From Candidatus Hydrogenedentota bacterium (GTDB lineage Bacteria > Hydrogenedentota > Hydrogenedentia > Hydrogenedentales > CAILVY01): 38,159 bases of DNA. Below are positions 1 through 38,159 of the stretch, piece after piece. Where the stretch lies: assembly GCA_903837785.1 (NCBI GenBank), contig CAILVY010000101.1:1-38159 (forward strand), written 5' to 3'. The stretch's first letter is position 1; each line of letters starts with the position of its first letter. The translations under genes and the position numbers were made by a program. Below the pieces are notes generated by a model that worked only from the letters and a program-made list of their open reading frames with translations, was not told where the DNA came from and did no database searches.

Positions 1-320
1 AGGGCGAGGGCGAGGGCGAGACCGGAATACATAGTGGCGACGAGAACAACGATGGCTTGATCGATCTCTCGGAGCTGCTTCGCGTCATCCAGTTTTTCAA
101 TTCGGATGGGTATCATTGCCTGCCCGGAAGCGAAGACGGTTTCGCGCCCGGTCCTGGAGATCGCTCTTGTGCGCCGCACTCCAGCGACTACAATCCCCAG
201 GATTGGTTTATCGACCTGTCGGAATTGCTGCGGCTGATCCAGTTCTTCAACTCGGGCGGTTATCATTACTGCCCGGACGCGGCGACGGAGGACGGCTTCT
301 GCCCCGGACCGGCGAAGTAA
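1..320 (+). CDS. C-terminal end of a secreted protein: Gly-Glu linker plus two EF-hand/dockerin-like repeats (5' end outside window)
   Basis: The frame is open from base 3 to the TAA at 318-320, and the start lies before the window. It begins in a Gly-Glu run (bases 3-20). Two copies of a roughly 45-residue unit follow. Copy one has a textbook calcium-loop pattern, DENNDGLIDLSE (bases 39-74). Copy two has a weaker loop, DYNPQDWFIDLSE (186-224). Each loop runs into the same helix, ELLRxIQFFNS followed by GYH, and both units end in a Gly/Pro-rich stretch with GPG or GPA. Dockerin and EF-hand units of this shape bind calcium and attach or fold extracellular proteins, so a C-terminal attachment or stability module is a reasonable inference. 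The catalytic or binding part of the protein is not visible. A stem-loop follows the stop codon. Confidence 0.8.
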   Translation, partial: GEGEGETGIHSGDENNDGLIDLSELLRVIQFFNSDGYHCLPGSEDGFAPGPGDRSCAPHSSDYNPQDWFIDLSELLRLIQFFNSGGYHYCPDAATEDGFCPGPAK

Positions 321-339
321 CGTAGACAAGCTGTTACGG

Positions 340-370
340 AACGCGGCGATCCACGACGGGTCGCCGCGTT
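340..370 (+). terminator. Stem-loop after the partial secreted-protein gene
   Basis: A perfect 10-bp inverted repeat (AACGCGGCGA at 340-349, TCGCCGCGTT at 361-370) encloses an 11-nt loop, 20 bp after the stop codon. The trailing T-run is short, so it may be a weak intrinsic terminator or a 3'-end stabilising hairpin. Confidence 0.55.
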
Positions 371-463
371 TGTATTGACGGCCTTCGCGGCCGATAATCC
401 TGGGAGTTTCCGATGCAGAGACAGGATGAGTGCAGGACCGGTATTGAACGCAAGTGAGGTGGC

Positions 464-1537
464 ATGAAGCGACGGGGTATTGCCGTGGCATTGATGTTGG
501 CGCTGATGCTCCCGGCCGCACGCGCGTGGGCGGCGGCGTGGCCGGGCGAAGGCAAGGGCTTGCTGTTTGCCTTCGAGTGCGCAGCGAGGGGCACGGCGCC
601 GCTGGGTCCGGACGGCAGGCCGATGCCAGGCTTCGTGCTCCGGCCCCGGGGACTGGCGCGCCTGGACGCCCACGGACGCCTGCTGCTGCGTGACGGCCAT
701 TTCATTGCGGAGAATCTGCCGGACGGCGTGTTGGCCGGAGTGACGAAGGCCGAAGCATTCAGTATCGAGGTGTTGATCACGCCCGAGGCGTCCGCGGTGC
801 AGGATGCGGTGATCCTGGCCGCCGGGGCTTCTCGTGCGTCCAGTCTCTTCACGCTGGCGCAGCAGGGTGACAAGCTGGTCTTCAGCAGCGGCAAGGCCGC
901 GGCGACACTGTGTGCAGTGGAAACGGGCAAGACGGCGCATATTGTTGTGTGCCGGGGCAGGGACACGATTCAGGGCTACAAAGACGGCAAACCCGTTTTT
1001 TCGGGCCCGGCGCCCGATTCCGGCGCCCCGCGCCTTGCGGAGGGGACGCTACGGGTGGGTGGCGGCCTTGACGGCGCCGGAGACTGGCCCGGCATCGTGG
1101 AGCATATCGCGGTGTACGCGCGTGCCCTGACCGCGGAAGAGGCCGCCGCGCACGCGGCCGCCTGTGCCCAGGCCGTGGCGGCGCGTCCCGTGGTGCCCCG
1201 CCTGATGCTGCGCGCAAAGCTGAAGGGAAAGTCGAGCGTTCCCACGGCGGCCGAACTGGCGCCGTACACGCAGTCGCTGTCCGTTTTCGCGTACGAGGTT
1301 GAACGCGTGACCTCGGGCGAGTATGCGCCGAAGACGCTGTATGTCGCGCACTGGTGCGTTCTCGACCGCACGCCGTTGCCCTTCAAGGATGCCGCGCTCG
1401 ATACGAGCTACGATCTGGTGCTCGAGCCGTTCTCCGCGAATCCGCAACTCGAGTCCGAGAACCTGAACGACCAGGTGATCGAGGATTTTTCGCTGCCGCT
1501 GTATTACGATGCCGGCGGCCTTTCCCTGCGCCGCTGA
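464..1537 (+). CDS. Secreted protein with LamG/concanavalin-like domain
   Basis: The 357-residue protein begins with a clear Sec signal peptide: Lys-Arg-Arg, a hydrophobic core at about residues 6-18, then an Ala-rich cleavage region ending near AWA-A. An AGGTGG Shine-Dalgarno lies just before the ATG. Residues ~80-235 have the alternating beta pattern of a LamG/ConA-like jelly roll. Typical phrases are FSIEVLITPE, then YKDGKPV, and finally a closing strand with IVEHIAVYARALTAEE, all common in Laminin_G_3 domains. The last ~115 residues form a second module that I do not recognise; it contains the phrase LYVAHWCVLDR. The protein probably acts in the periplasm or at the cell surface, and LamG suggests glycan or protein binding. 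Its ligand is unknown. A separate promoter precedes the next gene, so the two are probably not strictly co-transcribed. Confidence 0.75.
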   Translation: MKRRGIAVALMLALMLPAARAWAAAWPGEGKGLLFAFECAARGTAPLGPDGRPMPGFVLRPRGLARLDAHGRLLLRDGHFIAENLPDGVLAGVTKAEAFSIEVLITPEASAVQDAVILAAGASRASSLFTLAQQGDKLVFSSGKAAATLCAVETGKTAHIVVCRGRDTIQGYKDGKPVFSGPAPDSGAPRLAEGTLRVGGGLDGAGDWPGIVEHIAVYARALTAEEAAAHAAACAQAVAARPVVPRLMLRAKLKGKSSVPTAAELAPYTQSLSVFAYEVERVTSGEYAPKTLYVAHWCVLDRTPLPFKDAALDTSYDLVLEPFSANPQLESENLNDQVIEDFSLPLYYDAGGLSLRR

Positions 1538-1602
1538 CGCACGCTCATGCCGGATCCGGCCGCGCCGCGGGCGTTGCCGTGATTGCCGCCGTCTATCGCG
1601 GC

Positions 1603-1632
1603 AAGACAATGCCCGGCGGCATTTCATATAAT
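1603..1632 (+). promoter_or_regulatory. Sigma-70-like promoter for the aldo/keto reductase gene
   Basis: A perfect -10 hexamer TATAAT (1627-1632) sits 18 bp downstream of AAGACA (1603-1608, four of six matches to TTGACA), in the 154-bp gap before the reductase gene. It is an unusually good consensus for such G+C-rich surroundings. Confidence 0.5.
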
Positions 1633-1691
1633 CGGCCCCGGGCGTTATCCGCCCGCACTTCCCCGGTTGGTCAACAGCGAGGAGAGACAGC

Positions 1692-2690
1692 ATGCAGTAC
1701 AGGGCGATAGGCGATTCCGGCATCAGCGCGTCGGTGGTGGCGCTGGGCACCTGGGTGACGGGCGGCGGCGAGATGTGGAACGGCGTGGACGATGCGGAAT
1801 CGCAGCGCGCCATTGAGGTTTCCCTGGACCACGGCGTCAATTTCATCGACACGGCGCCCGCGTACGGGTGGGGACACAGCGAGGAGATTCTCGGCAAGGC
1901 GCTTCGGGGCCGCCGCGACAAGGTGGTACTGGCGACGAAGTGCGGCATGTGGTGGGACGACAATCGAGGGTCGTTTCATTTCAGTTTTGACGGCAAGGAC
2001 ACGTACATCAGCCTGCGGCCCGATACACTCGCGATCGAAATCGAGAACAGCCTGCGCCGGCTGGGCACGGACTGCATTGACCTGTATCAGATTCACTGGC
2101 CGGCGAAAGAGCCGGACCTGACGCCGATCGAGGACACGATGGCGTTCCTGCTGAAGCTCAGGGAGCAGGGCAAGATCCGGGCAATCGGGCTTTCAAACGT
2201 GAGTGTCGAACAGATCGAAGAGTACCGCACATACGGGGCTGTCGCCAGCGATCAACTGCGCTACAGCATGCTGTTCCGCGCACCCGAGGGCGATGTCCTG
2301 CCGTACTGCGCGAACAACGGCCTGGCCACCCTCACGTATATGTCGCTCGAGCAGGGCCTGCTCACGGGCAAGGTTGGCATGGATCGCGTCTTCGATCCCA
2401 ACGAGTTCCGGAGCAATGAGGCGTGGAACGCCTGGTTCAAACTGGCGAACCGGGCGAAAGTGCTCGAGATGCTGGCGGGTTGGAAAGACTTGACCGGAAA
2501 ATACAGCTGCACGCTGGCACAGTTGGTGATCGCCTGGACCGCCGCCCAGCCGGGCGTCACCCATGTGCTGTGCGGCGCACGAACGGCCGCCCAGGCCGAG
2601 CAGAATGCCGCCGCGGGCGCGCTGGTTCTTGAAGCGGAAGATATTGCGCGCATCCGAAACGATGCCATCGCGCTGGGGGATCCCCAGTAA
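1692..2690 (+). CDS. Aldo/keto reductase family oxidoreductase
   Basis: The protein has 332 residues, normal for the family, and an SD (GAGGAG at 1679-1684) fixes the ATG. It is a cytoplasmic NAD(P)H-dependent reductase of the (beta/alpha)8-barrel AKR family that acts on carbonyl groups or sugars. The catalytic tetrad is visible: Asp53 and Tyr58 in FIDTAPAYGWGHSEE, Lys83 in LATKCG and His135 in YQIHWPAKEPD. The strand-6 region reads AIGLSN, as in YajO/Tas-like members. No signal peptide is present. The gene is followed after 12 bp by the HzsA/SUMF1 fusion, whose SD (AAGGAGG) overlaps this stop codon, so the two are very likely one transcript. The substrate cannot be assigned. Sugar or sugar-alcohol oxidation is a guess from the many glycan-related neighbours. 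Confidence 0.9.
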   Translation: MQYRAIGDSGISASVVALGTWVTGGGEMWNGVDDAESQRAIEVSLDHGVNFIDTAPAYGWGHSEEILGKALRGRRDKVVLATKCGMWWDDNRGSFHFSFDGKDTYISLRPDTLAIEIENSLRRLGTDCIDLYQIHWPAKEPDLTPIEDTMAFLLKLREQGKIRAIGLSNVSVEQIEEYRTYGAVASDQLRYSMLFRAPEGDVLPYCANNGLATLTYMSLEQGLLTGKVGMDRVFDPNEFRSNEAWNAWFKLANRAKVLEMLAGWKDLTGKYSCTLAQLVIAWTAAQPGVTHVLCGARTAAQAEQNAAAGALVLEAEDIARIRNDAIALGDPQ

Positions 2691-2702
2691 GGAGGCAGGA
2701 GT

Positions 2703-5700
2703 ATGCCCTGGCGATCGCCCGGCCGTTTCCATGTTCCGTTCATGCTGTTCGTGCTTGTCTGCGGGACGAGCTGCGGGACCCTCCCGCCGGACCTTGAGTT
2801 CCGGATCCAGAACACGAATTTCGACGCCGTGGTCCTGGCCGTCGAGGACCTGCAGCAAAGTTATGGCGCGGCATACCCGATACAGGAGGCGGACCTGGCG
2901 GAACTGCGGCGGGCCCGGGTGGAATCGGCTTCGGCGACCGCCGCGGCGCGCGCCGGCGATGCGCAAGCGGAGGCGTTGCTGACGCGCTGGACAACGCTGG
3001 CGCGCACGGCTTTGCTGGCCAACCCGCTGCTGGATTTCGACGCGCTGCTCGTGATCAAACGCGCGGAAAAGCAACTCGGACTGCCGCAGAACTGGGAGAG
3101 CAACTCGACGCTGCCGATGTCGGGTTTCGACAACGAACTGGACGTGCTCTCGCCGTTGAACGACGGCGCGCTCAGCACCCTCTACCGGCCCGAAAAAGAT
3201 GTCTTCGTGGGGGATGTGGATCTGCACTTTGATGCGGACCGCCTGCTTTTCTCGATGCCCGGCGACAATGGCCGCTGGCAGCTTCACGAACTGCGCATCG
3301 CGGACAAGTCCATCCGGCAACTGCCGCTCATTCACGAAGCGGATGTGGACAATTACGACGCCTGTTACCTGCCGGACGAGAACATCCTCTTCACATCAAC
3401 CGCGCCGTTTGTGGGCGTGCCCTGCGTGACGGGGTCGTCGCACGTGTCGAATCTCTACCGCTACGACACGGCCAGCGGCGCGATTCGCCGCCTGACTTTC
3501 GAGCAGGACCACGACTGGTGCCCGACGGTCCTCAACAACGGGCGCGTGCTCTATCTGCGCTGGGAGTATTCGGATATTCCGCACTTTGTGTCCCGGATCC
3601 TGTTTCACATGAATCCCGACGGCACAAGCCAGATGGAGTATTACGGCAGCAATTCCTACTGGCCCAACGCGATGTTCTACGCGCGGCCCGTGCCGAAGCA
3701 CCCCACGATGTTCTGCGCTGTCGTCGGCGGGCATCACGACGTGCCGCGGATGGGCGAACTCGTGCTGTTTGATCCCGCGGCGGGCCGCAGGGAGGCCGAC
3801 GGTGTGCTGCAGCGCATTCCGGGCCGCGGCAAGAAAGTGGAGCCGGTGATCCGGGACGGCCTCGTGGGCGCCTCCTGGCCCAAGTTCCTGCATCCGTTTC
3901 CGCTCAGCGAGAAGTACTTGATTGTCTCGTGCAAGCCCCGGCCGGAATCGCGGTGGGGGTTGTATCTCGTGGATGTCTTCGACAACATGACGCTGTTGAA
4001 GGAAGTGGAAGGCTGTGCGTTGCTCGAGCCGATTCCGCTGCGCGCGTCGGCGAAACCGCCGGTGATCCCCGACAAGGTCGATCTCAACCGTGATGATGCC
4101 ACGGTGTACCTGAGCGACATCTACGCGGGCCCCGGTTTGAAGGGCGTGCCGCGCGGCGTGGTCAGGCAACTGCGCGTGTTCACGTATCACTTCGCCTATC
4201 ACGGCGTCGGCGGCCAGATCAATCGCGTTGGCCTCGACGGCCCGTGGGACATCAAGCGCATCCTGGGAACGGTTCCGGTCGAGCCAGACGGCTCCGCCTA
4301 TTTCCGCGTGCCCGCGAACACGCCCATATCCGTGCAGCCGCTGGACGAACAGGGACAGGCGATGCAGTTGATGCGCAGCTGGATGACGGCGATGCCGGGC
4401 GAAACGCTGTCCTGCGTGGGATGCCACGAGCAGCAGAATACGTCGCCGCCTGCGCAGACGGCCCTGGCCGCGCGCCGCGCGCCGTCGACGATTGTGCCGT
4501 GGCACGGGCCCGAGCGCGGGTTCTCGTTTCGGCGCGAGGTGCAGCCCGTGCTGAACCGGCACTGCATCGGCTGTCACGACGGCACTTCCTCCGGGCGGCC
4601 GGATTTCCGCGATCAGCCGGACGTGCACACGACGGCAAACGACATGCCGTACAACGACGGAACACATTTCCCGCCGTCCTATCTGGCCTTGCGGCGCTAC
4701 GTGCACGGGCCGAGCATGGAAAGCGACATGCACCTGCTCACGCCGCTGGACTTTCACGCGAGCACGATGGAACTGGTCCAGCGCCTGCGTGCGGGACACC
4801 ACGGCGTCTCGCTCGACGCGGAATCCTGGGATCGGATCATTACGTGGATTGATCTCAACACGCCCGCGCATGGCACCTGGCATGAAATCGTCGGCATGGA
4901 CAAGATAGCCGATCAGCGCGATCGCCGCAGGGCGATGGACCTCAAATACGCCTGCACGGGAAAGACGGATCCGGAGGCGATTCTTGAACTCGCCCCACTG
5001 CAGGGTCTCGACGCGCCGGCGCCAATGCCGGCCGCGGAGAAGCCGGCCGTTGCGACCGCGCCGCCGGCCCATTCCGAAGAGAACAGGGCGCCGCGCCCCG
5101 CGGGCCTCACACGTTCCGTGGACCTGGGCGAGGGGATAGCGCTTGAACTGGTTCAGATTCCCGCCGGCACGTTCGTGATGGGCGCGGAAGACGGGTATCC
5201 CGACGAGCGGCCCGCCGCCGAAGTGCGAATAGCCAGCCCGTTCTGGATGGGCGCCGCCGAAATCTCGAACGAACAGTACGGGCGCTTTGACCCGGCGCAT
5301 GACAGCCGCCTCGAGAACGGCGATTTCCTTCAATTCAGCGTCGAGGAGCGCGGCTACCCCCTCAACGGGCCGAAGCAGCCCGTGGCGCGCGTCTCGTGGG
5401 AGGACGCGATGGCCTTCTGCGCGTGGCTGAGCGCGCGCACGGGCGAGACGTTCACTTTGCCGGACGAGGCTCAGTGGGAATACGCCTGCCGTGCCGACAC
5501 GGCCACGCCCCTGTGGTTCGGCGCGCCGGAAGCCGATTTTGCGGCTGTGGCCAACCTGGCCGACCGCACTCTGGCCCGGGTGGACACGTTCGAACCGTGG
5601 AAGCTGCCGGCGGGCGCCATACACCCGTGGCGTCCGGCCATAGATTCCGTGGATGACCGGCATCGTGTGAGCGCCCCCGTGAAGACGTACGCCCCCAATC

Positions 5701-5936
5701 CTTGGGGATTGTTTGACATGCACGGCAATGTCGCGGAATGGACGCGCAGCGCGTACCGGCCCTATCCCTGGCGGGCGGAGGACGGAGGCAACGAGTCCGC
5801 GACCGGCGAGCAGCGCGTGGTGCGCGGCGGCTCGTGGTACGATCGCCCCGTCCGTGCCCGCAGCGCCTTTCGGCAGCATTATCTGCCCTGGCAGAAGTTG
5901 TACAACACGGGCTTTCGCGTGATCTGCACGCCTTGA
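2703..5936 (+). CDS. HzsA-like beta-propeller cytochrome c-type protein fused to a SUMF1 (formylglycine-enzyme-like) domain
   Basis: The 1077-residue protein has an N-terminal hydrophobic export segment (residues ~8-25) containing VCGTSCG; whether it is a lipoprotein is uncertain. Residues ~150-560 carry TolB/WD40-like propeller repeats, such as a strand ending in LYRYDTASGAIRRLTF, and resemble the propeller region of hydrazine synthase alpha-like proteins. Two c-type haem motifs follow, CVGCH (571-575) and CIGCH (621-625). After an Ala/Pro linker (~770-800), residues ~815-1075 form a SUMF1/FGE-like domain with IPAGTFVMGAE, WEYACRA, MHGNVAEWT and VVRGGSWYDRP. The paired cysteines that true formylglycine-generating enzymes carry just after the GGS motif are absent, so sulfatase activation is unlikely. 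The order propeller, haem, SUMF1 suggests a periplasmic electron-transfer or binding protein. It is a paralogue of the protein at 18926-22039. Confidence 0.85.
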   Translation: MPWRSPGRFHVPFMLFVLVCGTSCGTLPPDLEFRIQNTNFDAVVLAVEDLQQSYGAAYPIQEADLAELRRARVESASATAAARAGDAQAEALLTRWTTLARTALLANPLLDFDALLVIKRAEKQLGLPQNWESNSTLPMSGFDNELDVLSPLNDGALSTLYRPEKDVFVGDVDLHFDADRLLFSMPGDNGRWQLHELRIADKSIRQLPLIHEADVDNYDACYLPDENILFTSTAPFVGVPCVTGSSHVSNLYRYDTASGAIRRLTFEQDHDWCPTVLNNGRVLYLRWEYSDIPHFVSRILFHMNPDGTSQMEYYGSNSYWPNAMFYARPVPKHPTMFCAVVGGHHDVPRMGELVLFDPAAGRREADGVLQRIPGRGKKVEPVIRDGLVGASWPKFLHPFPLSEKYLIVSCKPRPESRWGLYLVDVFDNMTLLKEVEGCALLEPIPLRASAKPPVIPDKVDLNRDDATVYLSDIYAGPGLKGVPRGVVRQLRVFTYHFAYHGVGGQINRVGLDGPWDIKRILGTVPVEPDGSAYFRVPANTPISVQPLDEQGQAMQLMRSWMTAMPGETLSCVGCHEQQNTSPPAQTALAARRAPSTIVPWHGPERGFSFRREVQPVLNRHCIGCHDGTSSGRPDFRDQPDVHTTANDMPYNDGTHFPPSYLALRRYVHGPSMESDMHLLTPLDFHASTMELVQRLRAGHHGVSLDAESWDRIITWIDLNTPAHGTWHEIVGMDKIADQRDRRRAMDLKYACTGKTDPEAILELAPLQGLDAPAPMPAAEKPAVATAPPAHSEENRAPRPAGLTRSVDLGEGIALELVQIPAGTFVMGAEDGYPDERPAAEVRIASPFWMGAAEISNEQYGRFDPAHDSRLENGDFLQFSVEERGYPLNGPKQPVARVSWEDAMAFCAWLSARTGETFTLPDEAQWEYACRADTATPLWFGAPEADFAAVANLADRTLARVDTFEPWKLPAGAIHPWRPAIDSVDDRHRVSAPVKTYAPNPWGLFDMHGNVAEWTRSAYRPYPWRAEDGGNESATGEQRVVRGGSWYDRPVRARSAFRQHYLPWQKLYNTGFRVICTP

Positions 5937-5982
5937 GGCCGATGCATCTGTTACTGCCCGCTGGACGCCCTCTTGCACATCC

Positions 5983-8271
5983 TCAGAAAGTGTAGGAACA
6001 CACGGAGAACGTGTGATTGCTCGGGAGCAGGTGCCGGCGTTCGAGCACGCGGTTGGGTTGGGTCATCATGTGCGCGGGCCGGGGCTGAAACCCGGGAATG
6101 TCCGGCAGCCCATAGGAGGTCTCGTTCACTTCGAAGCGCAATGGCTGCCCCGGGTCGGTTTCGATTTCGACCTCGCCGCCTTCAAAGGGGATCGTGTCGA
6201 GACGGAGGTCCCAGCGCTTCTTCGCGCCGTCGAGTTCGAAGCCGAGCGCCTTGGCACGATAGACAGGGACATCGGCAGCGAGGCGCAGGTGGATTTCCTG
6301 CGCGTCGCGCGGCGAATCGACAAAGAGCTTGAGGATGCGCCGCCCGTTCTCGACGCGGTCGTCGAGCACGTTGAGAACCGTCTTCTCAAAGGGCGGCATG
6401 GGCGCGGCCGCCTGCCGGTACCGGGGGCCGTGGTCGCGCCCGAGAAACTCGGCCAGCGAAACGCGCGTTGCGTCGTCGTCAAAGAAGTTTCGGGTCCATT
6501 CGTCGAGTTTCGCGTCGCCGCTGATCCAGTATGCCTGGCCGGAGTCGAAATTGACGGCATAGGACAGGCAGTTCTGGCGGGGCCGCTCCGGACTGGGGGT
6601 ATTGCTCAGGCACGCCCCCAGAAAGACCAGGAAACCCGAAGCGCAGAGCGCCGCACCGGCCCACGCGTGGCTTCTGGCGGACAGCAGCGACAGCTGCGGC
6701 AGCAGCGTTGCGGCCAGCAGGAGAACCAGCAGGAGCAGCGCGGGGACCAGGACGGCCGTTACAGCGTAACTGAAGAGAACAAACAAAGGGACCAGCAGTA
6801 TGAGTGCGGGAAGCGTGGTCAGGGCCGCCACCGCAAGCAGGCGGTTTGAAGGCCGCTCCGGGTCGCGTCCGAGGCACAGCACCAACAGGCCGATCGCGAG
6901 GAAGATCAGCGGCCAGGCCGCCGCGTAGGACCCGTACGATGCGAAGCGATCGAGGGCGGCCACTTCGACCCCCCAGATGACCAGCGAGCCGGCAAGGAGG
7001 TTTTGCGGACGCACCCGGCCGCGCACAAGCCGCGCCAGCAGGAGCAGGAAGCCCAGTCCCATCAGAACCTGCGCCGCGGAGAGCGCGTCATTGCGATACA
7101 AGGCGTGTTCGTGGAACTGGAAATAAACCAGGGCGGCCAGGGGAACCGTGACCGCGAGCGACAGCGCCGCGGCCGAAAGATAGAGGCCGATGCCGGCAAG
7201 GATGCCGCCGAACGTGAGTTGCCGGCGAGCCAGGCCGATAAGCAGGGCGGCGGCCAGCAGAACGAGCGCGGCGAGCGCAATGGGCCGCGCCCAGGAATAT
7301 GGATACACGATCATGTGCGAGCCGAATGTGTTGAAGTAGATGACGTTGGGGGCGCGGCAGTTTTCGAGCGAGACGTTTCCGAGTTGCCGGGCGAGTCCCA
7401 GCGTGTAGCAGCCGTGATGTTGAAGGCTGGCCAGGCTCACGTTCTCCGGCGTATCCAGTTTCGTGTGGTAATGGGCGAAGTCATCGATATAGGCCACGTT
7501 GAGTCCCGGCAGCCCGGTGCGTTTGTACTTGTCGAAATCGCTGCCGAACGGCATGCGGTCGTAGAAGTCGAACATCATCGACGAGGCCCGTGGATGCGCC
7601 TCCGATTGGGCCAGTTGCCGAATCAGAAAGCCGTTTTCGGCGCCCGTTTCAAACATGAGCGCGGGCCCCGACGTTCCGCGGCATTCCAGGCCCAGCACGG
7701 CGCGCACGTCTTTGAACCAGGGATGGCGCATGAACACCCCGGGACCGCCGTCGCCGCCCATTTCCTCCTTGTCCGCGAAACAGAACAGGATGTCGTTTTG
7801 AAGCGGCGGACTGTTCTTGAGGGCCCGGATCGCTTCGAGCATGGCCGCAATGCCGCTGACATCGTCCGTGGCCCCGGGGCCGTACGGCGTCGAGTCGAAG
7901 TGGGCGTCCACGGCAAACGCGCCGGTGGAGGCCACCCCGGGCACCCGGGCCAGAATCGCTCCGTTGCGTTCCACAGTTCTGCCGCCGCGCAGGAGGAGCG
8001 GGCGCTCGACCGCCATTTCCACGCCCATGGCCTTGAGCTGGCCGGCGATGTATTCGTAAACCTTCTCGTTGGCGTGCGAGCCGCCGGGATGCGGTTCGAC
8101 GGCCATGTGCCGGATGTGATCTAGCGCGCGGTGCGCCGAGAACTCGCCGGGCGCGGCACTTGCCGGCAATGGGCGCGGTGCGAGCGAAGCCCACCACGAG
8201 AGCGTTGCGGCAGCAAAGACGATGGCAAATACCAGCGCCGCCACGCGGCCATTCTTCCCTGTCATTTCCAT
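5983..8271 (-). CDS. Membrane M28-family metallopeptidase, ERMP1-like architecture
   Basis: The start is the ATG at 8271, because AAGGAG lies nine bases before it; longer in-frame starts lack an SD. The protein has 762 residues. An N-terminal membrane segment (~10-30) is followed by an extracytoplasmic M28 zinc-peptidase domain (~45-320). Zinc and catalytic residues can be placed: His124 in AHFDS, Asp136/Asp137 in GATDD, Glu169-Glu170 in DKEEMGG, Glu196 in LECRG and His269 in HYHTKLDTPENV. About eight to nine hydrophobic helices follow (~340-590), then a soluble C-terminal domain of about 160 residues. M28 domain, multi-span membrane region, then a soluble tail is the layout of eukaryotic ERMP1/Fxna-type peptidases and their bacterial relatives. 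It likely cleaves aminoacyl peptides outside the cytoplasmic membrane. It is convergent with the HzsA/SUMF1 gene and divergent from the sigma-factor gene. Confidence 0.85.
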   Translation of the reverse strand: MEMTGKNGRVAALVFAIVFAAATLSWWASLAPRPLPASAAPGEFSAHRALDHIRHMAVEPHPGGSHANEKVYEYIAGQLKAMGVEMAVERPLLLRGGRTVERNGAILARVPGVASTGAFAVDAHFDSTPYGPGATDDVSGIAAMLEAIRALKNSPPLQNDILFCFADKEEMGGDGGPGVFMRHPWFKDVRAVLGLECRGTSGPALMFETGAENGFLIRQLAQSEAHPRASSMMFDFYDRMPFGSDFDKYKRTGLPGLNVAYIDDFAHYHTKLDTPENVSLASLQHHGCYTLGLARQLGNVSLENCRAPNVIYFNTFGSHMIVYPYSWARPIALAALVLLAAALLIGLARRQLTFGGILAGIGLYLSAAALSLAVTVPLAALVYFQFHEHALYRNDALSAAQVLMGLGFLLLLARLVRGRVRPQNLLAGSLVIWGVEVAALDRFASYGSYAAAWPLIFLAIGLLVLCLGRDPERPSNRLLAVAALTTLPALILLVPLFVLFSYAVTAVLVPALLLLVLLLAATLLPQLSLLSARSHAWAGAALCASGFLVFLGACLSNTPSPERPRQNCLSYAVNFDSGQAYWISGDAKLDEWTRNFFDDDATRVSLAEFLGRDHGPRYRQAAAPMPPFEKTVLNVLDDRVENGRRILKLFVDSPRDAQEIHLRLAADVPVYRAKALGFELDGAKKRWDLRLDTIPFEGGEVEIETDPGQPLRFEVNETSYGLPDIPGFQPRPAHMMTQPNRVLERRHLLPSNHTFSVCSYTF

Positions 8272-8446
8272 TGTACCGGTCTCCTTGATTCGCACGTAGA
8301 TCCGCCCGTCCCGATGAACTATGCCCATGGCAACACGGCCTTTGACGGGCGCTGGGCATCCTTCGGTTTCACGGAGGGGCCGAGCCCGCGCAGGCCCCGG
8401 CTGCCGGAGCCCCCTAGGCACATTGGCGATCAGCGCTCCCGCTGCA

Positions 8447-8475
8447 TTTCTATGGCAGAGGTTTCAGGTTAGAAT
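8447..8475 (+). promoter_or_regulatory. Possible promoter of the ECF sigma-factor gene
   Basis: TAGAAT (8470-8475) lies 17 bp downstream of a poor -35-like TTTCTA (8447-8452), in the 264-bp divergent gap between the peptidase and sigma-factor genes. If the sigma factor autoregulates, its own promoter would not match sigma-70, so this call is weak. Confidence 0.25.
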
Positions 8476-8535
8476 AAACGGAGCCCCGAAGGCTTGTCCG
8501 CAGTGCACGCCGGAGGAGGATCCAAGGAGAGAAAC

Positions 8536-10059
8536 ATGAGCGCCAGTGAACAACATCTCTTGGACCTGTGGGTGAATCAGCGGGATGCGGAAGCGTTTAA
8601 GACCTTGGCCAACCGCTATGCAGGCCTCGTTTACGCAACGTGCCGCCGCATCCTGGGCGATTCGACCGACGCACAGGACGTCGCGCAGGAGTGTTTCGAG
8701 GCCCTGGCCCGCTCCGGGCAGCGGCCCGGCGGATATCTTGCCCCGTGGCTGCACCGGGTTGCGACCACGAAGTCGCTCCAGCGGATCCGTTCGGATCGAA
8801 ACCGGCTGCGGCGCGAGCGGCGATTCTCGCCCGCCAAGGCCGACCCCGTCGCCGACGTGCTCCAGCGGGACCTGTACTCCGTCGTGGACGAGGCCATCCT
8901 TGCATTGCCCGAGGAACTGCGCGTCCCCATTGTGGCCCACTTTCTCGAAAACAGGACGCAGGAGAGCATTGCGGCGGACCTGGGGGTTTCGCGCCAGACG
9001 ATCACTTACCGGATTGGCAAAGGCCTCGACGTTATCCGCAAGCGGCTCTCGCTGAACGCCGCCTTTTCCCTGCCGGCGCTCACGGACCTGCTGCGCCCCG
9101 CCGCACAGACGCCCCCCGGGCTCGTGGCCGCCATCGGCAAACTCGCGTTGGCAGGTCCGGTGCTTCCTCTCGCGGGGCTCGCCTCCCTTGCTTCCGCCAA
9201 AGCCATTTTGGCCGCCATTGCCCTCGTTTGCGCGGCCGGGCTCGCCGTGGTCTATATGCCGCGTCCGGCGTCGGAGACAACGGCAACGACGCCGGCCGAG
9301 CAGACATCCCTTTTCCAGGCGCAGGCAATGGCTGTCCAGCCGCAACAGATGGCGGAGCTTCCCGCCGCCCCGGCGCCCGCCCCGGCAGGGGGCAATGGGG
9401 TGGCCGCCGCTGTGCCGCCACCATCGGAAGGACCCGGCAGCGATGCGGCTGCCGCCGAAGCCCAGCTTCCGCCCGCGCCTGCAGCCTTCGCGCCGCATTC
9501 CTGCCTGGAAGAGGGCTTGGAGAACGGCAAAGTGGTCTTCTCGGCCCGTCATTTCATCGTGTCGCCGACCATCCGGCGCAGCGAATTCACGGATGGGCGC
9601 CTCATCATCTTTGACTTGGGCAACAGAAGCCATCTCCAGATTGATGAAGGAAGGAGGAAGGCCATCAAGCAAATCTATGCGGACTTGCCCCCTGCCAAAC
9701 ACTATCACCCCGTCGAGATCCTGACGATGAACGCCGGACCGGAAGGCCCCAAGTACGTGGGCTCCAAGAGTGTTGACGGCAAGGAATGTAATGGTTTTCG
9801 CGCGGACAATCCGTATTTCGACTGCACGGTGTGGTTCGACAAGACGACCAGCCTTCCCGTGCGCATGGATGGGTTCCAGAAGACCACCGGCCGCAGAATC
9901 GTCGAATCCGAATATGATTTCCATATGGACCTCGACCCGAAACGCTTCGACATGACCCCGCCCGACGGCTATGAATACAGCGAAGAGATCGTGCGCGATA
10001 CGTGGTGGTCGCGCTTCAGTCAGAAGGCCTGGTCCTGGTGGTCCTGGATGTGGTTCTAG
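8536..10059 (+). CDS. ECF-type RNA polymerase sigma factor with transmembrane segment and C-terminal LolA/RseB-like domain
   Basis: The ATG at 8536 is chosen because AAGGAG lies six bases before it. The protein has 507 residues, far above the ~180-200 of a plain ECF factor. Residues ~5-85 are sigma region 2 (DAEAFKTLANRYAGLVYATC, then DVAQECFEAL). Residues ~110-170 are region 4, with the helix-turn-helix TQESIAADLGVSRQTITYRI. A hydrophobic stretch at ~200-240 is long enough for one membrane span, and an Ala/Pro-rich linker follows (~245-320). Residues ~322-490 resemble the LolA/RseB/outer-membrane-lipoprotein-carrier beta fold, with phrases such as VDGKECNGFR and TVWFDKTTSLPVRMDGF. The inferred topology is sigma domain inside and LolA-like sensor outside, so one chain could combine sigma factor, anchor and envelope sensor. 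No separate anti-sigma gene is seen nearby. Confidence 0.85.
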   Translation: MSASEQHLLDLWVNQRDAEAFKTLANRYAGLVYATCRRILGDSTDAQDVAQECFEALARSGQRPGGYLAPWLHRVATTKSLQRIRSDRNRLRRERRFSPAKADPVADVLQRDLYSVVDEAILALPEELRVPIVAHFLENRTQESIAADLGVSRQTITYRIGKGLDVIRKRLSLNAAFSLPALTDLLRPAAQTPPGLVAAIGKLALAGPVLPLAGLASLASAKAILAAIALVCAAGLAVVYMPRPASETTATTPAEQTSLFQAQAMAVQPQQMAELPAAPAPAPAGGNGVAAAVPPPSEGPGSDAAAAEAQLPPAPAAFAPHSCLEEGLENGKVVFSARHFIVSPTIRRSEFTDGRLIIFDLGNRSHLQIDEGRRKAIKQIYADLPPAKHYHPVEILTMNAGPEGPKYVGSKSVDGKECNGFRADNPYFDCTVWFDKTTSLPVRMDGFQKTTGRRIVESEYDFHMDLDPKRFDMTPPDGYEYSEEIVRDTWWSRFSQKAWSWWSWMWF

Positions 10060-10214
10060 CGAACGTTCGCCGTGATTTCCGGATGGAAGAATGGATTTGC
10101 ACGCCCCCGCGGCCCGGACAGGGAAACGGGGGCGCCGCTGCCGGATGATTGAACGGCCTTGAAATCGGCCTGCGGATTCCAGTCAAATGTCCGCGAGCAC
10201 AGGAGGATTCCACG

Positions 10215-11522
10215 ATGGGCAACGAATCCCTCGCCACACGCCGCCAATTCATCCGCGCCGCGGCCGTATCCACGGCGGCACTGTCGATTCCCAGCATCCT
10301 TCCCGCCTGCGCGACGGGAGCAGGCGGCAAGGCGGCCCCGAGTGAACGGATCATCCTGGGCGTGATCGGGATGGGGCCGCGCTGCAAGTACGTTCTGCCG
10401 CAGATGCTCAGCCAGCCGGACGTGCAGTGCCTTGCCGTGGCGGATGTCCAGGCGAACCGGAGGAATGCGGCCAAGAAGTTCGTGGACAAGCAGAACGGCA
10501 ACAGCGATTGTGCGGTGTACCGCGACTTCCGCGAACTGCTCGCGCGAAAGGACATAGACGCCGTGCTCATCGCCACGGGCGACCGCTGGCATGCCCCGGC
10601 TACAATCCTTGCCGCCCAAGCGGGCAAGGACGTGTACAGCGAGAAGCCCTGCGGCCTGACGATCGGCAACTGCCAGGATCTTGCCGATACGATCAAGCGC
10701 ACGGGCCGCATATTTCAGGCGGGAACACAACGGCGCAGTGTGGCCAATTTCCAGAGGGCCATCGAGCTGGCACACTCGGGCGTGCTCGGGAAGATTCATA
10801 CGCTCCACGCCAGCGCGTACATCCCGGAGATCAAGACAGCGTGGCTGCCTGGAGAGCCGACGCCGCCCCCGGACGTCGTGGATTGGAACCTGTGGCTGGG
10901 CCCCGCTCCGTGGCGGCCGTACAACAGCGCGTATGTCAACGGCGACTGGCGCGGCTACTACGATTTTGATTCGGGCGCCCGCCTCCTGGATTGGGGCGCG
11001 CACACAGTCGATCTCTGTCAATGGGCGAACAAAGCTGATGATACGATGCCCATCGCGTTCGAGCCGGGCGAAAAACAAATCACGGCGCATTATGCCAATG
11101 GCGTCAAGTTGTTGTTGCACTTCCTCGAGACCCCCTTCGAACAACGTCCGGGTTGGATTCAGGCGTTGGGAACATGTCCCGTGCGCTTCGAAGGCGACGA
11201 AGGCTGGGTCGAAGTGGGCGACAGCGGCGGACTGGAAATCCATCCCGAGTCGCTCCGCCAGAAACTGCCCCCGCTACCAACGGCCGAAGCCGGCATCGAT
11301 GTCAAAGCGCATTCCCGGAATTTCCTGGACTGCATCAAGACGCGCAAGCCAACCGCCGCCAACGAAGTGGTCATGCGGCACTCCCACATTGCGTGCCACG
11401 CCGCGGCGTTGTCCTGGATGCTCGGGCGCAAGCTCGCGCTGGACCCCGTAAAGGAAATGTTCGTCAACGACGACGAAGCCAACCGCTTGCGGAGCAGACC
11501 GGCACGCGATTGGGCGGCGTAG
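10215..11522 (+). CDS. Tat-exported Gfo/Idh/MocA family oxidoreductase, probable lipoprotein
   Basis: The 435-residue protein starts at the ATG eight bases after AGGAGG (10201-10206). Its N-terminus has a Tat signal, TRRQFIRAAAVSTAAL, and then a lipobox-like LPAC at ~residues 29-32, so a Tat-exported lipoprotein is likely. The N-terminal Rossmann domain begins with IILGVIGMGPRCKYV and contains the family catalytic motif SEKPCGLT. The C-terminal alpha/beta domain contains LLDWGAHTVDLCQWANK, typical of the Gfo/Idh/MocA fold. Members transfer hydride to or from sugars, inositols or sugar acids using tightly bound NAD(P). Exported forms are frequent in planctomycete-like bacteria and probably act on carbohydrates in the periplasm. 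The exact substrate cannot be read from sequence. A terminator hairpin follows at once. Confidence 0.9.
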   Translation: MGNESLATRRQFIRAAAVSTAALSIPSILPACATGAGGKAAPSERIILGVIGMGPRCKYVLPQMLSQPDVQCLAVADVQANRRNAAKKFVDKQNGNSDCAVYRDFRELLARKDIDAVLIATGDRWHAPATILAAQAGKDVYSEKPCGLTIGNCQDLADTIKRTGRIFQAGTQRRSVANFQRAIELAHSGVLGKIHTLHASAYIPEIKTAWLPGEPTPPPDVVDWNLWLGPAPWRPYNSAYVNGDWRGYYDFDSGARLLDWGAHTVDLCQWANKADDTMPIAFEPGEKQITAHYANGVKLLLHFLETPFEQRPGWIQALGTCPVRFEGDEGWVEVGDSGGLEIHPESLRQKLPPLPTAEAGIDVKAHSRNFLDCIKTRKPTAANEVVMRHSHIACHAAALSWMLGRKLALDPVKEMFVNDDEANRLRSRPARDWAA

Positions 11523-11552
11523 CGCGTTTACTTGGCACCACGCCAAGACGCG
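11523..11552. terminator. Bidirectional terminator-like stem-loop between convergent genes
   Basis: Immediately after the stop codon, CGCGT (11523-11527) and CTTGGC (11531-11536) pair with GCCAAG (11542-11547) and ACGCG (11548-11552). The loop is 5 nt and a TTA bulge interrupts one side. The position between convergent genes fits transcription termination. No strong T-tract is present. Confidence 0.5.
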
Positions 11553-11613
11553 TGCGTCCCGCCGCGACCCGGACTGCAGTGCGTAACGTTTCACGGGCGC
11601 AGAAGACGGCCCG

Positions 11614-14088
11614 TTATCGCTCGTATGCGCCAATGTCGTAACCGCCGCCTTGGGGCCGTGCCGTGCCTTCGATGTCCTCCGCGGGCGCGGCGGTTGCGGA
11701 ACCATTGTCCACCGCAGGGGAGCCGGACTGGACATGAAAATCGCCCCCGGCGGCGTCCACAAACTGGGGACTGCCCTCCTGGAATTCGGTGCCGGTGATC
11801 TCGTTCTCGAATTCGCGGAAGCCGTCAATCAGGTTGTGATCCGTCAGCACCTCCGCGGGTGCCACGGAGACCAAAAGCTGGAAGGCATTGTTGTCGCTCA
11901 GAATGTTGTTGCGAAACACGATATTCTGCGCATCGGGATTGTCCATGGCAATGCCCCCGCCCCAACTGGTCCAGCCATTGTGATAGAACGTGTTATTGAT
12001 GACTTGCACCTGATGGATGGGCCGGCTGTCCGCGGGATCGCCGTAATAGCCGAAAGTCAGTCCGCTATAGGCGCAGTCATGAACGATGTTGTTGAACAGG
12101 CGGACGTTTTCGAGCAATCCGCCGTTCTCGGAGGCAATCCCGAACCCGCTGCCGTTTTCGGCCATGATGTCGTGGACCACGTTGTTGTACAGGTCGATGT
12201 TGAACGTGTGATTGGCCCACGCGTCCAGATAGATGCCCGGGTTGTTGATGATGTCGTGGACCAGATTGTCGTGAACGGATCCGTTCGAGGCGCCGTCCTT
12301 GATGCAGATCCCCTCGCCGCCGATAGTCTCCGCGCTTCCGGTATGAACGTGATTCCCCACGATTTCAAAACCGTCGGTGCCCGACATCGTGATGTTTTCC
12401 TGCATACCCCAGTGGTTACAGGCGAGTTCCACTTCGTTGCCGTCAATGACCACGTTGCTGCACGCCCAAATCCCGATGCCCGAGGACGCCGTATCGTACG
12501 CATGGTTGCCCTGGATGATCAGGTTGTCGGCGAATTCCGCGCGCAGCCCCGCGCTCAAGTTGGTGGTGCCCACGTTCTGGATGCGCAAACCTTGGATGCG
12601 GATGTAGCTGCGACCGGTCAGATCAATCAGGCCTGTATCCTCTGGGACGTCTACGCCCGTGCCGTCCAGTGTCGCGGTTTCGTCCGGGTACGCGCGGAAC
12701 GTTATGTAATGGCCCGCGGTTCCCGAATTCGCCGGGATCAGGCGCTCGTAGTAGGTGCCCTCGCGAAAGTACACCGTGTCCCCGGCGATGGCCGTCTCGG
12801 CCGCGTGCGCTACCGTCTCCCATGGATCCGCGAGCGTCCCCGCCCCGCCGTCATCACCCGATGGCGCGACATAGTGCGCATTGTCCAAGGGTTCCCCTTC
12901 GCCTTCCCCTTCGCCCTCTCCCTCGCTGCCTCCGCCGAAGGCGTCCCACGCATCGTCGAGAAAGTTGCCGGCTTGGGTGGCAAAGACCTGGGTGAGGCGG
13001 TTGTTCCCGGCGTCATTGGGATGCGAGTCGCCGGAATTGCCGCCGTACTCTGAGCGCAGTTGGTTCGCGTGCGAGGGCAGGGCATCCGGATAGGCAAGCA
13101 GGTCGAAGAGGTTAAAGACGGCGACGTTGTGGAGGCCGGTGTCCGCGACGTAGCCCGGCAACCAGTCGTTCACCAGCCACTCGTTGAACACGCGGGCCCG
13201 CCGCGCGACGGTGATGTCGGTGTCCGTCCAGCATTCGGGCGGCGCGGTGATGGCCACGAAGAGGGTGTCCGGGTTGGCCGCGAAGATGTCTTCGAGCGGG
13301 TGATACGCCCGTCCCGCGTGGTCGTAGGTGTTTCCGGGACCGTCCGGATGGCGGTAGACTGCGCGGTAGTTGGCGAGCGTGCGCCAGTCAAAGGGGTTGC
13401 CGGGTTCCTCGCCGTCGTCCTCGATGTGGCTGTTGGGGAAACAACTCTTGAACATGATGATGCGGTTCACGCCGTCGGCGCAGCCGAACGTCTTGACGTG
13501 GCCGAGATAGTCGTTAAACCAGAAGAGCCAGTGGTTCACGTCGGTGAGGTCGCCGGGAACCGGGCCGAGTGAGTCGGCCCTTCCGGGATCCGGGGCGATC
13601 ACGGTGCCGTAGGTAATGTCGTTGCGCTCGTCGATGTAGCTCTTCGCGAGCAACGCCGCATCGAGACTGTGATTCAGCCAATTCTCTCCCACGGAATGAT
13701 GGATGAAGACCAAGTCATCCAACTCTGGCTCTCCTTCACCTTCGCCTTCACCTTCGCCTTCGCCTTCGCCTTCGGCCACCACGGTGATCTGGGCGGAACC
13801 GCTCGCATTGCTGTAATTGCCTGTCGCGGTGATTGCCACCTCGCCGGGACTGACCCCGGTGACCGTTCCATCGGCCTCGACGATCGCGATCGCGTCATCG
13901 TCGGAATACCAGGTGAATTCGGTGTCCCGGGAATCCGTGGAAGAAGCCGTGAGCAAGACGGTATCGCTCACGGCAATCGTGGCCGCGTCCGGGGACACGG
14001 TGACCTGCTTCGGCTTTGGACAGCCGGCGAGGGGGGTGGTGAGGAAGAGGCACAAGAGAAGACTTGTCATCGCCGAGAGAGAACGCAT
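11614..14088 (-). CDS. Large multidomain lipoprotein: Ig-like (Big2), SGNH-like hydrolase, and right-handed beta-helix domains joined by Gly-Glu linkers
   Basis: The start at 14088 is supported by GGAGGT just upstream. The signal peptide ends in a lipobox, LAGC, with Cys23 as lipid anchor. The 824 residues then show four parts. A Big2-type Ig-like domain (~24-103) has the phrase ADGTVTGVSPGEVAITATG. A Gly-Glu linker (~105-120) follows. An SGNH/GDSL-like domain (~121-385) opens with LVFIHHSVGENW and ends with a GDSHPNDAGNNRL block that could supply the Asp-His of the triad. After a second Gly-Glu linker (~388-400) comes a parallel beta-helix (~403-824). The helix part begins YVAPSGDDGGAGTLADPW and contains repeated N-x-V-x-D-x-x-N style rungs, as in DUF1565/NosD-like and polysaccharide lyase-like proteins. 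It is probably a surface or periplasmic protein acting on acylated polysaccharides. The activity is inferred. Confidence 0.85.
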   Translation of the reverse strand: MRSLSAMTSLLLCLFLTTPLAGCPKPKQVTVSPDAATIAVSDTVLLTASSTDSRDTEFTWYSDDDAIAIVEADGTVTGVSPGEVAITATGNYSNASGSAQITVVAEGEGEGEGEGEGEGEPELDDLVFIHHSVGENWLNHSLDAALLAKSYIDERNDITYGTVIAPDPGRADSLGPVPGDLTDVNHWLFWFNDYLGHVKTFGCADGVNRIIMFKSCFPNSHIEDDGEEPGNPFDWRTLANYRAVYRHPDGPGNTYDHAGRAYHPLEDIFAANPDTLFVAITAPPECWTDTDITVARRARVFNEWLVNDWLPGYVADTGLHNVAVFNLFDLLAYPDALPSHANQLRSEYGGNSGDSHPNDAGNNRLTQVFATQAGNFLDDAWDAFGGGSEGEGEGEGEGEPLDNAHYVAPSGDDGGAGTLADPWETVAHAAETAIAGDTVYFREGTYYERLIPANSGTAGHYITFRAYPDETATLDGTGVDVPEDTGLIDLTGRSYIRIQGLRIQNVGTTNLSAGLRAEFADNLIIQGNHAYDTASSGIGIWACSNVVIDGNEVELACNHWGMQENITMSGTDGFEIVGNHVHTGSAETIGGEGICIKDGASNGSVHDNLVHDIINNPGIYLDAWANHTFNIDLYNNVVHDIMAENGSGFGIASENGGLLENVRLFNNIVHDCAYSGLTFGYYGDPADSRPIHQVQVINNTFYHNGWTSWGGGIAMDNPDAQNIVFRNNILSDNNAFQLLVSVAPAEVLTDHNLIDGFREFENEITGTEFQEGSPQFVDAAGGDFHVQSGSPAVDNGSATAAPAEDIEGTARPQGGGYDIGAYER
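12892..12925 (-). repeat. Gly-Glu coding repeat (linker between SGNH-like and beta-helix domains)
   Basis: On the minus strand a GGN-GAR hexanucleotide repeat encodes alternating Gly-Glu. It separates two folded domains, like the run at base 3 of the window and the one at 13729-13775. Confidence 0.85.
13729..13775 (-). repeat. Gly-Glu coding repeat (linker between Ig-like and SGNH-like domains)
   Basis: About eight tandem GGN-GAR hexamers on the minus strand encode an acidic, flexible linker. Third-position changes (GGC/GGT, GAA/GAG) break the DNA repeat while the protein repeat stays intact, suggesting selection for the amino-acid pattern. Confidence 0.85.
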
Positions 14089-14256
14089 GGCGCACCTCCA
14101 TGGGCATCGTTGATGCAACCGTTGTGGGACCATCCCCGCGGATTCCCGGCGCCCCGCGCTCACCCAAGAAGACCGGGCGCGGCACCCTCGCCCGCGTGTA
14201 CCGAACTTCGCTTGCAGTATGCCCTGAGTCTCGCAAGGCGTCAAGGGCCGCAGCCA

Positions 14257-14620
14257 GGCAATCACCCCCGGTTCGATTCCGTCTTCCGTTGCAGGTCATG
14301 CTCTTGATTGTGATGGGTATTGCCAGGAACGGAGCACGCTGCATGCGGGACTGCGCCGTGTTGCCCATCATGCCGAATTCCCGAGAATAGGCAGCAAGGA
14401 ATAAGGATACCGGCGACCATGGAACTCTCCTTTGAAGACTCGTTAAGCACGTGCTTGAGGGCCTGCCTCGGGGGCGTCCTGCTGACGGCCGTGAGCAGCG
14501 GCAACCTCTACGCCCAGACCGACACCGGCGCCTGGGCCCAGCGTCCTCGCCAATCCGTGGCGAGCGAGTTTGAAAGCAAGTTGGTGCGCATCCCCGCGCG
14601 CGAAACGCAGCAGTACACGG
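14257..14620. repeat. Direct duplication, copy A (promoter region plus gene start)
   Basis: This segment matches 18763-19128 in the same orientation at roughly nine bases in ten, by eye. The match begins sharply at GGCAATCACCC and ends in the sequence after CAGTACACG. It covers ~160 bp of upstream DNA and the first ~67 codons of the gene that is complete at copy B. Confidence 0.85.
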
Positions 14621-14673
14621 ACACGGCAATTCTTCCCACTTGCGGCGAATTGCGGGATATGTCTTCAAGGTAA
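14419..14673 (+). pseudogene. Truncated duplicate of the 18926-22039 gene start (signal peptide and ~40 residues)
   Basis: The 84-codon frame reads almost the same as the first ~67 residues of the HzsA-like/discoidin protein at 18926. It shares SLSTCLRACLGGVLLTAVSS, then LYAQ-DTGAWAQRPRQSV. Homology stops near base 14620, and the frame then runs ~17 unrelated codons to TGT-CTT-CAA-GGT-AA-type sequence with a stop at 14671-14673. The discoidin, propeller and haem parts are absent, so it cannot perform the parent's role. The signal peptide and upstream region are intact, so a short secreted peptide could still be made. The substitutions in the leader are modest, so decay is recent or the peptide is constrained. 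Confidence 0.75.
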
Positions 14674-14690
14674 TTGTCCGATAATGTCCG
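14671..14690 (+). promoter_or_regulatory. Tandem half-site repeat, candidate OmpR-type operator and -10 region
   Basis: TAATTGTCCG (14671-14680) is followed directly by ATAATGTCCG (14681-14690). The shared TGTCCG cores are spaced exactly 10 bp apart, the arrangement of OmpR-family half-sites on one DNA face. A -10-like GATAAT (14680-14685) overlaps the second half-site. The site lies 60 bp upstream of the PepSY-like gene that precedes an OmpR-type regulator. Confidence 0.35.
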
Positions 14691-14750
14691 GGGTGGTAGC
14701 CTTGGGGCGTGATGAGGGAAAGCGTATTCGCAGCCAGAAAGGAGAAAACA

Positions 14751-15257
14751 ATGAGACGGAACAGACTGATTTGGATATTCGGAGCGTGTTCGCTGCTCTT
14801 GGTCCTGGTCTTTGCCTTGTCGTGGGCCGTCGTCGAAGCAAGTGAAAAGGAAGACGAAGACGGCAATTCCAAAGAAGAAACAGTGCTTTGGAATGACGTA
14901 CCGACAGTGGTTCAAGGGGCGTTCAAAGCCGCGCTTGCGGGTTCCACGCCCACCGAAGTGACACGAGAAGCGGAGAAGGGGATCGTGTTGTACGAGGCCC
15001 TGGTCAAGACGCCGGATTCGGAGCGGGCCGTCAAGGCAGCCGAGAACGGCGAGCTTTTGGAGACGGAAGAGACTTTGTCCGTATCAGCCCTGCCCGAAGC
15101 TGTGAGTGCCCAAGTTGGAAAACACTACCCAAAAGGGGAGATAACAAAGGTCGAACGTATCACGCTTTCGTTCTATGAAGTGGAGGTGACGCAAGGAAAG
15201 GGGAAACATGAAGTTGCGATATTCGGGAGCGGACAACCGGTGCCAATGGAAGACTAG
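14751..15257 (+). CDS. Membrane-anchored or secreted PepSY-like domain protein
   Basis: The ATG at 14751 follows AAAGGAG with six-base spacing. The 168-residue product has an N-terminal hydrophobic segment (~9-28) that is a signal peptide or membrane anchor, then an acidic spacer (EKEDEDG). Residues ~45-165 carry two PepSY-like (BLIP-like fold) units: one around VPTVVQGAFKAA through VLYEALVK, the second around LPEAVSAQVGKHYPKGEIT through FYEVEV. PepSY-like proteins lie outside the membrane, often beside two-component systems, and are thought to modulate proteases or sensors. The response regulator starts 87 bp downstream and its kinase overlaps it, so this is probably the first gene of a three-gene operon, either the sensed partner or the main regulated output. 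Confidence 0.75.
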   Translation: MRRNRLIWIFGACSLLLVLVFALSWAVVEASEKEDEDGNSKEETVLWNDVPTVVQGAFKAALAGSTPTEVTREAEKGIVLYEALVKTPDSERAVKAAENGELLETEETLSVSALPEAVSAQVGKHYPKGEITKVERITLSFYEVEVTQGKGKHEVAIFGSGQPVPMED

Positions 15258-15344
15258 GCAGCCCGGCGGTAGTTTTGATGCAGCTTGTCCCGTGTGTGAC
15301 GATCCTCGTTCCAGCCGGTGGCTGAGGACACGAGAGCCCTAAGT

Positions 15345-16022
15345 ATGCGAATTCTCATCATCGAAGACAGTAAACGGCTCCAGACCTATGTGGCCAAGGG
15401 GCTGCGAGGGGCCGGCTATGCCGTGGACGCAACGGGTGACGGCGAGGAAGGTCTGTACCTGGCGGAAAATGGCGAGTATGATGTGGTCGTTCTCGACTTG
15501 TCGCTGCCCAAATTGGATGGCATGGAAATACTCCGCGCATTGCAGGACCGAAATCAGCGGGCATTCGTGTTGATACTTACAGCGCGGGACACCGTAGAAG
15601 ACCGCGTGAGAGGATTACAGGGTGGCGCAGACGACTATCTCGTCAAGCCATTCGCCTTGGAAGAGTTGCTGGCCCGTATCCAGGCGCTACTACGCAGGAA
15701 ATACGCGGTCAATGCTCCTGTCGTGCAACTGGGGGACCTGACGATCAACCTCGCCCAGCGGGTGGTTTCACGACAAGGGAAACCCCTTGGACTCAAACCG
15801 CGCGAGTATGCTCTATTGGAGTATCTCGTAGTGCGCAAGGGTGAACTCGTGACACGAGCAGACATCGAGCACCATATCTATGATGAGCGGGTGGAGCCTG
15901 TGAGCAATGTGGTGGATTCCGCAATCTGTTCCTTGCGGAAGATTATCGATCCGCCCGGAAGCCCGTCGCTCATTCAGACACGGCGCGGGATGGGGTATGT
16001 CGCGGAGGAACCCCGGGCATGA
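15345..16022 (+). CDS. OmpR-family two-component response regulator
   Basis: The 225-residue protein starts at MRILIIEDS. The receiver domain (~1-115) has the acidic pocket Glu7-Asp8, phospho-acceptor Asp51 in VVLDLSLPKLDG, Thr79 in LILTARD and Lys101 in YLVKPFALEE. The C-terminal winged helix (~128-222) has LKPREYALLEYLVVRKGE and the recognition region VVDSAICSLRKIID, ending in TRRGMGYV, the classical OmpR/PhoB signature. All key residues are present. The stop overlaps the kinase start by four bases (ATGA), indicating translational coupling. It probably binds the tandem repeat upstream of the PepSY-like gene, which is an inference. I see no strong SD before this ATG, so translation may depend on the upstream gene. 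Confidence 0.95.
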   Translation: MRILIIEDSKRLQTYVAKGLRGAGYAVDATGDGEEGLYLAENGEYDVVVLDLSLPKLDGMEILRALQDRNQRAFVLILTARDTVEDRVRGLQGGADDYLVKPFALEELLARIQALLRRKYAVNAPVVQLGDLTINLAQRVVSRQGKPLGLKPREYALLEYLVVRKGELVTRADIEHHIYDERVEPVSNVVDSAICSLRKIIDPPGSPSLIQTRRGMGYVAEEPRA

Positions 16023-17464
16023 CGTCGATTCGCGGACGCCTACTCGTGAATTTGTCCTTGGTCTTTCTGGTTCTTTATGCCCTTTCCGGAGTGCTTCTCT
16101 ATGCATATCTGAACCACGTTCTCTGGAAGGGATTTGACGCCGCCCTACTCGAGAAAGCCGAGACTTTTGCGCGCACTACGGAGGCTCACGATAACGATGT
16201 TCTTGAGTTTGAATTCCTCGAATCCGACCTTCCGGAGTACTGGCCGCAGCGCAGGGCGGAGTACTTTCAGGTATGGCGCACTGATGGAACCGTCGTTGCC
16301 CGCTCCCCGTCGCTGGGCAGCAACAACTTGCCTGTCCCGTCTCTGGATGCCGCCTATCCCGCATTCAGCCGTTTGACACTTCCCGACGGCCGCAAAGGCG
16401 GTGCGGTCACGCTGGATTTCCATCCGCGTCCCGGCACCGAGATCCTGACGGCCAAGAAAGCAGAAACGGAGAGACTTTATGTGGTTCTGGCGATTTCGAG
16501 CGACATTGTTGACAAAACACTGGCCAAGATCCGCACAGGTCTCCTCATCACATGTCTCGCGTTCATCGCAGGGAGTCTTCCATCTGTTTGGTGGTCTATA
16601 TGGGACGGTCTGCGCGCGTTGGACCTTGTCGGACAGCAGGTGCAGGGCGTAAATGCGGACAATCTGACTTTTCGTTTTGGAGCGGAAGGCCTTCCTGTGG
16701 AATTGGCCCCAGTTTGCGAACGCTTGAATGATTTGCTGGGGCGTTTGGACGATGCCTTTAAGCGGGAGCGGCGGTTTACCGCTAACGCTGCACACGAGTT
16801 GCGCACGCCGATTGCAGAATTGAGAACACTGGCGGAGGTCGGTCTTGGAGAGGCGCAAGATAGTGCTCCAAGCATGAAGGAGTATTTTGTAGATGCGTTG
16901 GGAGTGGCAAAGCAACTGGAGCACTTGATCGAAACGCTTCTGCTCATGGCGCGGTGTGACGCGGGAATGCAGGTCGTGGATTGGCAATGGACAGATATTG
17001 CCGCCCAACTCAGGGAATCTTGGGAGCAATTGTGCGCGCATCCGGACGGTCATGCCGTGGCGGCGGCCGCCATCATTCCGGCTCATGCAATGATTCAAAC
17101 CGATCCCACGTTGTTTCGCGCGTTGGTCGCCAATCTACTGGATAATGCCCTTGCCTATACGCCCGGCGGAGGTGCGATCCATCTCACTCTTGTCCTTGAT
17201 AGCACGAAGTTTCGGCTGACCATAGCGAACACAAGCAGCGAACTCAAAGCCGCGGATGTGTGCCATATCTTCGAGCCGTTCTGGCGGAAAACGAATCCGC
17301 AGAAACAGGAGGAGACCCATTGCGGTATGGGCCTTTCCCTGGTGGCCACCTATGCGAAATTGCTCGGCCTTGTCCTTCACGCCGGGTTGGTGTCTCCCTC
17401 AACACTGGAAATCAATGTGTCCGGAACCCTCGAAAGAGAAACGAGTGGTCCTTCCCCTGCCTGA
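16019..17464 (+). CDS. Sensor histidine kinase (EnvZ/QseC-like architecture)
   Basis: The 481-residue kinase overlaps the regulator gene by four bases. Membrane helices at ~9-30 and ~175-197 bracket a periplasmic domain of about 145 residues. A HAMP-like segment follows and then the HisKA domain with phospho-acceptor His259 in AAHELRTPIAELR. The ATP-binding domain shows the N box LLDNALAYTPGGG (~372-385), an FEPFWR F-box-like turn and the G2 motif MGLSLVATYAKLLG. All motifs needed for kinase activity are intact. The periplasmic domain contains DGTVVARSP and FHPRP phrases, as in QseC/TctE-like sensors that often respond to metals, antimicrobial peptides or envelope state. The ligand is not identifiable. 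DNA composition here is clearly lower in G+C than in the flanking native genes (30/60 in a sampled line). Confidence 0.93.
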   Translation: MTSIRGRLLVNLSLVFLVLYALSGVLLYAYLNHVLWKGFDAALLEKAETFARTTEAHDNDVLEFEFLESDLPEYWPQRRAEYFQVWRTDGTVVARSPSLGSNNLPVPSLDAAYPAFSRLTLPDGRKGGAVTLDFHPRPGTEILTAKKAETERLYVVLAISSDIVDKTLAKIRTGLLITCLAFIAGSLPSVWWSIWDGLRALDLVGQQVQGVNADNLTFRFGAEGLPVELAPVCERLNDLLGRLDDAFKRERRFTANAAHELRTPIAELRTLAEVGLGEAQDSAPSMKEYFVDALGVAKQLEHLIETLLLMARCDAGMQVVDWQWTDIAAQLRESWEQLCAHPDGHAVAAAAIIPAHAMIQTDPTLFRALVANLLDNALAYTPGGGAIHLTLVLDSTKFRLTIANTSSELKAADVCHIFEPFWRKTNPQKQEETHCGMGLSLVATYAKLLGLVLHAGLVSPSTLEINVSGTLERETSGPSPA

Positions 17465-17598
17465 AATTGGCGTACGAGCCCATGCCGTAATCTTCCGGTA
17501 ATTCGCGGTTCCGTATTCTAGCCACGTCCAAGGGCAATTAATCCGCTTATCGCCTGTTGCTTGGACACTGTTTCTCCAGCACCCAAGGAGCCACTCAG

Positions 17599-18630
17599 AT
17601 GATGATCACGTCAAACAGCATGTCGCGAATGAAATCGAATTTGCGCCTGTGGGACAGGAAGGGAATACCGAAGAAGAAGAGGCTTATCTTGGGCGCTGCA
17701 CTTCTTCTGGCCGTGCTGGCCGGAATTCAATACGGTTACTGGGTAACGGTGTTCTTCGCTGCACTGCTTACGCTCACACTCGGTTCGATGCGAGGTATTC
17801 GATATGCGTTGGCCCATGTGGGCGTTCGCCGTTTGGAGGATAATTGCTCTCAATACCACTTGCCGAGGCTTATCAAGACCCTCAAGAGCCGGGAGGACAA
17901 TGGAGTACCGTTCACCTTTGTGGTGCTGGGCGATAACCGCAACACACGGAAGGTGCCACCGGTGATTTATCAGAAAGCAAGAGAGGAACAGCCAGCCATC
18001 GTCTTTAACACCGGGGATTTGGCGCGCTTCGGAACCGCACGGGAGTATGCCACGCGCTACCTGCCGCTGCTGGAGATCATGAACCCCGTCCCTGTCTTCA
18101 GTGTGCCGGGAAACCATGACCGGGGCGCGCGGAACGACTTCGCCGCATACCGGGCGGTGCACAAGGACGATCGGTTCTCATTCGATTACGGTCCGTGCCG
18201 TTTCATTGGCGTCAACAACGGCAAGCGCAAACGAATGAAGGGCGACGATCTCCTGTATCTGCAGCATGAACTTGGCAAATCGCCTATCCGATACAAGTTC
18301 GTTTTCGTCCACATACCGCCGCGCTATTTTGAAGAGGGCGTGGTCACAGTGGAAAAACGGCGTGGATTCAAGAAACTTGAGGATGAATTCCGCGCGCTGA
18401 TGGCGCAAGAGCAAGTGACCGAGGTATTCATGGGTCACATCCATGGCTACGCGACGAAGTTTGTGGATGACGTTCGCTATACGCTGACTGCCGGGGCTGG
18501 CGCGCCATTAAGCAATCGCCTGCCCCCAGAGATGAGGGTACACAACTACGTTGTGGTTCACGTAGATGAACAGAAACTGACGCGCGAGGTGGTCCGGGCG
18601 GTGAACGGCACCTGGGTTAGAGGAGAATAA
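17599..18630 (+). CDS. Membrane-anchored calcineurin-like metallophosphoesterase
   Basis: The ATG at 17599 follows AAGGAG (17585-17590) with eight-base spacing. The protein has 343 residues. Two adjacent hydrophobic stretches (~29-45 and ~47-63) after a Lys-rich stretch form a membrane anchor. The catalytic domain (~100-335) has the metallophosphoesterase motifs in order: VVLGDNRNT, FNTGDLARFG, VPGNHDRGA, VHIPPR and MGHIHGYATKF, so both metal sites can be formed. The family hydrolyses phosphomonoesters or phosphodiesters, including nucleotides and lipid-linked substrates. Which face of the membrane carries the domain cannot be decided safely. The gene lies 134 bp after the kinase gene, inside the segment bounded by the direct duplication, so it may be part of the same acquired unit. 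Confidence 0.88.
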   Translation: MMITSNSMSRMKSNLRLWDRKGIPKKKRLILGAALLLAVLAGIQYGYWVTVFFAALLTLTLGSMRGIRYALAHVGVRRLEDNCSQYHLPRLIKTLKSREDNGVPFTFVVLGDNRNTRKVPPVIYQKAREEQPAIVFNTGDLARFGTAREYATRYLPLLEIMNPVPVFSVPGNHDRGARNDFAAYRAVHKDDRFSFDYGPCRFIGVNNGKRKRMKGDDLLYLQHELGKSPIRYKFVFVHIPPRYFEEGVVTVEKRRGFKKLEDEFRALMAQEQVTEVFMGHIHGYATKFVDDVRYTLTAGAGAPLSNRLPPEMRVHNYVVVHVDEQKLTREVVRAVNGTWVRGE

Positions 18631-18762
18631 TGTCTCCGGCGCCGGCTGCTGTCAGTATTGCGCTATCTGGTTACCCTGATTGTGAACTGATGAAACCGTG
18701 CTGTGTCCGCATCTGCGTAAGTTTCACTTGACGCGAAGCCTTCTGGCCTTGGCTGATCACAC

Positions 18763-19128
18763 GGCAATCACCCTCGGTTCGATTCCGTCTTCCGTTGTGG
18801 GCTATGCTCTTTCATCGTTAAGGTATTGCCAGGAACGGAGCATGCTGCAAGCGGGACCGCGCCGTGTTGCCCATCACGCCGAATTCCCGGGAACAGGCAG
18901 CAAGGAATAAGGACACCGGCGGACCATGAGACTTTCCTTTGAACACTCGCTAAGCACGTGCTTGAGGGCCTGCCTCGGGGGCGTCCTGCTGACGGCCGTG
19001 AGCAGCGGCAAGCTCTACGCCCAGGCCGACACCGGCGCCTGGGCCCAGCGTCCGCGCCAGTCCGTGGCGAGCGAGTTTGAAAGCAAGCTGGCGCGCATCC
19101 CCGCGCGCGAAACGCGGCAGTACACGCA
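18763..19128. repeat. Direct duplication, copy B (intact parent copy)
   Basis: This is the partner of 14257-14620. Here the segment runs unbroken into a full-length reading frame, so copy B is taken as the parent. The main differences lie in ~25 bases of the upstream region, with scattered single substitutions elsewhere, many at third codon positions. One base in the leader before the ATG is missing from copy A. Confidence 0.85.
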
Positions 19129-22039
19129 CGCCATAACCTTCCCGGCGCAACCGGCGCGCTTCGTCCGGATCGCCATCCGCCGCACCGCCGACAACAGCCA
19201 GGCCTGTCTGGACGAACTCGAGGTCTTCGGACCGGAGGGCAAAGAGAACCTCGCGCTCGCCTCCCGGGGTTCGACGGCCAGCGCCTCTTCGCTGCTTCCC
19301 GGACACGCCATTCACACCGTGCCGCATTTAAATGACGGGCTGTACGGCAACGCACGGAGCTGGATTGCCGCCACCGCCGGGCAGGAGTGGGCACAGGTCG
19401 AACTGCCGCAGCCGGCCGAGGTCGCAAAGGTCGTGCTCTCCCGCGATCGCATGGCCCAGTTCCGCGATCGCATCATCGTGGAAGGCGAAGTGCTCCTGTC
19501 CCTGGACGGAAACGACTGGAAACAGGCGGCGGTGATCGCGCCGCAGGACAATGGGCTGTTGTCGCATCGGCGGAATCCGCTGAGCCAGTATGAACTGATC
19601 CCCAGCCTGCCCGTCGATCGGCTCGCGGAGAAGAACTGGCACGGCATGCTGCAATATGCGTTCCTGCGCGAGCGCGAAACCTGGAGCCACATTCCGGACG
19701 ACGACCACCTGTCGCCCCTGGTGACCGAACACCCCGCCTATCCGGGCGGACCGCCGTACTGGAGCCGGATCGCGCGCCTGAAGCCCCTGGACCGGCTCTT
19801 CGTGCTCTATGAGGAATTGATAAACCGCCTGGAAACGCGCGGGCTCGACGTTGGCGCGGAACGGCAGCAGTTGGCCGATTTCAAGGCCCAGGCTGCGAAG
19901 GGCCGTCGCGCGGCGGCGAGTGACGACCTGTATCTCGCGGTCCGATGGGCCAAGCGCCAACTCTTCTTCCGCGACCCCGCGCTGGCGCCGCTGGCGCACG
20001 TGCTCTTCGCCAAGCGCCACCCGTTCCTCGAGTCACACAACTACAGCGAGCATTTGGATGGCTGCCTGGAACCCGGCGGCGGATTGTTTGCGCTGCACAT
20101 CCCCACGGACGCGCAGGGCCGCCTGAATCCTGAGCAGGCCGAAATCGAGCAGCTCTTCGATGGCAGCGCGGGAATCGTGCGGGATCCCGCCCTCGATTAC
20201 GAAGGGCGCGTCGTGTACTTTGCGTATCGCCCTGAAATTTCCGCGGTCGCGGGGTGGGATTCTTATTGGCATCTCTATGCGCTCTCGCTGGACGACGGAG
20301 CGTGCCGCCAACTCACCGAAGGCCCGTTCCACGATTTTGACCCCGTCGTGCTGCCCGACGGGGGGATCGCCTTCAACACTACCCGATGCAAGGTGCGTTT
20401 CCTGTGCTGGCGGCCCCAGGCATATGTACTCTACCGGATGGAGCGGGACGGTTCAGACATAAAACGGCTTTCCTGGGCCAATCTGAGCGAATGGAAGCCC
20501 TCGGTCATGAGCGATGGCCGCATTCTGTGGACGCGCTCGGAGTACCTGGACAAGGGGGCCGACTTTGGGCACACGCTGTGGACGATCCGCCCGGATGGCA
20601 CCCATGCCTCGCTGTTGTATGGCAACAATACGCCCAACTGCTACGGCCAGGCCCATGAAGTGCCCGGCACCGCCGAAATCGTCTGCACGCTGATGTCCCA
20701 CGGGGATCATGCCGGTCCCATCGCGCTGATTGACCGCGGCAAGGGGCCCTTTGACAGCACGGCCATCACGAACATCACCCCCGACACACCGCCCCAGTAT
20801 CAGATGAGCCGTTCGCATACGAACACGTTTCGCGATCCCTGCCCCATCTCGGGCGACCATTTCCTTGTCAGCCACAACCCGGACGATCACCACAATTGGG
20901 GCATCTATGTGATCGACCGGTACGGTAACGCCGAACTGCTGTATGTCGACCCGGAAATCAGCAGCAAGCGGCCCGTGCCGCTGCGTCCGCAGCCCAAACC
21001 GCCCGTGCTCGCCAACGCCGTGGACGAGACGCTCGCAAAGGAGGAACTGGGCGTTTTCACCGTGCAGGACATCAACACCGGACTGGAGCCTGGCGTGGCC
21101 CGCGGCCGCGTCAAGTACCTGCGCGTGGTCGAGGAAGTCCCGTCCATGCTGCAACGGCTCTCCTGTGGCGAGTACTGCAAGGACCACCCGCCCTTCCAGG
21201 ATTTCTATGCCTCGCCCATCCATCTGGTGACCGGGCCGGCGCAAAGCTTCCTCACTCGCACCTCCAACGCGCCGGTGGGCCTGATGAAGACCAACCACAA
21301 CTGGGCCAAGCTGGTCTCGAAAGAGGCGGACGGACTCTATCGCGTCACCGAGGACACGGGATGGACGAGCTACGTGGCGAAGACCTCGCACGGCATCGTG
21401 CCCGTGGCGGAAGACGGGTCGGTGAGTTTTCTGGCGCCTGCGGGCAAGCAGCTCTATTTCCAGGCGCTTGACGCGGATTTCAATGAAATTCAGCGAATGC
21501 GGAGCGTGGTGCAGATGCAGCCCGGGGAACGCCGCAGTTGCATCGGATGCCATGAACACCGGCAGTCGGCCCCGGCCCCCAACCGGCGGCTTCAGGCGAT
21601 GCACACGCCGCCCGCACGGCTCCAGCCGCCCCCCTGGGGCGCCGTGCCGTTCGCTTATGAACGGGACGTCCAGCCCGTGTGGGACCGGCACTGTATTGCG
21701 TGCCATAACGGCGAGAAGAAGGGCGCCGCGCCCGACATGCGAGGGCAGGGGCCAGACCGCATTCCGGCGTCCTTCCGCTCGTTAATCCAGGGCGGCTGGG
21801 TGCACTACTTTGACTATACGTACGGCATGCGGCATTTCAAGGCTGAACCCTTGTCGTTCGGCACCCTGCAAAGCCGGCTCTGGAAGGTCCTCGCCGATGG
21901 CGATCACGCCGAGGTTCATCTGGCCGAAGACGAGTTGCACGCGGTGAAGACCTGGATCGACTTCAATTGCCCCCTGTGGCCCGACTATACGTATCGGCCG
22001 GACCGGCCCGAGATTCTCGCATTGTCCGGCAAACCCTGA
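18926..22039 (+). CDS. Exported HzsA-like beta-propeller cytochrome c-type protein with N-terminal discoidin domain
   Basis: The 1037-residue protein has a Sec signal peptide ending near LYAQA (residues ~30-34). Residues ~65-190 resemble an F5/8 type C (discoidin) domain, with LDELEVFGPEGKENLALAS and LSLDGNDWKQ. Residues ~340-690 form TolB/WD40-like propeller repeats, for example LDDGACRQLTEGPFHDFDPV and SVMSDGRILWTRSEY. Two c-type haem motifs lie near the C-terminus: CIGCH (872-876) and CIACH (923-927). Layout and phrases match the fusion protein at 2703-5936, so the two are paralogues, but this one has a discoidin domain in front and no SUMF1 domain behind. It is probably a periplasmic haem protein that binds a polymer through discoidin. 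It should not be read as an anammox enzyme: no beta or gamma hydrazine-synthase subunits are in the window. Confidence 0.85.
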   Translation: MRLSFEHSLSTCLRACLGGVLLTAVSSGKLYAQADTGAWAQRPRQSVASEFESKLARIPARETRQYTHAITFPAQPARFVRIAIRRTADNSQACLDELEVFGPEGKENLALASRGSTASASSLLPGHAIHTVPHLNDGLYGNARSWIAATAGQEWAQVELPQPAEVAKVVLSRDRMAQFRDRIIVEGEVLLSLDGNDWKQAAVIAPQDNGLLSHRRNPLSQYELIPSLPVDRLAEKNWHGMLQYAFLRERETWSHIPDDDHLSPLVTEHPAYPGGPPYWSRIARLKPLDRLFVLYEELINRLETRGLDVGAERQQLADFKAQAAKGRRAAASDDLYLAVRWAKRQLFFRDPALAPLAHVLFAKRHPFLESHNYSEHLDGCLEPGGGLFALHIPTDAQGRLNPEQAEIEQLFDGSAGIVRDPALDYEGRVVYFAYRPEISAVAGWDSYWHLYALSLDDGACRQLTEGPFHDFDPVVLPDGGIAFNTTRCKVRFLCWRPQAYVLYRMERDGSDIKRLSWANLSEWKPSVMSDGRILWTRSEYLDKGADFGHTLWTIRPDGTHASLLYGNNTPNCYGQAHEVPGTAEIVCTLMSHGDHAGPIALIDRGKGPFDSTAITNITPDTPPQYQMSRSHTNTFRDPCPISGDHFLVSHNPDDHHNWGIYVIDRYGNAELLYVDPEISSKRPVPLRPQPKPPVLANAVDETLAKEELGVFTVQDINTGLEPGVARGRVKYLRVVEEVPSMLQRLSCGEYCKDHPPFQDFYASPIHLVTGPAQSFLTRTSNAPVGLMKTNHNWAKLVSKEADGLYRVTEDTGWTSYVAKTSHGIVPVAEDGSVSFLAPAGKQLYFQALDADFNEIQRMRSVVQMQPGERRSCIGCHEHRQSAPAPNRRLQAMHTPPARLQPPPWGAVPFAYERDVQPVWDRHCIACHNGEKKGAAPDMRGQGPDRIPASFRSLIQGGWVHYFDYTYGMRHFKAEPLSFGTLQSRLWKVLADGDHAEVHLAEDELHAVKTWIDFNCPLWPDYTYRPDRPEILALSGKP

Positions 22040-22122
22040 AGTGCGGAATCCCCGGGACGAACAGCGCGACCGAGGCACGCTGGTGGCTCGCTTCTATTTG
22101 CTTTGTGCTCTTCCCGGGAACG

Positions 22123-22152
22123 ATGGCAGTGGCCATCCAGTCCTTGTATACT
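22123..22152 (+). promoter_or_regulatory. Sigma-70-like promoter for the GH29 gene
   Basis: TATACT (22147-22152, five of six matches) lies 18 bp after ATGGCA (22123-22128, four of six), about 50 bp before the ATG. The 161-bp gap holds no other clear signal. Confidence 0.4.
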
Positions 22153-22200
22153 CTCTGCAAAATCCACACGAAGCATTCAAATCTGTCAGGGGCTTGCATC

Positions 22201-23997
22201 ATGCGGAGATCAGTTGTGGTCTTGCTTTGCCTCAGCGGCACTGCTCTGGCTGTCGGCGGCGGTGATGGCAATCCCGCTTTGAAGTCCTCTCAGGCGTCAC
22301 TGGAACGTTGGCGGGCGCTTCGTATCGGCGCGTTCATTCACTGGACTCCCTATGTCCTGGCCTCGGGCCAGCCGGCGCCTCCCGATGGCTACGGTAATCT
22401 CTATAAGGGTTTTGCGGCGGAACACTTCAACGCCGACGAATGGATTCGCTTTCTGCAGGAATCAGGCTTCAGGTACATGGTCTACACGACCAAGCACGCC
22501 GATTCCTGCTGCATGTGGAAGACCAAGGAAACCGAGTACAACATTATGAATTCGCCCATGCGGCGTGATGTGGTCGGAGAACTTGCCAACGCCTGCAAGG
22601 AGCGAGGCGTGCCCTTCTGCCCCTACTATGCGCTGCACAACGACAGTCAAAACCATCCGGATTGGACCTGCGAAGTGGATCCCAACACGGCTGAACCCGA
22701 CTACAGAGTTCGGACAAGGCCAGGGGATGCTGCGGGATATCATCTTTCCCCGAATCAAACGCCTGATTTTGACCGCTATTTCGCCCATGTCAAAGCCCAG
22801 CTGAAAGAGCTTTCAGACAACTACGGTCCTTTCCTGGCGTGGTGGTTTGACCAAAGGTGCGCCACGTTGAACCACAAGTACGGCACGCAACTGTACGCAC
22901 ACCTGAGAATGCTCCAACCCGATGTGCTCGCAAGCAACAGGGTAGATACGCCTTTCGGCAGGGGGTTGGATTATCCCACATGGTTTGTGTCCGAAAAAGA
23001 ATCGGCAGGGGACTACGCGGTATCTGAAATCGCCATTCCCCGGTTCAATCGGGACATTCCCTGGGAGTACTGCCAGGCCGCCGGAAAACCCACCTGCTGG
23101 TTTTGGGATCCGGCCGACGTTGTCCGGCCCCTGGAAACGTGGATCAGTGAACTGGTCAACGTCGTGTGCCGGGACGGAAACTACCTCATCGGTTTCGGGG
23201 CCAGGCCCGATGGAGCATTTGAACCACATCTCGTGGATCAATTGAGGCAGTTGGGTCTGTGGCTCGAGCGAAGTGGCGACAGCATTTATGGGACGCGCGG
23301 CGGCCCGTTCAAACCCAACTCCTGGTACGGAAGCACATGCAGGGGCAGCACCGTGTACGTGCATGTCTTCAGAACGGACGATAGCTGTGGATTGAGGTTG
23401 CCGCCCATCACAAGAAAGGTGCTGCGTTGTGGTTTGCTGAATGGGGGCAGTGTCGAAATGAATCAGGCGGATAACGGCATCACGCTGAAGCTTGGCAAGG
23501 CCGACATCCAACGGCCCGTTACCACTGTAGTCCTGGAACTTGACGGATCTGCGGAGGAGCTCAAGCCCATTGAAGAAACGGCATTAACCGCAGGCGCGCG
23601 CGTCAGAGCCTCCAGCGTCCGCGAGAACAAGAAGGAATTTTGCCCGGAATTGACAGTAGATGGAGACAGTGCCACGTACTGGACCACGGATGAAACCGTT
23701 TCAGAAGGTTGGCTCGAATACGACCTCGGCAAGCCCTGCACCTTCTCCCGTGCCATCTTAGACGAGGGGGAGGAGAACTGGATACGGCATCTTCAGATTC
23801 AGGCCAAGGTTGACAACGAGTGGAAAACCGTTTTCGAGTATCGCCACGGTAACCCGGAACTCTGGAAAGACATCCCCATGGAGGTCTTCTGCCCCGAGTT
23901 CAGGTTCGACCCGACGACGGCCCAATGCGTGAGAATCGAACTCGTCAATGCGAAAAAGAGCCCTGTAATCCGGGAATTCCTGCTCTACGAACGGTAG
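22201..23997 (+). CDS. Secreted alpha-L-fucosidase-like GH29 protein with C-terminal discoidin domain
   Basis: The 598-residue protein starts at the ATG giving a short signal peptide (MRRSVVVLLCLSGTALA). An AGGGG lies before it. The barrel domain (~35-350) has GH29 landmarks: AFIHWTPY with His47-Trp48, FNADEWIRFLQESGFRYMV, TTKHAD with Lys98-His99, and WWFDQR, where Asp217 is the likely nucleophile. A small beta domain follows. Residues ~455-595 form an F5/8 type C (discoidin) domain, with LTVDGDSATYWTT and WLEYDLGKPCTFSRAILDE. It probably releases alpha-L-fucose from glycans outside the cytoplasm. The acid/base residue varies in the family and I did not assign it. Sampled G+C (33/60) is lower than in the HzsA-like gene just upstream, suggesting a different origin. 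There is no sulfatase or transporter next to it. Confidence 0.88.
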   Translation: MRRSVVVLLCLSGTALAVGGGDGNPALKSSQASLERWRALRIGAFIHWTPYVLASGQPAPPDGYGNLYKGFAAEHFNADEWIRFLQESGFRYMVYTTKHADSCCMWKTKETEYNIMNSPMRRDVVGELANACKERGVPFCPYYALHNDSQNHPDWTCEVDPNTAEPDYRVRTRPGDAAGYHLSPNQTPDFDRYFAHVKAQLKELSDNYGPFLAWWFDQRCATLNHKYGTQLYAHLRMLQPDVLASNRVDTPFGRGLDYPTWFVSEKESAGDYAVSEIAIPRFNRDIPWEYCQAAGKPTCWFWDPADVVRPLETWISELVNVVCRDGNYLIGFGARPDGAFEPHLVDQLRQLGLWLERSGDSIYGTRGGPFKPNSWYGSTCRGSTVYVHVFRTDDSCGLRLPPITRKVLRCGLLNGGSVEMNQADNGITLKLGKADIQRPVTTVVLELDGSAEELKPIEETALTAGARVRASSVRENKKEFCPELTVDGDSATYWTTDETVSEGWLEYDLGKPCTFSRAILDEGEENWIRHLQIQAKVDNEWKTVFEYRHGNPELWKDIPMEVFCPEFRFDPTTAQCVRIELVNAKKSPVIREFLLYER

Positions 23998-24715
23998 CCC
24001 TCTTCCTGGCCATGGAGCCGTTCAAATTCACACAAGACTAGTCGAAAATGACTGGTTCCTCTTGGCGGCATGGCAAAAAGATCAGCGCAACAAGTTGATG
24101 ATTGAGGAGAAAGAACTGGAGTACCAATTATGGCGTAATCAAGCACTTTTCGTCCCGATTCACATTGCCACCCAAACGATTGCCGCTACAGGTCTTAAGG
24201 TTTGACTCCATTGCTATCGCGGGATGGCTCGATGACTTGCTTCCGACCGATTTCACCGACCGAGGTGAGAACCGCAGGGTCCTGGGCCAGCAGGTCGGAA
24301 TTCCAAAACACCGCGTTAGCCAGTACCTGGCTCTGTTGGAGTTCCTGGCAGACTTGAGAACCCGGCTCAGACAATCGGATTGGGTTGCCGAGGGGCACTT
24401 GCGGCCATATACGCGATTGGATGCGCGGCAGCAAAGGTTGGGGATTGAACGGCTACTGGGAGTGGCGGGCATGAGAAAGACTTGATAAGAAAGACTTGTC
24501 TGTTCGAGCGTCGAGTTGCACGTTGAAAGCGAGGAATTGTTGACGCGGGAAGCACTGTCTTTGAGTAAGTTAAGCCGATACTCGATGGGTTATGGCGCGA
24601 ACAGGGGCCGCGTGGTTTTCATTTTGTGTTTCTCTTATAGTCGGTGGCGGCAATTGCGCCGGAGCGCGGGATCGTGGCATAAATGCGTGACATTGAGAAA
24701 TGCTTGGAGAAGAAT
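23998..24715. other. Low-coding intergenic stretch with recombination-related relic
   Basis: This 718-bp gap between the fucosidase-like and FAD-oxidoreductase genes is lower in G+C than most of the window. It contains the short HTH-like frame at 24102-24485. A second open phase (24041-24202) reads plausibly as a Trp/Gln/Glu-rich protein piece (NDWFLLAAWQKDQRNK) but has no upstream start. Bases 24486-24715 contain a TATAGT (24636-24641) without a convincing -35. I see no complete gene, RNA or terminator here. Confidence 0.5.
24102..24485 (+). CDS. Short HTH-containing protein, ParB/recombinase-accessory-like, possibly a relic
   Basis: The frame has 127 codons and can only begin at a TTG (24102), because a stop lies directly upstream. 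No good SD is seen. Residues ~55-85 form a plausible helix-turn-helix, LGQQVGIPKHRVSQYLALL, followed by a segment with EGHLRPYTRLDARQQ. Small proteins with this HTH followed by an 'xLRPxxxL' segment are often found beside site-specific recombinases in integrative elements, and ParB-like HTH domains look similar. No recombinase gene follows, but a decayed tyrosine-recombinase end lies at 28583-28849 beyond the next two genes. It could be a remnant of the element that delivered this segment, or a random open frame. Function is not assigned. Confidence 0.4.
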   Translation: MRRKNWSTNYGVIKHFSSRFTLPPKRLPLQVLRFDSIAIAGWLDDLLPTDFTDRGENRRVLGQQVGIPKHRVSQYLALLEFLADLRTRLRQSDWVAEGHLRPYTRLDARQQRLGIERLLGVAGMRKT

Positions 24716-27520
24716 ATGATCAGCCTGAACACTTGGGTTGGGTTGATGTTTGGGACTATTTTGGCCTCTGTTGGCATCGCTGCGACACCGCTCGAAGAAT
24801 GGGACCGGACCGGGGAGGCGCCCTTGGTCAAGCCGGCACGTGAGGCGACGGTGGTCGATGGGTTGGTGTGGCTGGATGCGGAGGATTTCGGGGACTACGG
24901 CGGTTGGGTGGCGGACACGCAGTTTGTCCATCTCATGGGTTCGGCATATCTTATCGCCCCGGGCGTCGGGACGCCTGTCGCAGATGCGTCCACGGTAGTG
25001 CGGATACCCGAGGCAGGCTCGTTCCGCGTGTGGGTGCGAACGCGAGATTGGCTGCCGGAATACCATCCTGGCCGGTTCCAGGTTGTTGTGAACGACGAAC
25101 CCTTGGCTGTGACATTTGGCGAGGCGCGAAACGACCCATGGACTTGGTTCGATGGCGGCACCGTCGATCTACGTGCGGGAGCGAATCGCATCGCGTTGCA
25201 CGACGTTTCGGGGAGTTTCGCTCGGTGCGACGCGTTGGTTCTTGCGCGGGATCGTGGCTACGTTCCGCCAGAAAATGTCGCAGAGATAGAGCGTGAACGG
25301 GCACGGCTGACTGGGCTCTCGTTGGATGTTCAGCCTCGCGGCGACTTTGATGTCGTGGTTGTCGGTGGCGGGCCTGCGGGATGTCCCGCGGCGATCGCGG
25401 CAGCCCGGCTCGGAGCAAAGACGGCATTGATCCAGGATCGTCCGGTGCTCGGCGGCAATGCGAGCCTTGAACTGGGCGTGTGGCTGCAGGGGGCAGCCAT
25501 CTCGCTTCCGAACGCACGGGAAACCGGGATCATCGAGGAGGCCTCACGCATACAGCAACTGGAAGGGCATCATAGTGTTTCGGTGCCGTTCCAGCAGCTT
25601 TGTGATGCCGAAAGGAATCTGACCGTGTTTCTGAACACGCGCGCAGTCGGTGTGCGGATGGCCGATGGTAAGCGCATCGCTGCAGTCAAGGCCATCGACA
25701 CGCTGACGGGCGCGTATTCGAATTTCGGGGCGCGTTATGTCATCGACTGTACAGGCGACGGATGGGTTGGATTCTACGCCGGTGCCGAGTACCGTGTTGG
25801 GCGCGAGTCAAAGTCGACCTACGGCGAGCCCGATGCACCCGAGGTCGCGGATACCATCACCATGAGCGGCTGCATCATGGGCCGACACAGCCTCAGTTAC
25901 CGCTCGGAACAAACCGGTGAAACGGTCGAGTATGTTGCGCCCGCGTGGGCGGCCGCGATCCCGGATCTTGTCGCGTTGAAACGGACGCCGCGCAGCCTGG
26001 CCACGGGCGAGTGGTGGCTTGAACATGCGGGAACATGGGATGATCTCAAAGATGCCGAACGGGCGCGCGACGAACTGATCCGCATCTCGTTCGGATATTG
26101 GGACTATTTGAAGAATCGCTGGCCCGAACGCGAAAAGTTGCACGATTACGCGTTGGCCTACGTGCCGCCGCTGGTGGCCAAGCGCGAGAGCCGCAGGCTT
26201 GTGGGCGATCATGTCCTTACGACGAGCGAAGTCCTGAACGGCACGATTTTTCCGGACCGCATTTCCTACGGCGGATGGCCGGTGGATATTCACAATCCCA
26301 ACGGCATCTATGCGGGCGAAGGGCCCTACCATACGAACTACCACATCCGCGACATCTACACAATACCGTTCCGCTGTCTCTACTCCGCGAACATCGACAA
26401 CCTGTTGTTCGCGGGCCGCTGCGCGAGTTTCAGCCATTTCGCGCTGGGCACGGTGCGCGTCGAACGCACCCTCGCGACCCTTGGACAGGCTGCGGGTACG
26501 GCCGCCGCGTTGTGTGCCGCGAAGAATAAGACGCCCCGCACGCTATGCCAAGAAGATATCGGCAAGTTGCAGCAGACTCTGCTCAAGTACGATCAGTACA
26601 TTCCGGAGCTATGTAACGAAGACCCCGCCGACCTGGCCCGGACCGCACGGGTGAAAGCTTCGAGCACGGCAGCCGGACAGCCCTTGCGCCGCGATGACGT
26701 AAAACTGGCGGATGCGTGGCACCACATGGACCACCGCCGCGCGCAGATGATGCCCATAGGGCAGGCGCGCATTGACCGCGCGTGGCTCTACCTACGATCG
26801 ACGCGAACCGATGCGGTGCGTCTTCGGTTGCACGTTCGCAAGGGAACCAGCCCCGGTGATTTTTCGAGCGTACAGGATTGCGCCGTAGCCGAAACCGACA
26901 TCAACGTCGGCGCCGAGGGCTGGATCGCCTTCCCACTGAATGTGATGATTGACACCCCATGCGCGTGGGTCTGGCTCGAACCGGAGAAAGACATCGAATG
27001 GCGTTTGATGAGCACTTCCCTGCCGGGCATGCAGCGCGCCTACGCGACGCGGACTGCCGACGGCCCTGACGCATGGACCCCATCGAGTAGTCTCTATGCC
27101 TGCGCACTTGAACCGCCGGCGACGGCCGTTTTGGATTGTTCGCCCGGTAACGTGGTCGACGGCGTCGCCCGCACCGTCGGCGATCAGACCCACAAGTGGC
27201 AGCCCAATCCCGAAGAAGCTATGCCGCAGTGGATTGAGCTCGAGTTTCCCGAAACCACGGCATTCAACACCGTACATGTGACCTTTGTTACCGACCTCAA
27301 CGCAAGAAACCAGGACCTGCTAGCGCGTGGCGTGAAATCATACTCGCTGGAAATTGAGGAGAAGGATAGCTGGCGGGTATTGGTCTCGGAGACCAATAAC
27401 ATCCAACGTTGGCGACGCCATGTTTTCGAAGACGTGATGGCGCGCCGTCTCCGCGTGGTATTGCACGATTCCAGTCCCAACGCAGCCGGGATATACGAAG
27501 TACGGGTTTATCGGGAGTAG
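24716..27520 (+). CDS. Exported FAD-dependent oxidoreductase with N-terminal carbohydrate-binding-like and C-terminal discoidin-like domains
   Basis: The ATG at 24716 follows GGAG with six-base spacing. The 934-residue protein has an N-terminal hydrophobic export segment (~5-22). Residues ~35-185 form a beta-sandwich resembling golvesin/CBM-like modules, with FRVWVRTRDWLPEYHPGRFQ. The FAD domain starts with the dinucleotide motif VVVVGGGPAGCPAAIAAARLG (GGGPAG at 217-222) and has LGGNASLELG and CTGDGWVGFYAGAEYR, matching the FAD_oxidored (PF12831) group. Residues ~655-934 form a beta-rich region ending in a discoidin-like domain (FNTVHVTFVTDLNARNQDLL). Such multidomain oxidoreductases are expanded in Lentisphaerae and planctomycete-like bacteria and are presumed to act on polysaccharides or sugars. 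No substrate is known. It is convergent with the esterase gene, 30 bp away. Confidence 0.88.
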   Translation: MISLNTWVGLMFGTILASVGIAATPLEEWDRTGEAPLVKPAREATVVDGLVWLDAEDFGDYGGWVADTQFVHLMGSAYLIAPGVGTPVADASTVVRIPEAGSFRVWVRTRDWLPEYHPGRFQVVVNDEPLAVTFGEARNDPWTWFDGGTVDLRAGANRIALHDVSGSFARCDALVLARDRGYVPPENVAEIERERARLTGLSLDVQPRGDFDVVVVGGGPAGCPAAIAAARLGAKTALIQDRPVLGGNASLELGVWLQGAAISLPNARETGIIEEASRIQQLEGHHSVSVPFQQLCDAERNLTVFLNTRAVGVRMADGKRIAAVKAIDTLTGAYSNFGARYVIDCTGDGWVGFYAGAEYRVGRESKSTYGEPDAPEVADTITMSGCIMGRHSLSYRSEQTGETVEYVAPAWAAAIPDLVALKRTPRSLATGEWWLEHAGTWDDLKDAERARDELIRISFGYWDYLKNRWPEREKLHDYALAYVPPLVAKRESRRLVGDHVLTTSEVLNGTIFPDRISYGGWPVDIHNPNGIYAGEGPYHTNYHIRDIYTIPFRCLYSANIDNLLFAGRCASFSHFALGTVRVERTLATLGQAAGTAAALCAAKNKTPRTLCQEDIGKLQQTLLKYDQYIPELCNEDPADLARTARVKASSTAAGQPLRRDDVKLADAWHHMDHRRAQMMPIGQARIDRAWLYLRSTRTDAVRLRLHVRKGTSPGDFSSVQDCAVAETDINVGAEGWIAFPLNVMIDTPCAWVWLEPEKDIEWRLMSTSLPGMQRAYATRTADGPDAWTPSSSLYACALEPPATAVLDCSPGNVVDGVARTVGDQTHKWQPNPEEAMPQWIELEFPETTAFNTVHVTFVTDLNARNQDLLARGVKSYSLEIEEKDSWRVLVSETNNIQRWRRHVFEDVMARRLRVVLHDSSPNAAGIYEVRVYRE

Positions 27521-27550
27521 CGGGAGTTGTTGCCCGTACGACCCTGAAAC

Positions 27551-28465
27551 TCACCGTTGCCGTGAATCATTGTCCCGTGTCGGCTTCGCACCAGGGGACC
27601 GTTCGCGGAGAACGGTTTGCAGCCAGGCCCGAACCGCTTGACGTTCCGGAATGTTGCGGAGCACCCAGGTATCAGTGTGATTACGATACGGCAGCGATTG
27701 AAACGTGAAACGCCCGTCCGGGCAGGCGGTTTCGAGGTACGTTCGCGTCTCGTCGGTCGAGCCTTCGTGGCTGATGAACTGTGGACGGCCATGCAACCGT
27801 TTCAGCCGTTCGAGGGCCGGGGCGCGGTCCGAGCCGGGATAGTCCCATTGCCGCACGCCGTCGTAATGACTATGTGCGATAAACGCCAACCACAGGCCGG
27901 CAATGGCGTCGTCATGCAGTCCGATGAAATTACAGGCGATGGCCCCACGTGAAAATCCCGCCAGAATGACCGCGGAGGGATCACCTCCGTGCTGGGCGCA
28001 CACCTCCCGAACTGCCTGCTTGCAGTAGTCGGCCGTCGCACTTATGTCGCCCCACCATTGGGTCTGGTTGTGCTGATGATCCTTGCTGACGAAGGGCAGG
28101 CAAAGCCAGATGAATCCTTGGCCGCCCGAGATCCCGTAGCCGAGATGGCAATCTTCAATTTCACCTGTACAAACGTCGCCAAACGGAGAGCGGTAGGGGC
28201 CATTGCCAGGGTACTCGACGATGACCGGAAACGTCTGGTTCGGTTTCCAGTCGGTGGGCAAGTACAGCGTGTGATAGACGAGACTGGTGCGGTATTCAGA
28301 CTCGGTTTGCCGGACCCGCCGGCCCGGTGCGGGTGTGCCTTCGGTCACGGGCGGAGGGTATAGGTCCTGTGGAACCGCCTGGATGTCCGGCAGGTCGGCA
28401 CGAGCAGATCCTGTTTCATTCGCATGCAGGAAGAATGTGAGTACTATCACGAGTCCAGTTGTCAT
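27551..28465 (-). CDS. Exported alpha/beta-hydrolase (esterase-like)
   Basis: The 304-residue product has a short hydrophobic N-terminus (TTGLVIVLTFFLHA) that can act as a signal peptide, with only a weak purine-rich SD before the ATG. The core has the alpha/beta-hydrolase layout: LYLPTDWKPNQTFPVIVEYPG (strand 3/4 region), then a nucleophile elbow GFSRGA with Ser172, and a late His263 in YRNHTDTW that can complete the triad with an upstream Asp. Many aromatic residues surround the elbow (GQGFIWLCLPF). It resembles secreted esterases of the PHB-depolymerase/feruloyl-esterase type, and deacylation of polysaccharides is plausible beside the fucosidase and FAD enzymes. Specificity is not assignable. 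Its 5' end faces the recombinase relic. Confidence 0.8.
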   Translation of the reverse strand: MTTGLVIVLTFFLHANETGSARADLPDIQAVPQDLYPPPVTEGTPAPGRRVRQTESEYRTSLVYHTLYLPTDWKPNQTFPVIVEYPGNGPYRSPFGDVCTGEIEDCHLGYGISGGQGFIWLCLPFVSKDHQHNQTQWWGDISATADYCKQAVREVCAQHGGDPSAVILAGFSRGAIACNFIGLHDDAIAGLWLAFIAHSHYDGVRQWDYPGSDRAPALERLKRLHGRPQFISHEGSTDETRTYLETACPDGRFTFQSLPYRNHTDTWVLRNIPERQAVRAWLQTVLRERSPGAKPTRDNDSRQR

Positions 28466-28582
28466 GATATCTCATCTCACGCGCTGTTACTGACGATGGC
28501 CACAAGACACGGTCTGCCGAGACCTCACAAGATCAACATCCTCGTACATCAGCGTCTGCATTGTATGCGTGGCAAGAGGCCT

Positions 28583-28849
28583 GCGCAACACCTCCTTGCG
28601 CGGGCCGTTGTTGGTCTGGCGCAAGTACAACGCTTAATGCGACACAACGATACTCAACTCACAAGTACGGCATATGCCCACTCAGACTTTATCGACGGTG
28701 GCGCGGCGCTCAACAAACTCCCGGACTTGGCAAAAGTTGCGTTGCACCCCACGCTGCATTCGGTGACGGCTTTGGGTGTCAAAATGGATCATCACCTGGA
28801 AAGACTGATGGGCATAAGCAGGAAGGCGATTGCGAGAAAATCTGCGTAG
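28583..28849 (+). pseudogene. Decayed tyrosine recombinase (integrase) C-terminus
   Basis: In one frame the sequence reads LLARAVVGLAQVQRLMRHND and then TQLTSTAYAHSDFIDGGAAL. This matches the conserved end of tyrosine recombinases, where a phrase like LLARAGV-LAxVQxLMRHSDPxLT is followed by the catalytic Tyr. The box II His (LMRHND) and the Tyr (STAYAH) are kept. The upstream catalytic Arg and Lys region is missing, and the DNA before it does not encode integrase in any frame, so the gene is broken. It ends 58 bp from the 3' end of tRNA-Arg, the usual position of an integrase in a tRNA-targeted island. Confidence 0.65.
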
Positions 28850-28906
28850 TGACTAATAAAGACGGGGTTATTCAACGCTTAGCATCGGGTGACGAGAGAG
28901 AATAAC

Positions 28907-28983
28907 TGGCGTTCCCGGAGGGACTTGAACCCCCAACCTCTTGGTCCGTAGCCAAGCGCTCTATCCAATTGAGCTACGGGAAC
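28907..28983 (-). tRNA. tRNA-Arg (anticodon ACG)
   Basis: On the minus strand the sequence folds into a full cloverleaf. The acceptor stem GTTCCCG pairs with CGGGAAC and the D stem GCTC with GAGC. The anticodon stem CTTGG/CCAAG holds the loop CTACGGA, giving anticodon ACG (plus-strand bases 28947-28949). The T arm is GGGGG-TTCAAGT-CCCTC. The discriminator base is G, and the CCA end appears to be encoded (28907-28909). The recombinase relic lies on its 3' side. Confidence 0.97.
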
Positions 28984-28995
28984 GCAGGGATGGTT

Positions 28996-29025
28996 ACTGT
29001 AGCATACGGCGGCGCGCGAAAGCAA
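28996..29025 (-). promoter_or_regulatory. Possible promoter of tRNA-Arg
   Basis: On the minus strand TTGCTT (29020-29025) and TACAGT (28996-29001) are 18 bp apart, and the -10 element ends 12 bp before the mature tRNA 5' end. The match to consensus is moderate. Confidence 0.35.
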
Positions 29026-29040
29026 ACACGGCGCGCGAAA
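29010..29040. repeat. 12-bp direct repeat upstream of tRNA-Arg
   Basis: CGGCGCGCGAAA occurs at 29010-29021 and again at 29029-29040, a 19-bp period. The first copy overlaps the -35 region proposed for the tRNA promoter. Confidence 0.6.
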
Positions 29041-29158
29041 TGCGATGGGCGTGGCGAAGCAGGCACGCGCATGAGCTGGAACACGGTCTTCGGCCGCTTC
29101 GTCGTTGTTCCCGTAATCATGGCGGGGCAGGCGCCGAGGGGAGCAGGGAAGGCCGCGC

Positions 29159-30448
29159 CTAGAAGTAATACGAATAACCGAGGCTCAGGCTGTGGGCGGA
29201 GGCGGTGATCTTGGTCCCCTTGCCGAGAAAGCCGAAGATGTCGCCCTGGCCGCGTTCCGTCTTCGAGTTGGGAACGAAGAGCGTGTAGGCGCAGGTGAGT
29301 TCGTGATGTTCGTTGATGCGGTAGCCGAGGCCCGCGCAAACATGCGTGCTGATGATGAGCGGGGCGAGCCCGTGCACGAAGACCTGGTTGTCATCCATCG
29401 GCGTTTTCGCGTACGAAGCGCCGCACATGACGGCCCAGCGTTTGCTCAATTCGTAGTACAGGCCGCCCTTGATCACATGCTGATCATCCCAGCCGAGGCC
29501 GTTCTTGACGATGGAGCGGCCGAACTGGGGGACGCCTGCCCAGTTGAGCCATTTGTAGTCGAGCGCCAGCGCGAGTTTCTTCGTGACGTGGACCGCCAGA
29601 CCGAGTTGAAGCTTCTGCGGGTAATCGAAGCTGCGCGGGAAAAGGTCCTTATACTCCTCGTAAGGGGTCATCCATTGCGGGGTGCTGTACGCGGCGGCCA
29701 GCGAAAAACGCTTCCATTCCTTCAGCACGCCGAACGTCAGGCCGAAGCCGTAGGAGAAGGAGTAGTCCTTCTGGCCGGCGGTCTCCCGGAGCTTGAGGGT
29801 GAGGTGGTCGCTGGTCATCGTCTGAAGATTGAGGTTGAGCGATACCCCGAGGGACCAGCCGTCGCCAAGACGCTTGGCGGCCGTGAACGGAATCCGGACC
29901 CCGTACATGTTGAGGTGATTGTCCCATCGGCGGAGGGTCAGCAGGGGGACAATGCTGCGGGGCTCGGAATAGTTCGTGGTGAGCCCGAACATGGAGTAGA
30001 AGCCCGCGGCGAAGACCACGTGCTTGCCGGGCCAGACGATGCCGGTGTCGCCGCCGCCGATCGGGTGGTCGTCCACGAGTTTGTCCGGGAACGGATTGGC
30101 GGCGAGGCCGTGCGGCTCCAGCGTGCGGTGGACCGTGTAGAAACTCAGCGCCTGATCAAAGCGCCGGTCCAGCGTGGCGATGCCGGCGGGGTTCGTGATG
30201 CTCCACGACGAGTCCATCGGGAGGGCCGAGCCCGCCCCGGCGAGCCCTTTCGAAACGGGGCTGTAACCGACCAGTTCGAAGCCATTCGTCGCATGGACCG
30301 GCGCGGACAGGAGCAGGAGCAGCACGGCGGCGATCCAGAGGGCCGGCGCCCGCCCGGCATTTCGCCCCACGCCCCTCCATCCGGATTGCGCGTTCCGGGC
30401 GGGAAGACAGCAGAGATAACGGGCCACGCCCGCTTGTTTTGTGTACAC
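29159..30448 (-). CDS. FadL/TodX (OMPP1)-family outer-membrane transporter for hydrophobic compounds
   Basis: The 429-residue protein probably starts at the GTG at 30448, preceded by AGAGGAAG. A second GTG ~26 codons later with a GGAGG is an alternative. The hydrophobic signal core (WIAAVLLLLLSAPVHA) comes after an unusually long basic region. The mature N-terminus has the FadL hatch pattern: NGFELVGYSPVSKGLAGAG and then the signature NPAG in SITNPAGIATL. The rest alternates amphipathic beta strands, and the protein ends in LGYSYYF, with the C-terminal Phe expected by the outer-membrane assembly machinery. FadL proteins pass long-chain fatty acids or other hydrophobic molecules across the outer membrane. 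The gene starts 58 bp after the R2lox gene on the same strand, so the two are probably co-transcribed. Confidence 0.9.
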   Translation of the reverse strand: MYTKQAGVARYLCCLPARNAQSGWRGVGRNAGRAPALWIAAVLLLLLSAPVHATNGFELVGYSPVSKGLAGAGSALPMDSSWSITNPAGIATLDRRFDQALSFYTVHRTLEPHGLAANPFPDKLVDDHPIGGGDTGIVWPGKHVVFAAGFYSMFGLTTNYSEPRSIVPLLTLRRWDNHLNMYGVRIPFTAAKRLGDGWSLGVSLNLNLQTMTSDHLTLKLRETAGQKDYSFSYGFGLTFGVLKEWKRFSLAAAYSTPQWMTPYEEYKDLFPRSFDYPQKLQLGLAVHVTKKLALALDYKWLNWAGVPQFGRSIVKNGLGWDDQHVIKGGLYYELSKRWAVMCGASYAKTPMDDNQVFVHGLAPLIISTHVCAGLGYRINEHHELTCAYTLFVPNSKTERGQGDIFGFLGKGTKITASAHSLSLGYSYYF

Positions 30449-30506
30449 GGCTACTTCCTCTCCCCCCGTTGCTGACGCGATGCAGCGTTCTCTGTTTCCC
30501 CGGGCT

Positions 30507-31406
30507 TCAGGCGTCGTCGGCCTGAATGAACGCTTCCGTGTCGTGGTTCACTTCGCTCTCGGACTGCTCAAGCGCCCTGCGAATCCGGTCCAGGCGCTTC
30601 TGGAACTGGGCGGTCCCATAGGCGGCAAATTCCTCCTGGTTCATGCCGAATGGCGCCGGATCGTACGGGGCGAAGATCTCGGAGATCACGCCGAGTGCCG
30701 GCGTAAAGAGCTGGTTCATGGACATCTCGACCACGTCCCACAACGACGGGTCGCTGGCCATGAGGCGGCTCAGGAGGTAGACGCCGTAGGCGATGTGCCG
30801 CGATTCGTCGATCTGGACGCGCCGGATCCCTTCGCGGATGCCCGGGAAGATGCCGAAGCGATCCATGATCGTGAAGTACGCGTGATAGCCCGTTTCGGCG
30901 AGCATGCCCTCGACGATCATGTTGTAGACGCAGGATGCGCGCACCTGGGAGGCGGGCGAGGGATCGCTCCGGAGTGCGTTCAACGCGCCCGGCAGGGCTT
31001 CCTGAATGATGATCCGGTAGTTCGGTGACTGATACGCGCTGAGGTTGGGCGGCGCGTCAAAGACCTCGCTTATCACGCGCGAGAAGAAGTCCACGTGCTT
31101 GGCTTCCTCGAAAAGGAAGCAGGCGAGGTACAGTTCCTCTTCCGTGCGCCCTTCCTGGGCGACGATGTTGATGAGCGGAAGCAAATCGAGCGTGACGGCC
31201 TCTTCGCCCGCCATGAACATGGCGGTGAGCCGGAGCAGGATGTCCTTCTCGTCGGGCTTGAGTCGGCTCCAATCCTCGCGGTCTTGCCGAAACGCAAGTT
31301 CGCTCGGGTTCCACATCCCCAGCTGCTTGGACCGCTCAAAAAGAAGCATGGCCGGGTTGCCCCGGTGCAGCCCCCGCGTTGTCGTTGTGAACGATTTGTG
31401 CCCCAT
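30507..31406 (-). CDS. R2-like ligand-binding oxidase (R2lox), Mn/Fe ferritin-like protein
   Basis: The start at 31406 is set by GGGAGG eight bases upstream, giving 299 residues, normal for R2lox. The four-helix ferritin fold supplies metal ligands at Glu68 (AGEEAVTLDL), Glu101 and His104 (FLFEEAKHVDFF), Glu166 (NMIVEGMLAETGYH), and Glu201 and His204 (DESRHIAYG). Val71 and Tyr161 occupy the places of the Val and Tyr that form the ether cross-link in studied R2lox proteins, numbering within one residue of the mycobacterial protein. True ribonucleotide-reductase R2 proteins lack this pair, and no R1 gene is nearby. Studied R2lox proteins assemble a Mn/Fe cofactor and hold a long-chain fatty acid. 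Their physiological reaction is unknown. The neighbouring FadL gene suggests a hydrophobic substrate. Confidence 0.92.
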   Translation of the reverse strand: MGHKSFTTTTRGLHRGNPAMLLFERSKQLGMWNPSELAFRQDREDWSRLKPDEKDILLRLTAMFMAGEEAVTLDLLPLINIVAQEGRTEEELYLACFLFEEAKHVDFFSRVISEVFDAPPNLSAYQSPNYRIIIQEALPGALNALRSDPSPASQVRASCVYNMIVEGMLAETGYHAYFTIMDRFGIFPGIREGIRRVQIDESRHIAYGVYLLSRLMASDPSLWDVVEMSMNQLFTPALGVISEIFAPYDPAPFGMNQEEFAAYGTAQFQKRLDRIRRALEQSESEVNHDTEAFIQADDA

Positions 31407-31576
31407 CTCGGCCGCCTCCCGCTTCAATCCTTTGGCGCAGTACAGTTCCCCGCCCGGAATAACGCGCGGAGCCCAACGTACATTCCCGCGCAAGCGGCGC
31501 AACGAACCGCCGCGCCCCACGGACGGAACGCGCCTGCGTCCGTCAATGCCCGCTTCAGTCCGCGCAGCCCGCCCGG

Positions 31577-34135
31577 TTATGCCCAGACAATCAAGGTGGT
31601 CTCGTGTTTCTCGGCCAGATCGGCGTGGTACGGGAGCACGCGCACCGTGAATCCCTGTTGTCCGGTTTCCTTGCAGAGAATGGCGCCTTCAAACCGGAAC
31701 GTATTGTTGCCCAGGCTCTTCGTGCACGTCATCTCCACCGTGTGCCCCTTGGGAATCTGGCCTACGGGATCCAACTCGCCGAAGTAGACCTCGGCCGTCA
31801 CATCCGAGCTGGTCAGCGGGCCCAGAAAGACTTCGGCCGTCACATGCAGGCTGGCGCCCACGGGCAAGCCCTCGGTCGGGCCGCAATCCACGTTGACAAA
31901 ACGAACCTGAGACCAATTCGCGGCGATCTTCTCTTTCCAGTGCGCCAGCACGAGCGCCCGCGCGCGGTTGTTCTCCATGAGCTCGATTCGGCGGGCGGAG
32001 CACGGGATGTACGCGCGGTCCGTGTACTCCTGCACCATCCGGTACGTGTTGAACATGGGGCAGATCGTGCGTATGGCCGCCTTCATCCGCCCAATCCATT
32101 CGCGGGGCAGATTGTCCTGGGTCCGCTCATAGAAGATCGGCACCACTTCCTTCTCGAGGATCTCGTAGAGCGCCTCGCTCTCCACCAGGTCCTGCTCCTG
32201 CGTGCTGTCGTAATTCTCGCCCTTGCCAATGCTCCACCCGTTGTCGCCCAATTGTTCCGCCTCGCACCACCAGCCGTCCGGGATACTGATGTTGAGCGCG
32301 CCGTTGGCGGCGGCCTTCATGCCGCTGGTGCCGCTGGCTTCCATCGGCCGGCGCGGCGTGTTCAGCCAGCAGTCCACGCCCTGAACCATGTAGCGCGCCA
32401 CGTTGAGGTCGTAGTTCTCCAGAAAAACCACGTGATTGCGGACTTCCGGATCGCGCGCGAAATGGATGATCTCGCGGATCAGTTTCTTGCCTTCCGTGTC
32501 CTGCGGGTGGGCCTTGCCGGCCAGGATGAGCTGAACGCGGCACTGGGGATTCGTGAGGATGCGCTTCAGGCGGGCCGGGTCCCGGAGCATGAGCGTGACC
32601 CGCTTGTACGTGGCGAATCGCCGCGCAAATCCGATCGTCAGGATCTCCGGATCGAGGACCTCAACCGTCTGCCGCACCTCCGCGCTGGGCGACGCCCGGT
32701 TCAGCAACTGCTCCCGCAACTGATGCCGCGCAAAGTTCACCAGGCGTTCCCGGCGCCGCTCGTGCGTCCGCCAGAGCTCGGTGTCGGGCACCTCGTCGAT
32801 GTGCCGCCAAATGCTCTGGTCGTCGGGGCGGTTGATCCACTCCGGGCCGAGATAGCGGTCGTAGAGATCGGCCAGGTCGTGCGAGATCCAGGTGCGGATA
32901 TGCACCCCGTTCGTGATCGAGGTGACCGGCACCTCGCTCGACGGGATGTTGCGCCAGGTGCGCGACCACATGTCGCGCGAGACTTCGCCGTGCAGCTTGC
33001 TCACGCCGTTGGCGCCCGCGCTGAGCTTGATCGCGAGCACCGTCATGCAGAACGGCTCGCGCGAGTCGGCGGGATCCTGCCGTCCGAGGGCCAGCAATTG
33101 CTGGAGGCCGATGCCCATGTCCGCGCAGTACTTCCGGAAGTAGTTCTCGACCAGGCCCGGGTCGAACATGTCGTTGCCGGCGGGCACCGGCGTGTGTGTG
33201 GTGAAAAAGCTGCCCGCCTTGACCGTCTCGATGGCCTCGTTGAAGGTGAGCTTGTCGCGGAGCACAACATCCCTCACCCGTTGCAGCGTCATGAACGCGG
33301 CGTGGCCTTCGTTCATGTGATAGACGCTCGGTTCGAGGCCGAGGGCGTGCATGGCCACGACGCCACCCATGCCGAGCATGATCTCCTGCTTGATGCGTGT
33401 TTCGCGGTCCCCGCCGTACAACTGCCCCGTTATTGCGCGGTCCGCGGGCGTGTTGTCTTCATGATCGGAATCCAGCAAGTAGAGCGGCACCCGGCCGACC
33501 TGGCATTTCCAGAGGTACGCCTTGACCATCCGTCCGGGATACTCGACTTCAATCACCAGGGGCTTGCCCGAGGCATCCCGGACCTGTTGGATCGAGATGT
33601 TGTGGAAATCGTTCCGGGGATAGGTCTCCTGCTGCCAGCCGTCCGCATTCAAGTATTGCTGGAAGTAGCCCTCGCGGTAGAGCAGGCCGACGCCGATGAG
33701 GGGGAGGCCCAGGTCGCTCGCCGCCTTGAGGTGATCCCCGGCCAGCACGCCGAGGCCGCCCGAGTAGATGCTGATGGACTCATGGATGCCATACTCCGCG
33801 GACATATAGCAGACCAGAATCTGCTCGGGCGCATGCGGATTCCGTTCGTACCACGTGTGGCCGCCCACATAGCGCTGGAGCTTGTCCCACACCCGGTCCA
33901 GATGGGCCAGGAAGCTGTCATTCTTGGCCAGTTCCTCGAGCCGCACCTGGCTGACTTCCCCGAGCAGGCGGCGCGGGTTTTGATGCACTTTCGACCAGAG
34001 TTCCCGGTCGATGCGGAAAAAGAGCTCGATGGCCTCCGGATCCCAGCACCACCACAGGTTGTCGGCCACGGACAGCAAATGTTCTATGCGCTCCGGCAGC
34101 TTGGGCACCACTGTGTATTTCATCACCCGCGGCAT
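31577..34135 (-). CDS. glgP: Alpha-glucan (glycogen/maltodextrin) phosphorylase
   Basis: The 852-residue protein starts at the ATG preceded by GGGAGGA; an internal Met four codons later is an alternative. Residues ~10-110 form the N-terminal domain of the short phosphorylase type (DUF3417), with DNLWWCWDPEAIELF. The catalytic part has MSAEYGIHESISIYSGGLGVLAGDHLK, written here only in part, then EGHAAFMTLQRVRD, the acceptor region FFTTHTPVPAGNDMF, and the pyridoxal-phosphate site GTSGMKAAANG with Lys607. It belongs to the TIGR02094-like alpha-glucan phosphorylases that release glucose-1-phosphate from alpha-1,4-glucans in the cytoplasm. It is 170 bp upstream of the R2lox gene on the same strand and divergent from nifJ. 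Pairing with pyruvate:ferredoxin oxidoreductase fits storage-glucan breakdown feeding central carbon metabolism. Confidence 0.94.
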   Translation of the reverse strand: MPRVMKYTVVPKLPERIEHLLSVADNLWWCWDPEAIELFFRIDRELWSKVHQNPRRLLGEVSQVRLEELAKNDSFLAHLDRVWDKLQRYVGGHTWYERNPHAPEQILVCYMSAEYGIHESISIYSGGLGVLAGDHLKAASDLGLPLIGVGLLYREGYFQQYLNADGWQQETYPRNDFHNISIQQVRDASGKPLVIEVEYPGRMVKAYLWKCQVGRVPLYLLDSDHEDNTPADRAITGQLYGGDRETRIKQEIMLGMGGVVAMHALGLEPSVYHMNEGHAAFMTLQRVRDVVLRDKLTFNEAIETVKAGSFFTTHTPVPAGNDMFDPGLVENYFRKYCADMGIGLQQLLALGRQDPADSREPFCMTVLAIKLSAGANGVSKLHGEVSRDMWSRTWRNIPSSEVPVTSITNGVHIRTWISHDLADLYDRYLGPEWINRPDDQSIWRHIDEVPDTELWRTHERRRERLVNFARHQLREQLLNRASPSAEVRQTVEVLDPEILTIGFARRFATYKRVTLMLRDPARLKRILTNPQCRVQLILAGKAHPQDTEGKKLIREIIHFARDPEVRNHVVFLENYDLNVARYMVQGVDCWLNTPRRPMEASGTSGMKAAANGALNISIPDGWWCEAEQLGDNGWSIGKGENYDSTQEQDLVESEALYEILEKEVVPIFYERTQDNLPREWIGRMKAAIRTICPMFNTYRMVQEYTDRAYIPCSARRIELMENNRARALVLAHWKEKIAANWSQVRFVNVDCGPTEGLPVGASLHVTAEVFLGPLTSSDVTAEVYFGELDPVGQIPKGHTVEMTCTKSLGNNTFRFEGAILCKETGQQGFTVRVLPYHADLAEKHETTLIVWA

Positions 34136-34244
34136 AAACTTCCTCCCGTTTTTTAAGAACGCACCGGGCCATCCCCACTGCCCTCAGGATAACCATAGCA
34201 GCAATGACCTTCTTCAGACAAGATGAGAAACGGGCGCCCGGGAA

Positions 34245-34274
34245 TTGCATCGGAGGCCGGGTAAGGTACATAAT
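34245..34274 (+). promoter_or_regulatory. Possible promoter of nifJ
   Basis: CATAAT (34269-34274, five of six) lies 18 bp after TTGCAT (34245-34250, three of six), within the 327-bp divergent gap between glgP and nifJ. It would give a leader of ~180 nt. Apart from this and the hairpin near 34415, I see nothing else in the gap. Confidence 0.35.
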
Positions 34275-34414
34275 GGGACGTTTTTGGAAGCGGATTTCCG
34301 CCGCCGCGGCTTCCCAGCAGTGGCGGTTTCGTCGTGATTCAGGGATTTCGCGTGTCTTTCCGTTCTTGCCGCTTTTGGAGAGCGGAGGGCCGCGCCTTGT
34401 GTTTTTTCGGTATC

Positions 34415-34431
34415 GCGCCGGTTTCCGGCGC
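34415..34431 (+). promoter_or_regulatory. Perfect hairpin in the nifJ leader
   Basis: GCGCCGG (34415-34421) and CCGGCGC (34425-34431) form a 7-bp G+C stem with a TTT loop, 31 bp before the nifJ ATG and just upstream of its SD (GGAG, 34451-34454). It could be an operator, an attenuator-like stem or a leader stabiliser. Confidence 0.4.
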
Positions 34432-34462
34432 TGTTTGCAGCCACAAGTTTGGAGTGTCAAGC

Positions 34463-38086
<3,624 letters not shown>

Positions 38087-38159
38087 ATGTGAAGAGTGTT
38101 CTTTCGTGTCATAATCCATAACCATAAAAACCGGCAGCCGAAATCTCTCGTGGCTGACG

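Follow-up and report, generated by a model that had tools for sequence, protein, structure and literature searches.

An R2-like ligand-binding oxidase gene paired with a FadL-type channel gene in one genus of Hydrogenedentota, and the associations of R2lox in other lineages

We describe here a pair of genes in a 38,159-nucleotide stretch of DNA from a Candidatus Hydrogenedentota bacterium (the window; contig C101 of a 7.29 Mb genome), in which a gene for an R2-like ligand-binding oxidase (R2lox) is followed on the same strand by one for a FadL-type outer-membrane channel. For R2lox, a widespread Mn/Fe oxidase, documentation of the natural substrate is thin and consists of one crude-lysate study, and the pair had been predicted to import and oxidize a specific hydrophobic molecule. 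We show that the pair, which is limited to one genus, combines two known families in a new arrangement and does not constitute a novel type of system; FadL is an optional extra to the role of R2lox, gained at the level of the genus. The SCP2, ADH, ALDH and ferredoxin context of R2lox in other lineages appears, by analogy, to be a better answer to the substrate question than the pairing with FadL.

The two genes and their layout

The oxidase gene (30507-31406, minus strand; ATG 31406 to stop 30507, 299 aa) was assigned by family model, solved structures and alignment, and its sequence identifies the product as a bona fide R2lox. The protein matches the NCBIfam model NF006202 'R2-like ligand-binding oxidase' with 416 bits (E 7e-125), 100 bits above the equivalog cut-off of 315 bits, and the closest solved structures are the M. 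tuberculosis R2lox 3ee4 (E 2e-61) and Geobacillus 4hr0. Its metal ligands E68, E101, H104, E166, E201 and H204 align with E69, E102, H105, E167, E202 and H205 of GkR2loxI, the predicted Val/Tyr ether cross-link pair V71/Y161 aligns with V72/Y162, and the pocket tyrosine Y175 of GkR2loxI is Y174 in the window protein. The six ligands and the Val/Tyr pair, eight active-site residues in all, are invariant across 89 aligned R2lox loci, except for three truncated rows at the last two residues. The original prediction of a complete R2lox with all metal ligands and Val71/Tyr161 is thus borne out by the family score and the alignment. No signal peptide is evident in the 299 residues. In one MAG (G013 C19; L018/L070) the R2lox copy is broken by an in-frame TAA, reflecting either decay or a sequencing error.

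The second gene (29159-30448, minus strand; GTG 30448 to stop 29159, 429 aa) was assigned to the FadL/TodX-type outer-membrane channels for hydrophobic compounds from PF03349, sequence matches and fold. The barrel scores 50.1 bits against PF03349 (FadL/OMPP1/TodX; gathering cut-off 29.7), its sequence matches include CymD, TbuX and TodX, and it carries an NPA hatch motif at residues 86-88. In Foldseek, the solved folds that best match its AlphaFold2 model (mean pLDDT 84) are those of TbuX, TodX and E. coli FadL (E 1e-28 to 1e-26, TMt up to 0.77). Judged from sequence and model, the product is a real FadL/TodX-type barrel with a predicted role in transport, and the FadL-type porin had rightly been called complete. 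A Shine-Dalgarno-like GGGGGGAGAGGA lies ~7 nt upstream of GTG 30448; an alternative start near 30370 is possible because the signal-peptide core begins later than this GTG, and the gap to R2lox would then be ~136 bp.

The order of genes on the minus strand is alpha-glucan phosphorylase, R2lox, FadL-type barrel and tRNA-Arg. The gap from the R2lox stop to the FadL start (30449-30506) measures 58 bp, and the operon-like layout originally described therefore holds at that spacing if GTG 30448 is the start. A scan of these 58 bp found neither a sigma-70-like promoter nor a minus-strand terminator, which is weak evidence of a shared transcript; the two genes look like a two-gene unit and may be co-transcribed. 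The unit is bounded by tRNA-Arg(ACG) (28907-28983, minus strand), 175 bp downstream of the FadL stop. Upstream, the alpha-glucan phosphorylase gene (TIGR02094, GlgP; 31577-34135, minus strand) ends 170 bp before the R2lox ATG; it is missing beside the pair of the congener described below and is therefore context and not part of the unit. Within 6 kb of the window R2lox there are no genes for ADH, ALDH, ferredoxin, a ligase or SCP2. The genome contains four PF03349 loci, and by chance a given gene would be followed immediately by a FadL on its own strand with a probability of ~3e-4, a figure that ignores the pair having been noticed after the fact. Elsewhere in the window, a pyruvate:ferredoxin oxidoreductase-like ORF (34334-38086, plus strand) has a probable frameshift, its last ~90 residues (near 37790-38086) being R-rich and looking wrong-frame by eye.

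Distribution of the pairing

In the genomes sampled, R2lox and FadL do not recur as a module across diverged lineages. R2lox is present in 17 of 68 genomes of the phylum, and the FadL genes of these R2lox genomes were located by family search and with a profile built from 22 correct-frame relatives of the window FadL. FadL adjoins R2lox in 2 of the 17, namely the window genome and G001 (locus L031), the only other sampled species of the same genus. The original prediction had looked to recurrent adjacency in diverged genomes for support, which was not found, and would have fallen had no other R2lox genome a FadL neighbour; G001 has one, with different flanks. Its pair has the same order and strand as that of the window, with a gap of 69 bp (versus 58 bp) and identities of 71% for R2lox and 54% for FadL, whereas the FadL paralogues within the window genome reach only 33-35% identity to the window FadL. 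The G001 contig lacks GlgP, the FAD oxidoreductase and other genes of the window, and the pair has no other clear neighbour in common between the two species. In G001, R2lox is divergent from a GlpD-diacylglycerol-kinase-like fusion gene, an alpha/beta hydrolase gene follows FadL, and an ALDH gene 4.8 kb from R2lox is the only ADH-, ALDH-, ligase- or redox-type gene nearby. The fusion gene (L031:7264-9894, minus strand) encodes a glycerol-3-phosphate-dehydrogenase-like FAD protein joined to a diacylglycerol-kinase/YegS domain. A gene in common between the left end of the window and contig C207 of G001 was rejected as synteny, the likeness being due to repeated calcium-binding-like (by eye, dockerin/EF-hand-like) motifs.

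Beyond this genus the pairing was not recovered. The same-family genome G002 has R2lox (64% identity), and no FadL of the window type was found in it. Three further samples covered the phyla to which L044 (deposited as Acidobacteria), L046 (Bacteroidetes) and L045 belong, and none of their 46 R2lox genomes has FadL within 100 kb of R2lox; where the two genes share a contig outside Hydrogenedentota they are 146-450 kb apart, with 146 kb the nearest. Six sampled R2lox genomes of Chloroflexota or Actinomycetota contain no PF03349 gene, and many R2lox genomes lack any FadL. In the plasmid collection R2lox occurs only in Actinomycetota and haloarchaea. At a tip of the R2lox tree the two FadL-adjacent rows group as sisters (100/96), a placement indicating that the adjacency is one recent gain.

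Each gene is also found in varied company. FadL of the window subfamily occurs in 38 of the 68 phylum genomes and is common where R2lox is absent, with varied and mostly unrelated neighbours, and the genes that follow other R2lox genes encode PD40 propellers, an Mrp ATPase, DinB and an ABC-2 permease. Elsewhere in the order, two species of a single genus (L059:8657-9937, minus strand; L057:1762-3039, plus strand) encode a conserved, signal-peptide-bearing PD40 beta-propeller-like protein 60-105 bp after R2lox on the same strand; this pairing is likewise at genus level and shows that such pairs arise easily. Two species belonging to one genus (L066:9440-9988, minus strand; L067:1543-2091, plus strand) have a gene for a DinB-like (DinB_2) protein 9 bp after R2lox. 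Proteins of ~425-440 aa directly after R2lox in G004, G012 and G010 were considered, by size, as diverged FadLs and rejected, since these are PD40 propeller-like or Mrp-type ATPase proteins.

Associations of R2lox in other lineages

R2lox can no longer be said to lack any reported reaction, since a 2024 study described GkR2loxI (GK2771) from Geobacillus kaustophilus as a Mn/Fe alkane monooxygenase (PMC10867098). This organism degrades alkanes, crude GkR2loxI lysate lowers C10-C22 alkanes, and the gene clusters with ALDH, ADH and beta-oxidation genes and with the alkane-inducible P21 (PMC10867098); the latter report also precedes the FadL pairing as a genomic clue to the substrate, so that the pairing is not the first, as had been proposed. 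Activity is only partly lost in the E202A/H205A metal-ligand mutant (PMC10867098), and the evidence for alkane oxidation, from crude lysate and a partial mutant effect, is modest. R2lox also co-purifies with a long-chain fatty acid that is seen as substrate-like, and desaturase or oxidase roles have been discussed (PMC4118035).

Other phyla connect R2lox with the lipid carrier SCP2. In the Bacteroidota sample an SCP2 domain is fused N-terminally to R2lox in 18 of 23 R2lox genomes and adjacent in one more; among six closer R2lox of the Acidobacteriota sample it is fused in two and adjacent in three more; and in Thermoactinomycetaceae SCP2 lies 65-1078 bp upstream of R2lox at all four loci. The R2lox fused to or directly preceded by SCP2 in Bacteroidota, Acidobacteriota and Bacillota are those of L118-L136, L139, L150, L151, L153, L154, L157-L159, L047:9505-9930, L049:8504-8929, L148:3590-3991, L146 and L156, together with the plus-strand fusion L046:9443-10825. 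Pfam SCP2 scores above its cut-off in six of seven fused or adjacent proteins scanned; the seventh, L046, shows SCP2 only by our own profile and by fold, its model matching R2lox structures and, in the N-terminal part, sterol carrier protein 2 (2cx7, TMt 0.84). The gene order in Paludifilum is SCP2, ADH, R2lox, ALDH. None of the papers searched joins 'R2lox' with 'sterol carrier', and the link may nonetheless have been reported already. Proteins of 629-631 aa beside Bacteroidota R2lox were rejected as one conserved partner, being MnmG in L046 and AMP-binding, acyl-CoA-ligase-like in L153. SCP2 was rejected as a neighbour of R2lox in Hydrogenedentota, where none was found by profile although most of these genomes encode SCP2 elsewhere, and associations of SCP2, ADH, ALDH or ferredoxin type are absent beside R2lox at the Hydrogenedentota and Chloroflexota loci examined.

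Plasmids of Actinomycetota provide a second set of associations. Rhodococcus plasmids carry R2lox with an NDMA-dependent ADH, a ferredoxin-reductase-like NAD(P)/FAD oxidoreductase and a ferredoxin (R. opacus pROB01, L181:4783-12201; further clusters L180 and L183), to which pROB01 and pRB11 add an ALDH, an SCP2 of a different subfamily and a fatty-acid-CoA ligase. The Mycobacterium plasmid pMyong1 (L182) carries R2lox, a homologue of the Rhodococcus SCP2 protein, an acyl-CoA ligase and an ADH. From their predicted products the Rhodococcus clusters are complete-looking sets for hydroxylation, dehydrogenation and CoA activation with candidate redox partners. By analogy, the SCP2 and Rhodococcus associations independently support hydrophobic-molecule oxidation by R2lox, and the SCP2 link is probably the most useful lead on its substrate. 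Within the 6 kb around it, the window R2lox does not lie in an oxidation cluster of the Geobacillus/Rhodococcus type, with ADH, ALDH, acyl-CoA ligase and redox partner. On a Haloferax mediterranei plasmid (L184:6064-11686) an R2lox homologue (30% identity) precedes genes for a quinone-oxidoreductase-like protein, ACP, ketosynthase, holo-ACP synthase, malonyltransferase and FabG, an archaeal cluster that is lipid-synthesis-like.

Possible roles of the pair and comparison with known systems

The reading that we prefer, tentatively and with rather less than even confidence, is a lineage-specific bicistronic pair for import plus oxidation that was added in this genus. The FadL-type barrel would pass a long hydrophobic molecule (an alkane, fatty alcohol or fatty acid) across the outer membrane, the cytosolic Mn/Fe R2lox would use O2 to hydroxylate or otherwise oxidize a C-H bond of the imported molecule, and the products would enter the cell's general fatty-acid metabolism, whose genes lie elsewhere. 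In E. coli, AlkBGT needs FadL as octane importer in order to oxidize octane (PMC4822313), and the FadL-like AupA serves alkane uptake (PMC5989066), precedents that make import plus oxidation the most likely reading. The gene identities, the intact active site, the FadL fold and the retention of the pair in a second species with different flanks are established; we infer co-transcription, the identity of the substrate, C-H oxidation in this organism and any transfer, physical or metabolic, from the channel to the oxidase. The general role of R2lox would likewise be carried over from other lineages, from GkR2loxI acting on alkanes and from SCP2, ADH, ALDH, ferredoxin and acyl-CoA-ligase neighbours. 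Thus, of the prediction that the pair imports and oxidizes a specific hydrophobic molecule, the general tie of R2lox to such oxidation stands as plausible through other lineages, and the recurrence with FadL does not. Against import plus oxidation are the single recent origin, the R2lox of G002 without a FadL of this type and the frequency of related FadLs without R2lox; the position of FadL in the outer membrane, two compartments away from an R2lox with no signal peptide; and the lack of ADH, ALDH, ferredoxin, ligase or SCP2 genes nearby, together with the crude lysate and partly active mutant of the GkR2loxI study.

Because there is one origin, no nearby redox partner or ADH/ALDH set and a difference in compartment, chance adjacency is nearly as likely: R2lox and FadL would be independent genes that were joined once in the ancestor of the genus and have stayed together through the short time elapsed. 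The restriction to two species, the FadL subfamily's frequency and mostly unrelated neighbours, and the equally varied genes after other R2lox fit such an account, but the pair is intact, same-strand and closely spaced (58 and 69 bp) in two congeners whose FadLs have drifted apart to 54% identity and which have no other clear neighbour in common, and the prior for FadL directly 3' of R2lox is low. Alternatively, and in our view unlikely, the genes may share a regulon and no pathway, with a lipid or membrane-stress signal driving both while R2lox modifies an internal lipid (e.g. as a desaturase- or hydroxylase-type enzyme) and FadL merely imports fatty acids. The co-purified fatty acid and the desaturase proposal (PMC4118035), the ACP, KS, FabG and malonyltransferase genes of Haloferax and the GlpD-diacylglycerol-kinase-like gene divergent from the congener R2lox are in keeping with this, whereas the degradation-type sets (ADH, ALDH, acyl-CoA ligase, ferredoxin) of Rhodococcus, Mycobacterium, Paludifilum and Geobacillus speak for uptake followed by catabolism. 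It is highly improbable that the barrel assists outer-membrane assembly or secretion in the manner of BamG or PorV and is thereby uninformative on R2lox substrates, as its weak best NCBIfam matches to BamG (28.5 bits) and PorV (20.8 bits), and the Bacteroidota BAM and T9SS barrels in its fold search, are set against cut-offs of 250 and 90 bits, much better TbuX/TodX/FadL fold matches (E 1e-28 versus 1e-13) and the NPA hatch motif.

Import plus oxidation may also belong to a wider scheme, which we regard as doubtful, in which R2lox would serve as terminal oxidase in a modular pathway for hydrophobic substrates, with a delivery part that differs between lineages, the window holding a Gram-negative version made of import plus Mn/Fe hydroxylase. 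In Bacteroidota, Acidobacteriota and Bacillota this delivery part would be an SCP2 carrier encoded next to R2lox or within the same protein; in Rhodococcus, an SCP2 of the second subfamily, accompanied by ferredoxin, ADH, ALDH and acyl-CoA ligase; and in this genus of Hydrogenedentota, the FadL channel. As gene associations the SCP2 and Rhodococcus links to R2lox are strong, and FadL as a functional stand-in for SCP2-type delivery is a guess. Recurring partners for hydrophobic molecules (SCP2, FadL, ADH/ALDH, acyl-CoA ligase and ferredoxin) make the substrate question open to direct assay: each SCP2-R2lox fusion is one polypeptide in which both lipid binding and lipid oxidation can be tested, and the Rhodococcus clusters indicate redox partners for a reconstituted reaction.

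Among known systems, the M. tuberculosis R2lox (3ee4, 4ac8) is the best sequence match of the window protein among solved structures and has the same cofactor ligands and Val/Tyr pair, in a host whose envelope is unlike that of the window organism. The barrel shares its fold with FadL, TodX and TbuX, and has the NPA hatch motif and PF03349 domain of the FadL/TodX/TbuX/AupA channels, but is only 14-17% identical to solved members in the fold search and is paired with R2lox rather than with a toluene or alkane oxygenase. The pROB01 and pRB11 clusters resemble the window in placing R2lox within a gene set suited to hydrophobic-molecule oxidation; they differ in carrying ferredoxin, NAD(P)/FAD oxidoreductase, ADH, ALDH, SCP2 and acyl-CoA ligase genes and no FadL, and their R2lox is only ~40% identical to that of the window. 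GkR2loxI, for which alkane activity is reported, differs in its ADH, ALDH and beta-oxidation genes, which do not adjoin the window R2lox, but belongs to the same family with all eight active-site residues in common. In both cases the gene for a putative uptake protein for hydrophobic compounds adjoins R2lox, namely P21 in Geobacillus and, in the window, a true Gram-negative FadL barrel.
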